Assembly (NCBI GenBank): GCA_913062955.1
Contig: CAJXZP010000012.1
Coordinates: 1 to 64,000 of the forward strand
From: an uncultured Flavobacteriales bacterium
Lineage (GTDB): Bacteria; Bacteroidota; Bacteroidia; Flavobacteriales_G; Salibacteraceae
DNA length: 64,000 nucleotides
Direction of reading: 5' to 3'
The position numbers and the translations under genes were made by a program. Under the pieces are notes generated by a model that had not been told where the DNA came from, did not search any database, and saw nothing but the letters and a program-made list of their open reading frames with translations. Shown in pieces: positions 1 to 64,000 of this stretch. Every line of letters starts with the position of its first letter. Positions within the stretch are counted from its first letter, which is position 1.

Positions 1-2030
1 CCTGAACTTACATTGGAGCAGCCATTGGCATCCGTTACGGTAACGGTATAGGTTCCTGCTGTTAATCCAGAAATGGTATCGGTAATTTCAGAATTGCTCC
101 AAGCGTAGGTGTACGGAGAAGTTCCTCCGATAGCCGAAGCCGTCAAACCACCATCTAGGGTGTTAATACATGTTTCGTTTGAGTCTACATTGACCGAGGC
201 CACTAAAATATTTGGTTCTGAGACGGTGGATAAACTCGTAGAAGAACATCCATTCGCATCTGAAATTGTCACGGTATATGTTCCAGCAACGACTCCTGTA
301 ATTGAAGCGGTGGTAGCTGCGTTACTCCATGCATATATATACAGTCCTGTTCCCCCAGAAGCAGAAGCGGTAACACCCCCATTGCTAAATCCGTTACACG
401 TAGAATTTGAATCTACACTTGTAGAAGCCACTAACATCGCTGGTTCTGTAATAGTAGATGAAGTTGTTGAACTACATCCATTCGCATCTGTAATGGTAAC
501 GGTATAAGTTCCAGCTATTACTCCAGTAATTGAAGCGGTAGTGGCTGAATTAGACCAAGCGTAGCTGTAAGGTATCGTTCCACCGGATGCAGCAGATGTT
601 GCACCTCCGTTTGCAATCCCATTACACGTAGTATTCGAATCTACAATAGAAGTAGCCATTAACATCGCTGGTTCTGTAATAGTGGCTGAAGTGGTTGAAC
701 TACATCCATTCGCATCTGAAATAGTCACGGTATAAGTTCCTGCCACTATTCCTGTAATTGATGCATTTGTAGCCGAATTAGACCAAGAGTAGGTATAAGG
801 TGTTGTGCCTCCGATAGCGGAAGCGGTAGTACCTCCATTGCTAAATCCGTTACACGTAGTATTTGAATCTACAATCGCTGCAGCCACCACCGCTGCAGGT
901 TCGGTAACGGTAGCTGAATTCGTAGACGAACACCCATTCATATCTGTAATAGTTACGGAATACGTTCCAGCTACAACTCCGGTAATCGAAGCGGTAGTGG
1001 CTGAATTAATCCATGAGTAAGTATATGCGCCTGTTCCCCCAGTTGCGGAAGCGGTGGCTCCACCATTTGCAAATCCATTACATGTCGTGTTAGAATCAAC
1101 GATGGCCCCAGCGACTAAAACTGAGGGTTCGGTAATGGTAATAAAGGAAGTCGCTGAAATACTACCACCATCGGTGATGGTAACGGTATACGTGCCTGCA
1201 ACAACACTCGTAATAGAAGCCGTTGTTGCCGCATTACTCCACGCATAGGTATAAGGAGAATTTCCTCCATTAGGGGAAGCTGTTGCGGATCCATTGGCAA
1301 ACCCATTACAAGTGGCATTAGCATTTACTACCGCAGAAGCAGTAAAAGAAGGCGGTTGGTTCACTAAAACTGAGGCACTATCCGTACATCCATTCTGATC
1401 AGTGATGGTAATGCTATACGTACCTGCGCCTATTCCTGTTTCTAAAGCGGCAGTACCTCCGGTATTCCAGGTATAGGTAAACGGTGAAGTTCCGCCAGTA
1501 GCTGAACCCGTGATCTGCCCATCCGTATTACCATGACTTGAAATAGGAGTAGAAATAGCTGCACTAGCCATTAAAGTTACAGGTTCATTTACAAGAACTG
1601 AGGATGAATCGGTACAGCCATTTTGATCGGTAATCGTTACCGAGTATGTTCCAGCTCCTAAACCCGTTTCTAAGGATGCAGTTCCTCCGGTATTCCAGGC
1701 ATAGGTAAAGGGCGAGGTTCCTCCAGTTTCACTTGCCGTTACTTGGCCATCGGTGCCTCCATTACAATCAATTGCCGAGCTTACTGAACTAGATGCTACA
1801 AGAGCATCCGGTTCTGATACCGTAGTGGAAGCAGTAGCTGAAGAACCCAAATTATCCGTAATGGTTACGGTATAGGTTCCCGCAACCAGGCTTGTTATAG
1901 TATTTGTTAAACTTGACGTATTTGTGGTTGAGGCCCCATTGGACCATTGATAATTATAATTTGCAGTACCTGGTGTGGCGGTTGCAGTGATACTACCTGT
2001 GCCACCTCCATTACAATTAATAGGAGTTGT
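1..2030 (-). repeat. Tandem 228-bp coding repeats (SprB units)
   Basis: A motif around the Cys-Asn-Gly codons recurs at about 392, 620, 848, 1075 and 1303, a 228-bp step, with more diverged units around 160, 1530, 1763 and 2009. The units between about 150 and 1320 are the most alike; those nearest the N-terminus are more diverged. One unit has lost the Cys (SSHG, near 1530). These are coding repeats inside the SprB-type gene, not a CRISPR array. Confidence 0.85.
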
Positions 2031-3272
2031 TGCTGAAATAACAATACCCACACCTGAAGAAACGGGTGGTAAGGTTCCAATTATTGCATCCCCATGATCA
2101 GTGGGAGTTCCCGTATCATCTGTAAAAGCAATCGTAAAAGAATTTTCATTAAAAATGGCGAGTCTATTGTCATCTCCTTGAGAAGCGAGGTATTCTTTTT
2201 TTGTTCCAAGGGTAATATTATTACCACTCCTTACCCCAACAATTACGTAACTTTTATTGGCGGTTGAAGAGCCATTATAAGCTAGGATAAATTCATCCCC
2301 ACTTAAATGCTCTACATCTTTATCCGTTACATTAAAACTATTCTCAAATTCAACGGCTGATCCACCAAAACTAATAGTCGTTCCTGAAATATTTCCGACA
2401 ATAAGCTTCCCTTTATCCGAATCATCATCGGCAGTATACGCAACAATCATTGTGGAGGCATCCAATACACAAACAGAGACTTCTTTCACTGCTGAAGTAG
2501 CCCCATTTGAATGGAAAATACCAGGAGAACCAAAAGTAAAGTTCGTACCAGAAACCGTTCCGATAATTACCTCACCGTTGTCAATGGTAGCCCCATCATT
2601 TTCGTACCCAATTACAATTTTTGTAGAAGACACCTTATTAATTGACGGTTTGTCACAATGAGATGCTACAAAAACTTGGGGAGTTCCGAAGGTAATATTT
2701 GAACCAGAAACATCACCGATTACAGCAGTACCTTGAGCTCCATTTTCCAAATCATCATATACCAAAGCCACTTTTCCGGACCCCAAATGCACCCCTTCAA
2801 TCGTGGTATAATCACCCGCAGAAAAAGAAACTGCGGACCCAACGCTTGAAATAGTTGTTCCTGAAATCGTTAAAATTCTAGCTTTTCCAATATCGTTTCC
2901 AATAGCATCTTCGTATCCCACTAATACAGAGGTTGATGAAATTGAAACCACCACAGGTCGAGAACAGTCAATTGTTTCTACCGCTACCCTAGTTCCCCAA
3001 GTAATCAACTTTGTAGCGGTATCAATAGCTCCAACAATTGCAAAAAGGTCAGCAGCAGCAGTTGAAGGCGAAGCAGCAGACTTATACACCACAATTACAT
3101 GATTATCATCTAATTGCGTAGACCTCATCAAATAAGTAGGATTCGTTTCGAAGCGATTGGAAGCCCCAAGCGTAGTTACTCTTTGCCCAAAAGCATTACC
3201 TACCCATAGGAGGCACATAAAAAGAAAAATCCCTATTGGAATTTTATTAGTTGTCATTTTTTGAACTTTCAT
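1..3272 (-). CDS. SprB-repeat secreted surface protein (3' end outside window)
   Basis: Open reading frame that enters from the left edge; about 1090 codons are visible and the C-terminus is missing. The start at 3272 (an alternative ATG lies five codons on, at 3257) opens a signal peptide with a hydrophobic core and a likely cut at NAFG|Q near residue 30. Residues about 30-410 are a beta-rich region in which pieces such as VGDVSGSNITFGTPQVF and VIIGTVSGTNFTFGSPG recur, like a propeller. From about residue 412 to the edge run about nine SprB-type repeats of about 76 residues, with the pattern TCNGxxNGxATA, GGTxPYTYxWSN, AGTYTVTITDANGCSS and TEP. SprB repeats occur in gliding adhesins and other T9SS-exported proteins of Bacteroidota; a sorting domain is expected beyond the window but not seen. 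The neighbouring gene (3324) lies upstream on the same strand. Role in adhesion is inferred. Confidence 0.85.
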   Translation of the reverse strand, partial: MKVQKMTTNKIPIGIFLFMCLLWVGNAFGQRVTTLGASNRFETNPTYLMRSTQLDDNHVIVVYKSAASPSTAAADLFAIVGAIDTATKLITWGTRVAVETIDCSRPVVVSISSTSVLVGYEDAIGNDIGKARILTISGTTISSVGSAVSFSAGDYTTIEGVHLGSGKVALVYDDLENGAQGTAVIGDVSGSNITFGTPQVFVASHCDKPSINKVSSTKIVIGYENDGATIDNGEVIIGTVSGTNFTFGSPGIFHSNGATSAVKEVSVCVLDASTMIVAYTADDDSDKGKLIVGNISGTTISFGGSAVEFENSFNVTDKDVEHLSGDEFILAYNGSSTANKSYVIVGVRSGNNITLGTKKEYLASQGDDNRLAIFNENSFTIAFTDDTGTPTDHGDAIIGTLPPVSSGVGIVISATTPINCNGGGTGSITATATPGTANYNYQWSNGASTTNTSSLTNTITSLVAGTYTVTITDNLGSSATASTTVSEPDALVASSSVSSAIDCNGGTDGQVTASETGGTSPFTYAWNTGGTASLETGLGAGTYSVTITDQNGCTDSSSVLVNEPVTLMASAAISTPISSHGNTDGQITGSATGGTSPFTYTWNTGGTAALETGIGAGTYSITITDQNGCTDSASVLVNQPPSFTASAVVNANATCNGFANGSATASPNGGNSPYTYAWSNAATTASITSVVAGTYTVTITDGGSISATSFITITEPSVLVAGAIVDSNTTCNGFANGGATASATGGTGAYTYSWINSATTASITGVVAGTYSVTITDMNGCSSTNSATVTEPAAVVAAAIVDSNTTCNGFSNGGTTASAIGGTTPYTYSWSNSATNASITGIVAGTYTVTISDANGCSSTTSATITEPAMLMATSIVDSNTTCNGIANGGATSAASGGTIPYSYAWSNSATTASITGVIAGTYTVTITDANGCSSTTSSTITEPAMLVASTSVDSNSTCNGFSNGGVTASASGGTGLYIYAWSNAATTASITGVVAGTYTVTISDANGCSSTSLSTVSEPNILVASVNVDSNETCINTLDGGLTASAIGGTSPYTYAWSNSEITDTISGLTAGTYTVTVTDANGCSNVSS

Positions 3273-3323
3273 AATGCTGGAGTTTAGGAGTTTAAATATT
3301 TTAATTTTATTTCTTTACAATTA

Positions 3324-4442
3324 TTATATACACATGTAAGGATTTAACCATCCTGAAACAGAATTATTATTTATTTCCGTTTCCGTGATTTTTTCAATTT
3401 CATGCTCCATGGGATTGGTGGTGAATAAACCCTTAAATTGCCGGTATTCGTAAATGCTTATGTCGGTTTCAAATCCCTGCAATTTTGAATTCCAGTTTAA
3501 AATTCTTTCCCCTGCATTTGCTGACAAATCGAATTTATTCAATTGCCCAAAATGTCCCATACTTTCGATACAATAATTCACAATCAAACCACATTCATAA
3601 CCCAGAAGAGAAAAACACGTATGTTGATTTACATTTTTTTGTTTGGAATCCGGATTCCTCCCTCCATTTTGAAGCTCATTTATTTGAATAGAAGATGAAG
3701 CTGAGACCATGAAAAGGTTGTCGAAATCCACCTTACTTTCTTTCCATCCCTCCATGGAAAATTCAGGTAACAAAAAGATCAATGTTTTATCCAATTTTAA
3801 TTGATTGGAAACTTGTAAAAATGCTTGCGTTTCTTTTCCATTTAACAAAACAAGGATTCCATCCAATGAAACGTCATTTACCGATTCATAGAATCGGTAA
3901 ATATCCTGCTCTTGAAGGTCGTCTTTATTTATTTGAAGGTGTATTATTTCGCCATCATATTGTTTTAAGCCTAATTCAAAATTATTATAGTGATTATAGC
4001 CAGAATTATAAAAACTAGTAATGACGGCAATTTTCTTTCCGTGATATTTAGCCATATACGCCCCCAACTGCGTATTGCATTGCTCTAGGCCGTACCGATG
4101 ATAATGAAGAAATTCTGATTTTTTTATATTCACCATTTGTCCTCCAATATTGGTAAATAGAAATGGGATCTCACTTTCAATAATTAAGTCTTGAATAGAC
4201 TTTACGCCAAAATTCCCAACATAGCCAATAATAAAATCGACCTGATTTTGAAGTTCCAATTTTTGAATTTTATCAGAAATTACACTCGTTGACTCTCCAA
4301 ACCCGATGGGCTCAACGATAATTTCAATGGTCAAATTCGAATTTTTAAAAGCAAGACGAATTCCATCTAGGAATTGTCTTGCTAATTTCGGGTATATATT
4401 TGATCTTGGTACTAGGACTCCAATGGTTGGATTCATTTTCAT
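3324..4442 (-). CDS. Leaderless periplasmic-binding-protein-fold protein
   Basis: 372 residues. The N-terminus (IGVLVPRSNIYPKLARQF, then GIRLAFKNS) and motifs such as VDFIIGYVG, PFLFTNIGG and KIAVITSFYNSGYNHYN resemble the type I periplasmic binding fold of branched-chain amino acid / receptor-family ligand-binding proteins (Peripla_BP_6-like). It begins directly with the first beta strand and has no signal peptide or lipobox, so as read it would stay in the cytoplasm, unusual for this fold. No ABC permease or ATPase gene is nearby. It lies 68 bases downstream of a phage-collar-domain gene on the same strand, so the two may be cotranscribed. The ligand is unknown; it could be a sensor or a binding partner of the collar proteins rather than a transporter subunit. 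The fold assignment is fairly sure, the function is not. Confidence 0.65.
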   Translation of the reverse strand: MKMNPTIGVLVPRSNIYPKLARQFLDGIRLAFKNSNLTIEIIVEPIGFGESTSVISDKIQKLELQNQVDFIIGYVGNFGVKSIQDLIIESEIPFLFTNIGGQMVNIKKSEFLHYHRYGLEQCNTQLGAYMAKYHGKKIAVITSFYNSGYNHYNNFELGLKQYDGEIIHLQINKDDLQEQDIYRFYESVNDVSLDGILVLLNGKETQAFLQVSNQLKLDKTLIFLLPEFSMEGWKESKVDFDNLFMVSASSSIQINELQNGGRNPDSKQKNVNQHTCFSLLGYECGLIVNYCIESMGHFGQLNKFDLSANAGERILNWNSKLQGFETDISIYEYRQFKGLFTTNPMEHEIEKITETEINNNSVSGWLNPYMCI

Positions 4443-4510
4443 CTTTTTTGGTATTTAAGATCCTATCATTAAAATAAGAAGCTTCTATTACCGTACTATT
4501 TAATGTTAGT

Positions 4511-5146
4511 TTAATTTCTTGAAGGGAATGTTCCCTGCATACAAATAACCCAATGTATAGTGAGATAAGGCTGCATATTATTATGGTATTGTGAACCCCC
4601 ATTTGGCGCATTTGTAACTGCCACATTAAGATTAGAAACATCCACCCCTAGCCCACTAGTATCTACCGATATAGCATCAATATTTAATGCAGCATTTTCT
4701 GCTGTCATGGGTGCATATAAACTTGAATCGGCCATGCCAAGAATTCCATCAGAACCATCCGTACCATTATCATTACTATCGCTACTAATACTCATCTTTG
4801 CCATAGCTGATCCAGTAATAGAACCTGTTCCACCTGAACCGGTAGCTGTGGCTAAATGCGTATGACTTGGTATTTGTAAAGTATTGAGGGTCACCGTTTC
4901 CGTACCTGATCTACTTCCCAATCTATGAGGAGATAATCCAGGCCCGGTACCTTCACTAATGGGTACTCTTCCTCGTAAATCTGGTAATGCAAATGTGGTT
5001 CTACCATCTCCTCCATAAGTGGTTCCAAGTATTGAAAATAAAGCTTGATTTTGTGCAATTGACAATAACTGCCCATTACAAAACGCCCATGACCTAGGAG
5101 GAAAATTCCCTCCAAAGCCTCTAATTTCTCCTATTGTTCCATCCAT
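4511..5146 (-). CDS. Phage tail collar-domain protein (MdpB-like), copy 1
   Basis: 211 residues. The N-terminal collar domain (about residues 5-65) shows GEIRGFGGNFPPR, WAFCNGQLLSI, LFSILGTTYGGDGRTTFALP and DLRGRVPIS, as in the phage T4 gp12-like collar family and in bacterial microcystin-dependent-protein homologues. A PSHTH motif near residue 95 and the C-terminal block NMQPYLTIHWVIC then GTFPSRN are typical of this bacterial family. The middle is Ser/Asp/Gly rich. There is no signal peptide. Its close paralogue starts at 6223, and the binding-protein-fold gene follows 68 bases after its stop. No phage head, sheath or baseplate genes are near, so this is a chromosomal family member rather than prophage debris. 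Cellular role is not established; an extracellular fibre or appendage role is inference. Confidence 0.85.
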   Translation of the reverse strand: MDGTIGEIRGFGGNFPPRSWAFCNGQLLSIAQNQALFSILGTTYGGDGRTTFALPDLRGRVPISEGTGPGLSPHRLGSRSGTETVTLNTLQIPSHTHLATATGSGGTGSITGSAMAKMSISSDSNDNGTDGSDGILGMADSSLYAPMTAENAALNIDAISVDTSGLGVDVSNLNVAVTNAPNGGSQYHNNMQPYLTIHWVICMQGTFPSRN

Positions 5147-5587
5147 AATTTGAATTCTAAATGATTAAAAAATTGAATTGACCGAGAATTAATCAAAAGG
5201 TCTTTTAATCAATAAGTTACAGCCCTCACAAAAATGGAAGTTTGAGTTTAAATTATTATACGCAAAAACACCTGTTTTATAGAATACGTAATTCTACGCT
5301 ATTCAGTTATTATCCGAAATAAAGGGAACAAAAAGAAGCGAAAAAACCTTCTGTTTTCCCATAGATTAATTCTTTACATTAATATAGAATATAAGTTATC
5401 ACAAAACACTCCACCCACCAAAATTAATATCGATCTGATTTGAAGTTCAACTATTGAACCTCCCAACCGTTACAATTTGGAATAACCCAATCCTTGGACC
5501 AGTATTAGGATGTTGAAGCTTATATACAAACCTAAAAAACAAGACGAATTCAAGATGGAACTCGTCTTGTTAAAAGAAAATAAATTT
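5147..5587. other. Intergenic region between the two collar genes
   Basis: 441 bases without a supported gene. It is AT-rich. The right end carries a hairpin terminator for copy 2 of the collar gene (5534-5571). The promoter of copy 1 is expected here on the minus strand, but no convincing TTTG / TAnnTTTG pair was seen. Confidence 0.6.
5534..5571 (-). terminator. Rho-independent terminator after collar copy 2
   Basis: Ten-base-pair stem (5538-5547 with 5562-5571), 14-base loop, and on the minus strand a T run from 5539 down to 5534. It lies 16 bases past the stop at 5588, so transcription of copy 2 probably ends before copy 1. Confidence 0.7.
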
Positions 5588-6223
5588 TTAATTTCTAGAA
5601 GGGAATGTTCCCTGCAAACAAATAACCCAATGAATAGTTAGATACGGTTGCATATTCCCGTGAGGTTGTGAACCGCCTGTATTTGAATTGGTAACTGCCA
5701 CCTTAAGATTAGATACATTAACCCCTAACCCGCTAGTATCCACCTCAATAGCACCAATATTTAATGCGGCATTTTCTGCTGTAATGGGTGCATATAAACT
5801 TGAATCGGCCATACCAAGAATTCCATCAGAACCATCCGTACCATTATCATTACTATCGCTACTAATACTCATCTTTGCGCTAGCTGCCCCAGTAATAGAA
5901 CCCGTTCCACCTGAACCGGTAGCCGTGGCAAAATGGGTATGACTTGGCATCTGCAAATCATTGAGAATCACCGTTTCGACACCTGATCTACTCCCCAGTT
6001 TTCGAGGAGTTAACCCAGGCCCCGTACCTTCACTAATAGGTACTCTTCCTCGTAAATCTGGTAATGCAAAAGTGGTTCTTCCATCTCCACCATATGTTGT
6101 TCCCAGTATTGAGAATAAAGCCTGATTCTGTGCAATCGACATTAATTGTCCATTACAATACGCCCATGCTCTAGGTGGGAAATTCCCTCCAAAGCCTCGG
6201 ATCTCTCCAATTGTTCCTTCCAT
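5588..6223 (-). CDS. Phage tail collar-domain protein (MdpB-like), copy 2
   Basis: 211 residues, the same length as the copy at 5146-4511 and nearly colinear with it. The collar domain (GEIRGFGGNFPPR, WAYCNGQLMSI, GTTYGGDGRTTFALP, DLRGRVPIS) and the C-terminal block ending GTFPSRN are conserved. The substitutions are mostly conservative (DG to EG at residue 2, SW to AW, FC to YC). No signal peptide. It has its own terminator (5534-5571), so the two copies are likely separate transcripts despite their tandem arrangement. Tandem sets of such genes are a common pattern for this family in Bacteroidota and Proteobacteria. The function is unknown. Confidence 0.85.
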   Translation of the reverse strand: MEGTIGEIRGFGGNFPPRAWAYCNGQLMSIAQNQALFSILGTTYGGDGRTTFALPDLRGRVPISEGTGPGLTPRKLGSRSGVETVILNDLQMPSHTHFATATGSGGTGSITGAASAKMSISSDSNDNGTDGSDGILGMADSSLYAPITAENAALNIGAIEVDTSGLGVNVSNLKVAVTNSNTGGSQPHGNMQPYLTIHWVICLQGTFPSRN

Positions 6224-6390
6224 AAGTTTTATTTTAAACTAAAAATAATCAGCAAAATTTCTGATTACTACTATTTTAGCTCCTCAAAGATGAACGAGGA
6301 CAAAACAAAATAATAGGGTAATATCACCCATTTTTTTAAGTTAGGTGTATCTACTTAATGAATGGACACCCATCAAAAATCTCAAAAACA

Positions 6391-6424
6391 AAAAGCCTCG
6401 TTAGTATCCACTAACGAGGCTTTT
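6391..6424. terminator. Strong hairpin terminator after the porin gene
   Basis: Near-perfect 15-bp stem (6391-6405 with 6410-6424) with a four-base loop, bounded by an A run and a T run so it can act on either strand. It lies 22 bases past the stop of the minus-strand porin gene. Confidence 0.85.
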
Positions 6425-6445
6425 TAAGTTTAAACGAAAATAGGT

Positions 6446-7603
6446 TTAGAAATGTATTTCCATTTGCAGTCTTCCAATCGTTTCATTCGGAGAAATTGCT
6501 TTATCACGATACGTTACATCTGCTTGAATTTTCAATTTATGCCCAACAATATATTTACTGACACCAATGGTATGATCTATTTGTTGCTCATAAAAGTTTT
6601 TGGTACTTCCTTCAGTAGAAACTAAATCATCGGGTGTGGTAAAGGCATATCTTAAAGATACTTCCCAATTGTTTTTAAACAAATAACCCGTTTGTGCATT
6701 TAATCCCCACCCTGTATAATAAGCGGCAGTTCCTTGCATGGCATCATCATAAATCACGGCATTTTCAGATTGATTAGGTAGCGAACGCATTCCCCATTCG
6801 GTCATAAACGACCATCCTTTCAACTTTAATAAAATATCCGCGTTCAAGGTAAGTAGATCTCTATTGGCATTTACGGTAGATCCAATATGACTCAATGTTT
6901 TGTACGAGCCCATATTGTAATCGGCACTAAAGGCAATGGCCATTTTCAAAGTTTCTTCACGTCCCAGGTCACCACTTACGTATAGGCCCTTAAATTTACC
7001 CATTGGCAAAAGTTCAATTTTACCGGTTAATGAAGGTTCTGGTTTAAATTGTTTATTACGAATTCCAGTACCTGAACTTAAAGCCCACATATCTTTAATA
7101 ATAAACTTTTCCCCTATTTCGAAGAAATGATGGAATTGTATTCCCACATCCCGATCAATATTATAATGATTGTTGAAAATGGAACGATTTACAAATTGCA
7201 AGTTTCCAGAAGAAACAACCCGTTCGCGATTCCCAGGAAGTTTTCCTTGACCGAACCATAAATCTGAATGTTTGGAGAAACGATATTTCACCATGGCATC
7301 CCGTACATATCCACCTACTACATCGAATTCAATTTTATAACGAAGGTCTGGATTTACCATAAACCCGTCAAATTTTAACCGTCCACGGGCCACCCAAGCT
7401 TGCTGCTCAAAATGATCAACACCATCCTGTTCAAGAACTACAAAGTCCCAACGAGGCTGTACACGGACACCAATTTTAAGCCCAAACGAGCCATCTTCCG
7501 TTTCAAAACGGATTCCTTTACCAAAAGAGCCATTGTAATTAATTTGAGCAAAAGACATTGTACTCAAAACAACAAGCATGGATAATGCAAGTACTTTTTT
7601 CAT
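6446..7603 (-). CDS. OprP/OprO-type outer-membrane porin
   Basis: Read from the ATG at 7603 this gives 385 residues with a good signal peptide (KKVLALSMLVVLSTMSFA|Q). The frame stays open 31 codons further up, but those residues (KSVSIYILHICSK...) do not look like an export signal, so the longer start at 7696 is rejected. The mature part is an alternating beta-barrel with features of the phosphate-selective porin O/P family: GVRVQPRWDFV, RGRLKFDGFMVNPDLRYK, FGQGKLPGNRERV, and VTYRDKAISPN near the C-terminus, ending in a Phe (EIHF) as beta-barrels do. In this family in Bacteroidota the substrate is rarely known; phosphate specificity should not be assumed. A strong terminator follows. Confidence 0.82.
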   Translation of the reverse strand: MKKVLALSMLVVLSTMSFAQINYNGSFGKGIRFETEDGSFGLKIGVRVQPRWDFVVLEQDGVDHFEQQAWVARGRLKFDGFMVNPDLRYKIEFDVVGGYVRDAMVKYRFSKHSDLWFGQGKLPGNRERVVSSGNLQFVNRSIFNNHYNIDRDVGIQFHHFFEIGEKFIIKDMWALSSGTGIRNKQFKPEPSLTGKIELLPMGKFKGLYVSGDLGREETLKMAIAFSADYNMGSYKTLSHIGSTVNANRDLLTLNADILLKLKGWSFMTEWGMRSLPNQSENAVIYDDAMQGTAAYYTGWGLNAQTGYLFKNNWEVSLRYAFTTPDDLVSTEGSTKNFYEQQIDHTIGVSKYIVGHKLKIQADVTYRDKAISPNETIGRLQMEIHF

Positions 7604-7752
7604 CCCTAATATTTTTACGTTTATTCGAACAAGCTCCGACACCTGTTTGAATTTGCTGCAAATATGTAGTATGTAAATACTAACAGACTTCCACAAATAT
7701 TAAGTTTATGTTACCAAATTGTTTCTGGAATGATAACCCACCGATCCCGTTC

Positions 7753-7769
7753 AAAAAACACCCCGTGTT
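7753..7769 (-). terminator. Possible weak terminator after the kinase gene
   Basis: Short 5-bp stem (7757-7761 with 7765-7769) with a three-base loop, followed on the minus strand by a T run (7758 down to 7753). It lies just past the stop at 7780. The stem is short, so confidence is modest. Confidence 0.4.
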
Positions 7770-7779
7770 AAATTCAATT

Positions 7780-8631
7780 CTACACGAAAACGTATTTCAA
7801 AAAATAATCTACGATACGTGATCCTGGCTTCTGAATTACTACACCGATCTGTAAACCATGGCGATGCGCCACCTCCGAGACGATATCTTGGAAGAAAAAC
7901 GCCACGGATCCAATGAAGTTAATTTTTAAATTCTGCGGAAAATCAAAGGGCAATATATGCGTATTAAAGTACGCTTCTATACCTTCCAATAAAATTTTAT
8001 GAATCCCCGGATTAGATTTATGCTTTGCAAAAAAAGGCATAAAACCAGCCAGAAAAACATTGGCATGCGGTTCTGAATTTACCCGATGAATTAACTGCGG
8101 AATAGACATTTGATATGATTTCTCAAAATCCTTTGCGATTTCCACATCCAAGGTATTATAACAATAGGCAGTGACCAGTTTTTTACCAAAGTAACCACCC
8201 CCTCCTTCATCCCCCATAATAAATCCGAGCGATGGGGTTTTCTGTATCAAATTCGTTCCATCAAACAGACACGCATTTGAACCCGTACCTAAGATACCTG
8301 TAATACTTGGCTCTCCATCATAGGTGGCGTAAGCAGCACCCAATAAATCATGTTCGACCACAATTTCAGCTTGACTAAAAACGGACATCAATCCTTGATG
8401 AACGATCGTTCTCTTTTGAGAATCAGAACACCCGGAACCCAAATAACGAACTCCCTTAATTTCATCCTTAATAGCAACTAACTCGGAATTCGCCAAGATG
8501 CCTTTCGCAATCGCTTCCTGATTATGGTAAAATGGATTAAAACCCATGGTACTATATTCAGCTACCATTTGATGGTCCCGAATTAAAGACCAATCACATT
8601 TGGTAGAACCACTATCTGCAATTAAAATCAT
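7780..8631 (-). CDS. BadF/BadG-family ATPase, N-acetylglucosamine-kinase-like
   Basis: 283 residues of the ASKHA fold. The N-terminal phosphate-1 motif is LIADSGSTKCDWSLI; a second phosphate loop lies around residues 111-122 (GILGTGSNACLFDG) and GDEGGGGYFGKKLV near 140 is the BadF/GlcNAc-kinase signature. The family includes mammalian-type N-acetylglucosamine kinase and the benzoyl-CoA reductase activators; the single-domain length and absence of a cluster-binding Cys pair favour a sugar kinase. The start lies 9 bases after the pfkA stop at 8641, so it is probably cotranscribed with pfkA. This suits a role in phosphorylating an amino sugar feeding glycolysis or cell-wall recycling. The exact substrate is inferred. 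Confidence 0.8.
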   Translation of the reverse strand: MILIADSGSTKCDWSLIRDHQMVAEYSTMGFNPFYHNQEAIAKGILANSELVAIKDEIKGVRYLGSGCSDSQKRTIVHQGLMSVFSQAEIVVEHDLLGAAYATYDGEPSITGILGTGSNACLFDGTNLIQKTPSLGFIMGDEGGGGYFGKKLVTAYCYNTLDVEIAKDFEKSYQMSIPQLIHRVNSEPHANVFLAGFMPFFAKHKSNPGIHKILLEGIEAYFNTHILPFDFPQNLKINFIGSVAFFFQDIVSEVAHRHGLQIGVVIQKPGSRIVDYFLKYVFV

Positions 8632-8640
8632 ATTTATTAT

Positions 8641-9621
8641 TTAGGTAGAAGCAATTAGAGCCACATTTAATAATTCTGGATTTAAACTAGGGTGTTGTTT
8701 AATGGCATCCAGTAAACTACAAGTCACGATATGGTTATTTACAATTCCCACCATGACATTGCTTCTATTTAACATCAAACATTCCACCGCCTTAACTCCC
8801 ATACGGGTTGCCATTACACGATCGGAACACGTAGGAGATCCGCCACGTTGAGTATGTCCAAGTACCGTCACTTTCACATCAAATTCCGGAAACTCAATTC
8901 TGGTTTTTTTGGCAATTTCATAGGCTCCACCTTCCTGGTCACCCTCCGCTACAATAACAATATTGGACGTTTTTTTACGCTTAGTCCCTTCTTTTAAGGT
9001 TTCTACTAAGGATTCAAATTCGCCTTCCAATTCAGGGATCATAATTTTTTCGGCCCCACAGGCGATTCCAGAATGTAGGGCGATATACCCAGAATCACGG
9101 CCCATTACTTCAATAAAAAAAAATCGATCATGCGAACTTGCGGTATCTCTAATTTTATCGACTGCTTCAATTACAGTATTCACAGCGGTATCAAAACCAA
9201 TGGTGAAATCAGTACCGTAAATATCATTATCAATGGTTCCAGGAATACCGATGCACGGAAAGTTAAACTCTTGCTCAAAAATTCGAGCACCTGTAAACGA
9301 ACCATCCCCCCCAATAACCACCAGAGCTTCAATCCCCTGATCTAGTAAATTTTTATGGGCGATTTTTCTACCTTCTTTTGTTTTGAACTTTTCGGAACGA
9401 GCGGTTTTTAAAATAGTTCCACCTCTGTTAATTATGTTACTCACCGAACGACTATCCAAATCAATGAATTTTGCGGAAATCAACCCATCAAAGCCTTGAA
9501 ATACACCTACAATCTCTATATCATAATATATAGCGGTTCTAACTACAGCACGTACAGCAGCATTCATTCCAGGCGCATCGCCACCTGACGTTAATACCCC
9601 TATCTTTTTTAATTTCCCCAT
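8641..9621 (-). CDS. pfkA: 6-phosphofructokinase
   Basis: Catalyses ATP-dependent phosphorylation of fructose 6-phosphate in glycolysis. From the ATG at 9621 it has 326 residues, the usual bacterial PfkA length. Visible motifs: KIGVLTSGGDAPGMNAAVR at the N-terminus, GGDGSFTGA near 103 (ATP/Mg loop; the GGDGS form fits ATP-PFK), PGTIDNDIYGTDFTIGFDTA with the catalytic TIDND, MGRDSGYIAL, and LGHTQRGGSPT. An upstream ATG at 9642 would add seven residues (PFHLVI...), but it falls in what looks like a promoter box (TAATTTG, 9646-9640), so 9621 is preferred. The downstream sugar-kinase-like gene is 9 bases away, which suggests a two-gene operon. Confidence 0.95.
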   Translation of the reverse strand: MGKLKKIGVLTSGGDAPGMNAAVRAVVRTAIYYDIEIVGVFQGFDGLISAKFIDLDSRSVSNIINRGGTILKTARSEKFKTKEGRKIAHKNLLDQGIEALVVIGGDGSFTGARIFEQEFNFPCIGIPGTIDNDIYGTDFTIGFDTAVNTVIEAVDKIRDTASSHDRFFFIEVMGRDSGYIALHSGIACGAEKIMIPELEGEFESLVETLKEGTKRKKTSNIVIVAEGDQEGGAYEIAKKTRIEFPEFDVKVTVLGHTQRGGSPTCSDRVMATRMGVKAVECLMLNRSNVMVGIVNNHIVTCSLLDAIKQHPSLNPELLNVALIAST

Positions 9622-9754
9622 AATTACCAAATGAAATGGCAAATTAGGGTGTTTTTGTAAAATTAGCCCCTACCTTTTTTGTTTTTAAAAAAAACTAGCT
9701 CAAAACATAGAAAATCTTTCCATAAATAATTCTTAGACTATTTTTGACCTAATT

Positions 9755-12700
9755 ATGTCTAAACAATTCTTACTACTTTTTGCGTTAACGCTTACCATTT
9801 TACCGAGTATAAATGCTTTCGCTCAATTTACCGATGATTTTACGGATGGCGATTTCACCCAAAACCCAGTATGGACAGGGAACGTATCTGATTTTCAAAT
9901 TTCGCCCACTTTTGAGTTGCAACTAAATGCCCCTTCGGCCACCAGCTCTTCTTATTTAATCACTGCCAATCAGGCCATAGGCAATGCGCAGTACGATTTT
10001 AATGTGAAATTAGATTTTAATCCTTCCACATCCAATTATGCCCGAGTATATCTCACCTCATCATCTAGCAATTTATCCGGAACGTTAAATGGTTATTTTG
10101 TACAAATTGGTGGCGCAACTGGAACTTTAGATGACGTGAGTTTATATTATCAAAGTGGTACAAACCTCACCAAAATTATTGATGGCTTTGACGGAACAGT
10201 GGCTACCACTCCCAATGTGAACATCCGTGTTACTCGTGACATGAACGGAAATTGGGAACTCCTTATCGATACCGCATTAACAGGCATATATATATCGGAA
10301 GGAACCATCTTTCATTCGACCACATCCACATCCACTTATTTTGGGGTGTACTGTAAATATACGTCTACTCGAAGTGACAAATTTTTCTTTGACCACTTTA
10401 TAATAACGGGTGGTCCAATTCTAGACCTTACCCCTCCAGTTATTGATAGTGTAGCAGTAATTTCAGCGACCCAATTAGATGTGTATTACAATGAAAATGT
10501 AGAATCCATAAGCTCTCAAAACACCTCCAACTATACCGTAAATAACGGAATAAACGTACCCATCAACGCAGTTCTGAATAGCACAAATGCTAGTTTGGTT
10601 CATCTTACATTTTCCAATACAATTCCAAATACCCATTACATCTTAACAGTGAACAACGTAGCAGATCTATTTGGAAATGTCACTTCGAATGCCACCAAAT
10701 CGTTCACTGTAAATATTCCAATGGGGTATACTTATGGTGACCTTGTGGTGAACGAAATTTTTCCAGATCCTACCCCCAGTGTTGGTTTACCTGAAGAAGA
10801 ATTTATTGAACTCACCAACACCACCAATACGGTTATCAATTTATTGCAATGGACCTATGGTGATGCCTCCACAAGGGTTTCCCTACCGGCATTTTCATTA
10901 GCACCTAATGCGTATGTCATTTTATGTAGTGTAAACGATACAAGCCTGTTCACTAGCTTGGGTGATGTGGTTGGCTTACCCTCTTGGCCCACACTCAATA
11001 ATGGAGGGGATTTTTTAGGATTACGAGATCCTTTAAACAATCTTATTGATACCGTTCCGTACACCACAACATGGTATAACGATGGATCAAAATCTGCTGG
11101 TGGCTGGACTTTAGAAAGAATTAACCCCATGACTACGTGTAGTGATGCCAATAACTGGACGGCTTCCAATCACCTCGGTGGAGGAACTCCAGGAACTATC
11201 AATAGTGTATTTAACAATACGCCTGACACTTCTATTCCACGGGTAACAACGTATCAAATTAACGGCACCCAAGCGATCGAACTTACTATGAGTAAAGCGC
11301 TGGACTCCAACACCGTTTCCATCGCTAATTTTACTTTGAACAACGGGATAGGAATTTCCTCGGTAAACTCCCCCTCTTTTCAAACGGTCATTCTACATGT
11401 AAACCCAACTTTAGAAAACCATCTTATTTATGAACTGAATATTACTGGAATAGCTGATTGTAATGGAAACGCTATTTCGGACACGTCTTTTTTTATTGCC
11501 ATTGGCAAACAGCCCCAAAAAGGAGATCTAATTTTCAATGAAATCTTCCCCAGCCCAACATTAGATAATCCATTTATTCCAAATGCTGAATTTGTAGAAA
11601 TCATGAACACCACTTCCGAACCTATTTCGTTGAATGGAGTCACGTTTGCAGATCAAACTACCGTGGTTAATTTACCCAGTGAAGTATTATTACCCCAAGA
11701 GATTGTTATCCTCAGCGAAGACATTCATGCCCCTAGTTTTGATTCATTCGGTCGAGTGATTGCATTAACTTCTTGGCCATCGTTAAATAATAGTGAAGAC
11801 CTGATCACTTTAGCTACCGCTACCACAGAAATTGATAGGGTTCAATATTCCAATACCTGGTATAATGACAATGATAAAAAATCAGGCTGGTCGTTAGAAA
11901 TAATTAACCCAAACACTACGTGTGTTGGAAAAAACAATTGGAATGCCTCTATCAGCATCAACCAAGCAACTCCAGGACAGGAAAACAGTGTGTATGATCC
12001 CAGTTTTATTATAGCGTTCCATTTGATTTCTGCCTCCGCTTTAAGCCACACAGAAATTGAATTAGTTTTTAGTAAATTACTAGATGCAACTACGGTGCTC
12101 CCCCAAGCATTTACTTGGGATAACGGATTAACGACCATTTCTGCCACCGTAAGCCCGACTCAGACTAACATCGTAATGTTAACCATTTCACCGCAACTAG
12201 AAAGTGGCGAACGATACCCACTCACCTCCTCCCATATTTTGGATTGTTCCGGACAATCAATTCTAGATTCTACGGCAATTGTTTTCTTACCTGAAATACA
12301 AAGTATGTTAATCAATGAGGTCTTGTTTAATCCCATTGTGGGAGGAAGTGATTATATCGAGCTGTATAATAGCACCCTCACAAACATTGATTTAAAAAAC
12401 TGGAGTTTATTATACTACAACTCTGCAGGCGACTCGGCTTATAAGACATTAACACCCTATACTTATATTATTGAGCCTGGCGAATTTGTCGTTCTAAATG
12501 AAGACAGTGGAAACATTCAATTTGAATACCCCAACCACGGTGAGGGCACATTTTTAGTGATGGATCTACCCACTTATTCCAATGCATCCGGACACGTCAT
12601 TGTATTAAACCAAATGGGATTACTCAATGATGAATTTGCCTATACCGAAGACATGCATTTTGAATTAATTACAGATCCAAAAGGGGTTTCGTTAGAGCGT

Positions 12701-13129
12701 GTTAATTACACCTTAGGACCAAACACGGGAGACAATTGGCATTCTGCGGCATCCACTTCTTATTATGGAACCCCAGGATTAGAAAATTCTCAATTCATTA
12801 CTGGCACCTCCGTTCATCAAGAAGTGACCATCACCCCCAAAACCTTTTCTCCCAATAATGACGGATACAAAGACGTAAGCACCATTGCCTATAATTTTGA
12901 TGCGAGTGGTTTTGTAGCTACGGTATCCGTTCATAATGATCAAGGTCAACAGGTAAAGATGTTGATGAACAATGAAAGCATCAATGCACAAGGAGAAATT
13001 TCATGGGACGGTACCAACGAGAATAACGAAATTTTGCCTACAGGAATCTACATTGTTATGTTTAGAGTATTCAATTTGGATAACGAACAACATGTGTATA
13101 AAAATGTAGTGGTTTTGGCTATGCCTTAG
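9755..13129 (+). CDS. Large secreted protein with three lamin-tail domains and an FlgD-like Ig C-terminus
   Basis: 1124 residues. Signal peptide at residues 1-24 (LLLFALTLTILPSINAFA|Q). A jelly-roll-like N-terminal region (about 25-220) is followed by an Ig-like segment (DSVAVISATQLDVYYNENV, about 228-320). Lamin-tail domains then start near 326 (GDLVVNEIFPDP), 588 (GDLIFNEIFPSP) and 849 (MLINEVLFNPIVGGSDYIEL), with Ig-like linkers between. Each shows the hallmark WYND...SGWxLExINPxTxC block or a close relative. The C-terminus (from about 1027, TFSPNNDGYKDVSTI, and LPTGIYIVMFRVF) is FlgD-Ig-like, resembling the ends of gliding-associated proteins, rather than a typical type A sorting domain. 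Probably exported and surface-linked or secreted; function unknown. A TATTTTTG box at 9739-9746 would put transcription almost at the ATG. Confidence 0.8.
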   Translation: MSKQFLLLFALTLTILPSINAFAQFTDDFTDGDFTQNPVWTGNVSDFQISPTFELQLNAPSATSSSYLITANQAIGNAQYDFNVKLDFNPSTSNYARVYLTSSSSNLSGTLNGYFVQIGGATGTLDDVSLYYQSGTNLTKIIDGFDGTVATTPNVNIRVTRDMNGNWELLIDTALTGIYISEGTIFHSTTSTSTYFGVYCKYTSTRSDKFFFDHFIITGGPILDLTPPVIDSVAVISATQLDVYYNENVESISSQNTSNYTVNNGINVPINAVLNSTNASLVHLTFSNTIPNTHYILTVNNVADLFGNVTSNATKSFTVNIPMGYTYGDLVVNEIFPDPTPSVGLPEEEFIELTNTTNTVINLLQWTYGDASTRVSLPAFSLAPNAYVILCSVNDTSLFTSLGDVVGLPSWPTLNNGGDFLGLRDPLNNLIDTVPYTTTWYNDGSKSAGGWTLERINPMTTCSDANNWTASNHLGGGTPGTINSVFNNTPDTSIPRVTTYQINGTQAIELTMSKALDSNTVSIANFTLNNGIGISSVNSPSFQTVILHVNPTLENHLIYELNITGIADCNGNAISDTSFFIAIGKQPQKGDLIFNEIFPSPTLDNPFIPNAEFVEIMNTTSEPISLNGVTFADQTTVVNLPSEVLLPQEIVILSEDIHAPSFDSFGRVIALTSWPSLNNSEDLITLATATTEIDRVQYSNTWYNDNDKKSGWSLEIINPNTTCVGKNNWNASISINQATPGQENSVYDPSFIIAFHLISASALSHTEIELVFSKLLDATTVLPQAFTWDNGLTTISATVSPTQTNIVMLTISPQLESGERYPLTSSHILDCSGQSILDSTAIVFLPEIQSMLINEVLFNPIVGGSDYIELYNSTLTNIDLKNWSLLYYNSAGDSAYKTLTPYTYIIEPGEFVVLNEDSGNIQFEYPNHGEGTFLVMDLPTYSNASGHVIVLNQMGLLNDEFAYTEDMHFELITDPKGVSLERVNYTLGPNTGDNWHSAASTSYYGTPGLENSQFITGTSVHQEVTITPKTFSPNNDGYKDVSTIAYNFDASGFVATVSVHNDQGQQVKMLMNNESINAQGEISWDGTNENNEILPTGIYIVMFRVFNLDNEQHVYKNVVVLAMP

Positions 13130-13171
13130 AATTACCGTATTTTTATGCGTTGATAATCAAACACATACCTT

Positions 13172-16100
13172 ATGCATATTTACGCCACCCAATTTTTACT
13201 GAGTCTATTCCTTTGTTGTTCCGTTTCCTTCGGATTTGGTCAATACACAGAATACTTCAAGGAAGACTTTTCTAACGGATTTAACGGAGGAACCACCAAT
13301 GGAATTTCGAACGGCTCTTGGACAACAAATGGGAATGCTAATTCGATCTCCGACACAGACGCAGTTTGGGAATACCGTGGCCCATTCACCCAGCCTAATG
13401 TGGCCATAGGTTCGCGTGGTGCATATTCGGGTAGCACACCTATCACCTCACCTACCGCTTCAAACGGATTTATGATTTTTGATTCTGATTACTTAGATAA
13501 TGGAGGTATAGTTAATGCAACTGCGACAGGAATAGCCATATCACCACACGAGTCTTGGTTAATTTCCAACTCCTTTTCTACTGTTGGGTCTACCGGCTTA
13601 ACCTTAAACCTGAGTTGCTATTTTGGTAAATATGCATCTTCAGGGCATGTTCTTTTATCAAATGACAACGGGCTCACTTGGGGAGATACTATTGCCATTT
13701 TTGATGAAACCTTTAACATCAACTATTTCAGTCCCACCAACACCCTTATTTCAGAACCGATTAATTACCTAACCAATACGCCAAATGCACGGATAGCCAT
13801 TTATTTTGATGGAAATACACCCATCCCATTTTTTTTTCAACTTGGCTATTATCACCTCATGATTGATGATATTGAAATTCATCAATCTCCCAACCATGAT
13901 TTGTCGGTAGAATTAACCACCATAAATTCCTCCTACGACTCCAATATGACAGACTACTACACCATGATTCCTTTTGATGTGGCTATAAAAGACACGTTAA
14001 GTTTTACATCATATATTAGAAACAGAGGGGCCATGGCTCAAACAAATACCATTGTAAGCAATACCATTGGTACTCCAGTTGGGATAACCACTCTTAACTC
14101 CACACTTATTACAATGCCTTCAGGTGTTTACGACTCCGTTCCCTTAAACCCTTCGTTTGTTCCCAGTCAGGGAGTAGGACAGTACTTTTGGCAAATTCAA
14201 ATAGCCTCAGATTCAACGGATGAAAAACCAATAAACAATACGACAGACACAGTGATTTTTGAGGTTACCGATACCACCTTTGCACGAGATTATGCCGCTA
14301 GCGGGAATTTTGACATCCCCAATGCAGATTACTTTGAAATAGGCTGTAAATATCATTTACACGACAGCACCACTATTTCATCTATTTCCATTCAAATTGG
14401 GAATCAAACTCCTGTAGGAAAAACCATTGGGGTGAAACTTTATAATTGGAATGACCTAAGCACTCAAATAGCCTTTAATTTCGTTACCTTATCTACTGCT
14501 CAAATAGGTCCAATTACAGCCATCCCCATTCCTAGTGTTACCGTCCCGCCAGGAGATTATTTCGCAACTATTATCACGTACGACACTGGAGTTTACATTA
14601 CTGCCACTAACCAAGAACCCCAATATCACACCGTGTATTTCCAACCCGATCATTCCGGAACTTGGTATTACGCTAGGTTCATTCCTGTGGTTCGTCTAAA
14701 CATACAACAAACCATTTCCAATTGTGGTAGTTCGGTACACACCATAGTAAGCAATCCCATTTCATGCAGTTCCGTTTCTGATGGATCAACTACAGTTTCT
14801 ATTTCTTCCGGGGCGTCCCCTTTTATGTATAACTGGACCAATGGGTCAACTGCTGATTCAAGCACTAATTTGAGCTCAGGCTGGCATGTGGTGACTATTA
14901 CAGATAACAATGGTTGTATAACGGTAGATTCCATTTTTATTCCGGAACCGGATTCACTTTTCTCCAACCCAACGGTTATTGACCCTATTTCATGTTTCGG
15001 TTTAAGTAATGGTAAAATTCAATCCAACCCAACTGGAGGAATATTGCCTTTCGTGTATAATTGGACCAACGGGTCAAACACAAGTACGAGTGATTCTCTA
15101 GGTACAGGCTGGCAGGTGGTTACGATTACGGATGCCAACTATTGCAGTACTTCAGATTCTATTTTATTGATTGAGCCTACGTTACTTACAAATGCAATTA
15201 CTTTAATCCATGCTAATATTTGCGCGGGCGTAAACGATGGAAGCGCCTCAACACTTTCTTCTGGAGGCACACTTCCGTACCATTATTTATGGTCTAATGG
15301 AGATAGCACCAACTTAAATGGCTCCCTTTTTTCAGGCTGGAACTTTATCACTATTACCGATTCCAATAACTGTTCGATTATGGATTCCATTCATCTTGTT
15401 CCTGCTCCTGGGCCAATAGTTAACCTAGGTCCAGATACCACTCTTTGTTTTAATGCCACCTATACCTTAGATGCTGGCAATAGTTTTACTAGTTACCTCT
15501 GGCAAGATGGATCAAGCGCCTCCAGTATGAATGTTATTACCAATATAGCGGATACACTTTTATATAGCGTTTCCGTAAGTAATTCTGCAGGCTGTACCCA
15601 AATGAATAGTGTTGAAATTATTACTTTAAAGGCTATAGAACTCGCTTTTACAGGTGACACCAATTTATGTGCCTACGATAACACCGAGCTTTCCGTTACG
15701 AGTGGGTACATGAGTTATTTATGGAATACCTCCGAAATGACCGAAAACATCTTTATTGATGCCCAAAACCTCAGTTCTGGTATTTACACCTATGCCGTAA
15801 GTGTGACCAACACGTATGGCTGTCAAAATTCTGATTCCATTTCTTTAGAAATATATGAAGCTGTTATTGTTGATTTAGGTCCAGACACAACTCTTTTTGA
15901 TACTGGAGGGCAAAATATTGGATATACACTTGATGCAGGTCCCGGTTTCGCTCACTATCTATGGTCAGACAATTCAATACATCAAACCTTCCTTGTGGAT
16001 TTGTCAAACACAGGTAATATTTCAGTATTAGTCACAGATCAAAACGGATGTGAGGGTTCTGATACCATAATCATTTTAATTGTGAATACCATTACTGAAA

Positions 16101-16360
16101 TAGATAAGAGGATCATTAAAATTTATCCAAACCCAATGGATGACTATTTACACCTAGGGTTTTCAAACTTTCCTGACAATGGGGATTACCAAATTTCGAT
16201 TTTCAGCATTACCGGGAAATTACTTTATACCACAGGCTTTAAATACTCAGGAATAAAATTGACCAAAGTGATCGATATGACTTCGTTTAAATCAGGCCAA
16301 TATATTCTGGAAATAAATTCAGATGGATTTAAAAAATCACTACCCTTAATAGTCAGGTAG
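13172..16360 (+). CDS. T9SS cargo protein with three SprB-like repeats
   Basis: 1062 residues. Signal peptide at 1-24 (LSLFLCCSVSFGFG|Q). The N-terminal 230 residues form a jelly-roll-like region (WEYRGPF, GFMIFDSDYLDN, LISNSFSTVGSTGLTLNLSC, YYHLMIDDIEIHQ). A central beta-sandwich region follows to about 510. Three SprB-like units start near 529, 606 and 681 (NPISCSSVSDGS..., DPISCFGLSNGKI..., ANICAGVNDGSAS...), each with PFxYNWTNG and VVTITD. Then come Ig/PKD-like segments opening with NLGPDTTLC and DLGPDTTLF. The type A sorting domain runs from about 978 (KIYPNPMDDYLHLGF, FSITGKLLY, SGQYILEI). It lies 42 bases after the lamin-tail gene on the same strand and may share its transcript. A hairpin terminator follows. 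Function beyond surface display is unknown. Confidence 0.85.
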   Translation: MHIYATQFLLSLFLCCSVSFGFGQYTEYFKEDFSNGFNGGTTNGISNGSWTTNGNANSISDTDAVWEYRGPFTQPNVAIGSRGAYSGSTPITSPTASNGFMIFDSDYLDNGGIVNATATGIAISPHESWLISNSFSTVGSTGLTLNLSCYFGKYASSGHVLLSNDNGLTWGDTIAIFDETFNINYFSPTNTLISEPINYLTNTPNARIAIYFDGNTPIPFFFQLGYYHLMIDDIEIHQSPNHDLSVELTTINSSYDSNMTDYYTMIPFDVAIKDTLSFTSYIRNRGAMAQTNTIVSNTIGTPVGITTLNSTLITMPSGVYDSVPLNPSFVPSQGVGQYFWQIQIASDSTDEKPINNTTDTVIFEVTDTTFARDYAASGNFDIPNADYFEIGCKYHLHDSTTISSISIQIGNQTPVGKTIGVKLYNWNDLSTQIAFNFVTLSTAQIGPITAIPIPSVTVPPGDYFATIITYDTGVYITATNQEPQYHTVYFQPDHSGTWYYARFIPVVRLNIQQTISNCGSSVHTIVSNPISCSSVSDGSTTVSISSGASPFMYNWTNGSTADSSTNLSSGWHVVTITDNNGCITVDSIFIPEPDSLFSNPTVIDPISCFGLSNGKIQSNPTGGILPFVYNWTNGSNTSTSDSLGTGWQVVTITDANYCSTSDSILLIEPTLLTNAITLIHANICAGVNDGSASTLSSGGTLPYHYLWSNGDSTNLNGSLFSGWNFITITDSNNCSIMDSIHLVPAPGPIVNLGPDTTLCFNATYTLDAGNSFTSYLWQDGSSASSMNVITNIADTLLYSVSVSNSAGCTQMNSVEIITLKAIELAFTGDTNLCAYDNTELSVTSGYMSYLWNTSEMTENIFIDAQNLSSGIYTYAVSVTNTYGCQNSDSISLEIYEAVIVDLGPDTTLFDTGGQNIGYTLDAGPGFAHYLWSDNSIHQTFLVDLSNTGNISVLVTDQNGCEGSDTIIILIVNTITEIDKRIIKIYPNPMDDYLHLGFSNFPDNGDYQISIFSITGKLLYTTGFKYSGIKLTKVIDMTSFKSGQYILEINSDGFKKSLPLIVR

Positions 16361-16378
16361 TTTAATTCTTATAAAATT

Positions 16379-16409
16379 AGGGTGATGTTACCAATTACAA
16401 CATCACCCT
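16379..16409 (+). terminator. Hairpin terminator
   Basis: Perfect 11-bp stem (16379-16389 with 16399-16409) with a nine-base loop, 18 bases past the stop at 16360. The following T run is poor (TCTCAT), so strength is uncertain. Confidence 0.55.
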
Positions 16410-16549
16410 TCTCATAACTAACTACTTAGTTTAAACCACTCGAAATACTCGAATAATAATTTGATAATGTTAAAACTCTTCATGCATAATATTAATTAAC
16501 AAATGTTATTTAATTTCGCAACTTATTAAAACCTAATAAAAATCAGATT

Positions 16550-19276
16550 ATGATTAGAAAATTTACTCGTTTAACAATGTTACTTGTCGCAACTATTGGA
16601 CTTTCCTTTAGTTCGTTTGCGCAAGCAACAGATTTATTTATTTCGGAGTATGGAGAACCCGCTGGTGGAAATCACAAATACATCGAAATTTACAATGCCA
16701 CTGGAGCCTCGGTTGATTTAGCAGATTATGAAATCTGGAAAATATCAAACGGTGGAAGCTGGCCTGGAACTACAGAGCCTTTATCAGGATGGTTACTTGA
16801 TAATGATGTATTCGTAATTTGTAATAATCAGGCTGATGCTTCTATTCTTGCTGTTGCTGACCTTACATTAAGTAATACAATGATGCAATTCAATGGAAAT
16901 GATGCCATCGGTTTAGCGAAAGATAATGGTTCAGGAACATTTGTCTTAATTGATGCTGTTGGTGAACAAGGTACTGCAGCATATTGGGACGTTGCAGGAA
17001 CTACAACAGGAACACAAAACCATACCTTAATTAGAAAAGGTACCGTATGTTCTCCAGACACTAATTGGAGTGTTACAGCGGGTACAACTGTTGCTAACTC
17101 TCAATGGATTGTAATGCCTGCAAATGATTGGACAGATGTTGGAATGCATACCTCTACTTGTGCAGCTTCCACTTCCAATGATACCATCAATCCAGAAATC
17201 ATAGATGGTGATTTCATTAGTGCAACGAGCCTTGTTTTAACTTTCTCTGAACCGGTAACTTCCGCTTCCGCTACAGATGTAAACAACTACATTATTGCTC
17301 CAGGTATTACCGTTTCATCGGCCGTATTAAGTTCTTCTTTGGACATGGTTACCCTTTCTTTAGGTGCTCCAGGTTTTGTAGACGGAACGCAATACTCAGT
17401 AGCAGTTATGAATGTTACGGATACTTCTGGAAACGCCAACGTTATGGATCCATTTGCTATCCAATTTTATTACAACTCTTACAGCGGTAGTGACATTAAA
17501 ATTACTGAAATCATGTATGGTCAAAATGGTTCAGGTGTTCAAGACATCGATTATTTTGAAATTTACAATGCAGGTACTACTTCCATTCCATTAGCTGGAT
17601 TATCGGTAACAAGTGGGATGGATTTAAACATCAATACTCCTATTACCTTAGCAGCTGGTGATTACTATATTTTCACGGAAGATGTAGATTCATTTATGTT
17701 GGCATTCCCTACCATCACCAATGTAATTGGTGTAGACGGAGGTTCATTATCGGGTGGTGGTGAAACAATCGAAATATCAAATATTTTAGGTGCTGTTGTT
17801 GAGTCTGTTTCGTACATGACTTCTGCTCCTTGGCCTGGTTATTCTGGTACGGAATCTACCGAATTATGTGATTTAACTTCAGATAATACAGATGGTGCAA
17901 ATTGGTATAACGCAGGAACTGTTTCTTCAACGGTAGCTGATATGTTATATGGAACTCCAGGTTCTGCTAACTCATGTGCTGCACTTCCAATAATCTCTAC
18001 CTATGCCATTGCTACGGTTAGAACTATTGATGCTAATGGAGAATCTGATTCAAATGGTGTTTATTGTGCTTTGGAAGGTATTGTACATGGTGTAAACATT
18101 CAAGGTGGAGGATTGTCATTTTTTATTATTGATGAGACTCAAGGTATAAATGTCTTTAATTACAACACTGCGGTTGACAATTATGTTGTTACCGAAGGAG
18201 ATGAACTTAGAGTAGTTGGTGAAATCACAACATACAGAGGTTTAATAGAAATCGAAGTTGATTCTATCACTGTATTGTCCACCGGAAATTGTATTTCATA
18301 TCCTACCATTGTAGATTCATTAGGTGAAAGTACCGAGTCAGAATATATTGAGTTCATAAACGTAACTATTTCTGACCCATCACAATGGCCAACTTCAGGT
18401 TCAAGAAATGTAGATTTCATTACAGCAAATGGAGATACGTTAACTATGCGTATCGACTCAGATACTGATATTGCTGATTCTATTAGCAATGCACCATCCG
18501 CTACATTTAATTTAATTGGAATTGGAGGACAGTTCACGTTCAACTCACCTGCTCTTGATGGATATCAAATTTTCCCAATGTTTGTAACAGATTTTGACAC
18601 TATTCCTTCCACAGTTACTGGTTTATTCCTTAATGAAGTGATGGTAGATAACCAAACTGTTATTGCAGATGGACAAGGTGATTTTGATTCATGGATTGAA
18701 ATTTACAATTCAACTTCAAATCCAATAGATTTAACAGGGTTATTAATTGGTACGGAAGAACCTTACCGTTTTTCAAGATGTGCGCCTCCTGTATTCGTTC
18801 CTGCTAATGGATTTACTTTATTATGGGCAGATGATGAAATGGCAGATGGTCCAACCCATTTACCATTTGAACTTTCAAATGAAGATGACTTAGGTTTAGC
18901 CACTAAAAACTTGGTTATCTTAGATACCCTTGAATGGGATTCTGCTTTAACCGATGTTTCTTTAGGTCATGATACCGATGGTTCTGGTGTAATTGTAAGC
19001 TTTGAAGGATCTACTCCGGATGCTACCAATGCAAACGGAATTGTTTTATCTGTCATCCAGGCACATATTGTAAACGGATTAAACGTTTATCCAAATCCAA
19101 CAACTACAGGTAACATCAACTTTACGAAAGTTGTTTCTTTCACTATGTACAGCATTACGGGTCAAAAAGTAATGATTCAAAACGAAGTGAACAGGGTAGA
19201 TGTTTCTACTTTAGATAACGGAATTTATATTATTGAAACCACTGAAGGTGAAGTAGTAAAAGTTATCGTAAAATAA
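16550..19276 (+). CDS. T9SS cargo protein with lamin-tail and OB-fold-like domains
   Basis: 908 residues. Signal peptide at 1-25 (LLVATIGLSFSSFA|QA). Domains in order: a lamin-tail domain from about 26 (DLFISEYGEPAGGNHKYIEI); an Ig-like segment from about 215 (IIDGDFISATSLVLTFSEPV); a second lamin tail from about 312 (DIKITEIMYGQNGSG, IDYFEIYN); a region from about 490 to 680 (YCALEGIVHGVNIQ, LSFFIIDETQGINVFNY, GDELRVVGEITTYRGLIEI) resembling the OB-fold found beside extracellular nucleases and lamin tails; a third lamin tail from about 690 (LFLNEVMVDNQ, DSWIEIYNST); and a type A sorting domain from about 842 (LNVYPNPTTTGNINF, NGIYIIET). No catalytic nuclease domain is seen. A strong terminator follows, so it is probably a single-gene unit. 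Confidence 0.85.
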   Translation: MIRKFTRLTMLLVATIGLSFSSFAQATDLFISEYGEPAGGNHKYIEIYNATGASVDLADYEIWKISNGGSWPGTTEPLSGWLLDNDVFVICNNQADASILAVADLTLSNTMMQFNGNDAIGLAKDNGSGTFVLIDAVGEQGTAAYWDVAGTTTGTQNHTLIRKGTVCSPDTNWSVTAGTTVANSQWIVMPANDWTDVGMHTSTCAASTSNDTINPEIIDGDFISATSLVLTFSEPVTSASATDVNNYIIAPGITVSSAVLSSSLDMVTLSLGAPGFVDGTQYSVAVMNVTDTSGNANVMDPFAIQFYYNSYSGSDIKITEIMYGQNGSGVQDIDYFEIYNAGTTSIPLAGLSVTSGMDLNINTPITLAAGDYYIFTEDVDSFMLAFPTITNVIGVDGGSLSGGGETIEISNILGAVVESVSYMTSAPWPGYSGTESTELCDLTSDNTDGANWYNAGTVSSTVADMLYGTPGSANSCAALPIISTYAIATVRTIDANGESDSNGVYCALEGIVHGVNIQGGGLSFFIIDETQGINVFNYNTAVDNYVVTEGDELRVVGEITTYRGLIEIEVDSITVLSTGNCISYPTIVDSLGESTESEYIEFINVTISDPSQWPTSGSRNVDFITANGDTLTMRIDSDTDIADSISNAPSATFNLIGIGGQFTFNSPALDGYQIFPMFVTDFDTIPSTVTGLFLNEVMVDNQTVIADGQGDFDSWIEIYNSTSNPIDLTGLLIGTEEPYRFSRCAPPVFVPANGFTLLWADDEMADGPTHLPFELSNEDDLGLATKNLVILDTLEWDSALTDVSLGHDTDGSGVIVSFEGSTPDATNANGIVLSVIQAHIVNGLNVYPNPTTTGNINFTKVVSFTMYSITGQKVMIQNEVNRVDVSTLDNGIYIIETTEGEVVKVIVK

Positions 19277-19300
19277 TTAGAGTTTACACGCCATTTATTA

Positions 19301-19333
19301 ATCCCGGTACCGAAAGGTACCGGGATTTTTTTT
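19301..19333 (+). terminator. Strong rho-independent terminator
   Basis: Perfect 11-bp GC-rich stem (19301-19311 with 19316-19326), GAAA tetraloop and a run of eight T (19326-19333). It ends the lamin-tail T9SS gene 24 bases after its stop and insulates rpoN. Confidence 0.9.
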
Positions 19334-19397
19334 GGCATAATAATTCATAGTATTCTTCTTCAATTCCCTTAAATTCGTCACACAGAAATCACCGTAC

Positions 19398-20852
19398 ATG
19401 CTCAGTCAAAAACTCCATTTAAAATTACAGCAAAAGCTGTCACCGCAACAAATTCAACTTATGAAATTGTTGCAAGTGCCTACTGCGGCTATTGAACAGC
19501 GAATAAAGGAAGAGTTGGAAGAAAATCCAGCATTGGATGAAGGCCGCGAAGACGATCAAGAGGAACAAGAAGATGAATACAGTGATGTATACGATGAGGT
19601 AGATGAGGCCGAAAAAGAGTTTGACTTCTCTGACTATGTAGATGATGACGAAACTCCCTCTTATAAATTAAACACCTCCAACCATAGTGTAGACGATGAA
19701 GACAAAAGCACCCCTATTTCTGTTGGTGCGACCTTTACCGAACTATTAAATCTTCAATTCAACCTCCGTAATTTAGATGATACAGAACGTATCATGGGAG
19801 TAAACATCATTGGCAATTTAGATGAATCTGGGTATTTAAGACGGGATCTAGAAGCCATTGCGGATGATTTGGCTTTCACTCAAAATGTCATGGTGGAGGT
19901 AACCGATTTAGAACGCATTTTGGATATCGTTCAAGATTTAGATCCTGCAGGGGTAGGTGCCCGATCGTTACAAGAGTGTTTGCTTCTTCAGCTCCAGCGA
20001 AAACCACAAGACAACAATGCTGTTTTAGACGCGACTCGCATTTTAAATGACGAATTCGACACCTTCACCAAGAAGCATTATGCAAAGCTCTTAAACAGGC
20101 TAGAATTAGATGAAGAAGAACTAAAGGAGGCCATTGAGGAAATCACCAAATTAAACCCAAAACCTGGAAGTACAGGGAATTTAGGAGGAGCTGCAGCTAC
20201 AGTTGTGGTCGCTGACTTTCATATTGTCATAGATGATAGAGATATCAACATTACCCTAAACGGTCGTAATGCACCAGATTTAAAGGTAAGTCATCAATAT
20301 GCTGAAATGATATCTGACTATCAAAGCAAAAAAGGAAAGGAAACCAAAACGGAAAAGGATGCCATGATGTTTGTGAAACAAAAGCTCGATTCGGCCAAAT
20401 GGTTTATCGATGCCATTGTGCAGAGGCAACACACGTTATTAGGTACTATGCACGCCATTGTGGATTACCAAAAGGAATATTTCCTAACTGGGGACGAGAC
20501 GAACTTGAAGCCCATGATTTTGAAAAATATTGCGGATATTGTAGAAATGGATATTTCCACCATATCGCGGGTGGCGAATAGTAAATATGCCCAAACCCCA
20601 TACGGTACATTTCCATTAAAATACTATTTCTCCGAATCTCTAACTACACAAGATGGAGAAGAGGTATCTACCCGTGAGGTAAAAAACATTCTCACCCAAG
20701 TTATTGGTGAAGAAGACAAGAAAAAACCGTTAACCGATGAGAGGTTAATGGCTATTTTAAAAGGAAAGGGATATAATATTGCGAGAAGAACCGTAGCCAA
20801 ATACCGAGAACAATTGAATATTCCTGTCGCTAGATTACGTAAAGAATTATAG
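19398..20852 (+). CDS. rpoN: RNA polymerase sigma-54 factor
   Basis: 484 residues. Sigma-54 recruits RNA polymerase to -24/-12 promoters that need AAA+ activators. Region I shows QKLHLKLQQKLSPQQIQL and LLQVPTAAIEQRIKEELEEN. A strongly acidic region II covers about 50-95 (EDDQEEQEDE...). The core-binding part includes IIGNLDESGYLRRDLEAIA and DLDPAGVGARSLQECLLLQL. A helix-turn-helix lies near 370-395 (NIADIVEMDISTISRVANSK), and the C-terminal RpoN box ARRTVAKYRE is intact near 460. All parts are full length. One base separates its stop from the next start (20854), so the membrane-protein gene is almost certainly cotranscribed. No sigma-54 activator gene is seen in the window. Confidence 0.96.
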   Translation: MLSQKLHLKLQQKLSPQQIQLMKLLQVPTAAIEQRIKEELEENPALDEGREDDQEEQEDEYSDVYDEVDEAEKEFDFSDYVDDDETPSYKLNTSNHSVDDEDKSTPISVGATFTELLNLQFNLRNLDDTERIMGVNIIGNLDESGYLRRDLEAIADDLAFTQNVMVEVTDLERILDIVQDLDPAGVGARSLQECLLLQLQRKPQDNNAVLDATRILNDEFDTFTKKHYAKLLNRLELDEEELKEAIEEITKLNPKPGSTGNLGGAAATVVVADFHIVIDDRDINITLNGRNAPDLKVSHQYAEMISDYQSKKGKETKTEKDAMMFVKQKLDSAKWFIDAIVQRQHTLLGTMHAIVDYQKEYFLTGDETNLKPMILKNIADIVEMDISTISRVANSKYAQTPYGTFPLKYYFSESLTTQDGEEVSTREVKNILTQVIGEEDKKKPLTDERLMAILKGKGYNIARRTVAKYREQLNIPVARLRKEL

Positions 20853-20853
20853 C

Positions 20854-21477
20854 ATGAGATACGCAAAAATTATTTCCTATCTCACCCATCCTATTTTTAC
20901 AAGCACTTTACTGTTAGCCTACGTCCTTTTTCAAAAAGAGAGTTATGTTTATTACAGCATCACACCAGCAGGACGGATCATGTTTCTAATCCTTTCCATC
21001 CTATTAACTATTGGAGCACCGGTATCTTCCATTGCCTATTTGGTGTATAAAAAACAAGTGGAGAATTATTACTTATACCATCGCAAGGAACGTATTATTC
21101 CGATGGCGATCACGGTCGCTTATACTTTTGGGTTATTTTATATTCTGCAACGATTTAACCTTCCACGGCCGGTAATGGCCACCATGGGAGTTGCCGTAAT
21201 AGGTGTTGCGAGTACTTTAATAATTACTTTGTTTTGGAAAATTAGTGCCCATATGATGGGCATAGCTGGAATAACCGGAGTGGTGTTAGCCTTATCACAG
21301 TTGCTCGTTCCCGCACCATTGGTTCTTATTCTCCTACTTTTTATACTTACTGGAATGGTAGGAACCGCACGCCTAATACAAAATTCGCACAACCTCCGTC
21401 AAATACTTGTGGGTTGGGTTTTGGGATTTAGTATTTCGTATGTTTCCATGTTTTATTTGGTCGACTTAACGATTTAA
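20854..21477 (+). CDS. Multi-pass membrane protein, distantly PAP2-like
   Basis: 207 residues with about six to seven hydrophobic segments (for example IMFLILSILLTIGAPVSSIA, VMATMGVAVIGVASTLIITL, LVLILLLFILTGMVGTA). KISAHMMGIAG (about 129-139) and RLIQNSHNLRQILVGW (about 172-187) sit where PAP2-family phosphatases carry their His motifs, but the classical PSGH is not present. I therefore call it PAP2-like only; activity on lipid phosphates is not shown. The start is one base past the rpoN stop, so the two are translationally close and probably one operon. Its TAA stop overlaps the stop of the opposing beta-barrel gene in the tetramer at 21474-21477. Confidence 0.65.
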   Translation: MRYAKIISYLTHPIFTSTLLLAYVLFQKESYVYYSITPAGRIMFLILSILLTIGAPVSSIAYLVYKKQVENYYLYHRKERIIPMAITVAYTFGLFYILQRFNLPRPVMATMGVAVIGVASTLIITLFWKISAHMMGIAGITGVVLALSQLLVPAPLVLILLLFILTGMVGTARLIQNSHNLRQILVGWVLGFSISYVSMFYLVDLTI

Positions 21478-22154
21478 AAAGGAACCAAGGAAATAGCGAT
21501 GGACACTTGTTTCATTTCAGGACCTCTTCCAGGAACAAAAAACTCTGTAAGGGAAAAGAATGTCGTAAAATTCACCTTCCCATAACCCGCTCTAGCTACC
21601 AGTCCAAATCGTACCGTATTCATATCCGGGAAATAGTACGTTTTGTATTTGACATTATTTTTATCCACCAATTTATCGTGGGTATCAAATAAGTACCCCA
21701 ATTTAGCCCCTACCGAAAATTTCCATCGGTATCCTAAATCATCCAATTTTGATCTATATCTAAACTCCACAGGAACCTCCACCCATGAGGTACTTACTTT
21801 GTTATGTTCATAGGCTTTATCCGTACGTAACCAATTTGAATACAACGAAGATGCATTTGTATCTCTTCTAATTTGACTATCCGAATAATAACTTTGTGTA
21901 CTAAAGCCAATTCCTATGGCTCCACTAAATCCACTTTGTCCAAAAAGTTTATCATAAAACAACTGAATATTCAGTCCATTGTTATACCACTCATAGTTTG
22001 TGAAATTTGGACGACTCGTAAAAGTTTCATATCCAAAATCAATCAACATATGATCTTGATGTTTATTTCTTGCTTCCTTTTTTTCACCTTCCTGCGCTAG
22101 GGCAGTAGATAAGGACATAACAAACACAGCAAATACAACAAAAACTTGTTTCAT
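21474..22154 (-). CDS. Outer-membrane beta-barrel protein (PorT-like family)
   Basis: 226 residues. Signal peptide VFAVFVMSLSTALA|Q (about 1-20). The rest alternates polar and hydrophobic residues in strands typical of small Bacteroidota barrels (WVEVPVEFRYRSKL, YRWKFSVGAKLGYLFDTHDK, MNTVRFGLVARAGYGKVNF) and ends in Phe. The pattern fits the outer-membrane beta-barrel family that includes PorT. It should not be named porT without a comparison, because many paralogues look alike. It is convergent with the membrane-protein gene. The intergenic DNA upstream (22155-22427) separates it from a divergent T9SS cargo gene. Confidence 0.7.
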   Translation of the reverse strand: MKQVFVVFAVFVMSLSTALAQEGEKKEARNKHQDHMLIDFGYETFTSRPNFTNYEWYNNGLNIQLFYDKLFGQSGFSGAIGIGFSTQSYYSDSQIRRDTNASSLYSNWLRTDKAYEHNKVSTSWVEVPVEFRYRSKLDDLGYRWKFSVGAKLGYLFDTHDKLVDKNNVKYKTYYFPDMNTVRFGLVARAGYGKVNFTTFFSLTEFFVPGRGPEMKQVSIAISLVPF

Positions 22155-22427
22155 GATTAGAATTTAAGTGGGCAAAAGTACCCATTTCAACTTAGCACAG
22201 CAAGTCTAAACAATTAATTGAAACCGATCACGTCACTAATTATCACTCTCATTTATCCTTAACTTCTTTTATAGAATTTTAAGTAATTGTGCTTAAAAAT
22301 TCATGACTAGAATTCCCTTATCAGACAACTTCCCTTCGATCATGTACGTCTAGAACTGAAAGGGCCAAAAAATATTTCAACTTTCGAAAACTAAACCTTA
22401 ATTTGCCCTCCAGAAAAATCATATCAT

Positions 22428-24659
22428 ATGAGAAAAATCTTTCTTTCGGTCGTTTTATCAACCCTTTCATTTCTAGGCATTTCACAAACGGAGACCTTCA
22501 AATACGCTCATTCTAACGAAACAAAAGTGACTCAAAATCAAATTCCGTTAACAGATCCTTGGGCCGGAGGTTTAAATAACCCCCAATTCAATAAAATGGA
22601 TGTGAATTTAGACGGGAAAATGGATATTGTCATCTTTGACCGTGACGGTCAAACCATTAAAGTATTTCTAAAAGATTCGGTTATTGGTTCGGAAAACTAC
22701 TATTACAGTCATGAATCCGGAAAATATTTCCCAAATGATGTAAATGATTACCTGTTATTGAGAGATTATAACAATGATGGCAAACAAGACATTTTCACTA
22801 ACAACACCCCCTATTTCAACCATGGAAATGGGATGAAGGTGTACAAAAACGTAAGTGACACCATTTTAAAATTCGAACTCATTACAGCTATGTTACCCGC
22901 CATGTATGGGTCTAACCTAAGTACGGTGTACAGCTTAGCCTTCGATTACCCTTCCATTGACGATATAGATGGTGATGGAGATCTAGATATCGTAGCTGCA
23001 GCAAGTTTCTTTCTTAGCTTTCAATATTACGAAAACGTTTCATCCACTCATGATTCATTAGAATTCGTTTATCGAGAGGCGTGTTGGGGACAGTTTTTTC
23101 AAAGCACAGACGATTCTGTTCATTTAAATAGTACATGTAAAGGAGGTCACTCTAGCGGAAGTCCAAATAGGCACACTGGATCATCCATTACTACCTTGGA
23201 TCTAAATGGAGATGGGATAAAGGAAGCTTTATTGGGTGATCCTGATCGTCAAAATATGATTATGGTCACAAATGGAGGCACTCCTACTGCCGCACATATG
23301 AATAACGTAAACTACCAATATCCAGGACCTACCAGTAATTCCATTAACCTAAGTAGTTTTAATATTGCTTTTCATTTAGATGTAAATGAAGACTCCCGAA
23401 GAGATCTAATTATTGCGCCAAACCAATATCAAGGTAGTTCAGACACGGGTGCTGTATGGTATTACAAGAACTTTGGTGCGGACGACAATCCAAACTTTCA
23501 GTTAATAAGTACAGGTTTCTTAGGTGAGAACCAAATTGATGTGGGAACTAGAGCGCTTCCAACTTTTGGTGACATTTCAGGTGATAGTATCCCTGATTTA
23601 CTCATTGGAAACACGGGTTATTTTCAAAGTTATGACCCCGCCATTTTTCAAACTTCCTATAAATCTCAAATCAGTTACTACAAGAATGTTGGAACCAAAA
23701 ATTTCCCCGAATTTGCACTACAAACTATTGATCTTTTAAATCAAGATACTACTGAAATAGTACGCGTATCTCCGACACTTGGAGATATAGATGGAGATGG
23801 AGATATGGATCTGCTCTTTGGTGAGACAAATGGAAATATTCATTATTACAAAAACATAGCCTCCATTGGTGATGAGGCCATTTTCGTATTCCAAACCGAC
23901 CACTTTATGGGGCAAAATTTCGGTCCTAATTGCAGTCCTTTATTGTACGATATTGATAAAGATAATAAGCTTGATTTATTGGTAGGTCAAAAAAATGGCC
24001 ATGTAAAATTGTATATGAATCAAGGCACGGTTTCAAACCCAATTTTCACCGCTACTATTACCGATACCCTAGGTGGTGTTTACCATTACAAACCCGGATT
24101 TGATAATAGTATGGTGCCCAGTATTGGTGATTTAAAAGGGGATTCAAATACCATATTTATGGTAGGGAATGCGGATGGTTTACTTTTATTTTATGAAGGA
24201 ATTGACGCAGATTATTTAGGCGCATACACCGAAGTAGATCGTATAAAAGTATCTAACAATCCAATTGCTCCAGCGGTAGTTAACATTAATCACAGTGATA
24301 GTTTAGAGCTCTTTGTAGGAGAACAACAAGGCGGCATATTGGCCTTTCAAATGGACTCTAATATGTTTGTTCCAGACGACACCACTAGCATTTTCAAGCT
24401 CCAAATGAATACCAAGTCTTTACAAATTTATCCCAATCCTTCGGATGGAAATTTCACGTTTAGAATGAACTCAGATTTGGGTCTGGGAACTATTAATATT
24501 TATGATCTGACAGGTAAAAACGTGTATAAAACATCCGTTTCCGTATCTAGCAAAAACCAAGAATTTCAAGTTAGTCCAACTGGAATATTACCCGGAATTT
24601 ACTTAGTAACGGTATCCATGAAGGATACTATTTACAGACGAAAAATAATTATTCAATAA
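22428..24659 (+). CDS. T9SS cargo protein with FG-GAP/VCBS repeats
   Basis: 743 residues. Signal peptide at about 1-20 (IFLSVVLSTLSFLGIS|Q). At least eight repeats carry the calcium-loop motif DxNxDGxxD and its variants: DVNLDGKMDIVIFD, DYNNDGKQDIFTN, DIDGDGDLDIVAA, DLNGDGIKEALLGD, DVNEDSRRDLIIA, DISGDSIPDLLIG, DIDGDGDMDLLFGE and DIDKDNKLDLLVGQ. Together they are likely to fold as an integrin-alpha-like beta-propeller. The type A sorting domain begins near 665 (LQIYPNPSDGNFTF, INIYDLTGKNVY, PGIYLVTV). Probably exported and attached to the surface. Substrate or partner unknown. The lipid-kinase gene starts 51 bases downstream without a visible terminator between. Confidence 0.88.
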   Translation: MRKIFLSVVLSTLSFLGISQTETFKYAHSNETKVTQNQIPLTDPWAGGLNNPQFNKMDVNLDGKMDIVIFDRDGQTIKVFLKDSVIGSENYYYSHESGKYFPNDVNDYLLLRDYNNDGKQDIFTNNTPYFNHGNGMKVYKNVSDTILKFELITAMLPAMYGSNLSTVYSLAFDYPSIDDIDGDGDLDIVAAASFFLSFQYYENVSSTHDSLEFVYREACWGQFFQSTDDSVHLNSTCKGGHSSGSPNRHTGSSITTLDLNGDGIKEALLGDPDRQNMIMVTNGGTPTAAHMNNVNYQYPGPTSNSINLSSFNIAFHLDVNEDSRRDLIIAPNQYQGSSDTGAVWYYKNFGADDNPNFQLISTGFLGENQIDVGTRALPTFGDISGDSIPDLLIGNTGYFQSYDPAIFQTSYKSQISYYKNVGTKNFPEFALQTIDLLNQDTTEIVRVSPTLGDIDGDGDMDLLFGETNGNIHYYKNIASIGDEAIFVFQTDHFMGQNFGPNCSPLLYDIDKDNKLDLLVGQKNGHVKLYMNQGTVSNPIFTATITDTLGGVYHYKPGFDNSMVPSIGDLKGDSNTIFMVGNADGLLLFYEGIDADYLGAYTEVDRIKVSNNPIAPAVVNINHSDSLELFVGEQQGGILAFQMDSNMFVPDDTTSIFKLQMNTKSLQIYPNPSDGNFTFRMNSDLGLGTINIYDLTGKNVYKTSVSVSSKNQEFQVSPTGILPGIYLVTVSMKDTIYRRKIIIQ

Positions 24660-24710
24660 ATGTAAAAGTTTTACTTCTTGTATTCACCAAATTAATTTCT
24701 TTGTGCTTAC

Positions 24711-25631
24711 ATGAAAAATCAGTGGTATTTTATTATTAATCCGCATTCAGGAAAGGGAGAAGGTTTCCAATTATGGAAAACACTTCTTCCTATTTTAAAA
24801 GCGTCAGATGTATTATTTTCCTTTGGATTTTCAGAATACCATACCCACACCATAGAATTGGTTGAGACGCAATATCAAAAGGGTATTCGTCAATTTATTG
24901 GTTTAGGAGGTGATGGAACTATTAATGAAATAGTGAATGGGATATTTCGATCCCAACAATTTTCATTAAGTACCCCATGTACTCTAGGACTATTCCCTAT
25001 AGGTACCGGCAATGATTGGATAAAAAACCATCAGGCGTTAACCCTTGAAAATTGTATTGAAAGGCTTTCCACACCCCACAGAGCCTTTCATGATGTCGGT
25101 CTTGTCTCACTCCCCAATGGTCATACGCCTCATTATTTTATTAATGTGGCTGGCGGAGGTTTGGATGGACATGTAGCGCAAGAAATAGAAAACTTGGTTC
25201 AAAACGGAAAACGAAATTCCTTTTCCTATCTAAAAGGAACCCTCCTAGCATTGTTCAAATACCATGCCCCAATGGGTACAATCACCATTGATAATCAAGA
25301 GCAGTTTAAGGGGGAAATACTACTCACGGCAGCTTCTATTGGTAAGTACTTTGGCAGTGGTATGCTCATAAGTCCCAAAGCTCTATTTGACAATGGCATC
25401 CTTGATATTACCCTAGTGAAGGATGATTCGAATTGGATCATTCTCCCTCATTTAGGAAAACTTTTTAATGGCAAAATTGAAGCTGCACCTTTTGTAGAAA
25501 AGTTTCATTCCAAATCCGTAACGGTCACTTCCAATTCAAAAATGCCAGTACAAGCAGATGGTGAAAACTTGGGATTACACTATACTTTTACCTTCTCTGT
25601 TTTAAAACATGCCATATTTGTTTTACAGTAA
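24711..25631 (+). CDS. Diacylglycerol-kinase-family lipid kinase (YegS/DgkB-like)
   Basis: 306 residues. The DAGK catalytic domain is visible: FIINPHSGKGEG at the start, GLGGDGTINEIVNGI near 64-78 with the nucleotide-binding GGDGT, and LGLFPIGTGNDWIKNH near 95-110. The C-terminal beta-sandwich has VAGGGLDGHVA and ends with PVQADGENLG. The family phosphorylates lipids such as diacylglycerol on the inner face of the membrane, in phospholipid recycling. The exact lipid cannot be read from sequence. No signal peptide or membrane segment is present. It sits 51 bases after a T9SS cargo gene and 51 before the ABC-F gene. Confidence 0.88.
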   Translation: MKNQWYFIINPHSGKGEGFQLWKTLLPILKASDVLFSFGFSEYHTHTIELVETQYQKGIRQFIGLGGDGTINEIVNGIFRSQQFSLSTPCTLGLFPIGTGNDWIKNHQALTLENCIERLSTPHRAFHDVGLVSLPNGHTPHYFINVAGGGLDGHVAQEIENLVQNGKRNSFSYLKGTLLALFKYHAPMGTITIDNQEQFKGEILLTAASIGKYFGSGMLISPKALFDNGILDITLVKDDSNWIILPHLGKLFNGKIEAAPFVEKFHSKSVTVTSNSKMPVQADGENLGLHYTFTFSVLKHAIFVLQ

Positions 25632-25652
25632 CCACGATCGGCTAACTAATTG

Positions 25653-25660
25653 TAATTTTG
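25653..25660 (+). promoter_or_regulatory. Candidate Bacteroidota -7 box for the ABC-F gene
   Basis: TAATTTTG matches TAnnTTTG exactly, followed by CGG, 22 bases before the ATG at 25683. No clear TTTG -33 box is present at the usual spacing. Confidence 0.4.
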
Positions 25661-25682
25661 CGGCCTTAAATTCTCCAAGAAC

Positions 25683-27539
25683 ATGAACTATCTATCCATT
25701 GAAAATCTCTCAAAAATGTATGGTGAAAAGGTGCTATTTAGCGATCTCACCTTTGGCCTGGATAAAGGAGATAAAGTAGGACTTATTGCTCGAAACGGTA
25801 GTGGTAAAACCACCCTCTTAAAAATTTTAGCAGGCCAAGAGGTACCCGATAGCGGTAGTGTTGTTTTCCGTAAAGACATCAAGGTAGGGCTTTTGATGCA
25901 GGACGTTGTATTTGAGTCTCATTTAACCGTACTCGATGCCGTTTTTTCATCCGATTCAGAGTTATTTAGAGTCGTGAAAAATTACGAATTAGCCGTTCTT
26001 GAAGAAGACCAGGATAAACTGACGGACCTTTATGATAGCATGGAACGTTTAAATGCTTGGAATTTAGAAAATCAAGTAAAAGAAATTTTAGGTAAATTAG
26101 GTCTAGACCGGCTTGATGCCAAGGTAGGAACCCTTTCAGGAGGTCAACAAAAAAGAATTGCACTTGCCAAGGAGTTAATTGAAAACCCGGATCTCATCAT
26201 ATTGGATGAGCCTACCAATCACCTGGATATTGAGATGATTTCCTGGTTAGAAGGCTATTTATCATCTAGTAATACTACCCTATTCATGGTCACCCATGAT
26301 CGTTACTTTTTGGATGCGGTTACCAACAAAATTTTGGAAATTGACAATGGTAATATGTTTTTTTACAAAGGCAATTACAGCTATTTTTTAGAGAAAAGAG
26401 CGGAACGTCACGTAAATATTATTTCTCAAAAACAAAAAGCAGAAGGGCTATTAAAGAAGGAATTGGAGTGGTTTAGAAGACAACCCAAAGCAAGAACCAC
26501 GAAGTCGAAGGCAAGAATTGACGGAATTGATGATATCAAAAAAGCCGCCTCGGTGGTCACCAAAATTGAGAAAGCCCAAATCACCACTCAAATGGAACGA
26601 TTGGGGAGTAAGATTTTGGAATTTCATAATGCCTCAAAAACTTACGGAGACAAAGTTCTTTTTGAAAACTTCAACTACAAATTTGGAAGAAACGATTTTG
26701 TGGGATTAGTAGGCAGAAATGGTAGTGGAAAATCCACATTAATCAATATGATGTTGGGTAATTTACAACCAGATACGGGTAAAGTAGTGGTAGGTGAAAC
26801 CGTTAAATTTTCACTCTATTCGCAAGATGGACTTCAAGGAGGCATGGATCAACGTGTTATTGAGGTGGTCAAAAAAGTAGCCGAAGTATTTCCTTTGAAA
26901 GGAGGTAAAAGTATTACTGCCGCTCAAATGTTAGAGCGGTTTTTATTTCCTAGAGACACCCATTTTTTACGTGTGGATCAATTAAGTGGAGGCGAACGGA
27001 AACGACTTCACCTCGTTCAAGTATTAATGAGAAATCCGAACTTCTTAATCTTGGATGAACCGACCAATGATTTAGATATTTTAACCATTAATGTATTGGA
27101 AGAATTCCTTCTATCCTTTCCAGGTTGTTTGGTTATTGCGAGTCATGATCGTTTTTTCTTAGATAGAATTGTTAAACATGTGTTTTCTTTAGATTACGCA
27201 AAGGAAATCAAAGACTTCCCTGGGAATTACACCCAGTATGAGGAGTGGAAAGCGATTCAAAAGCAGGAAGAAAAGAAAGCTAAGGTAAAAGAGGACCAGG
27301 AAAAGACTAAAACGGATAAAAAGAAAACAAAACTATCCTTTAATGAACAACGGGAGTTTAACCAAATAGAAAAGGAAATGCCTGAGTTGGAGGAACAAAA
27401 AGTCAAACTTTCGGAAGAACTAACTTTAGCCAGTGATAACCACGAAAAGGTTATTGAAATTTCGGCCCAATTGACCGAAATTGTAGATAAGCTTGACGAA
27501 ATGGAATTACGGTGGCTAGAACTTTCTGAATACGTTTAA
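25683..27539 (+). CDS. uup: ABC-F ATPase, Uup-like
   Basis: 618 residues with two ATPase domains and no membrane segments, so an ABC-F protein acting on ribosomes or nucleic acid rather than a transporter. Domain 1: Walker A ARNGSGKTT (36-44), LSGGQQKRIALAKEL, Walker B LIILDEPTNHLDIE. An ABC-F linker follows (FRRQPKARTTKSKARID). Domain 2: GRNGSGKSTL, LSGGERKRLHLVQVLM, LILDEPTNDLDILT. The last 100 residues are a highly charged coiled coil (QEEKKAKVKEDQEKTKTDKK...), the C-terminal domain typical of Uup, and the main reason for choosing this name over EttA or YbiT. The first Walker A starts with Ala instead of Gly. Confidence 0.85.
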   Translation: MNYLSIENLSKMYGEKVLFSDLTFGLDKGDKVGLIARNGSGKTTLLKILAGQEVPDSGSVVFRKDIKVGLLMQDVVFESHLTVLDAVFSSDSELFRVVKNYELAVLEEDQDKLTDLYDSMERLNAWNLENQVKEILGKLGLDRLDAKVGTLSGGQQKRIALAKELIENPDLIILDEPTNHLDIEMISWLEGYLSSSNTTLFMVTHDRYFLDAVTNKILEIDNGNMFFYKGNYSYFLEKRAERHVNIISQKQKAEGLLKKELEWFRRQPKARTTKSKARIDGIDDIKKAASVVTKIEKAQITTQMERLGSKILEFHNASKTYGDKVLFENFNYKFGRNDFVGLVGRNGSGKSTLINMMLGNLQPDTGKVVVGETVKFSLYSQDGLQGGMDQRVIEVVKKVAEVFPLKGGKSITAAQMLERFLFPRDTHFLRVDQLSGGERKRLHLVQVLMRNPNFLILDEPTNDLDILTINVLEEFLLSFPGCLVIASHDRFFLDRIVKHVFSLDYAKEIKDFPGNYTQYEEWKAIQKQEEKKAKVKEDQEKTKTDKKKTKLSFNEQREFNQIEKEMPELEEQKVKLSEELTLASDNHEKVIEISAQLTEIVDKLDEMELRWLELSEYV

Positions 27540-27566
27540 GCGTAATACTTAGAGGAGAAGAACGAT

Positions 27567-29036
27567 TTAACGATCAAGTTTAGTTTCTTCTTTAGAGAAC
27601 TGAATATACTGATTTAAAAAAGCATCGGACTTCCCGTCCTTATTGACTCCACCTTGAGTAGGCTCCTCAAATTGGCCATCCTTCAAATCAAGAGTCATCC
27701 AAAATGATTGGTATGGAACCTGATGAAAACCGGACCCAATTTTATTTAACATCGGACGTCTAAGTAGCATATTTCCATTTTCTTCTCCTCTAAAAACCAG
27801 GACGTTTTTACGGGGATGAAAATCCGGAGAAAATAAATCGTTCAATTCTTTAGAATAAACATCTACTCTTTGATATACTGGAATCCATGTATTCCAATTA
27901 AGTCCATTATCTTCATGAATACTTAAGGCAACGAAATCGCTAGAATACATAATTCCAGCCTTCGATTTATTTAAACCTTCACCAGAAATAATAACCAAGG
28001 TGTTCCCTCGGGGTAAAGTCCGAACGCCAACAATCTTATGCTTGAAATTTATTTTCAATTCTTCGGGTGAAAAATCTTCGACATGTTCCATTTGAGTTTT
28101 CTCAAAACCAGCAAAGATGATTTTTTGAATATGCGTTACCTTCTCCTTATCCACATTGTATTTCACTATATTTAATCCCTCAATAGGTTCATCAAGATTC
28201 TCTTTTCTAAAAGGATAACCTACAATAGTAAAATTTCCATCTACCATATTTCCAAAATCACATTCGCTAAAAAACAGTCCCTTCTTCGAGATAATGGTTT
28301 TTTTACCCTCCAAATCATTATCCTTGAGCCTAACCACGCTAGTGACCCAACTATTTGGGTCATTAAAATTGACTTGTTCATTAACCACAATAACCCCCCC
28401 TTCAAATCGATCCAAATAGGTTTCAAAAAGCACCGATTTCCCTTCCAAAATATTATTGGATCGGAAAGAAAATTTACTATCCTGCAATACCTTTCCATTC
28501 GGTGCTACTACCAATAAATGCCCTTCTAGCTTATTCGATTCTTTTACCGATTTAATAAATGACAATCCAATTCTATCCATTGTGGTAGCAACAGTAAAGG
28601 AAACTTGGTGAATCGACTCTAGTGGTTTTAATGTTACCTCATAAAACAATTGCCCTTTTACCTTAGACTCATCACCTTCCCCCACATTACTCCAATAGAA
28701 CGAATAGCCCTTTGCACTTTTTAATTTCCCCAATACAACCAATCCTCCATCGGTCATTAATACACCTGAAATCTCAATTCTTCTACCATCTTCATTAAAT
28801 AAACTAATTTTTTCAGAGACCAAATACCGTTTTGCTTCTTGAGAATAAACCCCTAGATCCAAATCTCCATTTTGAATATCCCCGACATAAACGAGTCCCT
28901 CATTCGTTCCCAATACGGAAGAATTTAAAACCACTTCAGAGCTTAGGGTACTACTGGAAACCACCTCCAATCTTTGGCCAAACCCCGTTAATACAGAAAT
29001 CATAAATACACCTAGAAACATCCAATTCTTCATCAT
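27567..29036 (-). CDS. Secreted protein of unknown function
   Basis: 489 residues. Signal peptide at about 1-20 (MFLGVFMISVLTGFG|Q). The remainder is beta-rich with repeating short strands (GLVVLGKLKSAKGYSFYW, GGVIVVNEQVNF, NTLVIISGEGLN, NVLVFRGEENGNMLL), which could form a propeller, but I recognise no named domain and no T9SS sorting domain at the C-terminus (ends KEETKLDR). It is convergent with uup (27 bases apart) and divergent from the Crp-like regulator at 29191 with about 150 bases between. Possibly a periplasmic or extracellular protein; no function is proposed. Confidence 0.7.
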   Translation of the reverse strand: MMKNWMFLGVFMISVLTGFGQRLEVVSSSTLSSEVVLNSSVLGTNEGLVYVGDIQNGDLDLGVYSQEAKRYLVSEKISLFNEDGRRIEISGVLMTDGGLVVLGKLKSAKGYSFYWSNVGEGDESKVKGQLFYEVTLKPLESIHQVSFTVATTMDRIGLSFIKSVKESNKLEGHLLVVAPNGKVLQDSKFSFRSNNILEGKSVLFETYLDRFEGGVIVVNEQVNFNDPNSWVTSVVRLKDNDLEGKKTIISKKGLFFSECDFGNMVDGNFTIVGYPFRKENLDEPIEGLNIVKYNVDKEKVTHIQKIIFAGFEKTQMEHVEDFSPEELKINFKHKIVGVRTLPRGNTLVIISGEGLNKSKAGIMYSSDFVALSIHEDNGLNWNTWIPVYQRVDVYSKELNDLFSPDFHPRKNVLVFRGEENGNMLLRRPMLNKIGSGFHQVPYQSFWMTLDLKDGQFEEPTQGGVNKDGKSDAFLNQYIQFSKEETKLDR

Positions 29037-29190
29037 TCAGTTTTATTTTACTTGAGTATTAGTCACAAAGCAAACCATTTTTTTAAACTATCCTTCATAA
29101 ATTCAAGGTATTTTGAATTCCCTAACAAATAGCCGTTACCCGTTGTTATGACTTACCTTACCCAAAATTCTTTTTCACTAAATCTTAAAA

Positions 29191-29757
29191 ATGGAGAATA
29201 TCAGAAAATACTTTGAACAATTTGTCGACCTAAATGATTATTTATGGGCCCTTTTTACGGACAAGCTTGAATACAAAGAGTATGGAAAGGGAGAGTCCAT
29301 TTTAAAACAAGGTGAAATTGAAAATTATGTAAATATATTAGAATCTGGTGCGGTGCGTCTTTTTGTACCCCACTCGGATAACGACATCACTTTTGGGTTT
29401 GCCTTTCAAGGACACTTTTTTAGTGCGTATGATTCCTTTGTTTACCGTAGTCCATGCGCCTATGAAATTGAAACATTAACCGAGGTTAAGCTTTGGCGGC
29501 TATCTCACCATGACCTAAACAACCTATTTGAGAACATAAGTGAAGGCAATTCCATCGGTCGAAAAATGGCCGAACAATTCTTCGTTGGGAAAATGAAGAG
29601 AGAGCTCAGTTTACTCACTAAAACTGCGGAACAACGGTATTATAGCTTATTCAAATACCAACCCAAATTGATTAAGGAAATACCTCTAAAATACATTGCA
29701 TCTTATATTGGAATTACCCCACAGGCACTTAGTCGAATTAGGTCACGCGTTAGTTAA
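29191..29757 (+). CDS. Crp/Fnr-family transcriptional regulator, copy 1
   Basis: 188 residues. The N-terminal part (about 1-115) is a cyclic-nucleotide-binding-like beta-roll (YGKGESILKQGEIENYVNIL, SGAVRLFVP, FGFAFQGHFFSAYDSFVY). The C-terminus has a compact helix-turn-helix (IPLKYIASYIGITPQALSRIRSRVS) of the type found in small Bacteroidota Crp-like regulators. The Arg/Glu pattern for cAMP binding is not evident, so the ligand is unknown. A paralogue follows 66 bases later. Confidence 0.85.
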   Translation: MENIRKYFEQFVDLNDYLWALFTDKLEYKEYGKGESILKQGEIENYVNILESGAVRLFVPHSDNDITFGFAFQGHFFSAYDSFVYRSPCAYEIETLTEVKLWRLSHHDLNNLFENISEGNSIGRKMAEQFFVGKMKRELSLLTKTAEQRYYSLFKYQPKLIKEIPLKYIASYIGITPQALSRIRSRVS

Positions 29758-29823
29758 CCTTCATTAAGCGATTTTACGTGGATACCGTTTCACCTTTGGA
29801 GGGCACCAATTAAGCTAAACAAG

Positions 29824-30393
29824 ATGGAAATTTTTAAAGAGTATTTCAAAGATGTTAAAGAGTTTGACACCACGCTTTTTGAAGCGTTTACCCAAAAATT
29901 AAAAAGAGTCGTATATCCTAAAAAAACCACCCTATTGGAAGTCGGTGAGATCGAGAATCACATCTGGTTTATTGAATCCGGAGATATTCGCTTTGTCATC
30001 CCTACATTTGAGGAAGATTTAACTTTTGGATTTGCTTTTGAAAATGAGTTTTTTAGTGCCTATGATTCCTACATCACAAAAACTCCGTGCGGGTATCAAT
30101 TAAGAACAATTTCGGAAACCGTCATTTATAAAATTCATCGAGATGATTTAAACGAATTGTACCGTACGTATCCAAATGGAGAGTACATTGGTCGTAAAAT
30201 GGCTGAAGCATCGTTTATTAGAAAAAAGAAGCGCGAAATGTCCTTACTTTTACAGAGTGCCGAAGAACGCTATTTGGAATTGTTTTCTTCAAAACCTGCC
30301 ATTATTAAAACGATGCCGCTAAAATATGTGGCTTCTTTTATAGGCGTAACCCCCCAAGCTTTAAGTAGAATTAGAGCACGGATTGTGGCTTAA
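29824..30393 (+). CDS. Crp/Fnr-family transcriptional regulator, copy 2
   Basis: 189 residues, colinear with the gene at 29191: YPKKTTLLEVGEIENHIWFI, SGDIRFVIP, FGFAFENEFFSAYDSYIT, and a C-terminal helix-turn-helix (MPLKYVASFIGVTPQALSRI). The recognition helix (TPQALSRIR) is the same in both copies, so they may bind similar DNA, while the sensory half has diverged. The start ATG at 29824 lies 66 bases after copy 1 and no terminator is seen between them. Tandem duplication is the simplest origin. Confidence 0.85.
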   Translation: MEIFKEYFKDVKEFDTTLFEAFTQKLKRVVYPKKTTLLEVGEIENHIWFIESGDIRFVIPTFEEDLTFGFAFENEFFSAYDSYITKTPCGYQLRTISETVIYKIHRDDLNELYRTYPNGEYIGRKMAEASFIRKKKREMSLLLQSAEERYLELFSSKPAIIKTMPLKYVASFIGVTPQALSRIRARIVA

Positions 30394-30467
30394 TCAAGCT
30401 GTAAACCAATCGTTAAAGAGAAAGAAATAATTGAAATTATATTCCTCCACCACACAAAAAATTTAAA

Positions 30468-31001
30468 ATGAGTTGTGCTTTTAAGAAATTCCGCAAACCT
30501 ACTTTCAATAGTCTTGTTTGGTTGATGCTTTTCGCTGTGATTAATTTAAATAGTGGATGTTCTTATCAATACAAAATAGTGGAACGACCCATAACCCCTA
30601 AAAACATTGGTAAGATAATAAACCCCAACCTATTTCTTATTCTCCATTACCATAACGAGACCTATCATCTAATTAATCCGGAGATTTTATCGAAGCAGGA
30701 AAGTATTGTTGGAATTATTGAATATCTCCCGGAAAACAGAAAAATATACAGGGTTTCTCAATCTGGAGTAAAAAACACATATTCCAAATCTTCCGGATTT
30801 ATGATGCCCTATAAGGAAGTGCATATTTATATAAACGAGCCTATAATTGATAACGTTACCCATATCACTATTCCCTTTGATCAAATTTTAAAACTCGATC
30901 ATTATAAAGGTGCAAATTCTGGCAAAACTACGGCTGGATTTGTGGGTGTTGCGATAGGTGCAGGCCTGGTTTTTGTCGCTGTTTTTATTAGTAGGTTTTA
31001 G
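30468..31001 (+). CDS. Small lipoprotein with C-terminal membrane segment
   Basis: 177 residues. The N-terminus has a basic stretch, a hydrophobic core (LVWLMLFAVINLNSG) and a lipobox Cys at residue 31. Mature residues contain short beta strands (IVGIIEYLPENRKIYRVS, MPYKEVHIYINEPII). A Gly-rich hydrophobic helix lies at 157-174 (GFVGVAIGAGLVFVAVFI). I recognise no family. It lies 74 bases after the second Crp-like gene and upstream of the decayed lipoprotein cluster. Confidence 0.65.
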   Translation: MSCAFKKFRKPTFNSLVWLMLFAVINLNSGCSYQYKIVERPITPKNIGKIINPNLFLILHYHNETYHLINPEILSKQESIVGIIEYLPENRKIYRVSQSGVKNTYSKSSGFMMPYKEVHIYINEPIIDNVTHITIPFDQILKLDHYKGANSGKTTAGFVGVAIGAGLVFVAVFISRF

Positions 31002-31046
31002 GATAGGTACTAAAAAATACAATACTAACATTTTGCCATTTTTTTC

Positions 31047-31219
31047 CTTAACCCGAGTTCCTGGTGTAAAACAAACAAATAGGGGAGTTTTGACTAAACC
31101 AAAACACCATGATGCCGTTAATAAAACGAGTACTATTTTCGTTTATTACCCTCTATTTTTTAGGATCTTGTACCGTACAAAAACGAAGATATAATTCCGG
31201 GTATTACATTACTTGGCTC
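31047..31219 (+). repeat. Direct repeat, copy 1 (upstream region plus lipoprotein leader)
   Basis: Matches 31565-31737 with an offset of 518 bases and only scattered mismatches. It covers about 60 bases of untranslated upstream sequence and about 110 bases coding for the lipoprotein signal and the QKRRYNSGY motif. The conserved upstream part suggests the whole expression unit was duplicated. Confidence 0.8.
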
Positions 31220-31445
31220 CATTCCCACAACCTCCGTCTTCAAAAAAGGAAAGCTGATAGTGATCCGTGCAGAGGCCGGAATGTTGGGCTTCCTTTTTTT
31301 AGCTTTTGGCATGTTCCTTATTGTCTTTGGACTTAAATTACTTAAAACCGCCTTAGACTTGTTTATTGCTAAAAGAAACGATCTAAAACGAAATACTAAT
31401 TTAAATCAATCATCCACTATCAATTCATCAGATAGCCAGAAATAA
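31109..31445 (+). pseudogene. Broken small-lipoprotein gene (frameshifted copy)
   Basis: The leader from 31109 (MPLIKRVLFSFITLYFLGSC then TVQKRRYNSGYYITW) is nearly identical to the intact copy at 31627. After ITW the frame runs into unrelated residues and stops at 31336. In another frame the sequence from about 31221 to 31445 reads as a plausible membrane protein end (FKKGKLIVIRAEAGMLGFLF, LAFGMFLIVFGLKLLKT). The simplest reading is a leader joined out of frame to a different body, or a frameshift within one gene. It could also be two small genes. The upstream repeat is intact, so it may still be transcribed. Confidence 0.6.
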
Positions 31446-31564
31446 TCTAGGCTTTTCAATCCTGTTTATTTACCCATTTGTTCTAAAACAAAACTGGAAA
31501 TAGTAGTCGCAGTTTTTTGCAATACACCCCATTTGAATTTATTTCCTTGATGCATGGTGCTTTT

Positions 31565-31737
31565 CTTAACCCGAGTTCATGGTGTAAAACAAACAAATAG
31601 GGGAGTTTTGAATAAACCAAAACACCATGAAACAGTTAATAAAATTAGTGCTATTTTCGTTTATTACCCTCTATTTTTTAGGATCTTGTACCGTACAAAA
31701 ACGAAGATATAATTCCGGGTATCATATTACTTGGCAC
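31565..31737 (+). repeat. Direct repeat, copy 2
   Basis: Partner of 31047-31219, 518 bases downstream, ending soon after the codons for the ITW motif of the intact lipoprotein gene. A third, shorter remnant (about 45 bases around the KRRYNSGY codons) is at 32570-32615. Confidence 0.8.
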
Positions 31738-32343
31738 CATAAAAACAAATCCAATTTCGCTCATAATAGCCCCAACCCAAACCTATCCACTCATCGTACA
31801 AAAACTCATCGTAAGTCTATTAAAACATCCCAATTGATAGAAAAAATAAACTTAAACGCTTTCACTAAAAATTTCCCTACTACACAGTTCACCATTGCAA
31901 ATGAACCCGATAGAAAAAAAACCTCTGTGGATAACAGGGATATAGAAATGGATCTGGGCTTGTCGTATCACCAACCAACATTAGACACTCAGGAAGTACT
32001 TACCCCATGGGAGAGTGATCATAACTATTACGTAAATAAACATGGAAAAAAGGTAAAGTACCACCGTACGCTTCGTTTAACTTTAATTATCGGAGGAGTA
32101 ATACTCCTTTTATTAGGAGTAGTATTAGCGACCCTCATTTTAATACCCTTGGGCCTATCAGTTCTCATGACAGGGTTATTTCTGCGACATCCCAAAAAAG
32201 GGAACCATAATTTAACCTCCAAGCAACAGAAAAAGGCAAAAACCGATAGAAGGGTCATCGCAGTTATATTGACGATAATAGGTCTTGGTATATTATTTCT
32301 ATTAGGGATTATCATTTTAATTTCATTGTTTTTTATGTTCTAA
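31627..32343 (+). CDS. Small lipoprotein with C-terminal membrane helices (intact copy)
   Basis: 238 residues. Lipoprotein signal with Cys21 (LVLFSFITLYFLGSC), followed by QKRRYNSGYHITWHHK; a motif of this shape recurs in short Bacteroidota lipoproteins. A polar middle part contains LSYHQPTLDTQEVLTPWESD, and the C-terminus has two hydrophobic regions (about 149-185 and 212-238) separated by a basic stretch. The partial copy at 32663 shares the body (YHQPSLDTQAILT, DKNGKKKRYRKKLRNTLII). Function unknown; probably anchored in a membrane by both lipid and helices. Confidence 0.7.
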   Translation: MKQLIKLVLFSFITLYFLGSCTVQKRRYNSGYHITWHHKNKSNFAHNSPNPNLSTHRTKTHRKSIKTSQLIEKINLNAFTKNFPTTQFTIANEPDRKKTSVDNRDIEMDLGLSYHQPTLDTQEVLTPWESDHNYYVNKHGKKVKYHRTLRLTLIIGGVILLLLGVVLATLILIPLGLSVLMTGLFLRHPKKGNHNLTSKQQKKAKTDRRVIAVILTIIGLGILFLLGIIILISLFFMF

Positions 32344-32662
32344 AAAGCACCAATAAAATATATTTATGTATGCCTCCCTTTTTATTTCCTATTACCAAAG
32401 CGTCTATGAGGTCCATATAATCTATCTTTAATAGTTCGGCTTTTCATGTTAATCACATCAAAATGAGATCATTTAAAGATTTTTCAAGCTTATCACTCTT
32501 TCGGTTTTTTTTTTGAAAACAACTGGTAGTTTTCTGATTGTTGCCATAATTTTTAGTTAGTGCACCCTAGAAAAACGAAGATATAATTCCGGGTATCCTA
32601 TTACTTGGCACCCGCATAAAAGTTCAAAGTTAGCCACCAAAAAAACCAAAACCACAAAACAC
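32344..32662 (+). other. Degenerate 5' end of the third lipoprotein copy
   Basis: No intact gene. A possible old start ATG lies at 32463 (RSFKDFSSLSLFRFFF), with a stop at 32514 just at the end of a T10 run (32505-32514). One extra T would join this frame to the downstream one (LKTTGSFLIVAIIFS), which then meets TAG at 32558-32560 immediately before the lipobox Cys codon and continues CTLEKRRYNSGYPITWH into the open frame at 32663. So two lesions separate a recognisable leader from the body. Confidence 0.6.
32505..32514 (+). repeat. T10 homopolymer tract
   Basis: Ten consecutive T inside the degenerate leader of the third lipoprotein copy. A +1 change here restores one part of the frame. Confidence 0.8.
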
Positions 32663-33181
32663 TTGCCCCAAGTTGCAGCTATTAAAGCCATTGAATTTCC
32701 TCCTCTGGAGGAGAAAATAAACTTCCATAAATTTTCACTGCGGTACCCTAGCTCTCAATTTCCCAATGCGCATGAAATAAAATCAAGTAAAATACCCAAA
32801 GCGTATTTTACAACGGCCTTGGATATACCGTACCACCAACCCAGCTTGGACACACAGGCCATATTAACCCAAGCAAAAATAGATAAAAACTATTTTATCG
32901 ATAAAAACGGGAAGAAGAAAAGGTACCGGAAAAAATTACGAAATACCCTCATCATAAGTGGCGCTATTCTTTCTTTATTTTATATGGGAATCCCAGTACT
33001 ACTAACAGGATTACTTCTTCCTCATCCAAACCGTAAATCAAAAGTTGTATATCCCTACCAGGATATTAAAATGACTAAAAAAGACAAAGGATTCCTTGGC
33101 ATAGCCCTCCGTGTTTTAATCATTCTTCTCCTTATTTTCTCATTTTTTGCGCTAATGGCATTGATCCTCTCCGGGTTTTAA
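32663..33181 (+). CDS. Truncated paralogue of the small lipoprotein (body only)
   Basis: 172 residues from a TTG at 32663; no ATG is available near the start. The body matches the intact copy at 31627: EKINFHKFSLRYPSSQFPNA, then YHQPSLDTQAILTQAKID and a basic stretch (KNGKKKRYRKKLRNTLII), then two hydrophobic regions (IISGAILSLFYMGIPVLLTG and LGIALRVLIILLLIFSFF). The signal peptide and lipobox lie upstream in the same frame as the remnant but are cut off by a TAG at 32558. It is therefore either a pseudogene or a protein now made without its lipid anchor from an internal start. Confidence 0.5.
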   Translation: MPQVAAIKAIEFPPLEEKINFHKFSLRYPSSQFPNAHEIKSSKIPKAYFTTALDIPYHQPSLDTQAILTQAKIDKNYFIDKNGKKKRYRKKLRNTLIISGAILSLFYMGIPVLLTGLLLPHPNRKSKVVYPYQDIKMTKKDKGFLGIALRVLIILLLIFSFFALMALILSGF

Positions 33182-33282
33182 CAGACCTGTGCTCCTCAAA
33201 ACAGCTCTATTTAGAATGATTCTAAATTAAATTCAGGATTCGTTAAGTACAGTCATAAAACTGTCTGAAATTACGAATTGAC

Positions 33283-33290
33283 TACATTTG
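33283..33290 (+). promoter_or_regulatory. Candidate -7 box of the sdhCAB promoter
   Basis: TACATTTG (followed by CGG) matches TAnnTTTG exactly and sits 33 bases before the ATG at 33324. The -33 element is not clear. Confidence 0.45.
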
Positions 33291-33323
33291 CGGAATATAT
33301 TTTTAAACTAAAATGTTTTCAAA

Positions 33324-34007
33324 ATGAGTCCTCTTAAAGGTTTTTTTAATTCGTCAGTCGCACGAAAATTTTGGATGGCAATTACCGGGTTATTCCTAGT
33401 TACCTTCCTATTAGTTCACTTGGCTGTCAACCTAGTGATGTTTGCGGGTCAAGACGCATTCAATTTGGCTACCCACTTTATGGCAACCAATCCATTAATT
33501 CAAGTCATGCAGTACGTTTTGGCAGCTGGATTTATTGTTCATATTTGGATGGGAATCAAATTAACGTTGCAAAACAGAGCGGCTCGTCCGATTAAATATG
33601 CGTACGAAAATGCAGCTGCAAGTTCTACTTGGGCTTCTAGAAACATGATTTATTCAGGAGGATTAGTTTTAGTTTTTCTAGTTATCCATATGCGTAACTT
33701 CTTTTACCATATGAAGTTTACAGAAAATGTAGGTACTTACAACTTAGATGGCGTGGTGATGCATAATGATTTTGAATTAGTGACGGGATTATTCGGTATC
33801 TGGTATTACGTTGTGATTTACGTTTTGGCATTTATTGCTCTAGGTCTTCATTTAAACCACGGATTCCAATCTGCCTTCCAATCTGCGGGATGGAAAAACA
33901 GCAATTGGAAAGGTTTAATGCAAACCATGGGAACTGCATTCAGTGCCATTATCGCGGTAGGGTTTTCAGCAATCGCTATCTATTTTTTCTTTAATCCAGC
34001 TCAATAA
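33324..34007 (+). CDS. sdhC: Succinate dehydrogenase cytochrome b subunit
   Basis: 227 residues, the single membrane anchor of a Bacteroidota-type succinate:quinone oxidoreductase. About five membrane helices are seen (for example FWMAITGLFLVTFLLVHLAV, LAAGFIVHIWMGIKL, GGLVLVFLVIHMRNFF, VIYVLAFIALGLHLNHGF, FSAIIAVGFSAIAIYFFF). His residues inside helices (HLAVN, VHIWMG, VIHMRN, LHLNHG) are the likely ligands of two b hemes, as in other single-subunit anchors. It is first in the sdhCAB operon, 7 bases before sdhA. Confidence 0.93.
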   Translation: MSPLKGFFNSSVARKFWMAITGLFLVTFLLVHLAVNLVMFAGQDAFNLATHFMATNPLIQVMQYVLAAGFIVHIWMGIKLTLQNRAARPIKYAYENAAASSTWASRNMIYSGGLVLVFLVIHMRNFFYHMKFTENVGTYNLDGVVMHNDFELVTGLFGIWYYVVIYVLAFIALGLHLNHGFQSAFQSAGWKNSNWKGLMQTMGTAFSAIIAVGFSAIAIYFFFNPAQ

Positions 34008-34014
34008 TTAGACT

Positions 34015-36018
34015 ATGTCAAAGTTAGATTCAAAAATTCCAGCAGGTCCAATTAAGGATAAATGGACCAATCATAAGAATAACATTAACCTGGTTAATCC
34101 AGCTAACAAAAGATTAATTGATGTAATCGTTGTAGGTACTGGTTTAGCAGGTGGTGCTGCAGCTGCTTCTTTAGCAGAGATGGGCTACAATGTAAAAGCA
34201 TTTGCTTATCAAGATTCTCCTAGACGTGCGCATTCAATTGCGGCTCAAGGAGGTATTAACGCAGCAAAAAATTACCAAAATGATGGTGATTCAACGTACC
34301 GTCTTTTTTACGATACCGTAAAAGGGGGCGATTACCGTGCACGTGAAGCAAACGTGTATCGTTTAGCAGAGGTTTCGGCTTCTATTATCGATCAATGTGT
34401 TGCTCAAGGAGTTCCTTTTGCACGTGATTATGGAGGTCTTTTAGATAACCGTTCTTTTGGTGGTGTATTGGTATCTCGTACCTTTTACGCTAAAGGTCAA
34501 ACCGGTCAGCAACTTTTATTAGGTGCTTATTCTGCGATGAACCGTCAAATTGCAAAAGGTAAAATTGCCATGTACAATCGTCATGAAATGTTAGACGTTG
34601 TTTTAGTAGATGGAAAAGCAAGAGGAATTATTGCCCGTGATTTGATCACTGGTAAAATTGAACGTCATTCGGCTCACGCTGTTGTTATTGCTACTGGAGG
34701 TTACGGAAATGTATTTTTCTTATCTACCAATGCCATGGGTTCTAACGTAACTGCAGCTTGGAAGATTCATAAAAAGGGAGCTTATTTTGCGAACCCTTGT
34801 TACACACAAATTCATCCTACCTGTATTCCTAGATCTGGAGATCACCAATCGAAGTTAACTTTGATGTCGGAATCGCTACGTAACGATGGTAGAATTTGGG
34901 TTCCTAAGCATATGAAAGATGTGGAGGCTATCCGTAAAGGAACTTTAAAACCTACGCAACTTGCGGAAGGGGATAGAGATTATTACTTAGAAAGAAGGTA
35001 TCCTGCCTTTGGTAACTTGGTACCTCGTGATGTAGCTTCAAGAGCAGCGAAAGAACGTTGTGATGCGGGTTACGGTGTGAATGCAACCGGAGAAGCGGTG
35101 TATTTAGATTTTGCAGCGGCATACGTTCGTTATGGAAAAGAGAAAGCGCATATTACAGGACTTCACAATCCATCGGATGAGAAAATATTAGAATTAGGTA
35201 GAGCAGTTATCGAATCAAAATACGGTAACCTTTTCCAAATGTATGAGAAGATTGTAGACGAGAATCCATACATGACCCCCATGATGATTTACCCAGCGGT
35301 ACATTACACCATGGGTGGTATTTGGGTGGATTACAACTTACAAACAACTATTCCTGGTTGTTACGCGGCTGGAGAGGCTAACTTCTCTGATCATGGAGCA
35401 AACAGATTGGGAGCTTCTGCATTGATGCAAGGTTTAGCGGATGGTTATTTCGTTTTACCATACACTATTGGTGATTATTTAGCGAATGAAATTCGTACTG
35501 GAGCTATCCCAACCGATTCTCCAGAATTTGATGCTGCGGAGAAAAATGTTACGGATACCATCACTAAAATGATGAACATTAAAGGAACTAAATCTGTGGA
35601 TCATTTCCACAAACGTTTAGGAAAAATAATGTGGAACAACGTAGGTATGGCTCGTAACATAAAAGGGTTGAAAGAAGCCATGGCTGAGATCCAACAAATT
35701 CGTAAAGAATTTTGGAGTGATCTTAGAATCCCTGGTACCGCAAATAGCATGAACGCAGAATTAGAAAAAGCAGGAAGAGTGGCTGATTTCTTAGAGTTAG
35801 GTGAGTTGTTTGCAAAAGATGCTTTAGATCGTAATGAGTCATGTGGAGGTCACTTCCGTGAAGAGTCTCAAACCGAAGAAGGGGAGGCACTACGTAATGA
35901 TAACGATTACGCATATGTTTCTGCATGGGAATATAAAGGGGAGCCAGCGGATGCAATTCTTCATAAAGAAGAGTTGACTTTCAATGATATCGAATTAAAA
36001 CAAAGAAGTTATAAATAA
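34015..36018 (+). CDS. sdhA: Succinate dehydrogenase flavoprotein subunit
   Basis: 667 residues. Oxidises succinate to fumarate, passing electrons to SdhB. The dinucleotide-binding motif is [19 protein letters not shown] (about 39-57). [16 protein letters not shown] near 74 carries the His that binds FAD covalently in this family. The active-site region shows [17 protein letters not shown] and [12 protein letters not shown], followed by [20 protein letters not shown] with the catalytic Arg. Near the C-terminus are [17 protein letters not shown] and [11 protein letters not shown]. It lies between sdhC and sdhB. The same fold serves fumarate reductase, so the direction cannot be proved from sequence, but the set is what aerobic Bacteroidota use as complex II. 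Confidence 0.95.
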
Positions 36019-36046
36019 GCCTCTCTAGAGGATAAAATCATAGATT

Positions 36047-36811
36047 ATGTCAAGCAATAACGATATGAACTTATTACTGAAAATTTGGCGTCAACCAGAT
36101 GCACAAACGAAAGGTGAGTTAGTAGATTACAATGTTACTGGTATTTCACCTGACTCTTCTTTTCTAGAGATGTTGGATGTATTGAACGAACAGTTAGTCA
36201 CCAAAGGAGAAGATCCTGTGGTATTTGATCATGATTGCCGAGAAGGTATTTGTGGCATGTGTTCTTTATTCATTAACGGTGAAGCACATGGACCTGGTAA
36301 ATCAATTACTACCTGTCAATTACACATGCGTTCGTTTAAGGATGGAGACACTATTTACATAGAGCCATTTAGAGCTACTGCAATGCCTGTAATTAAAGAT
36401 TTAGTAGTAGATCGTACAAGCATGGAGAAGATCCAACAAGCGGGTGGATATGTGTCTATAAACACTTCCGGTAATACGCAAGACGCAAACGCACTTCCTA
36501 TTCCAAAGGCAGATGCAGATGCGGCATTTGATGCAGCGACTTGTATTGGTTGTGGCGCATGTATCGCTACCTGTAAAAATGCTTCCGCTATGTTATTCCT
36601 TTCGGCTAAGGTTTCTCAGTTTGCTTTGTTACCCCAAGGTAAGGTTGAAGGCGCTGAACGTGTTAAAAATATGGTGAGAGTAATGGATGAAGAAGGTTTT
36701 GGTAACTGTACCAATACCGGAGCATGCGAAGTAGAATGTCCTAAAGGAATTTCTTTAGACAACATTGCAAGAATGAACAGAGAATACTTATCGGCTTCTT
36801 TAGCAGATTAA
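36047..36811 (+). CDS. sdhB: Succinate dehydrogenase iron-sulfur subunit
   Basis: 254 residues. Carries electrons from FAD to the quinone. The N-terminal ferredoxin-like part has the [2Fe-2S] ligands CREGICGMC and the later Cys in ITTCQLHM. The C-terminal part has [17 protein letters not shown] for the [4Fe-4S] cluster and [15 protein letters not shown] contributing [3Fe-4S] and remaining ligands. All the expected Cys are present. It is the last gene of the operon, 28 bases after sdhA, with a terminator 19 bases past its stop. Confidence 0.95.
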
Positions 36812-36830
36812 GGAATAGTATAAAATTGAG

Positions 36831-36863
36831 AAAGCCTGATTCGCAAGAGTCAGGCTTTTTTTA
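36831..36863 (+). terminator. Terminator of the sdhCAB operon
   Basis: Nine-base-pair stem (36831-36839 with 36850-36858), ten-base loop and a following T run. It may also help end the convergent minus-strand gene stopping at 36883. Confidence 0.85.
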
Positions 36864-36882
36864 TGTGAAATTTTTAGGTGAA

Positions 36883-37455
36883 TTAAGACATTTCCCTTGG
36901 AAGCGCCCATTTCGGAACTGGTAAATCATATGTCATCACTAAATCTTCAAAGCTGTGTGTATCCATACGTCCGGTGAATTTTTGGTTATCTCCATAGTAT
37001 TTCATCAATAAAGAATAATGGTGTTTTAACCCCTTCGTTGAATTTAAGGTGTCAAAATACCACATACCACTAAACTCCATCTTGACCTCCGACTCATCCT
37101 GAAATTGAATAATCAGATGCAACCTAACTCCCTCATAAACCAATAGTATCTTTTCAACCTTTTCCCAATAATATTTTAAATGCTCCTCCTTAGAACTTGC
37201 AATAGTCACCCCCTCCTGATCCATACTAAAATAACGAAAGGGGCGAAGAACTCTCCGGGATTCAATAAGGACTACAAAAACCAACATCACTCCTAGAAGG
37301 GCGCAAATTATTACCGGCCAGCCCATGGGTTTATCCAATTCTGTATCCATATAATTCCCTACATAAAGAACAAGAAAAATTCCTATCATCCAAATAGGGA
37401 TTTGCAACAATCGAAAATACCCCCCAGGTTCCAGCTGTACTTTTATTTTATTCAT
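36883..37455 (-). CDS. Small membrane protein with a PH-like soluble part
   Basis: 190 residues. Two hydrophobic segments near the N-terminus (about 17-34, IPIWMIGIFLVLYVG, and 45-63, WPVIICALLGVMLVFVVLI) precede a soluble part with alternating strands (FRYFSMDQEGVTIAS, YYWEKVEKILLVYEGVRLHL, SEVKMEFSGMWYF). This arrangement resembles the YcxB-like / bacterial PH-domain membrane proteins, but the match is by shape only. It is convergent with sdhB. No partner gene is nearby on its strand. Confidence 0.6.
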   Translation of the reverse strand: MNKIKVQLEPGGYFRLLQIPIWMIGIFLVLYVGNYMDTELDKPMGWPVIICALLGVMLVFVVLIESRRVLRPFRYFSMDQEGVTIASSKEEHLKYYWEKVEKILLVYEGVRLHLIIQFQDESEVKMEFSGMWYFDTLNSTKGLKHHYSLLMKYYGDNQKFTGRMDTHSFEDLVMTYDLPVPKWALPREMS

Positions 37456-37826
37456 CTATTCAAACCTTAATTCTCAGCCATCTATTTATCCATCTCCTTT
37501 GGGTGACAATTACTTTTAAAATCATCTAGCCACAGACTCCCCTTACCCACTTACATCGTGCTACGGTTTGTTTCCAATCCCTAGTAACTCCAAAACAACA
37601 CACCTGCCTGCAAAATAGATAAAGTTTCACTTTTTATACTCACGTTAATCTCCGCTTCTTTAGTTGACTTAGTATATTAATGAAAACCCATCTGTTATCA
37701 ACAGCTTAGGTTTTTTTGTGAAATGCACCCACTCAATTACCCATCCTACCACTTAACAACTCCCCATTCATAAAACCAACTTATTCCACCGTTTACACGT
37801 TTTCTCTTCAAACAAACAAAAAATTT
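37456..37826. other. Intergenic region, nothing recognised
   Basis: 371 bases between divergent genes (the small membrane protein and a T9SS cargo). It must hold both promoters. I saw no clear TTTG / TAnnTTTG pair, hairpin or RNA gene. Confidence 0.5.
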
Positions 37827-39077
37827 ATGAGAAATATATACATCTTAGCACTTAGTGTTCTGGGACTTACCAGTGTGTGCATTGCCCAGAAATCAAATTC
37901 TCTACGCATTTTGAATACTACAAATTACAACGAGACCATCCCACAAAAACCAGTCCAAGCGAATGGTATTCTACGTGCGACTCAAAACTGTACAGACACG
38001 GTAGATTACGCCCTTTACGTAGCTAGAGACTTTGGAGGACAAGTAACATCAGCAGCCTTAATTTTGGAGGATTCTACCAGTTCTATCAGTGGAACCGGAA
38101 TTTTTTTCCCGGTACCAACGGGCCAATCGGTTACCATTAGTGGTATCGAGTTTTTAGCTTATGGACTTAAAGCGAATGGAAGCTCCTCACAGGCAATAAT
38201 TAGTGTTTATGAAGCGGGTGCAGATTCTACCCCAACCGGTAATGCCATACAAACGCAAACGGTTAGTATCGATACAAACTCCTATACATACGGAGATATT
38301 TATCATGTCGTCACATTTAACCCTACCTTGGTAAATAGCTCTTTTGTAATCACTGTTGAAGCTGGATCTCCAACAGATTCCTTAATCCAGATTACGGGGG
38401 GTATAAATAGTGTTGGCGGTCGATTTGATGGATTCCCGACTAACATGGCGATTGGTGGCAATTGGATTAGACTAGCGAGTTCCAATATTTTAGGCATCCT
38501 GGTCCCGAGGATCCATCCCATAATATCTTATAACGCCAACAACTCAATTTCCGCAAACATTACACAATTCACGATGGCCAATGAGTTGGTTAACTTCACC
38601 ACCACATCACCTACCATTGCCGAATCCTATTTGTCATATAGTGGAATGGGAACCCGAGGAAATGCAAATACCTCATCCATTGATTTTGGGGATGGAAACT
38701 CCGTGAAAGGCTCCCAGCAAAACCCTTCCCATACCTATGTGGATCCCTCACAAAACTACACGATCACCTTAACCGACACGATTATTCTGTATCAGTCGAC
38801 CGGAAAATTATGCACGCTATCCGAAACTATATCCATCCTAAAAGCAGATCCAACTGGAATCAATGAAAGCGACAACGGAAAATTCTTTGCCTTTTCATCA
38901 CCCGGCCAAATCACCATTGGAAACGGTACGGGCAGGGCGGTTCTATATACGAGTACAGGTCGGATTGTGAAGCAAGTAACTCTTTCGAATCCTATAGAAA
39001 GGGTAAATGTGGCGGAATTACCCCAAGGAGTTTACATTCTACAAGTGGGGAATAAGGTTGTGAAATTGACATTATAA
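37827..39077 (+). CDS. T9SS cargo protein with a PKD-like domain
   Basis: 416 residues. Signal peptide at 1-20 (IYILALSVLGLTSVCIA|Q). A beta-sandwich follows (about 50-225: DYALYVARDFGGQVTSA, VTISGIEFLAYGLKANG, ITVEAGSPTDSLIQI). A PKD-like region lies near 250-330 with the hallmark SSIDFGDGNSVKGSQQNPSH. The last part (about 350-416) is a type A sorting domain, but a short one: GRAVLYTSTGRIVKQV and LPQGVYILQVGNKVVKLTL, without the usual YPNP opening. The nearby hairpin at 39090 ends the gene. Confidence 0.75.
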   Translation: MRNIYILALSVLGLTSVCIAQKSNSLRILNTTNYNETIPQKPVQANGILRATQNCTDTVDYALYVARDFGGQVTSAALILEDSTSSISGTGIFFPVPTGQSVTISGIEFLAYGLKANGSSSQAIISVYEAGADSTPTGNAIQTQTVSIDTNSYTYGDIYHVVTFNPTLVNSSFVITVEAGSPTDSLIQITGGINSVGGRFDGFPTNMAIGGNWIRLASSNILGILVPRIHPIISYNANNSISANITQFTMANELVNFTTTSPTIAESYLSYSGMGTRGNANTSSIDFGDGNSVKGSQQNPSHTYVDPSQNYTITLTDTIILYQSTGKLCTLSETISILKADPTGINESDNGKFFAFSSPGQITIGNGTGRAVLYTSTGRIVKQVTLSNPIERVNVAELPQGVYILQVGNKVVKLTL

Positions 39078-39089
39078 GGAATGAAATAA

Positions 39090-39120
39090 AAAAATCCAAT
39101 ACTCCCGTATTGGATTTTTT
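39090..39120. terminator. Bidirectional terminator
   Basis: Perfect 12-bp stem (39090-39101 with 39109-39120), seven-base loop, A run on the left and T run on the right. It serves the plus-strand T9SS gene ending at 39077 and the convergent amidohydrolase gene ending at 39132. Confidence 0.9.
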
Positions 39121-39131
39121 TATGATCCATC

Positions 39132-40454
39132 TTATTTATTTTCTTGGGAATATTTATCCATATATTTTCGATACAACTGCTTTTGGGTATCATCCAGTAC
39201 AATTGGGCGTCCTTGAATCCACGCATAGGTAATGCTACTTGATTTCATATCCAGTACATCCCCTTCAGAAATAATGAAAGTAGCCTGTTTACCGGCTTCT
39301 AAAGAACCCAACAGATTATCAATTCCTAAAATTTTGGCCGCATTTAGAGTTATCGACTTTAATGCCGCTTCCTTTTCCATCCCATAACCCACAGTTTCGC
39401 CTGCTAAAAAGGGTAAGTTTCTAGCGTTCATGGCCTCCATATCACCTGCAGTTCCTAAACAAAACAACACCCCTGCATTCTGTAAAATAGCAGGTAATTT
39501 ATAGGGATATCTTGGGTCCTCATCTTGACGCACGGGTAAAGAATGGACTCTTCTTAAAATGACACTAATATTGGCTTCCTTAATTTCATTTGCCAAAAGA
39601 CCGGCATCGTAACCACCCACAATCACCACCTTTTTTATTCCTAATTTCTTCTTGAATTGAATCACCTGCATTATTTCTTTCGACATATTGCAATGAACGT
39701 ATAAGGATGTGGTTCCTCTAAACAAAGAACGCATGCTTTCAAATTCTAAATTCACCTCTGCATTACCCGTTTGAGAATAAGATTTAGCCGATTGAAAATA
39801 CTGCTCAATTTCCAAAATACGATCCTCGGTACGTTCCGTTTTTTTCATTCCTTGAGCTGCGTACCAAGGTCCGTTCTGCGTAAATCGTTTGGGCCAGTTT
39901 AAATGAAATCCATCCACCTTACGAATCGTAGCATCCTCGTAATTCCAAGCATCTAATTTCATCACGGAAGAAGCCCCCGAAATCACGCCTCCTCTGGGAA
40001 CAACTTGTGTGGTTAAAACCCCGTTGTTCCGAACGGTGTGTACAATTTTAGATTCCGGATTATAGGCCACAGCAGTTCTCAAATGTGGATTAAATTTTCC
40101 GACATCATCAAAATCACGTGATTGCCGCAACGCATCAATTTCGGTAATACCCAAGGTATTATCGGTGTTAATGAATCCAGGATACACATGCTCCCCGTTC
40201 AAATAAATCACGGTATCATATTCGTTTACACTGACCCGTTTACGCATTTGGTCCTTCACAAAGGTGAACCGCCCATTTTGAAACGCAATCGCACTATTTT
40301 CAATTACTTCGCCAGTACCCAGATGGGCAACACCACCTAGAATCAATACCTTTTCTGGGTATTTTAAAACCGGACCTGGAACCTGTGCCATTACGGACAT
40401 ATGTATTCCAAACCCCAAAATGGTCACCACCCAAAGAGATCGGTAATTTTTCAT
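39132..40454 (-). CDS. Exported amidohydrolase-like protein lacking the HxH motif
   Basis: 440 residues from the ATG at 40454, which opens a signal peptide (SLWVVTILGFGIHMSVMA|Q). A longer frame to 40520 would overlap the upstream gene and precede the signal with charged residues, so it is not used. The fold is that of the imidazolonepropionase/dihydroorotase-like amidohydrolases, shown by the conserved strand VYPGFINTDN and the C-terminal block LPFLAGETVGYGM, AALKSITLNAAKILGI, LGSLEAGKQATFII. The metal-binding HxH normally after PGFID is replaced by NTDN, so hydrolase activity is doubtful. It follows the longer paralogue by 34 bases, and such long-plus-short pairs recur in Flavobacteria. It may form a complex with the longer protein. 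Confidence 0.8.
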   Translation of the reverse strand: MKNYRSLWVVTILGFGIHMSVMAQVPGPVLKYPEKVLILGGVAHLGTGEVIENSAIAFQNGRFTFVKDQMRKRVSVNEYDTVIYLNGEHVYPGFINTDNTLGITEIDALRQSRDFDDVGKFNPHLRTAVAYNPESKIVHTVRNNGVLTTQVVPRGGVISGASSVMKLDAWNYEDATIRKVDGFHLNWPKRFTQNGPWYAAQGMKKTERTEDRILEIEQYFQSAKSYSQTGNAEVNLEFESMRSLFRGTTSLYVHCNMSKEIMQVIQFKKKLGIKKVVIVGGYDAGLLANEIKEANISVILRRVHSLPVRQDEDPRYPYKLPAILQNAGVLFCLGTAGDMEAMNARNLPFLAGETVGYGMEKEAALKSITLNAAKILGIDNLLGSLEAGKQATFIISEGDVLDMKSSSITYAWIQGRPIVLDDTQKQLYRKYMDKYSQENK

Positions 40455-40488
40455 TTTTAATTCGCTAAATATCTTCATGAGTCGCATC

Positions 40489-43400
40489 TTAATATTCACT
40501 TTCATCTTCGTAACTATCACAATGGTACAGATGCTGTTTATTATGTTTCACCTTACGAGTGGAAGCCCCCTTCTTTTTTGCCTTTACCATGGCTTGAATA
40601 ATTCGTTGACGTTCTAATTGAATTAAATTTTGAAGTTGCATATCCTTCGATTCACTGTAATAAATGGCTCCATCAATCAATACCAGTACCGGATGTGCAT
40701 ATACCGTTAAGGGATTATCTGACCATAAAACCAAATCGGCATCTTTACCCACTGTAATACTCCCCACAGCATCTGCTATATGTAACATCTTGGCTGGATT
40801 AATGGTTACCATATTTAAAGCTTGTGTCTCGGTCATTCCACCGTACTTTATGGTCTTAGCAGCTTCCTGATTCAATCTCCTTCCCATTTCTGCATCATCG
40901 GAGTTTATAGCCGTTAAAACGCCTTGTTTAGTCAAAATAGAGGCGTTGTAAGGTATGGCATCATTCACTTCAAACTTATACGCCCACCAATCGGCAAAAG
41001 TGGAGGCATACGCGCCATGCTTTTTCATTTTATCCGCTACTTTGTACCCCTCCAAAATATGGGTGAATGTATTGATGCGGAAACCCATACTATCCGCCAC
41101 ATTCATCAACATGGTAATTTCAGATTGAATATAAGAATGGCATGTAATAAATCGTTTGTCTTCCAAAATTTCAACCAACGTTTCCAACTCCAAATCTCTT
41201 CGAGGGGCCGTCATGGTTTTTAATTCTTTTTTAGAAGCGCCATTAAATTTGGACCACTCCAGTTGATACACCTTAGCCCTATTGAACGCATCTACATATA
41301 CTTGTTCCACTCCCATTCGAGTTTGCGGAAAACGAATACTATTTCTACGATCCGAATTGGATTGTTTTACGTTTTCACCCAAAGCGAACTTGATTGATTT
41401 TGCCTCCGAAGTTATTTTTAGTTGTTCCGGCCCAAGCCCCCATCTTAATTTTATGATTTGTGCTTGCCCACCAATAGGATTAGCCGAACCATGAAGTAAC
41501 TGTACCGTGGTTACCCCACCCGCCAATTGTCGGTAAATATTAATATCATCCGGATTAATCACATCCCCAATTCTTACCTCCGCGGTATTGTTTTGCCCGC
41601 CTTCATTCACGCCTCGCTGGATGGCAATATGCGAATGTTCATCAATAATTCCCGGTGATAAATGCATCCCTGTTCCGTCAATCAATTCATATCCTGGATT
41701 AACAATAGTTTTTCCTACCCCTTCTATTTTACCATTGGAGATAGCTACCGAACCTTTAAAATTCCCGATTGAATCGCATGTCCAAATCATGACATTTTGG
41801 ATAAAATAGTTTTTCGACTCCGGTACCAAAGTATCCCCAAAGGCCATATTTGGATAAAAGGTAAACCCCTCCATCTCTTTCAATTTCACGGTATCCCCGT
41901 AATTTTTATGCGAAATATTTTTCTGTTTTATGGCCGTCCATTCACTCCAATTCCCTAGGGCATCTTGGGCTTTTCCATCCATGATTTTACCCTTATAGTT
42001 TATCTTCCCCACCATTCGAATAGGCCCGGGTTTTTTAGCTGAACCTCTTTCAAAATGGATATTAACTAAATCATTTTCAACGGTAATTAAACCATCCTGA
42101 GGTTTCTCCTCGGTACCGCCAAGAGTAGATGTAATGGTATATCCCTTTTTACTTTCCACAATATTTAAACGATACAGCACTCCCCCGTAATTCATATTAT
42201 AATTCCCAGAAGGATTCATGCTCATTGCATTGGTCAATACATTTCGTTCGCCAACGGTCCAATTTTCAAGTATTCTTCCTTTAGCCGCAAAAACATCTTT
42301 ATCGCTAATAAAGAAATTTGCCCATTTACCCGCTTCCAAAGTTCCTAATTCCTCCTCCATTTGGATGTACTTAGCCGGCACCGAAGTTAATGAAGCCAAA
42401 GCCTCATTTACAGGAAGTCCATATTGAATAGCCAATCGTAAATTGACCCAAAACTCCTTTTCCGCCCGATAAGAACTAATTGAAAACGGCACCTCATTTT
42501 TATGCATTACCGCCAAATTAGTGGGGGCTAATTCCCAATGTTTCAAATCTGCTAGTGTTACATATTCCGCATCCAAAGGATCGCTCACATCAAATGGTTT
42601 CGGGAACCGAAGAGGTAGAATTAAACGAGATCCAGATTCCTTAATCAATTTCACTCTTTTGTATTCATCTCCACCACCCAGGGTAATAAAAGGGATATCA
42701 AACTCTACACCCAATTTCGCAGCTCTAAGAATGTATTGGTAGTTACCGCCATGTATAATTTGGGGTAATTCCTTATTCTTATCTATGGCTTCTAATGAAT
42801 AATCAATAGACTTATCATCCGTGTTTTTATACCATTGTGCATCATACATCGCTTGTCTGTACAATGCGATAGCCCCCATTAATGACGTGGGATAAATTTG
42901 CGATGAATTTCCTTTACCAAAACCATAAAAAGCCGCTCCATTATTTTTTAAAACCGTATGGGCATTCATTTTATCCGATAAGGAAACAACTACCCCTGTT
43001 CCTTGCATAACGCCATTTACTTGATGGGTAAGAACCGTACCAAAACCCAATTTTCTCAAATCGGCCGCCCTTTTCGGATGGGGATGAAACATATCTCTCG
43101 CAGATGTTTGGGGATGAATAGCATCATTCCAATAGGTAGTTCCGTTATTGGTAGATACAAATTCTGGCCGAGCTGTTTTTTTCCTTTTCGGAACATCGGG
43201 CATTCCATAATTACTTGCCAGCTCAATAAACGAGGGATATATATATTTCCCTTGTAAATCAAATACCACCGCATTTACAGGGATCTCAATATTACGACCC
43301 GCAGCAACAATTTTGCCGTCTTGAATAAGTAAAATGCCATTTTCAACTTCCCTTTCGGAAGACACTACTATATGTGCATTTTTAAATGCATAAAGGGTGT

Positions 43401-43500
43401 GAATGGGAGAGTATACCCCATTCAAGGGCACCATGACTTGACCAAAAACCGGACTTACAAAAATGCCTAACAAACAGGCCATAAAAAGTTTAAACTGCAT
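40489..43500 (-). CDS. Exported two-unit amidohydrolase
   Basis: 1003 residues from the ATG at 43500, which opens a signal peptide (FKLFMACLLGIFVSPVFG|Q). The frame stays open to 43596, but that stretch encodes part of the terminator hairpin of the upstream gene, so it is rejected. The protein holds two amidohydrolase-like units. The N-terminal unit (about 45-430) ends with the typical LGTLEAGKWANFFIS but lacks HxH (YPSFIELASNYG). The C-terminal unit (from about 560) keeps PGIIDEHSHIAI near 617, CHSYIQSE near 786, NTFTHILEGYK and INSDDAEMG near 865, and ends ITVGKDADLVLWSDNP. It is therefore probably the catalytic one. Likely periplasmic metal-dependent hydrolase; substrate unknown. Confidence 0.85.
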   Translation of the reverse strand: MQFKLFMACLLGIFVSPVFGQVMVPLNGVYSPIHTLYAFKNAHIVVSSEREVENGILLIQDGKIVAAGRNIEIPVNAVVFDLQGKYIYPSFIELASNYGMPDVPKRKKTARPEFVSTNNGTTYWNDAIHPQTSARDMFHPHPKRAADLRKLGFGTVLTHQVNGVMQGTGVVVSLSDKMNAHTVLKNNGAAFYGFGKGNSSQIYPTSLMGAIALYRQAMYDAQWYKNTDDKSIDYSLEAIDKNKELPQIIHGGNYQYILRAAKLGVEFDIPFITLGGGDEYKRVKLIKESGSRLILPLRFPKPFDVSDPLDAEYVTLADLKHWELAPTNLAVMHKNEVPFSISSYRAEKEFWVNLRLAIQYGLPVNEALASLTSVPAKYIQMEEELGTLEAGKWANFFISDKDVFAAKGRILENWTVGERNVLTNAMSMNPSGNYNMNYGGVLYRLNIVESKKGYTITSTLGGTEEKPQDGLITVENDLVNIHFERGSAKKPGPIRMVGKINYKGKIMDGKAQDALGNWSEWTAIKQKNISHKNYGDTVKLKEMEGFTFYPNMAFGDTLVPESKNYFIQNVMIWTCDSIGNFKGSVAISNGKIEGVGKTIVNPGYELIDGTGMHLSPGIIDEHSHIAIQRGVNEGGQNNTAEVRIGDVINPDDINIYRQLAGGVTTVQLLHGSANPIGGQAQIIKLRWGLGPEQLKITSEAKSIKFALGENVKQSNSDRRNSIRFPQTRMGVEQVYVDAFNRAKVYQLEWSKFNGASKKELKTMTAPRRDLELETLVEILEDKRFITCHSYIQSEITMLMNVADSMGFRINTFTHILEGYKVADKMKKHGAYASTFADWWAYKFEVNDAIPYNASILTKQGVLTAINSDDAEMGRRLNQEAAKTIKYGGMTETQALNMVTINPAKMLHIADAVGSITVGKDADLVLWSDNPLTVYAHPVLVLIDGAIYYSESKDMQLQNLIQLERQRIIQAMVKAKKKGASTRKVKHNKQHLYHCDSYEDESEY

Positions 43501-43555
43501 GTCCCAAATGTAACCAAATGCCCCAAGGGTGGATAGCCACTGATCATAATTTTTA

Positions 43556-43593
43556 AACAAAAAAGGCCTGTCTGAAACCAAACAAGCCTTTTT
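43556..43593 (-). terminator. Terminator of the split T9SS gene
   Basis: Stem of about 12 bp with one mismatch (43560-43571 with 82-93 of the same hundred), and on the minus strand a T run after it. It lies 20 bases past the stop at 43613. Confidence 0.75.
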
Positions 43594-43612
43594 CATTTAA
43601 TTGTTTTCGAGG

Positions 43613-46054
43613 TTAATGCTGAACGACAAACTTCTTTTGAATACGGTAACCATCATCGGAGAATAATTCCAAAATATAGTACCCATTAACCAGATGTTCT
43701 ACCCCAATAGCAAAACCGTTTAATAAATCATCATTCACTCTTTCTTGAATTAAGGTTTGACCTGTGATGCTTATTACTTTAATGGAACAACTACTTAATT
43801 CACCTGAGGTTACTTTCACATTTACTTCTTGGTTTACGGGGTTGGGATAAACAGAGACCTTTATTGAAGGTGTTTCATCCACTAGGATTGGTAAGCCTTG
43901 TACCTCTTCATTTTTAATCTCACGCTTATTTGCAATAGGTGAGTTTGCCTTGTATGTATCTGAACAATAACCCTCTGATAAATCTTGGCTATTAATAATT
44001 GGATAAGTCTTTGGGTTACCGTAAAACCATTTTGATTTTAATTCTGTATTTTCAAGCAATGAAGCATCCGGATCCATAACAACTTCCATAGCCTCAATAA
44101 TTAAATTATAACCTTCTGCTGGTCCCACATCTCCATTGATTAAAACATTCTCGGCTTTGATGTAAATGTTATTCCCGGAAGTATTCCATACAATATCATC
44201 ATATGGATGTACAATACCATCTAATTCAAAGGTACCAGGTTTATAATTTGCCCAATTTCCTGTAAGTACATTATTACCTCCATTTTCTACAATAGTATTT
44301 GCGAAATTGCTTTCTTCGTTCAACTGATAAAGGTTATAGGTAAATACCTGAAAGGTATTTACCTGCTCATTGTTTGATCCTATTTGTTTAAAATAAAAAT
44401 CACCGGCAATTTTAAAATCTACTTTTAATATGGAGTTCTCAATATTTTCATTATTTACAAACCCATGCGAACCAAAATTGCTAAGGGACATTAGATCTAA
44501 CTGAAAAATTACATTTTTGATATCTTCTAAATTGTAAAAGCTAGAAACAAATTGAGATATTAAATACCCAGTTTCTTGATCCACATACCTATGATTCAAT
44601 TTGAAATTTCCGTAATTCATAGGTAATTGATCATAAAAAGAGTCTTTCTCAAATGCATTACTCCTAGTTTCTATCACCACAGCCCCGTTAATTCTGGTTT
44701 TTTTAAGGTCAAAATCTAATGCTGGATTTAATGCGTATTTAATATCTTTTAATTGTAATACAATTCTGGGATAATAATATGGGTTCATATCTGGTTCAAA
44801 AGTACTTACATCAAATTTTGGCGTTTCCAATAAAGCAAACAAGCCTACCACCTGATTATATGCTGGGAAATTTTGTCCCGTAATTCCATTTGGAGATTTC
44901 ATTGAACCAGGAACAATCAGAGAAACAGAAGTTTGATCTTTATTATCCGTAATGTAACCTTTAATTTTCCCTTCAGTAAAAGTAGCTACCGGCATTTGTG
45001 GTGGAGAAGGTTCTTTTTTTATTCCAAGCATCCCACTTATAAAATCTGACTCCTCAGCTAGAGCTTTTTTTGCGGAGGCTTCAATGGAATTAGCCCAATT
45101 GTTTGCTTGAGAAGTATCTTGTGGTAAAAGGATTTTACCATTAACCAATTTAATTTGATTGTTTAATAAAAAATCTCTCAAAACAGCCGTCTGCGGCACT
45201 ACTAAACCCGCAATACCTCCAGCAACTCCATCTGTTAAAGCAGCTATTGCCTTTATTTTTAATTGGTTTTCAAAACTATTATAGTCTTCAAGGTCGTCAT
45301 TATATTTGGTCAGAGCTGATTCATAAGAAGAAGATAAGCCACGCATGGTAGGATATAATACATTCCCAGATTCCAGTAAATTTCCTTCTTCATCATACAT
45401 ACTTTGAAAAAAATTCCAATATTCATCACCCATATTTGCAATGCCTTGTTCTAACTCAACGGTACGAAGCGTTAAATCTACACTCGACTCTGATGTATAT
45501 TTAAAGTTCAAAAGCATACTACTTGCAAACTGGCATTGACATACATCATACCCTAGCTGAAATTCAGCTACATACCATTCATTAGGACCGTTTATTCTTT
45601 GTTTGCGTGCACCTTTAAGTTTTGTGATTTTAGTGGGTTGGTTTAACGGGCGGTCAATTCCCTCGGCATGACGAAAAATTCCAGAGATTATCCTCTTATT
45701 TACATTCTGATCAGGAAACTCAAGACTTACAGTAACATCTTGCCAATTGTTAGCATCATCGCCCCATGCGCTAAAAAACACCCGCATTAAACCCGTATAT
45801 CGGTTATACAATACCACATAAGGCGAATTGTTAGCAGTTGGTTGCTCAGAATCGGTATTCCAATACATTGAAGGGTCTGATTTTTGATCAATCGGAGTTC
45901 CATTCGGTAAACTACCTATATTTAAATACAATAACTCCCAACCATCTTCCCAATGCCAATCTTTTTCATTGTCATTTAAAAAATGAATTCCCGGGTCTGG
46001 ATGATAATATAGATACCCTGTTTCAGTATTACTATTAGAAAAAAACCAAGGCAT
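43613..46054 (-). CDS. T9SS cargo protein, main body of a gene split by a stop codon
   Basis: 813 residues from the first ATG after the stop. There is no signal peptide on this piece, yet it ends with a clear type A sorting domain (about 730-813: IKVSVYPNPVNQEVNVKV, IKVISITGQTLIQE, VNGYYILELF), which only makes sense on an exported protein. The missing signal and first 80 residues are in the same frame at 46324-46082, separated by a single TAG (46082-46084) and ten sense codons. So the gene is one unit of about 903 codons with an in-frame amber codon. If the codon was once TGG the protein would read NWNSWFLRNG, which fits the Trp-rich surroundings. The body is beta-rich; domain unknown. A terminator follows. 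Confidence 0.75.
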   Translation of the reverse strand: MPWFFSNSNTETGYLYYHPDPGIHFLNDNEKDWHWEDGWELLYLNIGSLPNGTPIDQKSDPSMYWNTDSEQPTANNSPYVVLYNRYTGLMRVFFSAWGDDANNWQDVTVSLEFPDQNVNKRIISGIFRHAEGIDRPLNQPTKITKLKGARKQRINGPNEWYVAEFQLGYDVCQCQFASSMLLNFKYTSESSVDLTLRTVELEQGIANMGDEYWNFFQSMYDEEGNLLESGNVLYPTMRGLSSSYESALTKYNDDLEDYNSFENQLKIKAIAALTDGVAGGIAGLVVPQTAVLRDFLLNNQIKLVNGKILLPQDTSQANNWANSIEASAKKALAEESDFISGMLGIKKEPSPPQMPVATFTEGKIKGYITDNKDQTSVSLIVPGSMKSPNGITGQNFPAYNQVVGLFALLETPKFDVSTFEPDMNPYYYPRIVLQLKDIKYALNPALDFDLKKTRINGAVVIETRSNAFEKDSFYDQLPMNYGNFKLNHRYVDQETGYLISQFVSSFYNLEDIKNVIFQLDLMSLSNFGSHGFVNNENIENSILKVDFKIAGDFYFKQIGSNNEQVNTFQVFTYNLYQLNEESNFANTIVENGGNNVLTGNWANYKPGTFELDGIVHPYDDIVWNTSGNNIYIKAENVLINGDVGPAEGYNLIIEAMEVVMDPDASLLENTELKSKWFYGNPKTYPIINSQDLSEGYCSDTYKANSPIANKREIKNEEVQGLPILVDETPSIKVSVYPNPVNQEVNVKVTSGELSSCSIKVISITGQTLIQERVNDDLLNGFAIGVEHLVNGYYILELFSDDGYRIQKKFVVQH

Positions 46055-46081
46055 TACGATGTCGTTTCCATTACGAAGAAA

Positions 46082-46324
46082 CTACGAATTCCAGTTTTGC
46101 TCTTTAGGGATCACCACTTGATTTCCTGGATACCATGAAAAACCAGTATTAATATAACTACCTACATCATTCGGGTACCATGAACTCCATTCTTCATTTA
46201 TTGGATTTTCTGGGTTTGTACTTATTTCACGTATAAGATTGCCGCAGCCATCTGTTTTTTCTTGGGCAAAAACACCGAAGGGATTACGTACAAAAATACC
46301 TAATATTATATAAATATTTTTCAT
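46082..46324 (-). pseudogene. N-terminal fragment of the split T9SS gene
   Basis: 80 residues: signal-like start (NIYIILGIFVRNPFGVFA|Q), then EKTDGCGNLIREI and a Trp-rich stretch (EEWSSWYPNDVGSYIN, FSWYPGNQVVIP), ending NWNS before TAG. The reading frame is the same as in the downstream body. The signal peptide carries Arg and Asn in the middle of its hydrophobic core, another sign of decay. It starts 22 bases after the stop of lipoprotein A, so it belongs to the same operon. Confidence 0.65.
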
Positions 46325-46346
46325 ATTGTTTTATTGAGTTAAACTG

Positions 46347-47210
46347 TTACGGGAGTTTTATTCCCCTAAATGTATGCCATAGGGTATCAGGCATCTTATT
46401 GTACTGATTGTCTCTTACTCTGTAATGCATATAAAGAGTCCCATCATTTAATACTTCTATTTCTCCTTCTGTATTTCCAGCAAAAACTCCATTTGCGTTT
46501 ACACGAAAGGAACTACCATATTCATCAAATTGGTTTAAAAAGGGAGTAGCTTCGGAAACCGTATCTCCCAAATTATGAAAATTGACAGTCATCATAAATT
46601 GTTTCGTCCAATCATCTACAAACTCATTTACCAATTCACCACTGGTCATATCACACATGTATAAACCAAGTTCAAAACTATCCGTTTCATTATCTATTAC
46701 TCCTCTAAAAGAGCCATAAGTACCCAATTCATCCCACCGTTTTATTAAATAAAAAGACTGGGCTACGGAATCGTATCCATCATCATCTGAAAAACAAAGG
46801 GTATCAGGTTCATAACGTATCACATGGCTAACGGTAATGGTAGCAGGTCTTGAAACAGACTCATATCTTCTACTAGGTGGGTTTTGGGTGTAAAAAACTT
46901 CTGAGCCTATATACCAAGTGTGTTGAAATTTTTTTGCACTTAAATCGGAAGACAAATCAATTTGAAAACCTCTAAAAATATCGTCTTCCCAACTTATATA
47001 TTCACCATTGTGTAAAAAACCATCTGTCATTTTAAACTTGGCACTAGGTAACTCCGCACCGTAACAGGGATCAAAATTGACACATTCCGGATTAGACGGA
47101 TCTGTACATGGACAAGGTTCTGGTTCCTCTTTTTTACAGGAGCCAATAGCTAATAAACTTATGGTTAATGCAATGGTAAAAAGTATATTAATATTGAATT
47201 TATTGATCAT
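46347..47210 (-). CDS. Lipoprotein A, paired with the fibre protein
   Basis: 287 residues from the ATG at 47210. Lipoprotein signal ending LLAIGSC, followed by KKEEPEPCPC. The mature part has NFDPCYGAELPSAKFKMTDG, a beta-rich body (YRVRDNQYNKMP, DTLWHTFRGIKL) and Cys pairs. It is paralogous to lipoprotein B at 49322 (NYDPCYNVEKPSAKFLMKEG, DVGYDSVVQSFTL). The start codon lies within the last codons of the upstream fibre gene (QNDQ stop at 47200), an overlap of 11 bases, so translation is probably coupled. A longer frame to 47243 simply reads the fibre gene in another frame. Function unknown; likely surface or outer-membrane anchored. Confidence 0.75.
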   Translation of the reverse strand: MINKFNINILFTIALTISLLAIGSCKKEEPEPCPCTDPSNPECVNFDPCYGAELPSAKFKMTDGFLHNGEYISWEDDIFRGFQIDLSSDLSAKKFQHTWYIGSEVFYTQNPPSRRYESVSRPATITVSHVIRYEPDTLCFSDDDGYDSVAQSFYLIKRWDELGTYGSFRGVIDNETDSFELGLYMCDMTSGELVNEFVDDWTKQFMMTVNFHNLGDTVSEATPFLNQFDEYGSSFRVNANGVFAGNTEGEIEVLNDGTLYMHYRVRDNQYNKMPDTLWHTFRGIKLP

Positions 47211-48306
47211 TTTGTAGTTGGTTAACTTGCTTTTGCATTTCAATGAGGTGTAAAGTTAACTCCTCCATCTTTTGTAACAAAATGGCATTCATTTCGGCTA
47301 GTTCAATACCGTCTTTGGTAACCTCCGCAGCAGATGGAACCCCTGGTAAATGACTGTTAGCATCCATGTATTCTTCGGTTTCCGTTAAAGACATCAACTC
47401 ATAAGATTTTTCAAACACATAATCAGGCCAATTGCTATATGCATCTACTTTAACCGTTGTAGCTCTTACACCACCTGCAACGTATAGGTCATAGCCGCTT
47501 GCTGTTACGCTAATATCGGAAGCTGGACCTCCTATTCTTACTGGCATCGTGAAAAACGTTTGCCCATTATTGTTAGGATCCCAAAACTCCAGAATATTTG
47601 CAGAGGTAGGATGGTTTGCCCCTACGGCACGAATGGTAAAAGCTCTTTTATCAGATCCCGATTGAGCTGGGTCAATAAATGCTAGGTCTACAAAAGTTTT
47701 AGAAGGGTCTTTTCTAACGGTAATTCCATTGGCATTGGCTGTAAAACGCACTTGATTTAGCATGTTAGTGGTTCCACTAACCGTACCCGATGGGTTCGTC
47801 ATTACTAGAAATTCTCCAGAATTCGTAGCGAATAACGCGGCCCCTGAACCGTTCCACGCTCCCGAAACACCAAACTCTTTTAAACCTAATGATAAAACAT
47901 AACCAGTAGCACCGTTGGGTGTCATTACTTCACCAAAATGACCAAAATCATTCACCAATAGCTTACCCATCACCTGAACATAATCTTTAGTAAGGGTAAA
48001 TCGCTTTATTGGAGTTCCTCCATTTTTATTGTAATAAAAATGTAATTGTGAGCCAAAGTCCTGTTGCATGTCCCATTGGTAGAGATCAGCGGTTTGAGTA
48101 TTTGTACTAAATCGCAGCTGAGGAACATTTCCCAAACCAGTTCCTGCTATTCCTGCGCTTTCTCTAATTTCTAAATTTCCTGAGGGGGTGGATATACCAA
48201 TTCCCACTTTATTTCCAACCTGATACAGTTGAGAAAACCCTGTAGATGAAACAAAGCCACAGGCAACAAAAAGACATGATGATTTTAAGAATAAGGATAA
48301 TTTCAT
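47200..48306 (-). CDS. Tail-fibre-like secreted protein (full-length copy)
   Basis: 368 residues. Signal peptide at 1-26 (FLKSSCLFVACGFVSSTGFS|Q). The N-terminus continues VGNKVGIGISTPSGNLEIRE, the hallmark start of many Bacteroidota fibre-like surface proteins. The middle is a beta-rich fibre region. The C-terminus (about 275-368) has LYVAGGVRATTVKVDAYSNW, PDYVFEKSYELMSLTETEEY, HLPGVPSAAEVTKDGIELAE and a coiled coil (LLQKMEELTLHLIEMQKQ). It resembles phage tail-fibre ends in Bacteroidota genomes. The last 97 codons are identical at the DNA level to the truncated copy at 49629-49312. A G10 tract lies 95 bases upstream. It overlaps lipoprotein A by 11 bases. Confidence 0.8.
   Translation of the reverse strand: MKLSLFLKSSCLFVACGFVSSTGFSQLYQVGNKVGIGISTPSGNLEIRESAGIAGTGLGNVPQLRFSTNTQTADLYQWDMQQDFGSQLHFYYNKNGGTPIKRFTLTKDYVQVMGKLLVNDFGHFGEVMTPNGATGYVLSLGLKEFGVSGAWNGSGAALFATNSGEFLVMTNPSGTVSGTTNMLNQVRFTANANGITVRKDPSKTFVDLAFIDPAQSGSDKRAFTIRAVGANHPTSANILEFWDPNNNGQTFFTMPVRIGGPASDISVTASGYDLYVAGGVRATTVKVDAYSNWPDYVFEKSYELMSLTETEEYMDANSHLPGVPSAAEVTKDGIELAEMNAILLQKMEELTLHLIEMQKQVNQLQNDQ
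47208..47489 (-). repeat. 282-bp identical direct repeat, copy 1
   Basis: Perfectly identical to 49320-49601 (offset 2112). It spans the last 94 or so codons of the full fibre gene and ends exactly at the ATG of lipoprotein A (47210-47208); beyond that the lipoprotein sequences diverge. At the other end identity stops at the codons for LYVAGG. Confidence 0.9.
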
Positions 48307-48400
48307 GGTTGAAAAGAATTATTGTTTTAAGATTAATTTAGGCCGAAAATTAAAAAACCAGGTATACTTTTTCACTAAGTAATTTTTCCTAAAATGATAA

Positions 48401-48410
48401 GGGGGGGGGG
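48401..48410 (-). repeat. G10 homopolymer tract upstream of the fibre gene
   Basis: Ten consecutive G on the plus strand (C10 on the coding strand) in otherwise AT-rich DNA, between the stop of lipoprotein B (48501) and the ATG of the fibre gene (48306). Length-variable tracts of this type are known as phase-variation switches in other bacteria; that role here is inference. Confidence 0.85.
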
Positions 48411-48500
48411 TAATTACCTAGTTGCTTCATCCCAAAATTTGAAAAAACAGGATTGAAATAACGCTAAGTACGAGTTTATTTTTAATTTATTTAAGATTGG

Positions 48501-49322
48501 TTAATCTAATTTCCGTCCTCTAAAAACATAGGTAGCTTCGGTCGGGTCCATGTATTTAGTGGTAGAATACTCCATCCGAAAGGTTTTATCGTTATACACT
48601 TCAATAGTACCTATGACCTTCCTCGTAAAAACGGCCTTGTGATTGTAACCGATCATAGATACCCATCTGTCCCATATAGAAGATACAGTTTCTGTATAGG
48701 TAAATACGGAGTCACCCCTATTATGAAAATTGATAAATAAATTTTCATAATGGTCATGAAAAGATGCCGGGTTTCCCATTTCATCAACACTTATAATTTC
48801 TACCACAAAACTATCTTGTTGCCCCTCAATGAGTCCTTTAAATTTACCATAGGTTTGAAAGTCATTAATACTGCTAACTAAAGTAAATGACTGCACAACA
48901 GAATCGTACCCAACATCGTTCGGGTAGCAACAGGTATTTGCCTTGTACTCTATAACGTGAGTCACCTCTATTACCTGAGGACGAATAATACTAGGATCGT
49001 CAAACCGTCTTCCTGGAGTTACTCTTCCAGTAAATGTCTCCGTACCCAAGTACCAGCGGTGTTCAATATCTGGGTCTTCTAATTCAGATTCAAACCAAAT
49101 ATTATACCCTGCCATTACCGAATCTGCAAACACATAATCAGTTCCATTTCTATAAAAACCTTCCTTCATTAAAAACTTAGCCGAAGGTTTTTCAACGTTG
49201 TAACATGGATCGTAATTTTCGCAATCCTCATTTTGCGGATCATGACACTTTTTACAGCCACCTAAAAAAAGAAACGCAGATAAAAAGGTGAAGATGACAA
49301 TTTTAAAAATATTATTTCCCAT
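48501..49322 (-). CDS. Lipoprotein B, paired with the truncated fibre copy
   Basis: 273 residues from the ATG at 49322. Lipoprotein signal ending LFLGGC (IVIFTFLSAFLFLGGC), then KKCHDPQNEDC. The mature part shares the layout of lipoprotein A: NYDPCYNVEKPSAKFLMKEG, HRWYLGTETFTG, EVTHVIEYKANTCCY, DVGYDSVVQSFTL, and a C-terminal beta region ending FRGRKL. The start overlaps the stop of the truncated fibre copy (LQNGK stop at 49312), the same coupling as in the A module. The sequence upstream of the ATG is identical to the A module, while the coding part is clearly diverged, so the two are paralogous cassettes. Confidence 0.75.
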   Translation of the reverse strand: MGNNIFKIVIFTFLSAFLFLGGCKKCHDPQNEDCENYDPCYNVEKPSAKFLMKEGFYRNGTDYVFADSVMAGYNIWFESELEDPDIEHRWYLGTETFTGRVTPGRRFDDPSIIRPQVIEVTHVIEYKANTCCYPNDVGYDSVVQSFTLVSSINDFQTYGKFKGLIEGQQDSFVVEIISVDEMGNPASFHDHYENLFINFHNRGDSVFTYTETVSSIWDRWVSMIGYNHKAVFTRKVIGTIEVYNDKTFRMEYSTTKYMDPTEATYVFRGRKLD

Positions 49323-49629
49323 TTTGTAGTTGGTTAACTTGCTTTTGCATTTCAATGAGGTGTAAAGTTAACTCCTCCATCTTTTGTAACAAAATGGCAT
49401 TCATTTCGGCTAGTTCAATACCGTCTTTGGTAACCTCCGCAGCAGATGGAACCCCTGGTAAATGACTGTTAGCATCCATGTATTCTTCGGTTTCCGTTAA
49501 AGACATCAACTCATAAGATTTTTCAAACACATAATCAGGCCAATTGCTATATGCATCTACTTTAACCGTTGTAGCTCTTACACCACCTGCAACGTATAGG
49601 TATTGTTTAAACCGGAGATCAAACAACAT
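49312..49629 (-). CDS. 5'-truncated copy of the fibre gene
   Basis: Only the C-terminal part of the fibre protein remains (LYVAGGVRATTVKVDAYSNW through the coiled coil ending LQNGK), with a short unrelated lead-in (LFDLRFKQY). Read from the ATG at 49629 it has about 105 residues; the frame stays open to a TTG at 49665, but that start lies inside the terminator of the upstream gene. There is no signal peptide. It is probably a remnant of duplication that may still provide coupling to lipoprotein B, or a non-functional gene end. Its 282-bp identity with the full copy argues for a recent duplication or gene conversion. Confidence 0.6.
   Translation of the reverse strand: MLFDLRFKQYLYVAGGVRATTVKVDAYSNWPDYVFEKSYELMSLTETEEYMDANSHLPGVPSAAEVTKDGIELAEMNAILLQKMEELTLHLIEMQKQVNQLQNGK
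49320..49601 (-). repeat. 282-bp identical direct repeat, copy 2
   Basis: Partner of 47208-47489. Ends at the ATG of lipoprotein B. The 1.83 kb between the repeats hold lipoprotein B, the G10 tract and most of the full fibre gene, which recombination between the repeats would delete. Confidence 0.9.
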
Positions 49630-49640
49630 AGAAGAAATAT

Positions 49641-49673
49641 CAAAAGCCTCTTGGTAAAACACCAAGAGGCTTT
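49641..49673 (-). terminator. Terminator of the lamin-tail T9SS gene
   Basis: Perfect 13-bp stem (49643-49655 with 49661-49673) and five-base loop; a short T run follows on the minus strand. It lies 21 bases past the stop at 49694 and separates that gene from the truncated fibre module. Confidence 0.85.
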
Positions 49674-49693
49674 CTAAAATATTCTAATCGAAT

Positions 49694-52480
49694 TTATTTC
49701 AGTACAATTTGACTGACTTCAACCACTCCAGTTGAAAGAGTTGTTCTCACAAAATAGAACCCAGAAGATAAATTTGAAGTCGTTAATTTCATCACATTGG
49801 CGTTAGCCGATTTTGAAACTAATTGCTTTCCATTAGCATTCATCACCTCCACACGCTGCAATTGATTGCCTTCAGATAAGTAACTTATTACAATTTCATC
49901 ATTGGCATAAAATACTTTTAATAAATCTGGATTCACCTCATCCATACTCGTTACCGAACCGGTAGAATCGGTAGATCCACTACCCGTATTAGCAGAGGAA
50001 TCATTTCCTTTTTGATGTACAATATGTAAGTAAAAACGATTAGCCCATTCTTTAGGAGCACTCGAAAAAGAATACCCACCTTGCTTCAAATTATGAAAAG
50101 AACGCATGTACCTATCCTCTAACAAAACATCCTTATCTGCAAATGAACCCACCAATGAATCCAAGTTTATAGTATACGTGGATGTTTGATACGTTTGAAA
50201 ATATAAGGGCACTATCCGATTATCGTTTGTTAATTCACTATATCCATTAAATACCAGTTTTTGATCATCTACCTTGGAACAAAAGTTAAAATCACTATTT
50301 GGCAACTTTAAAGCATCAAAATTCTTATCGTATCCATCTTCCGAATCCCTATCAAAGTAAATACGTGTCGGATCATTTTCTCCATGGGCATCCACCACAT
50401 CCAGATAAACCCCAAAATACGAGAGAACACTTCTAAAGTCATTATTTGTGTGATGACGCATACTATTGGTAAACGTAACCGTAGATGCCTGGCCGTCCGT
50501 ACTTGTATTTCCATTTACATAAAACCCTTGACCCGAAGCCAAATAATTGGTGGTATGGCTTTTATTATAAGTATCGTAAGATGTAGCGGTGTTTAAACCG
50601 TTTCCTGGATTGTACAAATACACAGCATTATCAATTTTTCCGGTACCCGAATTTGCGGTTAAAAACCCCTCTACCGAAATAGAGGAAGGATAAGGATTAC
50701 TGATCAAATTCCAATCGTTTGAACCATCACTAGGTGTCGTTGAGCTTCCAAAAATATCCACCGTAATATCTCCGTTATTTAAAACACCTCCGGAAGCAAT
50801 CGTGAAGTTGTGGGTATTGGAAGAGTGACCCGGAATGAAGTACCCTCGACCCACATCAAAATTTCCATCCGGAGTTCCTTCCGAACTAACCGTGGTAATA
50901 GTCATTCCAGATGTAACGGTGTAAAAGGTGCCATTACAATTCAAGGACCCTCCAATAGTTTCATCGTACTTCCAGGATTGGGTAGAAGCCTCAAACACAT
51001 ACATGTCACAATTGAAATGATTGGTAAACACAGACTGTAGATCTAATGCGGTTGCAAAAGGAGTTCCCCAAGCATTATAATCTACAGATGAATTGTAACC
51101 GGTTTTTTCTATTGTAATGGAACCTGAACACGTAAAACTTCCGGTCCCTGTTACGGACAAAGAACCATCATGTTTCACAAAAATTTCATCCGAAACCACA
51201 ATATCTTCATTCAATACATCCGTACCTGCATCCGCCATTATAGTCAGTGATTTTAATACAGAGCCATCGTTAAATGGCGCTTGACCATCCACCACAATTG
51301 CCACTCCCGATCCTGTTAAACTAGATGGTTCGGTATCTGCAAATCCCGTTGCTCCGGCCCAACCCCCATTAGAATAGACCAAATCCACATTAATAATATC
51401 TTCCGTATCACCCAAATATCCAGGGGTAGCATTAGATTGATCATCTATATTATTGGTCCAGTTACCTGCGGGCATTTGGTACACTCGTTTCGCATTACTG
51501 GTGGCATTGGATGAACTCCCGTCAATTAAAGTGCCATCATCGGTATCTGCGGTTCCACCAATGCGAATGGTAAACGTATTGTTATTTCCAAAAGCATTTA
51601 TACCTGTTCGAATGTAAATAACATCGGATGCTAATGCTATGGTATTCCCAGTAATAGTGGACCAAGTAGACTCAAAATTAGATGAACTCGCATCTCTATT
51701 TAAAATTAAAAAACCATTCGCAGAAATATAAGATCCTCCCAGGATATCGGTTCCAAAATCAATCACTTCATTATTGGACCCACTTGAAACAATTTTAGCA
51801 TTGGATAAATCAATGTTAGAAGAAGTTGCATTATGAATCTCTAGATACCCATAACTTGAATTGCTATGCCTCGCATATTCTGTTATGTATAAATCACCCG
51901 TGCTAGGTGTATTATAACCCGTAGAGGCCGTCACAGAAACATTATCAAACCGATGTTTTTCAACATCCGCATTATTATCTACACGAATAACGATTTGAAT
52001 ACTGGTACCGGATAACGCATTTTCAGAAGCGGTAAGCGAAGTGAAGGTTCCTGGATTTTCACCGTTGGTTGTAAACGGAAGCTCTGTACCATTTTCGTTT
52101 AAAATATAATATACGTTCATATAATCACTAGACTCCATGGTTCCTGTATGAGAAAGGTCCACACTTAAATCGACTAATCCTAAACCATCAATATCACATA
52201 ACTTGGATTTCCAAACCACCTCTCCATCGGTATCTCTTGCTTCAAATAACTCATTGGATGAGACGGTTATGACCTTAAAATAATCTGTTGTGGCGGTGAG
52301 TGAAGCAGATGAAATATCCATGGTCCAATCCATTCCTACCGTATCATAAGTGGGTGTAGGTCCACTAGCACCTTTATCTGTATCCCCTGTAAAGGTTTCT
52401 GAATAGGGCAATTGCGCAAAAGAGAATACGGGGATTAGGGTCAGTAAAACTAAGGAGAGAAGGCGTGTTAATTTTTTCAT
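49694..52480 (-). CDS. T9SS cargo protein with lamin-tail domain and shared GNPYPS-type module
   Basis: 928 residues. Signal peptide at 1-22 (LLSLVLLTLIPVFSFA|Q). A jelly-roll-like region (about 25-190) precedes a lamin-tail domain near 196-340 (GDLYITEYARHSNSS, YLEIHNATSSNIDLS). From about 461 to 673 it has a module shared with the genes at 58165 and 61290: YNAWGTP, FNCDMYVFE, DVGRGYFIPG, LNNGDI, WNLISNPYPSSI, SGQGFYV and FTNSMR. The last 80 residues are a type A sorting domain (LLKVFYANDEIVISY, VEVMNANGKQLVS, SGFYFVRT). Probably surface exposed. The function is unknown. Confidence 0.85.
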   Translation of the reverse strand: MKKLTRLLSLVLLTLIPVFSFAQLPYSETFTGDTDKGASGPTPTYDTVGMDWTMDISSASLTATTDYFKVITVSSNELFEARDTDGEVVWKSKLCDIDGLGLVDLSVDLSHTGTMESSDYMNVYYILNENGTELPFTTNGENPGTFTSLTASENALSGTSIQIVIRVDNNADVEKHRFDNVSVTASTGYNTPSTGDLYITEYARHSNSSYGYLEIHNATSSNIDLSNAKIVSSGSNNEVIDFGTDILGGSYISANGFLILNRDASSSNFESTWSTITGNTIALASDVIYIRTGINAFGNNNTFTIRIGGTADTDDGTLIDGSSSNATSNAKRVYQMPAGNWTNNIDDQSNATPGYLGDTEDIINVDLVYSNGGWAGATGFADTEPSSLTGSGVAIVVDGQAPFNDGSVLKSLTIMADAGTDVLNEDIVVSDEIFVKHDGSLSVTGTGSFTCSGSITIEKTGYNSSVDYNAWGTPFATALDLQSVFTNHFNCDMYVFEASTQSWKYDETIGGSLNCNGTFYTVTSGMTITTVSSEGTPDGNFDVGRGYFIPGHSSNTHNFTIASGGVLNNGDITVDIFGSSTTPSDGSNDWNLISNPYPSSISVEGFLTANSGTGKIDNAVYLYNPGNGLNTATSYDTYNKSHTTNYLASGQGFYVNGNTSTDGQASTVTFTNSMRHHTNNDFRSVLSYFGVYLDVVDAHGENDPTRIYFDRDSEDGYDKNFDALKLPNSDFNFCSKVDDQKLVFNGYSELTNDNRIVPLYFQTYQTSTYTINLDSLVGSFADKDVLLEDRYMRSFHNLKQGGYSFSSAPKEWANRFYLHIVHQKGNDSSANTGSGSTDSTGSVTSMDEVNPDLLKVFYANDEIVISYLSEGNQLQRVEVMNANGKQLVSKSANANVMKLTTSNLSSGFYFVRTTLSTGVVEVSQIVLK

Positions 52481-52511
52481 TTTAATGAAATTAAATTAGT
52501 AAGTGGTCTTG

Positions 52512-52519
52512 CAAACATA
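52512..52519 (-). promoter_or_regulatory. Candidate -7 box for the T9SS gene at 52480
   Basis: On the minus strand TATGTTTG (then C) matches TAnnTTTG, 31 bases before the ATG. No -33 TTTG seen at the usual spacing. Confidence 0.4.
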
Positions 52520-52646
52520 AATAAATGACGTCATAATAAAAGAGATAGACGCTATATTTAAAGATTTAATAAAGTGGTACACCATCCTAATAGAACCACT
52601 ATCTTCGTTGACTTTTAAGATTAAATCTAGGTCAAATATTACCATC

Positions 52647-53618
52647 GTGAACGAAACAGAAGTCAATATTCATTTACTAAAAGTCATTTTTAAAAACAAA
52701 AAAGGCATTTTCATAATTGCCTTTGTATTTCTTCTCATTTCCATAGGATTAACTTCCTTGATGGATAAAAAATATACGGCTTCTGGAATTGTATTTCCGA
52801 CAAAATCCAATCTTATGAAAAATGTGGTTCAAGACCCCGGTTTTGGATTTCAAATACATACCGATCGGTTAACCCAAATATTCGAATCGCAAACGATGCG
52901 AAGGGAAATGGTTAATCGCTTTAACCTAATTGAATATTACGAATTAGACACCTTAAAACCGAATTGGCTACATCATTTAAAGAAGAAATATGACAAGGAT
53001 ATTAGCATTAATAGAACAAAATATCTTTCTATTGAAATCCAGGCAGAACTCAAGGATCCCGTTTTAGCGGCCAATATTGTAAATAATATGATTTCGTATG
53101 TGGACACGATTCGTAGGGAAATATTTTTAGAAAACACTCAAATATGGGTACGGGATTTAAAACCAAAAATTGCCCCACAAAAACGAATTGTAGACAGCCT
53201 ATTACACGCCATTCAAAGCTGCACTAAACAACAAGAGGTGCCCAGTTTAGCTAAAAACTCCATTACATTGATTAACGCTAGAAGAGAAAATGGAAGTAAT
53301 TTAAAAGGGGATGAACTTATACAAAATGCACTTGAGCACCACTATTCAATCCAACTGGAAACATTGATTTCAGAATACTATTTACACTTAGGAATTTTAA
53401 ACAGATTTCAAACAGATTTGATCAATGGAGAAGAAAAGTTAAGTTTACCATTTCCAAAAATTTTCACGGTTATGAATGCAGAAGCAGATCATCAAAAAAC
53501 ATCTCCTTCTCAAAGCATAAATGGGTTAGTAGCTATTTTGGTAGGACTCGTTTTTGGGGTCACATTTTTTGTAATAAAAGATAACTACTCGCAATTAAAA
53601 GAACGTTTAGAGGTCTAA
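52647..53618 (+). CDS. Wzz/chain-length-determinant-like protein
   Basis: 323 residues from GTG at 52647 (an upstream TTG at 52608 would add 13 residues; neither has a clear ribosome site). N-terminal membrane segment (IFIIAFVFLLISIGLTSLM), a periplasmic domain opening KKYTASGIVFPTKS and containing ILQVTxx-like strands (YLSIEIQAELKDPVLAANIV), a coiled-coil middle, and a C-terminal membrane segment (SINGLVAILVGLVFGVTFFV). This is the layout of Wzz-type polysaccharide co-polymerases, which set the length of surface polysaccharide. The O-antigen-ligase-like gene starts 5 bases later, so the pair forms an operon. No kinase domain is attached. Confidence 0.8.
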   Translation: MNETEVNIHLLKVIFKNKKGIFIIAFVFLLISIGLTSLMDKKYTASGIVFPTKSNLMKNVVQDPGFGFQIHTDRLTQIFESQTMRREMVNRFNLIEYYELDTLKPNWLHHLKKKYDKDISINRTKYLSIEIQAELKDPVLAANIVNNMISYVDTIRREIFLENTQIWVRDLKPKIAPQKRIVDSLLHAIQSCTKQQEVPSLAKNSITLINARRENGSNLKGDELIQNALEHHYSIQLETLISEYYLHLGILNRFQTDLINGEEKLSLPFPKIFTVMNAEADHQKTSPSQSINGLVAILVGLVFGVTFFVIKDNYSQLKERLEV

Positions 53619-53623
53619 TAACA

Positions 53624-55039
53624 ATGGATTTTATTCGTAATAATGGTCTATTAATAACTACCGCTCTACTTATTACTTTGGCGGTATTGCTCATTTATTT
53701 TGGGTATACTGAAATGGCCATTGGCCTCTTGGGTATTTCAACTCTTTTTGTGGCCTCCCGTAAACTTTCCAATCTTGTATTTCTCCTTATCATTACTACC
53801 CCATTAAGTATCTACTTTTTGATGCCTGGAGGATCTCGAATAACGCTTCCAAATGAGGGCCTCCTCCTTTTTATTTCGGGCCTCTTTATTCTCAAAACAT
53901 TATCGGGACTCCATTTAAACCTAAGGTATTGGAAACACCCAATTTCAATTATTATATTAATCGACTTGTTTTGGAGTTTTATTACCTGTTTATCTTCGGA
54001 AGTTTTGGAGGTTTCTATTAAACGGTTCATCATTAAACTGCTTTATGTATTGGTATTCTTTTATTTGATACCTCCCGTATTGAAAGGGATAAAAAACCAA
54101 AAAGGACTGTTTTACTGGTACGGAATAGGGATGATTATCCCCATTATTTACACGACCTATAATCACATACAACTAGGAATTGGGTACAAAACCAGTTTTC
54201 AGATTAGTTTACCTTTTTTTGATGAACACACCATTTATGGAGCTTGTATCGCCTTTGTCTTGCCCTTTTTCTTTTTAAAGATATGGACGAACTCAAAAAA
54301 CAAGCTGGTATACCTATTCCTATTTTCCATCCTAATAATGGCCCTTTTCCTCTCGTATTCACGTGCTTCTTGGCTAAGTATAATTGTGGCAGCTGTTCTT
54401 TTTATAGCGCTCCAATTAAAAGTTTCTCAAAAACAATTCATTCTAATTTTCGGAATCATTGCCGGAGGACTTTTTATAAATTTCAACACCGTTTACCAAA
54501 AGCTAGAAACCTCTAATACAAAGTACAATAACGAAATTTCATCCCATCTTGTTTCTGTAACCAATTTACAAAATGATGCCTCTAATTTGGAGCGAATAAA
54601 CCGATGGATTTGCGCATACAAAATGTTTAAGGAAAGACCTTTATTAGGCTTTGGACCAGGGTCCTACCAATTTATATATGACCGATTTCAATCCCCCCAA
54701 TACATGACAAGGATAAGTACACATCATGGGAACAAAGGGAATGCACATTCCGAATACCTCACCGTATTATCCGAATCGGGAATATTAGGACTCCTCCTAT
54801 TTATATCTTTAATAATGTGTAGTTTTTTTACCGCAGTAAAATTGATTTACTCCAACATTTCAAAAAAACAAAAACTCTTAATCACCGCAACCCTACTTGG
54901 TTTGGTTACATTTTATGCCCATGGAATTTTCAATTCTTTTATTGATTCCAGTAAGATATCTATCCTGGTATATGGTTCACTTGGACTCATTGCATCCATG
55001 AGTTTTGAAAACAATACCGAAGACAAAAAACAGAATTAA
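53624..55039 (+). CDS. O-antigen ligase/polymerase-family membrane protein
   Basis: 471 residues with about ten or more hydrophobic segments. The large loop and flanking part carry the O-antigen ligase (Wzy_C) signature: LFLSYSRASWLSIIVAA, then a loop with ERINRWICAYKMFKERPLLG, FGPGSYQF, and GNAHSEYLTVLSESGILGLL with the conserved His. Proteins of this family join or polymerise surface glycans at the outer face of the inner membrane. Ligase and polymerase cannot be told apart from sequence. It is coupled to the Wzz-like gene (5-base gap). Its TAA overlaps the polA stop in the tetramer at 55036-55039. Confidence 0.85.
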   Translation: MDFIRNNGLLITTALLITLAVLLIYFGYTEMAIGLLGISTLFVASRKLSNLVFLLIITTPLSIYFLMPGGSRITLPNEGLLLFISGLFILKTLSGLHLNLRYWKHPISIIILIDLFWSFITCLSSEVLEVSIKRFIIKLLYVLVFFYLIPPVLKGIKNQKGLFYWYGIGMIIPIIYTTYNHIQLGIGYKTSFQISLPFFDEHTIYGACIAFVLPFFFLKIWTNSKNKLVYLFLFSILIMALFLSYSRASWLSIIVAAVLFIALQLKVSQKQFILIFGIIAGGLFINFNTVYQKLETSNTKYNNEISSHLVSVTNLQNDASNLERINRWICAYKMFKERPLLGFGPGSYQFIYDRFQSPQYMTRISTHHGNKGNAHSEYLTVLSESGILGLLLFISLIMCSFFTAVKLIYSNISKKQKLLITATLLGLVTFYAHGIFNSFIDSSKISILVYGSLGLIASMSFENNTEDKKQN

Positions 55040-57828
55040 TGGGCTTGCAACCAATTATCACCGGCATTGGCATCTACTTCCATAGGAACGTCAATTTCCA
55101 TTGCATTACTCATTAGTTCTTTCACCTTCTCAATTAATGCCGAAGCTTCCTCTTTAGGGGCATCAAAAATCAATTCATCATGTACTTGAAGGATCATTTT
55201 TGCCTGCATTCCTGATTCTTTTAGGTAACGCTGAATTTTAATCATCGCTAACTTTATCATATCAGCAGCCGAACCTTGAATGGGAGAATTAATGGCATTA
55301 CGCTCCGCAAAACCTCTGACCACGGCATTTGCTGAATTAATATCTCGTAAGAATCGTTTCCTTCCTAAGATGGTTTCTACATATCCTTTTTCACGAGCAT
55401 CCAAAATACATTGGTCCATAAAGATTTTTATACCTGGAAATTGCTCAAAATAACTATCAATAATTTGCTTTGCTTCTTTTCTAGAAATATGGAGTCTTTG
55501 CGATAATCCAAAAGCTGAAATTCCATAAATAATTCCAAAATTCACCATTTTTGCATTCGACCTTTGTTCTCTAGTTACCTCATCCAAACCAACACCATAC
55601 ACCTTTGCTGCAGTAGAGGCATGAATATCTTTTCCACTTCTAAATGCCTCCAACATATTTGCATCTTTCGATAAAGCTGCGATAATCCGTAATTCGATTT
55701 GCGAATAATCAGCGGCAACCAAGGTGAAGTTTTCATTTCTAGGAACAAATGCTTTCCTAATCTCTTTCCCTCTTTCACTTCTAATAGGAATATTTTGAAG
55801 ATTCGGTTTATCCGAGCTTAACCTCCCTGTAGCTGCAACCACCTGATTATAACTGGTGTGTAACCTTTTAGTTTTTTCGTTTACCAACTCTGGTAATGGA
55901 TCAACATAGGTGTTTTTTAACTTAACTACTTCTCTATACTCCAATAACAACTCCACAATTGGGTGTTTCGACTTTAGCTTTTGTAAGACTTCCTCGCCCG
56001 TAGCATATTGCCCTGTTTTGGTCTTTTTAGCTTTATCCGTAATTTTTAAATGATCGAATAAAACCTCCCCTACCTGTTTTGGCGATGAAATTAAAAATTC
56101 CTTTCCTGCGGCTTCATATATTTGTCCCTCAATACTAGAAATCTCTACTTTTAATTTGGTCGAATATTCTTTCAACATCTCCCCATCCAAATGAACCCCT
56201 TCTTGTTCCATTTCTCCGAGAACAGTCACTAAAGGCATTTCCACATTTTGAAATAACTCAAACTCCTTACCCTCTTTCAATTGGGATTCAAAAACTTCTT
56301 TTAATTGAAGCGTTATATCGGTATCCTCACATGCATATTCACATGCTAAAGCCACTTCCACATCTCGCATGGATTTTTGATCTTTTCCCTTAGGTCCAAT
56401 TAAATCCGTAATAGGCATAGGAGTATAATTTAATTCCACCTCAGCCAAGGCATCCATACTTCTCCGGTTATCATCTGGATGTAAAATATAGTGGGCTACC
56501 ATCGTATCAAACAAGGGTCCATCTACATGAATACCGTACTTTTTTAATACATTAATATCGTACTTTAAGTTATGGCCAATTTTTTCTTTCGAGGTTTCTT
56601 CTAACACCTCTTTAAAAAGTGCAACAGTTTTTTTACTCGCGTCAAAATCATCAGTAAATGGCACGTAATATCCTTTTCCTACTTCTAGACTAAAAGCGAT
56701 TCCTACCAGTTCTGCCTCCCACACATTTAAGGAAGTAGTTTCGGTATCAAAACAATAAGATGTACTGGCGTTTAAAAGGCGAACCAACTCCAATAACTTT
56801 TCCTCCGAATCGCAAAGAATATAATTATGATCCGTATTCTCAAGGGTTTTCTTCTCAGAAATCACAACCACTTCCTCCACCGGTGCAGCACTGGAAAACA
56901 TATCCATCTGCTCACCTGTAGGTTTAGCTACCGTTTCTATAGAAACACCCAAAACCCGCTTTGCCAATTGACGGAACTCTAATTCATCAAACAGTTCCTG
57001 CAGTTTTTCCGCATTTGGTTTTTCCATAATGGCATCCTCCACTTGAAAGTCATGAGGAACCTTAAGATCAATGGTGGCCAATTCTTTAGACATAAAAGCT
57101 TGCTCCTTGAAATTTTTGAAATTCTCCAATTGTTTGCCTTTCAATTTATCCAAATTCTCGTAAATACCTTCCATAGTATCGAATAAGCCAATCAGCTTTT
57201 TGGAAGTTTTTTCACCTATTCCGGGAACACCAGGAATATTATCCACGGCATCTCCCCAAAGACCTAAAATATCAATGACTTGATCTACCCGTTTTACTTC
57301 AAACCTTTCGCATACTTCAGGAACTCCCCAAACCTCTGGTGGGTTACCACTTCGTCCAGGTTTATACATGAAAATATTTTCAGAAACTAACTGTCCAAAA
57401 TCCTTATCGGGGGTCATCATATAGGTTACAAAACCCTTTTGTTCTGCTTCCTTTGCTAAGGTACCAATTAAATCATCTGCTTCGTAACCATCCACTTTAA
57501 CAGTCGGAATATTCATCGCTTCTAATACCTTGAAAATATACGGTACTGAAAGTTTAATATCCTCCGGAGTCTCATTCCTATTAGCTTTGTATGCTGGAAA
57601 AACTTCGTTTCTTTTCAATTTGGTACCCGGATCAAAAACGACCGCCAAGTGACTCGGTTTTTCTTTATCAATAATTTCCAGCATAGAATTTACAAACCCA
57701 AAAATTGCCGATGTATTTAACCCTTTTGAATTTATCCGAGGGTTCTTACTAAAAGCAAAATAGGCTCTAAAAATCAATGCATAGGCATCTAAAAAAAATA
57801 TCTTCTTATCGGTATCTTTGGTTCTCAT
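55036..57828 (-). CDS. polA: DNA polymerase I
   Basis: 930 residues, typical for full-length Pol I. The 5' nuclease domain (about 1-290) begins KIFFLDAYALIFRAYFAF and has VDGYEADDLIGTLAKEAE and WGDAVDNIPGVPGIGEKTSK. The 3'-5' exonuclease (about 340-510) keeps its residues: YCFDTETTSL near 357, IGHNLKYDINVL, and ACEYACEDTDIT, so proofreading is likely active. The polymerase domain shows RLSSDKPNLQNIPIRSERGK, LVAADYSQIELRIIAAL near 709, FGIIYGISAFGLSQ, and VHDELIFD near 886. It fills gaps in repair and replaces Okazaki primers. It is transcribed alone and convergent with the ligase gene. Confidence 0.97.
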   Translation of the reverse strand: MRTKDTDKKIFFLDAYALIFRAYFAFSKNPRINSKGLNTSAIFGFVNSMLEIIDKEKPSHLAVVFDPGTKLKRNEVFPAYKANRNETPEDIKLSVPYIFKVLEAMNIPTVKVDGYEADDLIGTLAKEAEQKGFVTYMMTPDKDFGQLVSENIFMYKPGRSGNPPEVWGVPEVCERFEVKRVDQVIDILGLWGDAVDNIPGVPGIGEKTSKKLIGLFDTMEGIYENLDKLKGKQLENFKNFKEQAFMSKELATIDLKVPHDFQVEDAIMEKPNAEKLQELFDELEFRQLAKRVLGVSIETVAKPTGEQMDMFSSAAPVEEVVVISEKKTLENTDHNYILCDSEEKLLELVRLLNASTSYCFDTETTSLNVWEAELVGIAFSLEVGKGYYVPFTDDFDASKKTVALFKEVLEETSKEKIGHNLKYDINVLKKYGIHVDGPLFDTMVAHYILHPDDNRRSMDALAEVELNYTPMPITDLIGPKGKDQKSMRDVEVALACEYACEDTDITLQLKEVFESQLKEGKEFELFQNVEMPLVTVLGEMEQEGVHLDGEMLKEYSTKLKVEISSIEGQIYEAAGKEFLISSPKQVGEVLFDHLKITDKAKKTKTGQYATGEEVLQKLKSKHPIVELLLEYREVVKLKNTYVDPLPELVNEKTKRLHTSYNQVVAATGRLSSDKPNLQNIPIRSERGKEIRKAFVPRNENFTLVAADYSQIELRIIAALSKDANMLEAFRSGKDIHASTAAKVYGVGLDEVTREQRSNAKMVNFGIIYGISAFGLSQRLHISRKEAKQIIDSYFEQFPGIKIFMDQCILDAREKGYVETILGRKRFLRDINSANAVVRGFAERNAINSPIQGSAADMIKLAMIKIQRYLKESGMQAKMILQVHDELIFDAPKEEASALIEKVKELMSNAMEIDVPMEVDANAGDNWLQAH

Positions 57829-57847
57829 AATTTGTAAAACTAAGCGT

Positions 57848-57855
57848 CAAAAATA
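57848..57855 (-). promoter_or_regulatory. Candidate -7 box of the polA promoter
   Basis: On the minus strand TATTTTTG matches TAnnTTTG, 19 bases before the ATG at 57828. The -33 box is not clear. Confidence 0.4.
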
Positions 57856-58112
57856 CACCAAAGACGAAGTCCATATTCATGGTAACCTACAGAAATGAAT
57901 TCTCAAGTTATTAACAATCCTACTCGAATTTCATTCTAAAATTGGGATCCCAATTTTCATTTCTTGCACATAAAGGGACGGAATAAACATATGTTAGTGA
58001 CCGAAACAAACACAACGCTACTAATCAATGCATTAAATGAAGTATTTCATCCCCATTACACAAACATTCATCACATTAATGATGCAATAGTTAAAATCTA
58101 TGAACATATAGT

Positions 58113-58141
58113 TTTGAAATTGTTAATAAACACTAACTTTG
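58113..58141 (+). promoter_or_regulatory. Two-box Bacteroidota promoter
   Basis: TTTG at 58113-58116, 17 bases, then TAACTTTG at 58134-58141 (followed by C). Both boxes and spacing match the primary sigma consensus of Bacteroidota. Transcription would start near 58148, 17 bases before the ATG at 58165. Confidence 0.6.
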
Positions 58142-58164
58142 CCTTCGCACAAATTTCCTATTAC

Positions 58165-61100
58165 ATGAAAGCACTACTTACTTTTATTTATACTTTTTTA
58201 ATTATCTCGGTATTTGCACAAACCGGTCCTGGGGGTGTGGGTACGATTAACGGTACTTCCGATTTGGTTTTATGGTTAAATGCAGATGAAATTAATCAAA
58301 TATCAGGGACACATGTTACTCTTTGGCCTGACAACTCCGGATATGGAAATAGTGCATTTGCTTCCGGAAATGGCCCATTACTCCTAGAAAACCAAATCAA
58401 TACGCATGCGAGTGTTAACTTCAGTTCTTTAGCACAGCAATCTATGGTCATTGACCATAATACCTCTTTAAATTCGGATTATGTTACGGTGTTTATTATT
58501 GGTAAACTAAATGCCTCATCCGATAGTAAGGGGACTTTTTTAATTAAAACTTCCAACAAAAACATGGATGATGGATACGGTTTAATCCGTATGAACAGTA
58601 AAGAGAAATTACGATTTTTTGCAGGAAATTATGGCGTAAACCGAGATTCTGAACATACGCATTACGGAATTTACGATTTAATGGTAGGGAATTATCGTTA
58701 CAACGGTTCCAAGGATAAAATCACCACCTTGGTAAATAATGCGGGTAGCTCAGTTACTGCAACAGGAACTAACATCTCCTCGAATAATGACCTTTACATA
58801 GGTGCCAGACCAAATGTATCTGGCGGATTAAAATCTTTCTTGGATGGAGAAATCGCGGAAATAATAATTATGGCGAAGGACCTCCCATCGGTGGAACGGA
58901 TTATTATTTCTAATTATTTAGCTGCCAAATATGGTTTCGCTATTTCTAATGATAAATATGCGTATCACGCCACACATCCCAACGATGTGATTGGAATAGG
59001 AGCCTTTGATGATCATTCACATACCTCCTCCAAAGCGGGAATTGTTCAATTACAAGAAAAACCATCTAAACCCCTAACAAATGGAAGTTTTTTAATGGTC
59101 GGTCATGATGGGGCTACCATGAATACCATAACGACTAATCTACCGGAAAATTTTTCTCAAAGATTTACGAGAACTTGGAGGTCACATTCCAATGGATACA
59201 TCACTAAAGAAAAGCTTAAATTTCATGTTGGAGGAATGGGCTTACCAACCACCACTCAAGATTACGCTCTTCTACTTGACTATGATGGAGATGGGGATTT
59301 TTCGAATGCGACTGTAATTACGCCAAATAATTATAACAGTTCCACCGATGTTGTTGAATTCAATAATATTCACTTACACACCGGAGCGGTATTCACCCTA
59401 GCCTTTTACCAAGCCATTGTATGGGATGGACTTACATACATTAATGGATCTGGTCCTTTACAAGCCCCCAATTCTATGGACTCTGGAAGACGGTTTTTGG
59501 TAAAGGCTCCTAATGCTATCCTTAGTGAAGATGCGCATGTATATTCCTTAGAAATAGATTCTGCAGCCGACTTAAGTATTGATTCCACCATTTGTTTTCA
59601 AATTGAAACCACAATCCATAATGATGGATTTATGGATATTGCCGAAGATGCTTCTTTAATACAGAATTCCAAAGGGGACGATGCCAATACCGGAAATGGA
59701 ACGTATAGAATCAAACAAACGGGATTAAATAGCCAATTTGGGTATAACAACTGGAGTTCCCCTATGAAACACCAAAAACTGAGTACCGCATTTCCAGATG
59801 TAAATGATTGTGATCTGTTAACGTATAGTGCGTTTTGGCAAAATTGGAAATATGATTTCCAAGCAGGTTATTCTACCACCTGTTTAGGTAACCCGGTAAC
59901 TTTTTCTGCGAGTCAAAGTATTCTTGGAGGAGATGGTTATATGAATATTGGTAGAGGCTATTTTATTACTGGAAATACCACTAACCCACAAAAAACATTT
60001 GAAGGGAAAGTTAATAACGGACATATTACAACGATTTTGGTAGCCACTAGTTTTGGTAACAATCAAAACTGGAATGATGATGATTGGAACTTTATTGGAA
60101 ACCCATATCCTTCTGCATTAGATCCTTTTGCATTTTGGCAAGAAAATGCGGTGGATCATGAAAGAATTACGGACGCTATATATTTTTGGGATGATGCAGG
60201 AATTCAAGGTGCAGCTTACGATCAATACAATGATTATTCTTCTTGGAACTTAACGGGTGGAATTGCATCAGATAACTCTCCTCTAATTATTGATTCACTA
60301 AACCACATTGGGGTAGGCCAAGGAATGATGGTATGGGCATCCGATCAAGGCTGGGATAGTGTAGGTCATTTTGGACACGGTAGTGCTATAGATACTTTAT
60401 TTCTAGACACTTTGGTTTTTAACAACTCCATGAGATCCTGTAACAATGGTGTTTTCTTCAAAAACCAACAATCCACTAAAGAGTTATCATGGATACAAAT
60501 TGAGACCCCCTCTGGCGAAAAAAGTAAAATGTTATTAGGAACCGTTGAAGGAGCTACAGATAATGTGGATAATGGATTTGACGCCAGAAGAAATAAGTTC
60601 AACTCCAATATTCATGTTGAAATAAGTTCTATAGTAATGCTAGATACTACAAGTTACCAAATTCAAGCAATAGAACCATTGAACGCCTTAAATTCATCCA
60701 AAATTGTGACTTTAAAAATAGTAAGTGATGAAAGTGGGAAACACACTATATCTAGAGCTGCGTTTCAAAAAGGTGGCGCACCCTTAAAAATGTACTTACG
60801 AGATAAGGTACTAAATATGGTGCACGATCTTGATCATGGAAATTACGAATTCTATTTACCTGCCAATACGAATACTTTGGCTCGATTTGAAATTTTATTC
60901 GAATACGATGCTTTAAATAACAATTCAGGCGGATCAAAAGAGGGAGTGACTTCCATTGATGAAGTAACTAATCACTTTTCTTTGGTATCCATCGAAAACG
61001 GAATTATTCTATCTTCAACGGAAGGTTTACAAGGCGAAATAAAAGTTTACGATGTGTCCGGTAGAGTAATTCATTCCGAAAATATTGTTAGCAGCATCAC

Positions 61101-61200
61101 TCAAAAAACTATTTACCTCACCAACTCTACGGGTTTATACATCGTTACAATAACTGATATTAAGGGAGTTATCCGCACAGAAAGAACATTTATAAATTAG
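58165..61200 (+). CDS. T9SS cargo protein with LamG-like domain and shared GNPYPS-type module
   Basis: 1011 residues from the ATG at 58165, which opens a signal peptide (LLTFIYTFLIISVFA|Q). The longer frame from 57964 crosses the promoter and is rejected. A LamG-like jelly roll (about 30-260: SDLVLWLNADEINQISG, GLKSFLDGEIAEIIIM) is followed by a region near 270-415 (DVIGIGAFDDHSH, GSFLMVGHDGATM, FTRTWRSHSNG). A shared module follows at 524-754 (YNNWSSP, NDCDLLTYS, NIGRGYFITG, VNNGHI, WNFIGNPYPSAL, VGQGMMVW, NNSMRSCNN). The type A sorting domain runs from about 935 (FSLVSIENGIILSSTEG, IKVYDVSGRVIHS, GLYIVTI). Likely carbohydrate- or surface-binding; function unknown. A hairpin follows. Confidence 0.85.
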   Translation: MKALLTFIYTFLIISVFAQTGPGGVGTINGTSDLVLWLNADEINQISGTHVTLWPDNSGYGNSAFASGNGPLLLENQINTHASVNFSSLAQQSMVIDHNTSLNSDYVTVFIIGKLNASSDSKGTFLIKTSNKNMDDGYGLIRMNSKEKLRFFAGNYGVNRDSEHTHYGIYDLMVGNYRYNGSKDKITTLVNNAGSSVTATGTNISSNNDLYIGARPNVSGGLKSFLDGEIAEIIIMAKDLPSVERIIISNYLAAKYGFAISNDKYAYHATHPNDVIGIGAFDDHSHTSSKAGIVQLQEKPSKPLTNGSFLMVGHDGATMNTITTNLPENFSQRFTRTWRSHSNGYITKEKLKFHVGGMGLPTTTQDYALLLDYDGDGDFSNATVITPNNYNSSTDVVEFNNIHLHTGAVFTLAFYQAIVWDGLTYINGSGPLQAPNSMDSGRRFLVKAPNAILSEDAHVYSLEIDSAADLSIDSTICFQIETTIHNDGFMDIAEDASLIQNSKGDDANTGNGTYRIKQTGLNSQFGYNNWSSPMKHQKLSTAFPDVNDCDLLTYSAFWQNWKYDFQAGYSTTCLGNPVTFSASQSILGGDGYMNIGRGYFITGNTTNPQKTFEGKVNNGHITTILVATSFGNNQNWNDDDWNFIGNPYPSALDPFAFWQENAVDHERITDAIYFWDDAGIQGAAYDQYNDYSSWNLTGGIASDNSPLIIDSLNHIGVGQGMMVWASDQGWDSVGHFGHGSAIDTLFLDTLVFNNSMRSCNNGVFFKNQQSTKELSWIQIETPSGEKSKMLLGTVEGATDNVDNGFDARRNKFNSNIHVEISSIVMLDTTSYQIQAIEPLNALNSSKIVTLKIVSDESGKHTISRAAFQKGGAPLKMYLRDKVLNMVHDLDHGNYEFYLPANTNTLARFEILFEYDALNNNSGGSKEGVTSIDEVTNHFSLVSIENGIILSSTEGLQGEIKVYDVSGRVIHSENIVSSITQKTIYLTNSTGLYIVTITDIKGVIRTERTFIN

Positions 61201-61237
61201 GCAACACGTTTCTAAAAGCAGCATTACAAATGACACA

Positions 61238-61264
61238 CTAAAAGTGCTACTTTTAGCATTTTTT
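61238..61264 (+). terminator. Hairpin terminator
   Basis: Eight-base-pair stem (61238-61245 with 61249-61256), three-base loop and a T run (61259-61264). The stem is AT-rich. It lies 37 bases past the stop at 61200. Confidence 0.6.
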
Positions 61265-61289
61265 ACACACACACATTCCTAACCGCTAC

Positions 61290-63056
61290 ATGAAAAGAAA
61301 TTTTTACGTTCTAATCCTCTTGTTATTTATTCTAACAAAGGGATATTCATACACCATTTATTGGTCTGGTGGAGTGTATTATAATCTTACACCACCCTTT
61401 CCTACAAGAAGTGCCCCTGGCACAGGAGACATTGCTAATGCGTTTCAAGTAGCAGATGTAAATTGTATACTTTCATCTGATGCCACGGTAAAAAGTTTAT
61501 CTGTTACAACTGGAGATCTAACTTTAACGGGCTCCATGACATTAACAATAGCTGAAAATGCAATTATTAACTCAGGCGCCACTATTACGATTCAAAACGG
61601 TTCTACGTTGATTATTGAATCATCCATATCCAATTCAGGAACCGTTATTGTAAACCTTGGTGGTAATTTAATTCAAAGTGGGACTGGAAGTGCGACAGGT
61701 TCGGGATACCAAATTCAAGTTTCTGGATATGCAAGTGATGAACGATTAAATTTCTGGTCCTCTCCCATTACATCGGCAGGTTTAACTAATGTATTCTCTG
61801 GATCAAATGAATGCGATTTTTATTACTTAAATGCATCTGCTCAAATTTGGACTAGAGATATTGGATCTTCCACTTGTACGCCAACGGCACCTACTTCGGG
61901 TGATGGAAAAATGGATGTAGGAAGAGGTTATAGCATTGGAGGAGGAGGTTCACCCACATTCTCGGGTACTATAAACAATGGAACAATCACTGAATCTATA
62001 TCTGCATCCGGAACAACTAATCCCGATTGGACTGGAGCCAATTGGAATTTAATTGGTAATCCTTATCCAAGTTCTATAAATGCGACATCATTTGTAGAAG
62101 CCAACAGTTCCATAACCACTGGAACCCTCTATTTTTGGGCGGATGACAATACGGTAGGTACCGGTTATGATGGTGCTACAGATTATGCTTCTTGGAATAC
62201 TGGTGGAGGAACGGCTGCTTCTGGAGGAGGATCTGGGACCGTTCCAAACGGGTCTATTTCCGTAGGTCAAGGATTTATTATCCAAGCCACATCATCCAGT
62301 TCTGTCACGTTCACCAATTCCATGAGAGGGGGAAGTAATACACAGTTCTTTAAAACCGAATCGGAATCGATACCACGATTATGGATTAGTGCAAATCAAG
62401 ATAAACATGCCAGTAGTCAAATTTTAATCGCTTTTTCAGAAAATGCTACGGATGGTATCGACTGGAGTTATGATTCCCCCAAACTTTCCATTTCCAATAA
62501 ATTTTTATTTGGATCCCTTTTAGGTACTGAACCCACTCCTTATGGAATTCAATCCTTCTCAAAAATGGATCTAGAAACAAAAAGAGAAATTCCTTTGAGT
62601 ATAATCACCAATAAAAGTGGGGTTTCTACCTTTCAAATTGATGCGGTAGAAAATTGGGACAGCACCCTACTTATCTCGGTAAAAGATCATGTTACGGGTA
62701 AAATTCAAAATCTAAAAAACGGATCTTTTTCCACGTACTTAAATGCAAATCAAAAATATGATTCTCGTTTTACACTGATCATCAAAAATCCAGCAGGATC
62801 TTCCGTAGGAATAAAAGAAGTACCGTTTTCTAATTTAAGATTATACTACTCCAACCAGTCGTTAAATATTTCAAGTGATCAGAATATTTCTCGAATTGAA
62901 ATTTTTTCCATCTCAGGAGTGGCTATGATTCAAAAACAAATAAATCCATCTACCCATTATAGTTTAGGAACAAACCATCTAACTCAAGGGATTTATATAG
63001 CTAGAATCACCCAAGTTACGGGAGAAACAATTTCGAAAAGGTTCACAGTTCAGTAA
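61290..63056 (+). CDS. T9SS cargo protein built mainly of the shared GNPYPS-type module
   Basis: 588 residues. Signal peptide at about 1-20 (FYVLILLLFILTKGYS). The N-terminal part (about 45-140) is a Ser/Thr/Ile-rich repeat region (TVKSLSVTTGDLTLTGS, ATITIQNGSTLIIESSIS) likely to form a beta-helix. The shared module covers about 153-343 (FWSSPITS, ECDFYYLN, DVGRGYSIGG, INNGTI, WNLIGNPYPSSI, VGQGFIIQ, FTNSMRGGS). A further beta region precedes the type A sorting domain (about 505-588: NLRLYYSNQSLNISS, IEIFSISGVAMIQ, GIYIARI). It starts 89 bases after the previous cargo gene, beyond its terminator. Function unknown. Confidence 0.85.
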   Translation: MKRNFYVLILLLFILTKGYSYTIYWSGGVYYNLTPPFPTRSAPGTGDIANAFQVADVNCILSSDATVKSLSVTTGDLTLTGSMTLTIAENAIINSGATITIQNGSTLIIESSISNSGTVIVNLGGNLIQSGTGSATGSGYQIQVSGYASDERLNFWSSPITSAGLTNVFSGSNECDFYYLNASAQIWTRDIGSSTCTPTAPTSGDGKMDVGRGYSIGGGGSPTFSGTINNGTITESISASGTTNPDWTGANWNLIGNPYPSSINATSFVEANSSITTGTLYFWADDNTVGTGYDGATDYASWNTGGGTAASGGGSGTVPNGSISVGQGFIIQATSSSSVTFTNSMRGGSNTQFFKTESESIPRLWISANQDKHASSQILIAFSENATDGIDWSYDSPKLSISNKFLFGSLLGTEPTPYGIQSFSKMDLETKREIPLSIITNKSGVSTFQIDAVENWDSTLLISVKDHVTGKIQNLKNGSFSTYLNANQKYDSRFTLIIKNPAGSSVGIKEVPFSNLRLYYSNQSLNISSDQNISRIEIFSISGVAMIQKQINPSTHYSLGTNHLTQGIYIARITQVTGETISKRFTVQ

Positions 63057-63072
63057 CGATTAAATGCATAAA

Positions 63073-63105
63073 AAAAGGGGTTATTTCAATGAAATAACCC
63101 CTTTT
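63073..63105. terminator. Strong bidirectional terminator
   Basis: Perfect 16-bp stem (63073-63088 with 63090-63105) with A and T runs at its ends, between the T9SS gene stop (63056) and the convergent cysS stop (63124). Confidence 0.9.
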
Positions 63106-63123
63106 ACATTTTATAAAATAGGC

Positions 63124-64000
63124 TTAATTAACTTCCCATTCGGCACCCATTTTCCCGTCTTTTACGGTAATGTTTAGATCCGATAATAAATCTCTAATTC
63201 GATCCGCAGACGCAAAGTCTTTGGTTTGACGAGCTCGTAATCTGGAGTCTAAGATAATTTGCATTAAATCATTCACCATCTCATCATTCCCAGATTTAGA
63301 ATTTTCACCTTCATGTTTCAATCCTAAAACTTGAAAAACCAACCCATCTAAAGTGGATTTCATTAATTTCAAATCAGATGCAGTAATAGTAAAATCACCA
63401 TATTTTATTCCATTAATGAATTTTACACCTTCAAACAAATTAGCGATCAAGATTGGCGTATTGAAATCATCATCCATGGCACCATGAAGTTTCAATATCC
63501 AGCTATTTAAGTCCATTCCAATTGTAGCCTTAGAGGGCTCTATTGACTCCAAGACAACCAAAGCCTCCATCAACTTATTAAACCCCTTCTCAGCTGCTTC
63601 TAAAGCATCGCTAGAGAAATCCAAAGAACTTCTATAATGTGCTTGAAGCATAAAGAACCTCACCACCATAGGCGTGAAGGATTTTGAAAGTTTATCGTTA
63701 TCTCCGGTAAATAGTTCTCCAGGTAACAAAGTGTTACCCGTTGACTTACTCATACGTTGACCATTCAGGGTCAACATATTTGTATGCAACCAGTAATTCA
63801 CTGGTTTTTTACCATCCCGTGCTTTATTCTGAGCGATTTCACATTCGTGATGAGGGAATTTTAAATCCATTCCACCTCCATGAATATCAAACTGATCCCC
63901 GAGGTATTTTGAACTCATAACGGAACATTCTAGATGCCACCCTGGAAAACCATCACTCCAAGGAGATTTCCAACGCATAATATGCATTGGAGATGCCTTT
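63124..64000 (-). CDS. cysS: Cysteinyl-tRNA synthetase (5' end outside window)
   Basis: C-terminal 292 codons of the enzyme that charges tRNA-Cys; the frame continues through the right edge ([10 protein letters not shown]...). Visible family features: [36 protein letters not shown] with the conserved His residues of the zinc/active site, [20 protein letters not shown] carrying the KMSKS-type loop (RMSKS), a helical anticodon-binding region ([20 protein letters not shown]) and the end typical of class Ia CysRS ([19 protein letters not shown]). The catalytic N-terminal HIGH part lies outside the window. The ATG at 63987 is internal, not the real start. Confidence 0.95.

Follow-up and report, generated by a model that had tools for sequence, protein, structure and literature searches.

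Phase variation in Bacteroidota is known mainly from DNA inversions. Among the closest described systems, Vpma of Mycoplasma agalactiae and Vsp of M. bovis combine Xer1 inversion at a 72-bp site with one promoter and an archive of genes (PMC2268961). For the surface proteins Kgp, RagAB and FimA of Porphyromonas gingivalis, recombination and allelic exchange have been demonstrated across strains (PMC5266723). The locus described here lies in the window, a 64,000-nucleotide stretch of DNA from an uncultured Flavobacteriales bacterium (genome G000); it was compared with two congeners (G001 and G002) and with further genomes, among them G042 from another family. With moderate confidence it is read as a phase-variable, partly duplicated operon of a fibre-like gene (F), a lipoprotein gene and a gene for a T9SS-secreted protein (T), present in an inserted block and with lipoproteins that recombine.

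Repeat R and the two modules

The block (R-lipA-F-lipB-T, window positions 43613-49693, edges approximate) is read from the minus strand, as are the features inside it. The complete F (47200-48306, 368 aa) has a signal peptide, a beta-rich body and a conserved C-terminal module of ~95 residues ending in a coiled coil. It is followed by lipB (46347-47210), a surface-type lipoprotein of 287 aa, to form module B. In module A, lipA (48501-49322), a paralogue of lipB with an intact frame of 273 aa, follows a truncated F remnant (49312-49665) that is devoid of a signal peptide and in which the F part consists of the last ~94 codons (49312-49601). The F stop and the lipoprotein start overlap by 11 nt in modules A and B alike. 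The layout given by an earlier sequence-only reading of this DNA, with fibre ends overlapping lipoprotein starts and one fibre gene complete, the other without its 5' part, is thus correct.

Repeat R is present in direct orientation at 47208-47489 (module B; end of F and ATG of lipB) and at 49320-49601 (module A; end of truncated F and ATG of lipA). The two copies are identical at 282 of 282 bases, in agreement with the earlier claim of an identical 282-bp repeat. The claim that identity ends at the lipoprotein ATG also holds: the ATG falls inside the identical segment, and when the comparison is stretched to 290 bp three mismatches appear, all immediately 3' of the common ATG. In the orthologous module of congener G002, F is 66% identical to the F protein of the window and its tail has 79% DNA identity to either copy; at an expected divergence of ~20% the probability of 0/282 differences is about 1e-27. 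Because the congener tail stands at 79% and the copies in the window do not differ, the identity points to recent recombination or duplication (a duplication, a conversion or an import from a close strain) rather than to conservation. R was also considered as a special recombination site and rejected, since its 5' edge is the F truncation point. Its 5' limit results from the truncation of the first F there, at the block edge, and the 282 bp would be the remainder of that gene. A recent duplication or homogenisation of the two F copies would account for the identity, whereas lipA and lipB may be too diverged for conversion.

It is very improbable that the assembler duplicated or misjoined the 282-bp segment of this metagenome-assembled genome. 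The draft does consist of 131 contigs and R is longer than a typical short read, but the flanks of R have no sequence in common that could have led to a misjoin at 49601/49602, and both R junctions in one chromosome give a single linear order, the one reported (loop topology). Moreover, lipA and lipB are different genes, which requires a real second junction, and lipoproteins of the family stand behind F ends in many independent assemblies.

The lipoproteins are diverged paralogues, as had been proposed, with 37-41% of residues in common (37% by BLASTP, E 2e-57) and about 61% of DNA. Identity to the lipoprotein of G002 is 46% for lipB and 39% for lipA; a tree places the three at similar depth and leaves the order of lipA plus lipB versus the G002 copy open (83/68). 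The genome of the window holds no further lipoprotein of this family, the total being two. The idea of an archive of hidden lipoprotein copies was accordingly rejected, as was a plasmid origin of the lipoprotein, for which nothing was found. Neither Pfam nor NCBIfam gives a match to the lipoprotein above cut-off, and the PDB gives no sequence match. Its structure model (pLDDT 79) has weak PDB matches, the best (E 2.8e-3) being a surface glycan-binding protein, followed by factor H-binding protein and lipocalins.

F likewise has no Pfam or NCBIfam match above cut-off and no PDB sequence match, and its AlphaFold model (mean pLDDT 57.8) is confident in the C-terminal helices only. The term 'fibre' of the earlier reading therefore stands for a resemblance and not for a family, and is kept as a nickname. 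A search against PHROG gave a single, insignificant match (E 0.09), and none of 50,697 phage records matched F. Since nothing matching was found in phages or viral contigs, a phage origin was rejected; F also gave no tail-fibre or S74 match that would place it among phage tail fibres or S74 chaperones. F and the lipoprotein may well act at the cell surface.

Other repeats are present in the window. Positions 19-1230 hold a sequence present five times in tandem, one copy every 228 bp, with 62-70% similarity over 300 bp. Two paralogous ORFs of 211 aa share a 300-bp stretch at 87% (4510-4809 and 5587-5886, 1077 bp apart), and repeats of 85-180 bp with 78-93% identity lie in and around a small ORF (31043-31760 and 32550-32634).

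Insertion of the block and probable recombination of the lipoproteins

The block (about 43.6-49.7 kb) is missing from the corresponding site in both congeners, in which the genes on its two sides are adjacent: the orthologue of the T9SS gene at 49694-52480 is directly followed, after 113-123 bp, by the orthologue of the amidohydrolase gene at 40489-43596. The F operon of G002 sits on a different contig from the empty site. The empty site in both congeners argues for an insertion of the block in the lineage of the window or, less simply, for its loss from the site in both relatives. No target-site duplication was seen at the insertion edges. The flank x was considered as a repeated element and rejected, its 92 bp as a whole having no close counterpart elsewhere. 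A terminator-like hairpin of the upstream T9SS gene (49641-49675, fold z-score -5.3) lies about 40 bp before module A, and the first F is cut at the block edge about 40 bp past this strong terminator. The operon may have entered as one block, preceded by a second module of which the end of F and lipA are left. Module A has a terminator just upstream; lipA is without an F 5' part and has no visible promoter, and the gene is probably silent.

The sequence-only reading had proposed recombination or gene conversion through a constant region with variable lipoprotein cassettes. The identity of R and the mosaic lipoproteins of six other genomes (see below) uphold the recombination and the modular nature of the lipoproteins; exchange at this locus is not upheld. 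A cassette system, in which recombination brings different lipoproteins behind a constant fibre end and the surface lipoprotein is changing now, is improbable. It would account for an identical R next to diverged lipoproteins, for adjacent direct repeats and for constant-5'/variable-body paralogues in other genomes, but the genome contains only two family members, lipA has neither a visible promoter nor a complete F, and no recombinase is present among the neighbouring genes examined. Direct repeats, moreover, delete or amplify and never exchange, and a swap of the lipoproteins is excluded from the preferred model for this reason. Intramolecular crossing-over of R by R would leave x-R-lipB, with loss of lipA and the F 5' part. 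Unequal crossing-over would amplify lipA-F-R, so that lipA came to follow a complete F. For lipA to convert lipB, homology is missing on the 3' side. The window contains no inverted repeats of at least 40 nt.

Lipoprotein paralogues within single genomes are mosaics, and six other genomes hold copies with a constant 5' part and a variable body or the reverse. In G337 the signal peptide and mature start are 90-100% identical and the body about 60%; copies in G130 show alternating patches of 90-100% and 55-70%; G137 and G313 have a constant 5' part; and in G005 and G042 a constant upstream part with a variable body and a variable upstream part with a constant body are both found. Synonymous third positions, too, are better conserved in the 5' part of the G337, G130, G137 and G005 paralogues (Fisher p 0.009 to 3e-5), so that constraint at the protein level alone is insufficient; the same test is not significant for lipA/lipB, one G130 pair, one G005 pair and G313. 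The lipoproteins may diversify by recombination between paralogous modules. As a separate observation, several contigs (C14 and C5 of G130, C36 of G042, C22 of G137 and C49 of G273) end in or beside these lipoprotein genes, as recent duplicates would.

The operon family and repeats at the start of F

Searches with profiles built from the end of F and from the lipoprotein covered loci in some 20 genomes, that of the window included. They show an operon that recurs in many Bacteroidota: it is headed by F and continues with one to three lipoproteins in tandem and, last, a T9SS-secreted protein. Of the 58 lipoprotein genes read, 25 have F directly upstream, at no more than 85 nt, and a further 11 stand behind another lipoprotein gene; in 22 related loci a T homologue lies downstream of the lipoprotein gene. 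T itself (43613-46324), the third gene of the operon, encodes a T9SS type A secreted protein with a Por_Secre_tail; its C-terminal sorting domain (TIGR04183/PF18962) scores 34.8 bits against a cut-off of 23 and 44.1 against 27. T is split by an in-frame TAG at 46082-46084, either a real nonsense mutation or an assembly error, and the operon may therefore be decaying here. The family would represent a chromosomal surface-protein operon, with a fibre-like secreted F, a lipoprotein and a T9SS-secreted protein, spread through Bacteroidota. It has no name in the libraries searched, and a literature search found no paper on such an operon nor on slippage loci in Flavobacteriia.

The genome of the window has a second F operon (contig 34, locus L238) with the order F, T9SS protein and a lipoprotein of a different family; the sequence of this lipoprotein gene is cut off where the contig ends, at a G12 tract. 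On contig 118 (L234) there are two paralogues in tandem whose ends are constant and whose variable central part includes an in-frame G10 tract, and the two contigs probably join. Together they hold three paralogues built in this way, with tracts of G10-G12, and the contigs end inside these repeats.

A C10 tract (48401-48410; G10 on the plus strand) precedes the F start by 95-104 bp and is a candidate slipped-strand switch. It is adjoined by a conserved box, CAACTAGGTAA (48414-48424), common to the window and G002, and C10 is also present at the matching place in G002 (positions -104 in G000 and -99 in G002). The shortened motif CTAGGTAA-N0..6-C7 occurs at one place each in G000 and G002 and in none of 40 other genomes of the order. 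Separate G/C tracts of at least 10 number seven in 3.9 Mb, four of them tied to F operons (the tie on contig 118 being inferred). Promoters of Bacteroidota have the consensus TAnnTTTG at -7 and TTTG at -33. The F promoter of G002 is a full one of this type (TTTG-N18-TAGCTTTG, 46 nt past C10), whereas that of the window has a -7-like element, TAATTTTC (48345-48352, 48 nt past C10), which matches 5/6 of TAnnTTTG and has no good -33. Because the core promoter of the window is degenerate, an effect of C10 on transcription is a candidate only. C10, which does not figure in the sequence-only reading, would nevertheless be a better candidate for a switch at this locus than a swap of lipoproteins.

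Slippage-prone repeats at the 5' end of F were found in three lineages (G000/G002, G042 and G005) and are of three kinds, each in the coding start or the promoter region, as in a simple sequence repeat contingency locus. In G042, three F paralogues have poly-C tracts of 5, 6 and 11 directly behind ATGAAAATTTTA; none of these lengths is in frame with the signal-peptide reading, and one gene could start at a later ATG. In G005, two F genes have a TC run after ATGCTACGA, in frame in one, with (TC)8, and out of frame in the other, with (TC)12; two further genes bear this leader too; 1.56 Mb of other loci contain no other (TC) runs of six or more. At loci L117, L119 and L121 of G005 the start leader ATGCTACGA(TC)n is identical, with n of 8 or 12, on four genes of which two are not F; it is possibly a shared, phase-variable start. 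Repeat lengths differ among paralogues and set them in or out of frame, and the length of C10 is the same in both species of the window's genus that carry it. In other lineages such a repeat is missing from most F genes.

That three lineages each have their own kind of repeat where F begins is the pattern expected of a contingency locus. Slippage of short repeats at the F 5' end (here C10, about 100 bp before F) would make expression of the F operon phase-variable. An unlikely alternative to this phase-variable operon is that part of a tandem array entered a single time between two conserved genes, with the first F cut in the process, and is now a decaying relic in which nothing varies. The empty site in both congeners, the truncated F, the missing second T and the TAG in T are in keeping with such a relic; the intact frames of lipA and lipB, an R identical despite diverged lipoproteins, the conserved C10 box and the repeats at F in two other lineages speak against it. 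More tentatively, the phase-variable operon may belong to a widespread, undescribed class of contingency operon in Bacteroidota, with two layers of variation: switching on and off by lineage-specific slippage repeats at the F start, and lipoproteins diversified through recombination in constant stretches at gene junctions, including a RecA-dependent amplification by way of R that would turn on the silent lipA.

Comparison with known systems

If slippage operates as proposed in this operon family with its mosaic lipoproteins, environmental Bacteroidota would also use slippage-based switching of the surface, coupled to T9SS cargo and probably under pressure from phages or grazers. The locus resembles Vpma and Vsp in sequence conserved up to the start codon, a constant signal peptide, variable lipoprotein bodies and a homopolymer near the promoter (PMC2268961). 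It differs from them in that the repeat is a 282-bp direct one made up of the coding sequence of another gene, with two genes; site-specific inversion of that type finds no counterpart here, as the window holds no inverted copy or pair of at least 40 nt and the neighbouring genes examined include no recombinase. Nor does the locus have the form of silent-cassette gene conversion (vlsE or pilS type), as there is one extra copy, with homology on the 5' side only and no others in the genome. A short repeat tract near the promoter of a surface-protein gene is shared with the poly-G of tprL in Treponema pallidum (PMC7864442) and with nadA of Neisseria and sabA of Helicobacter pylori (PMC2791445 and PMC4081817). 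Unlike these, the present case, known from sequence alone, is a Bacteroidota operon with T9SS cargo, and its type of repeat differs by lineage. The proteins are unrelated to those of the P. gingivalis mosaics, and recombination is deduced here from paralogues; what the two have in common is that surface proteins of Bacteroidota appear to be diversified by recombination.
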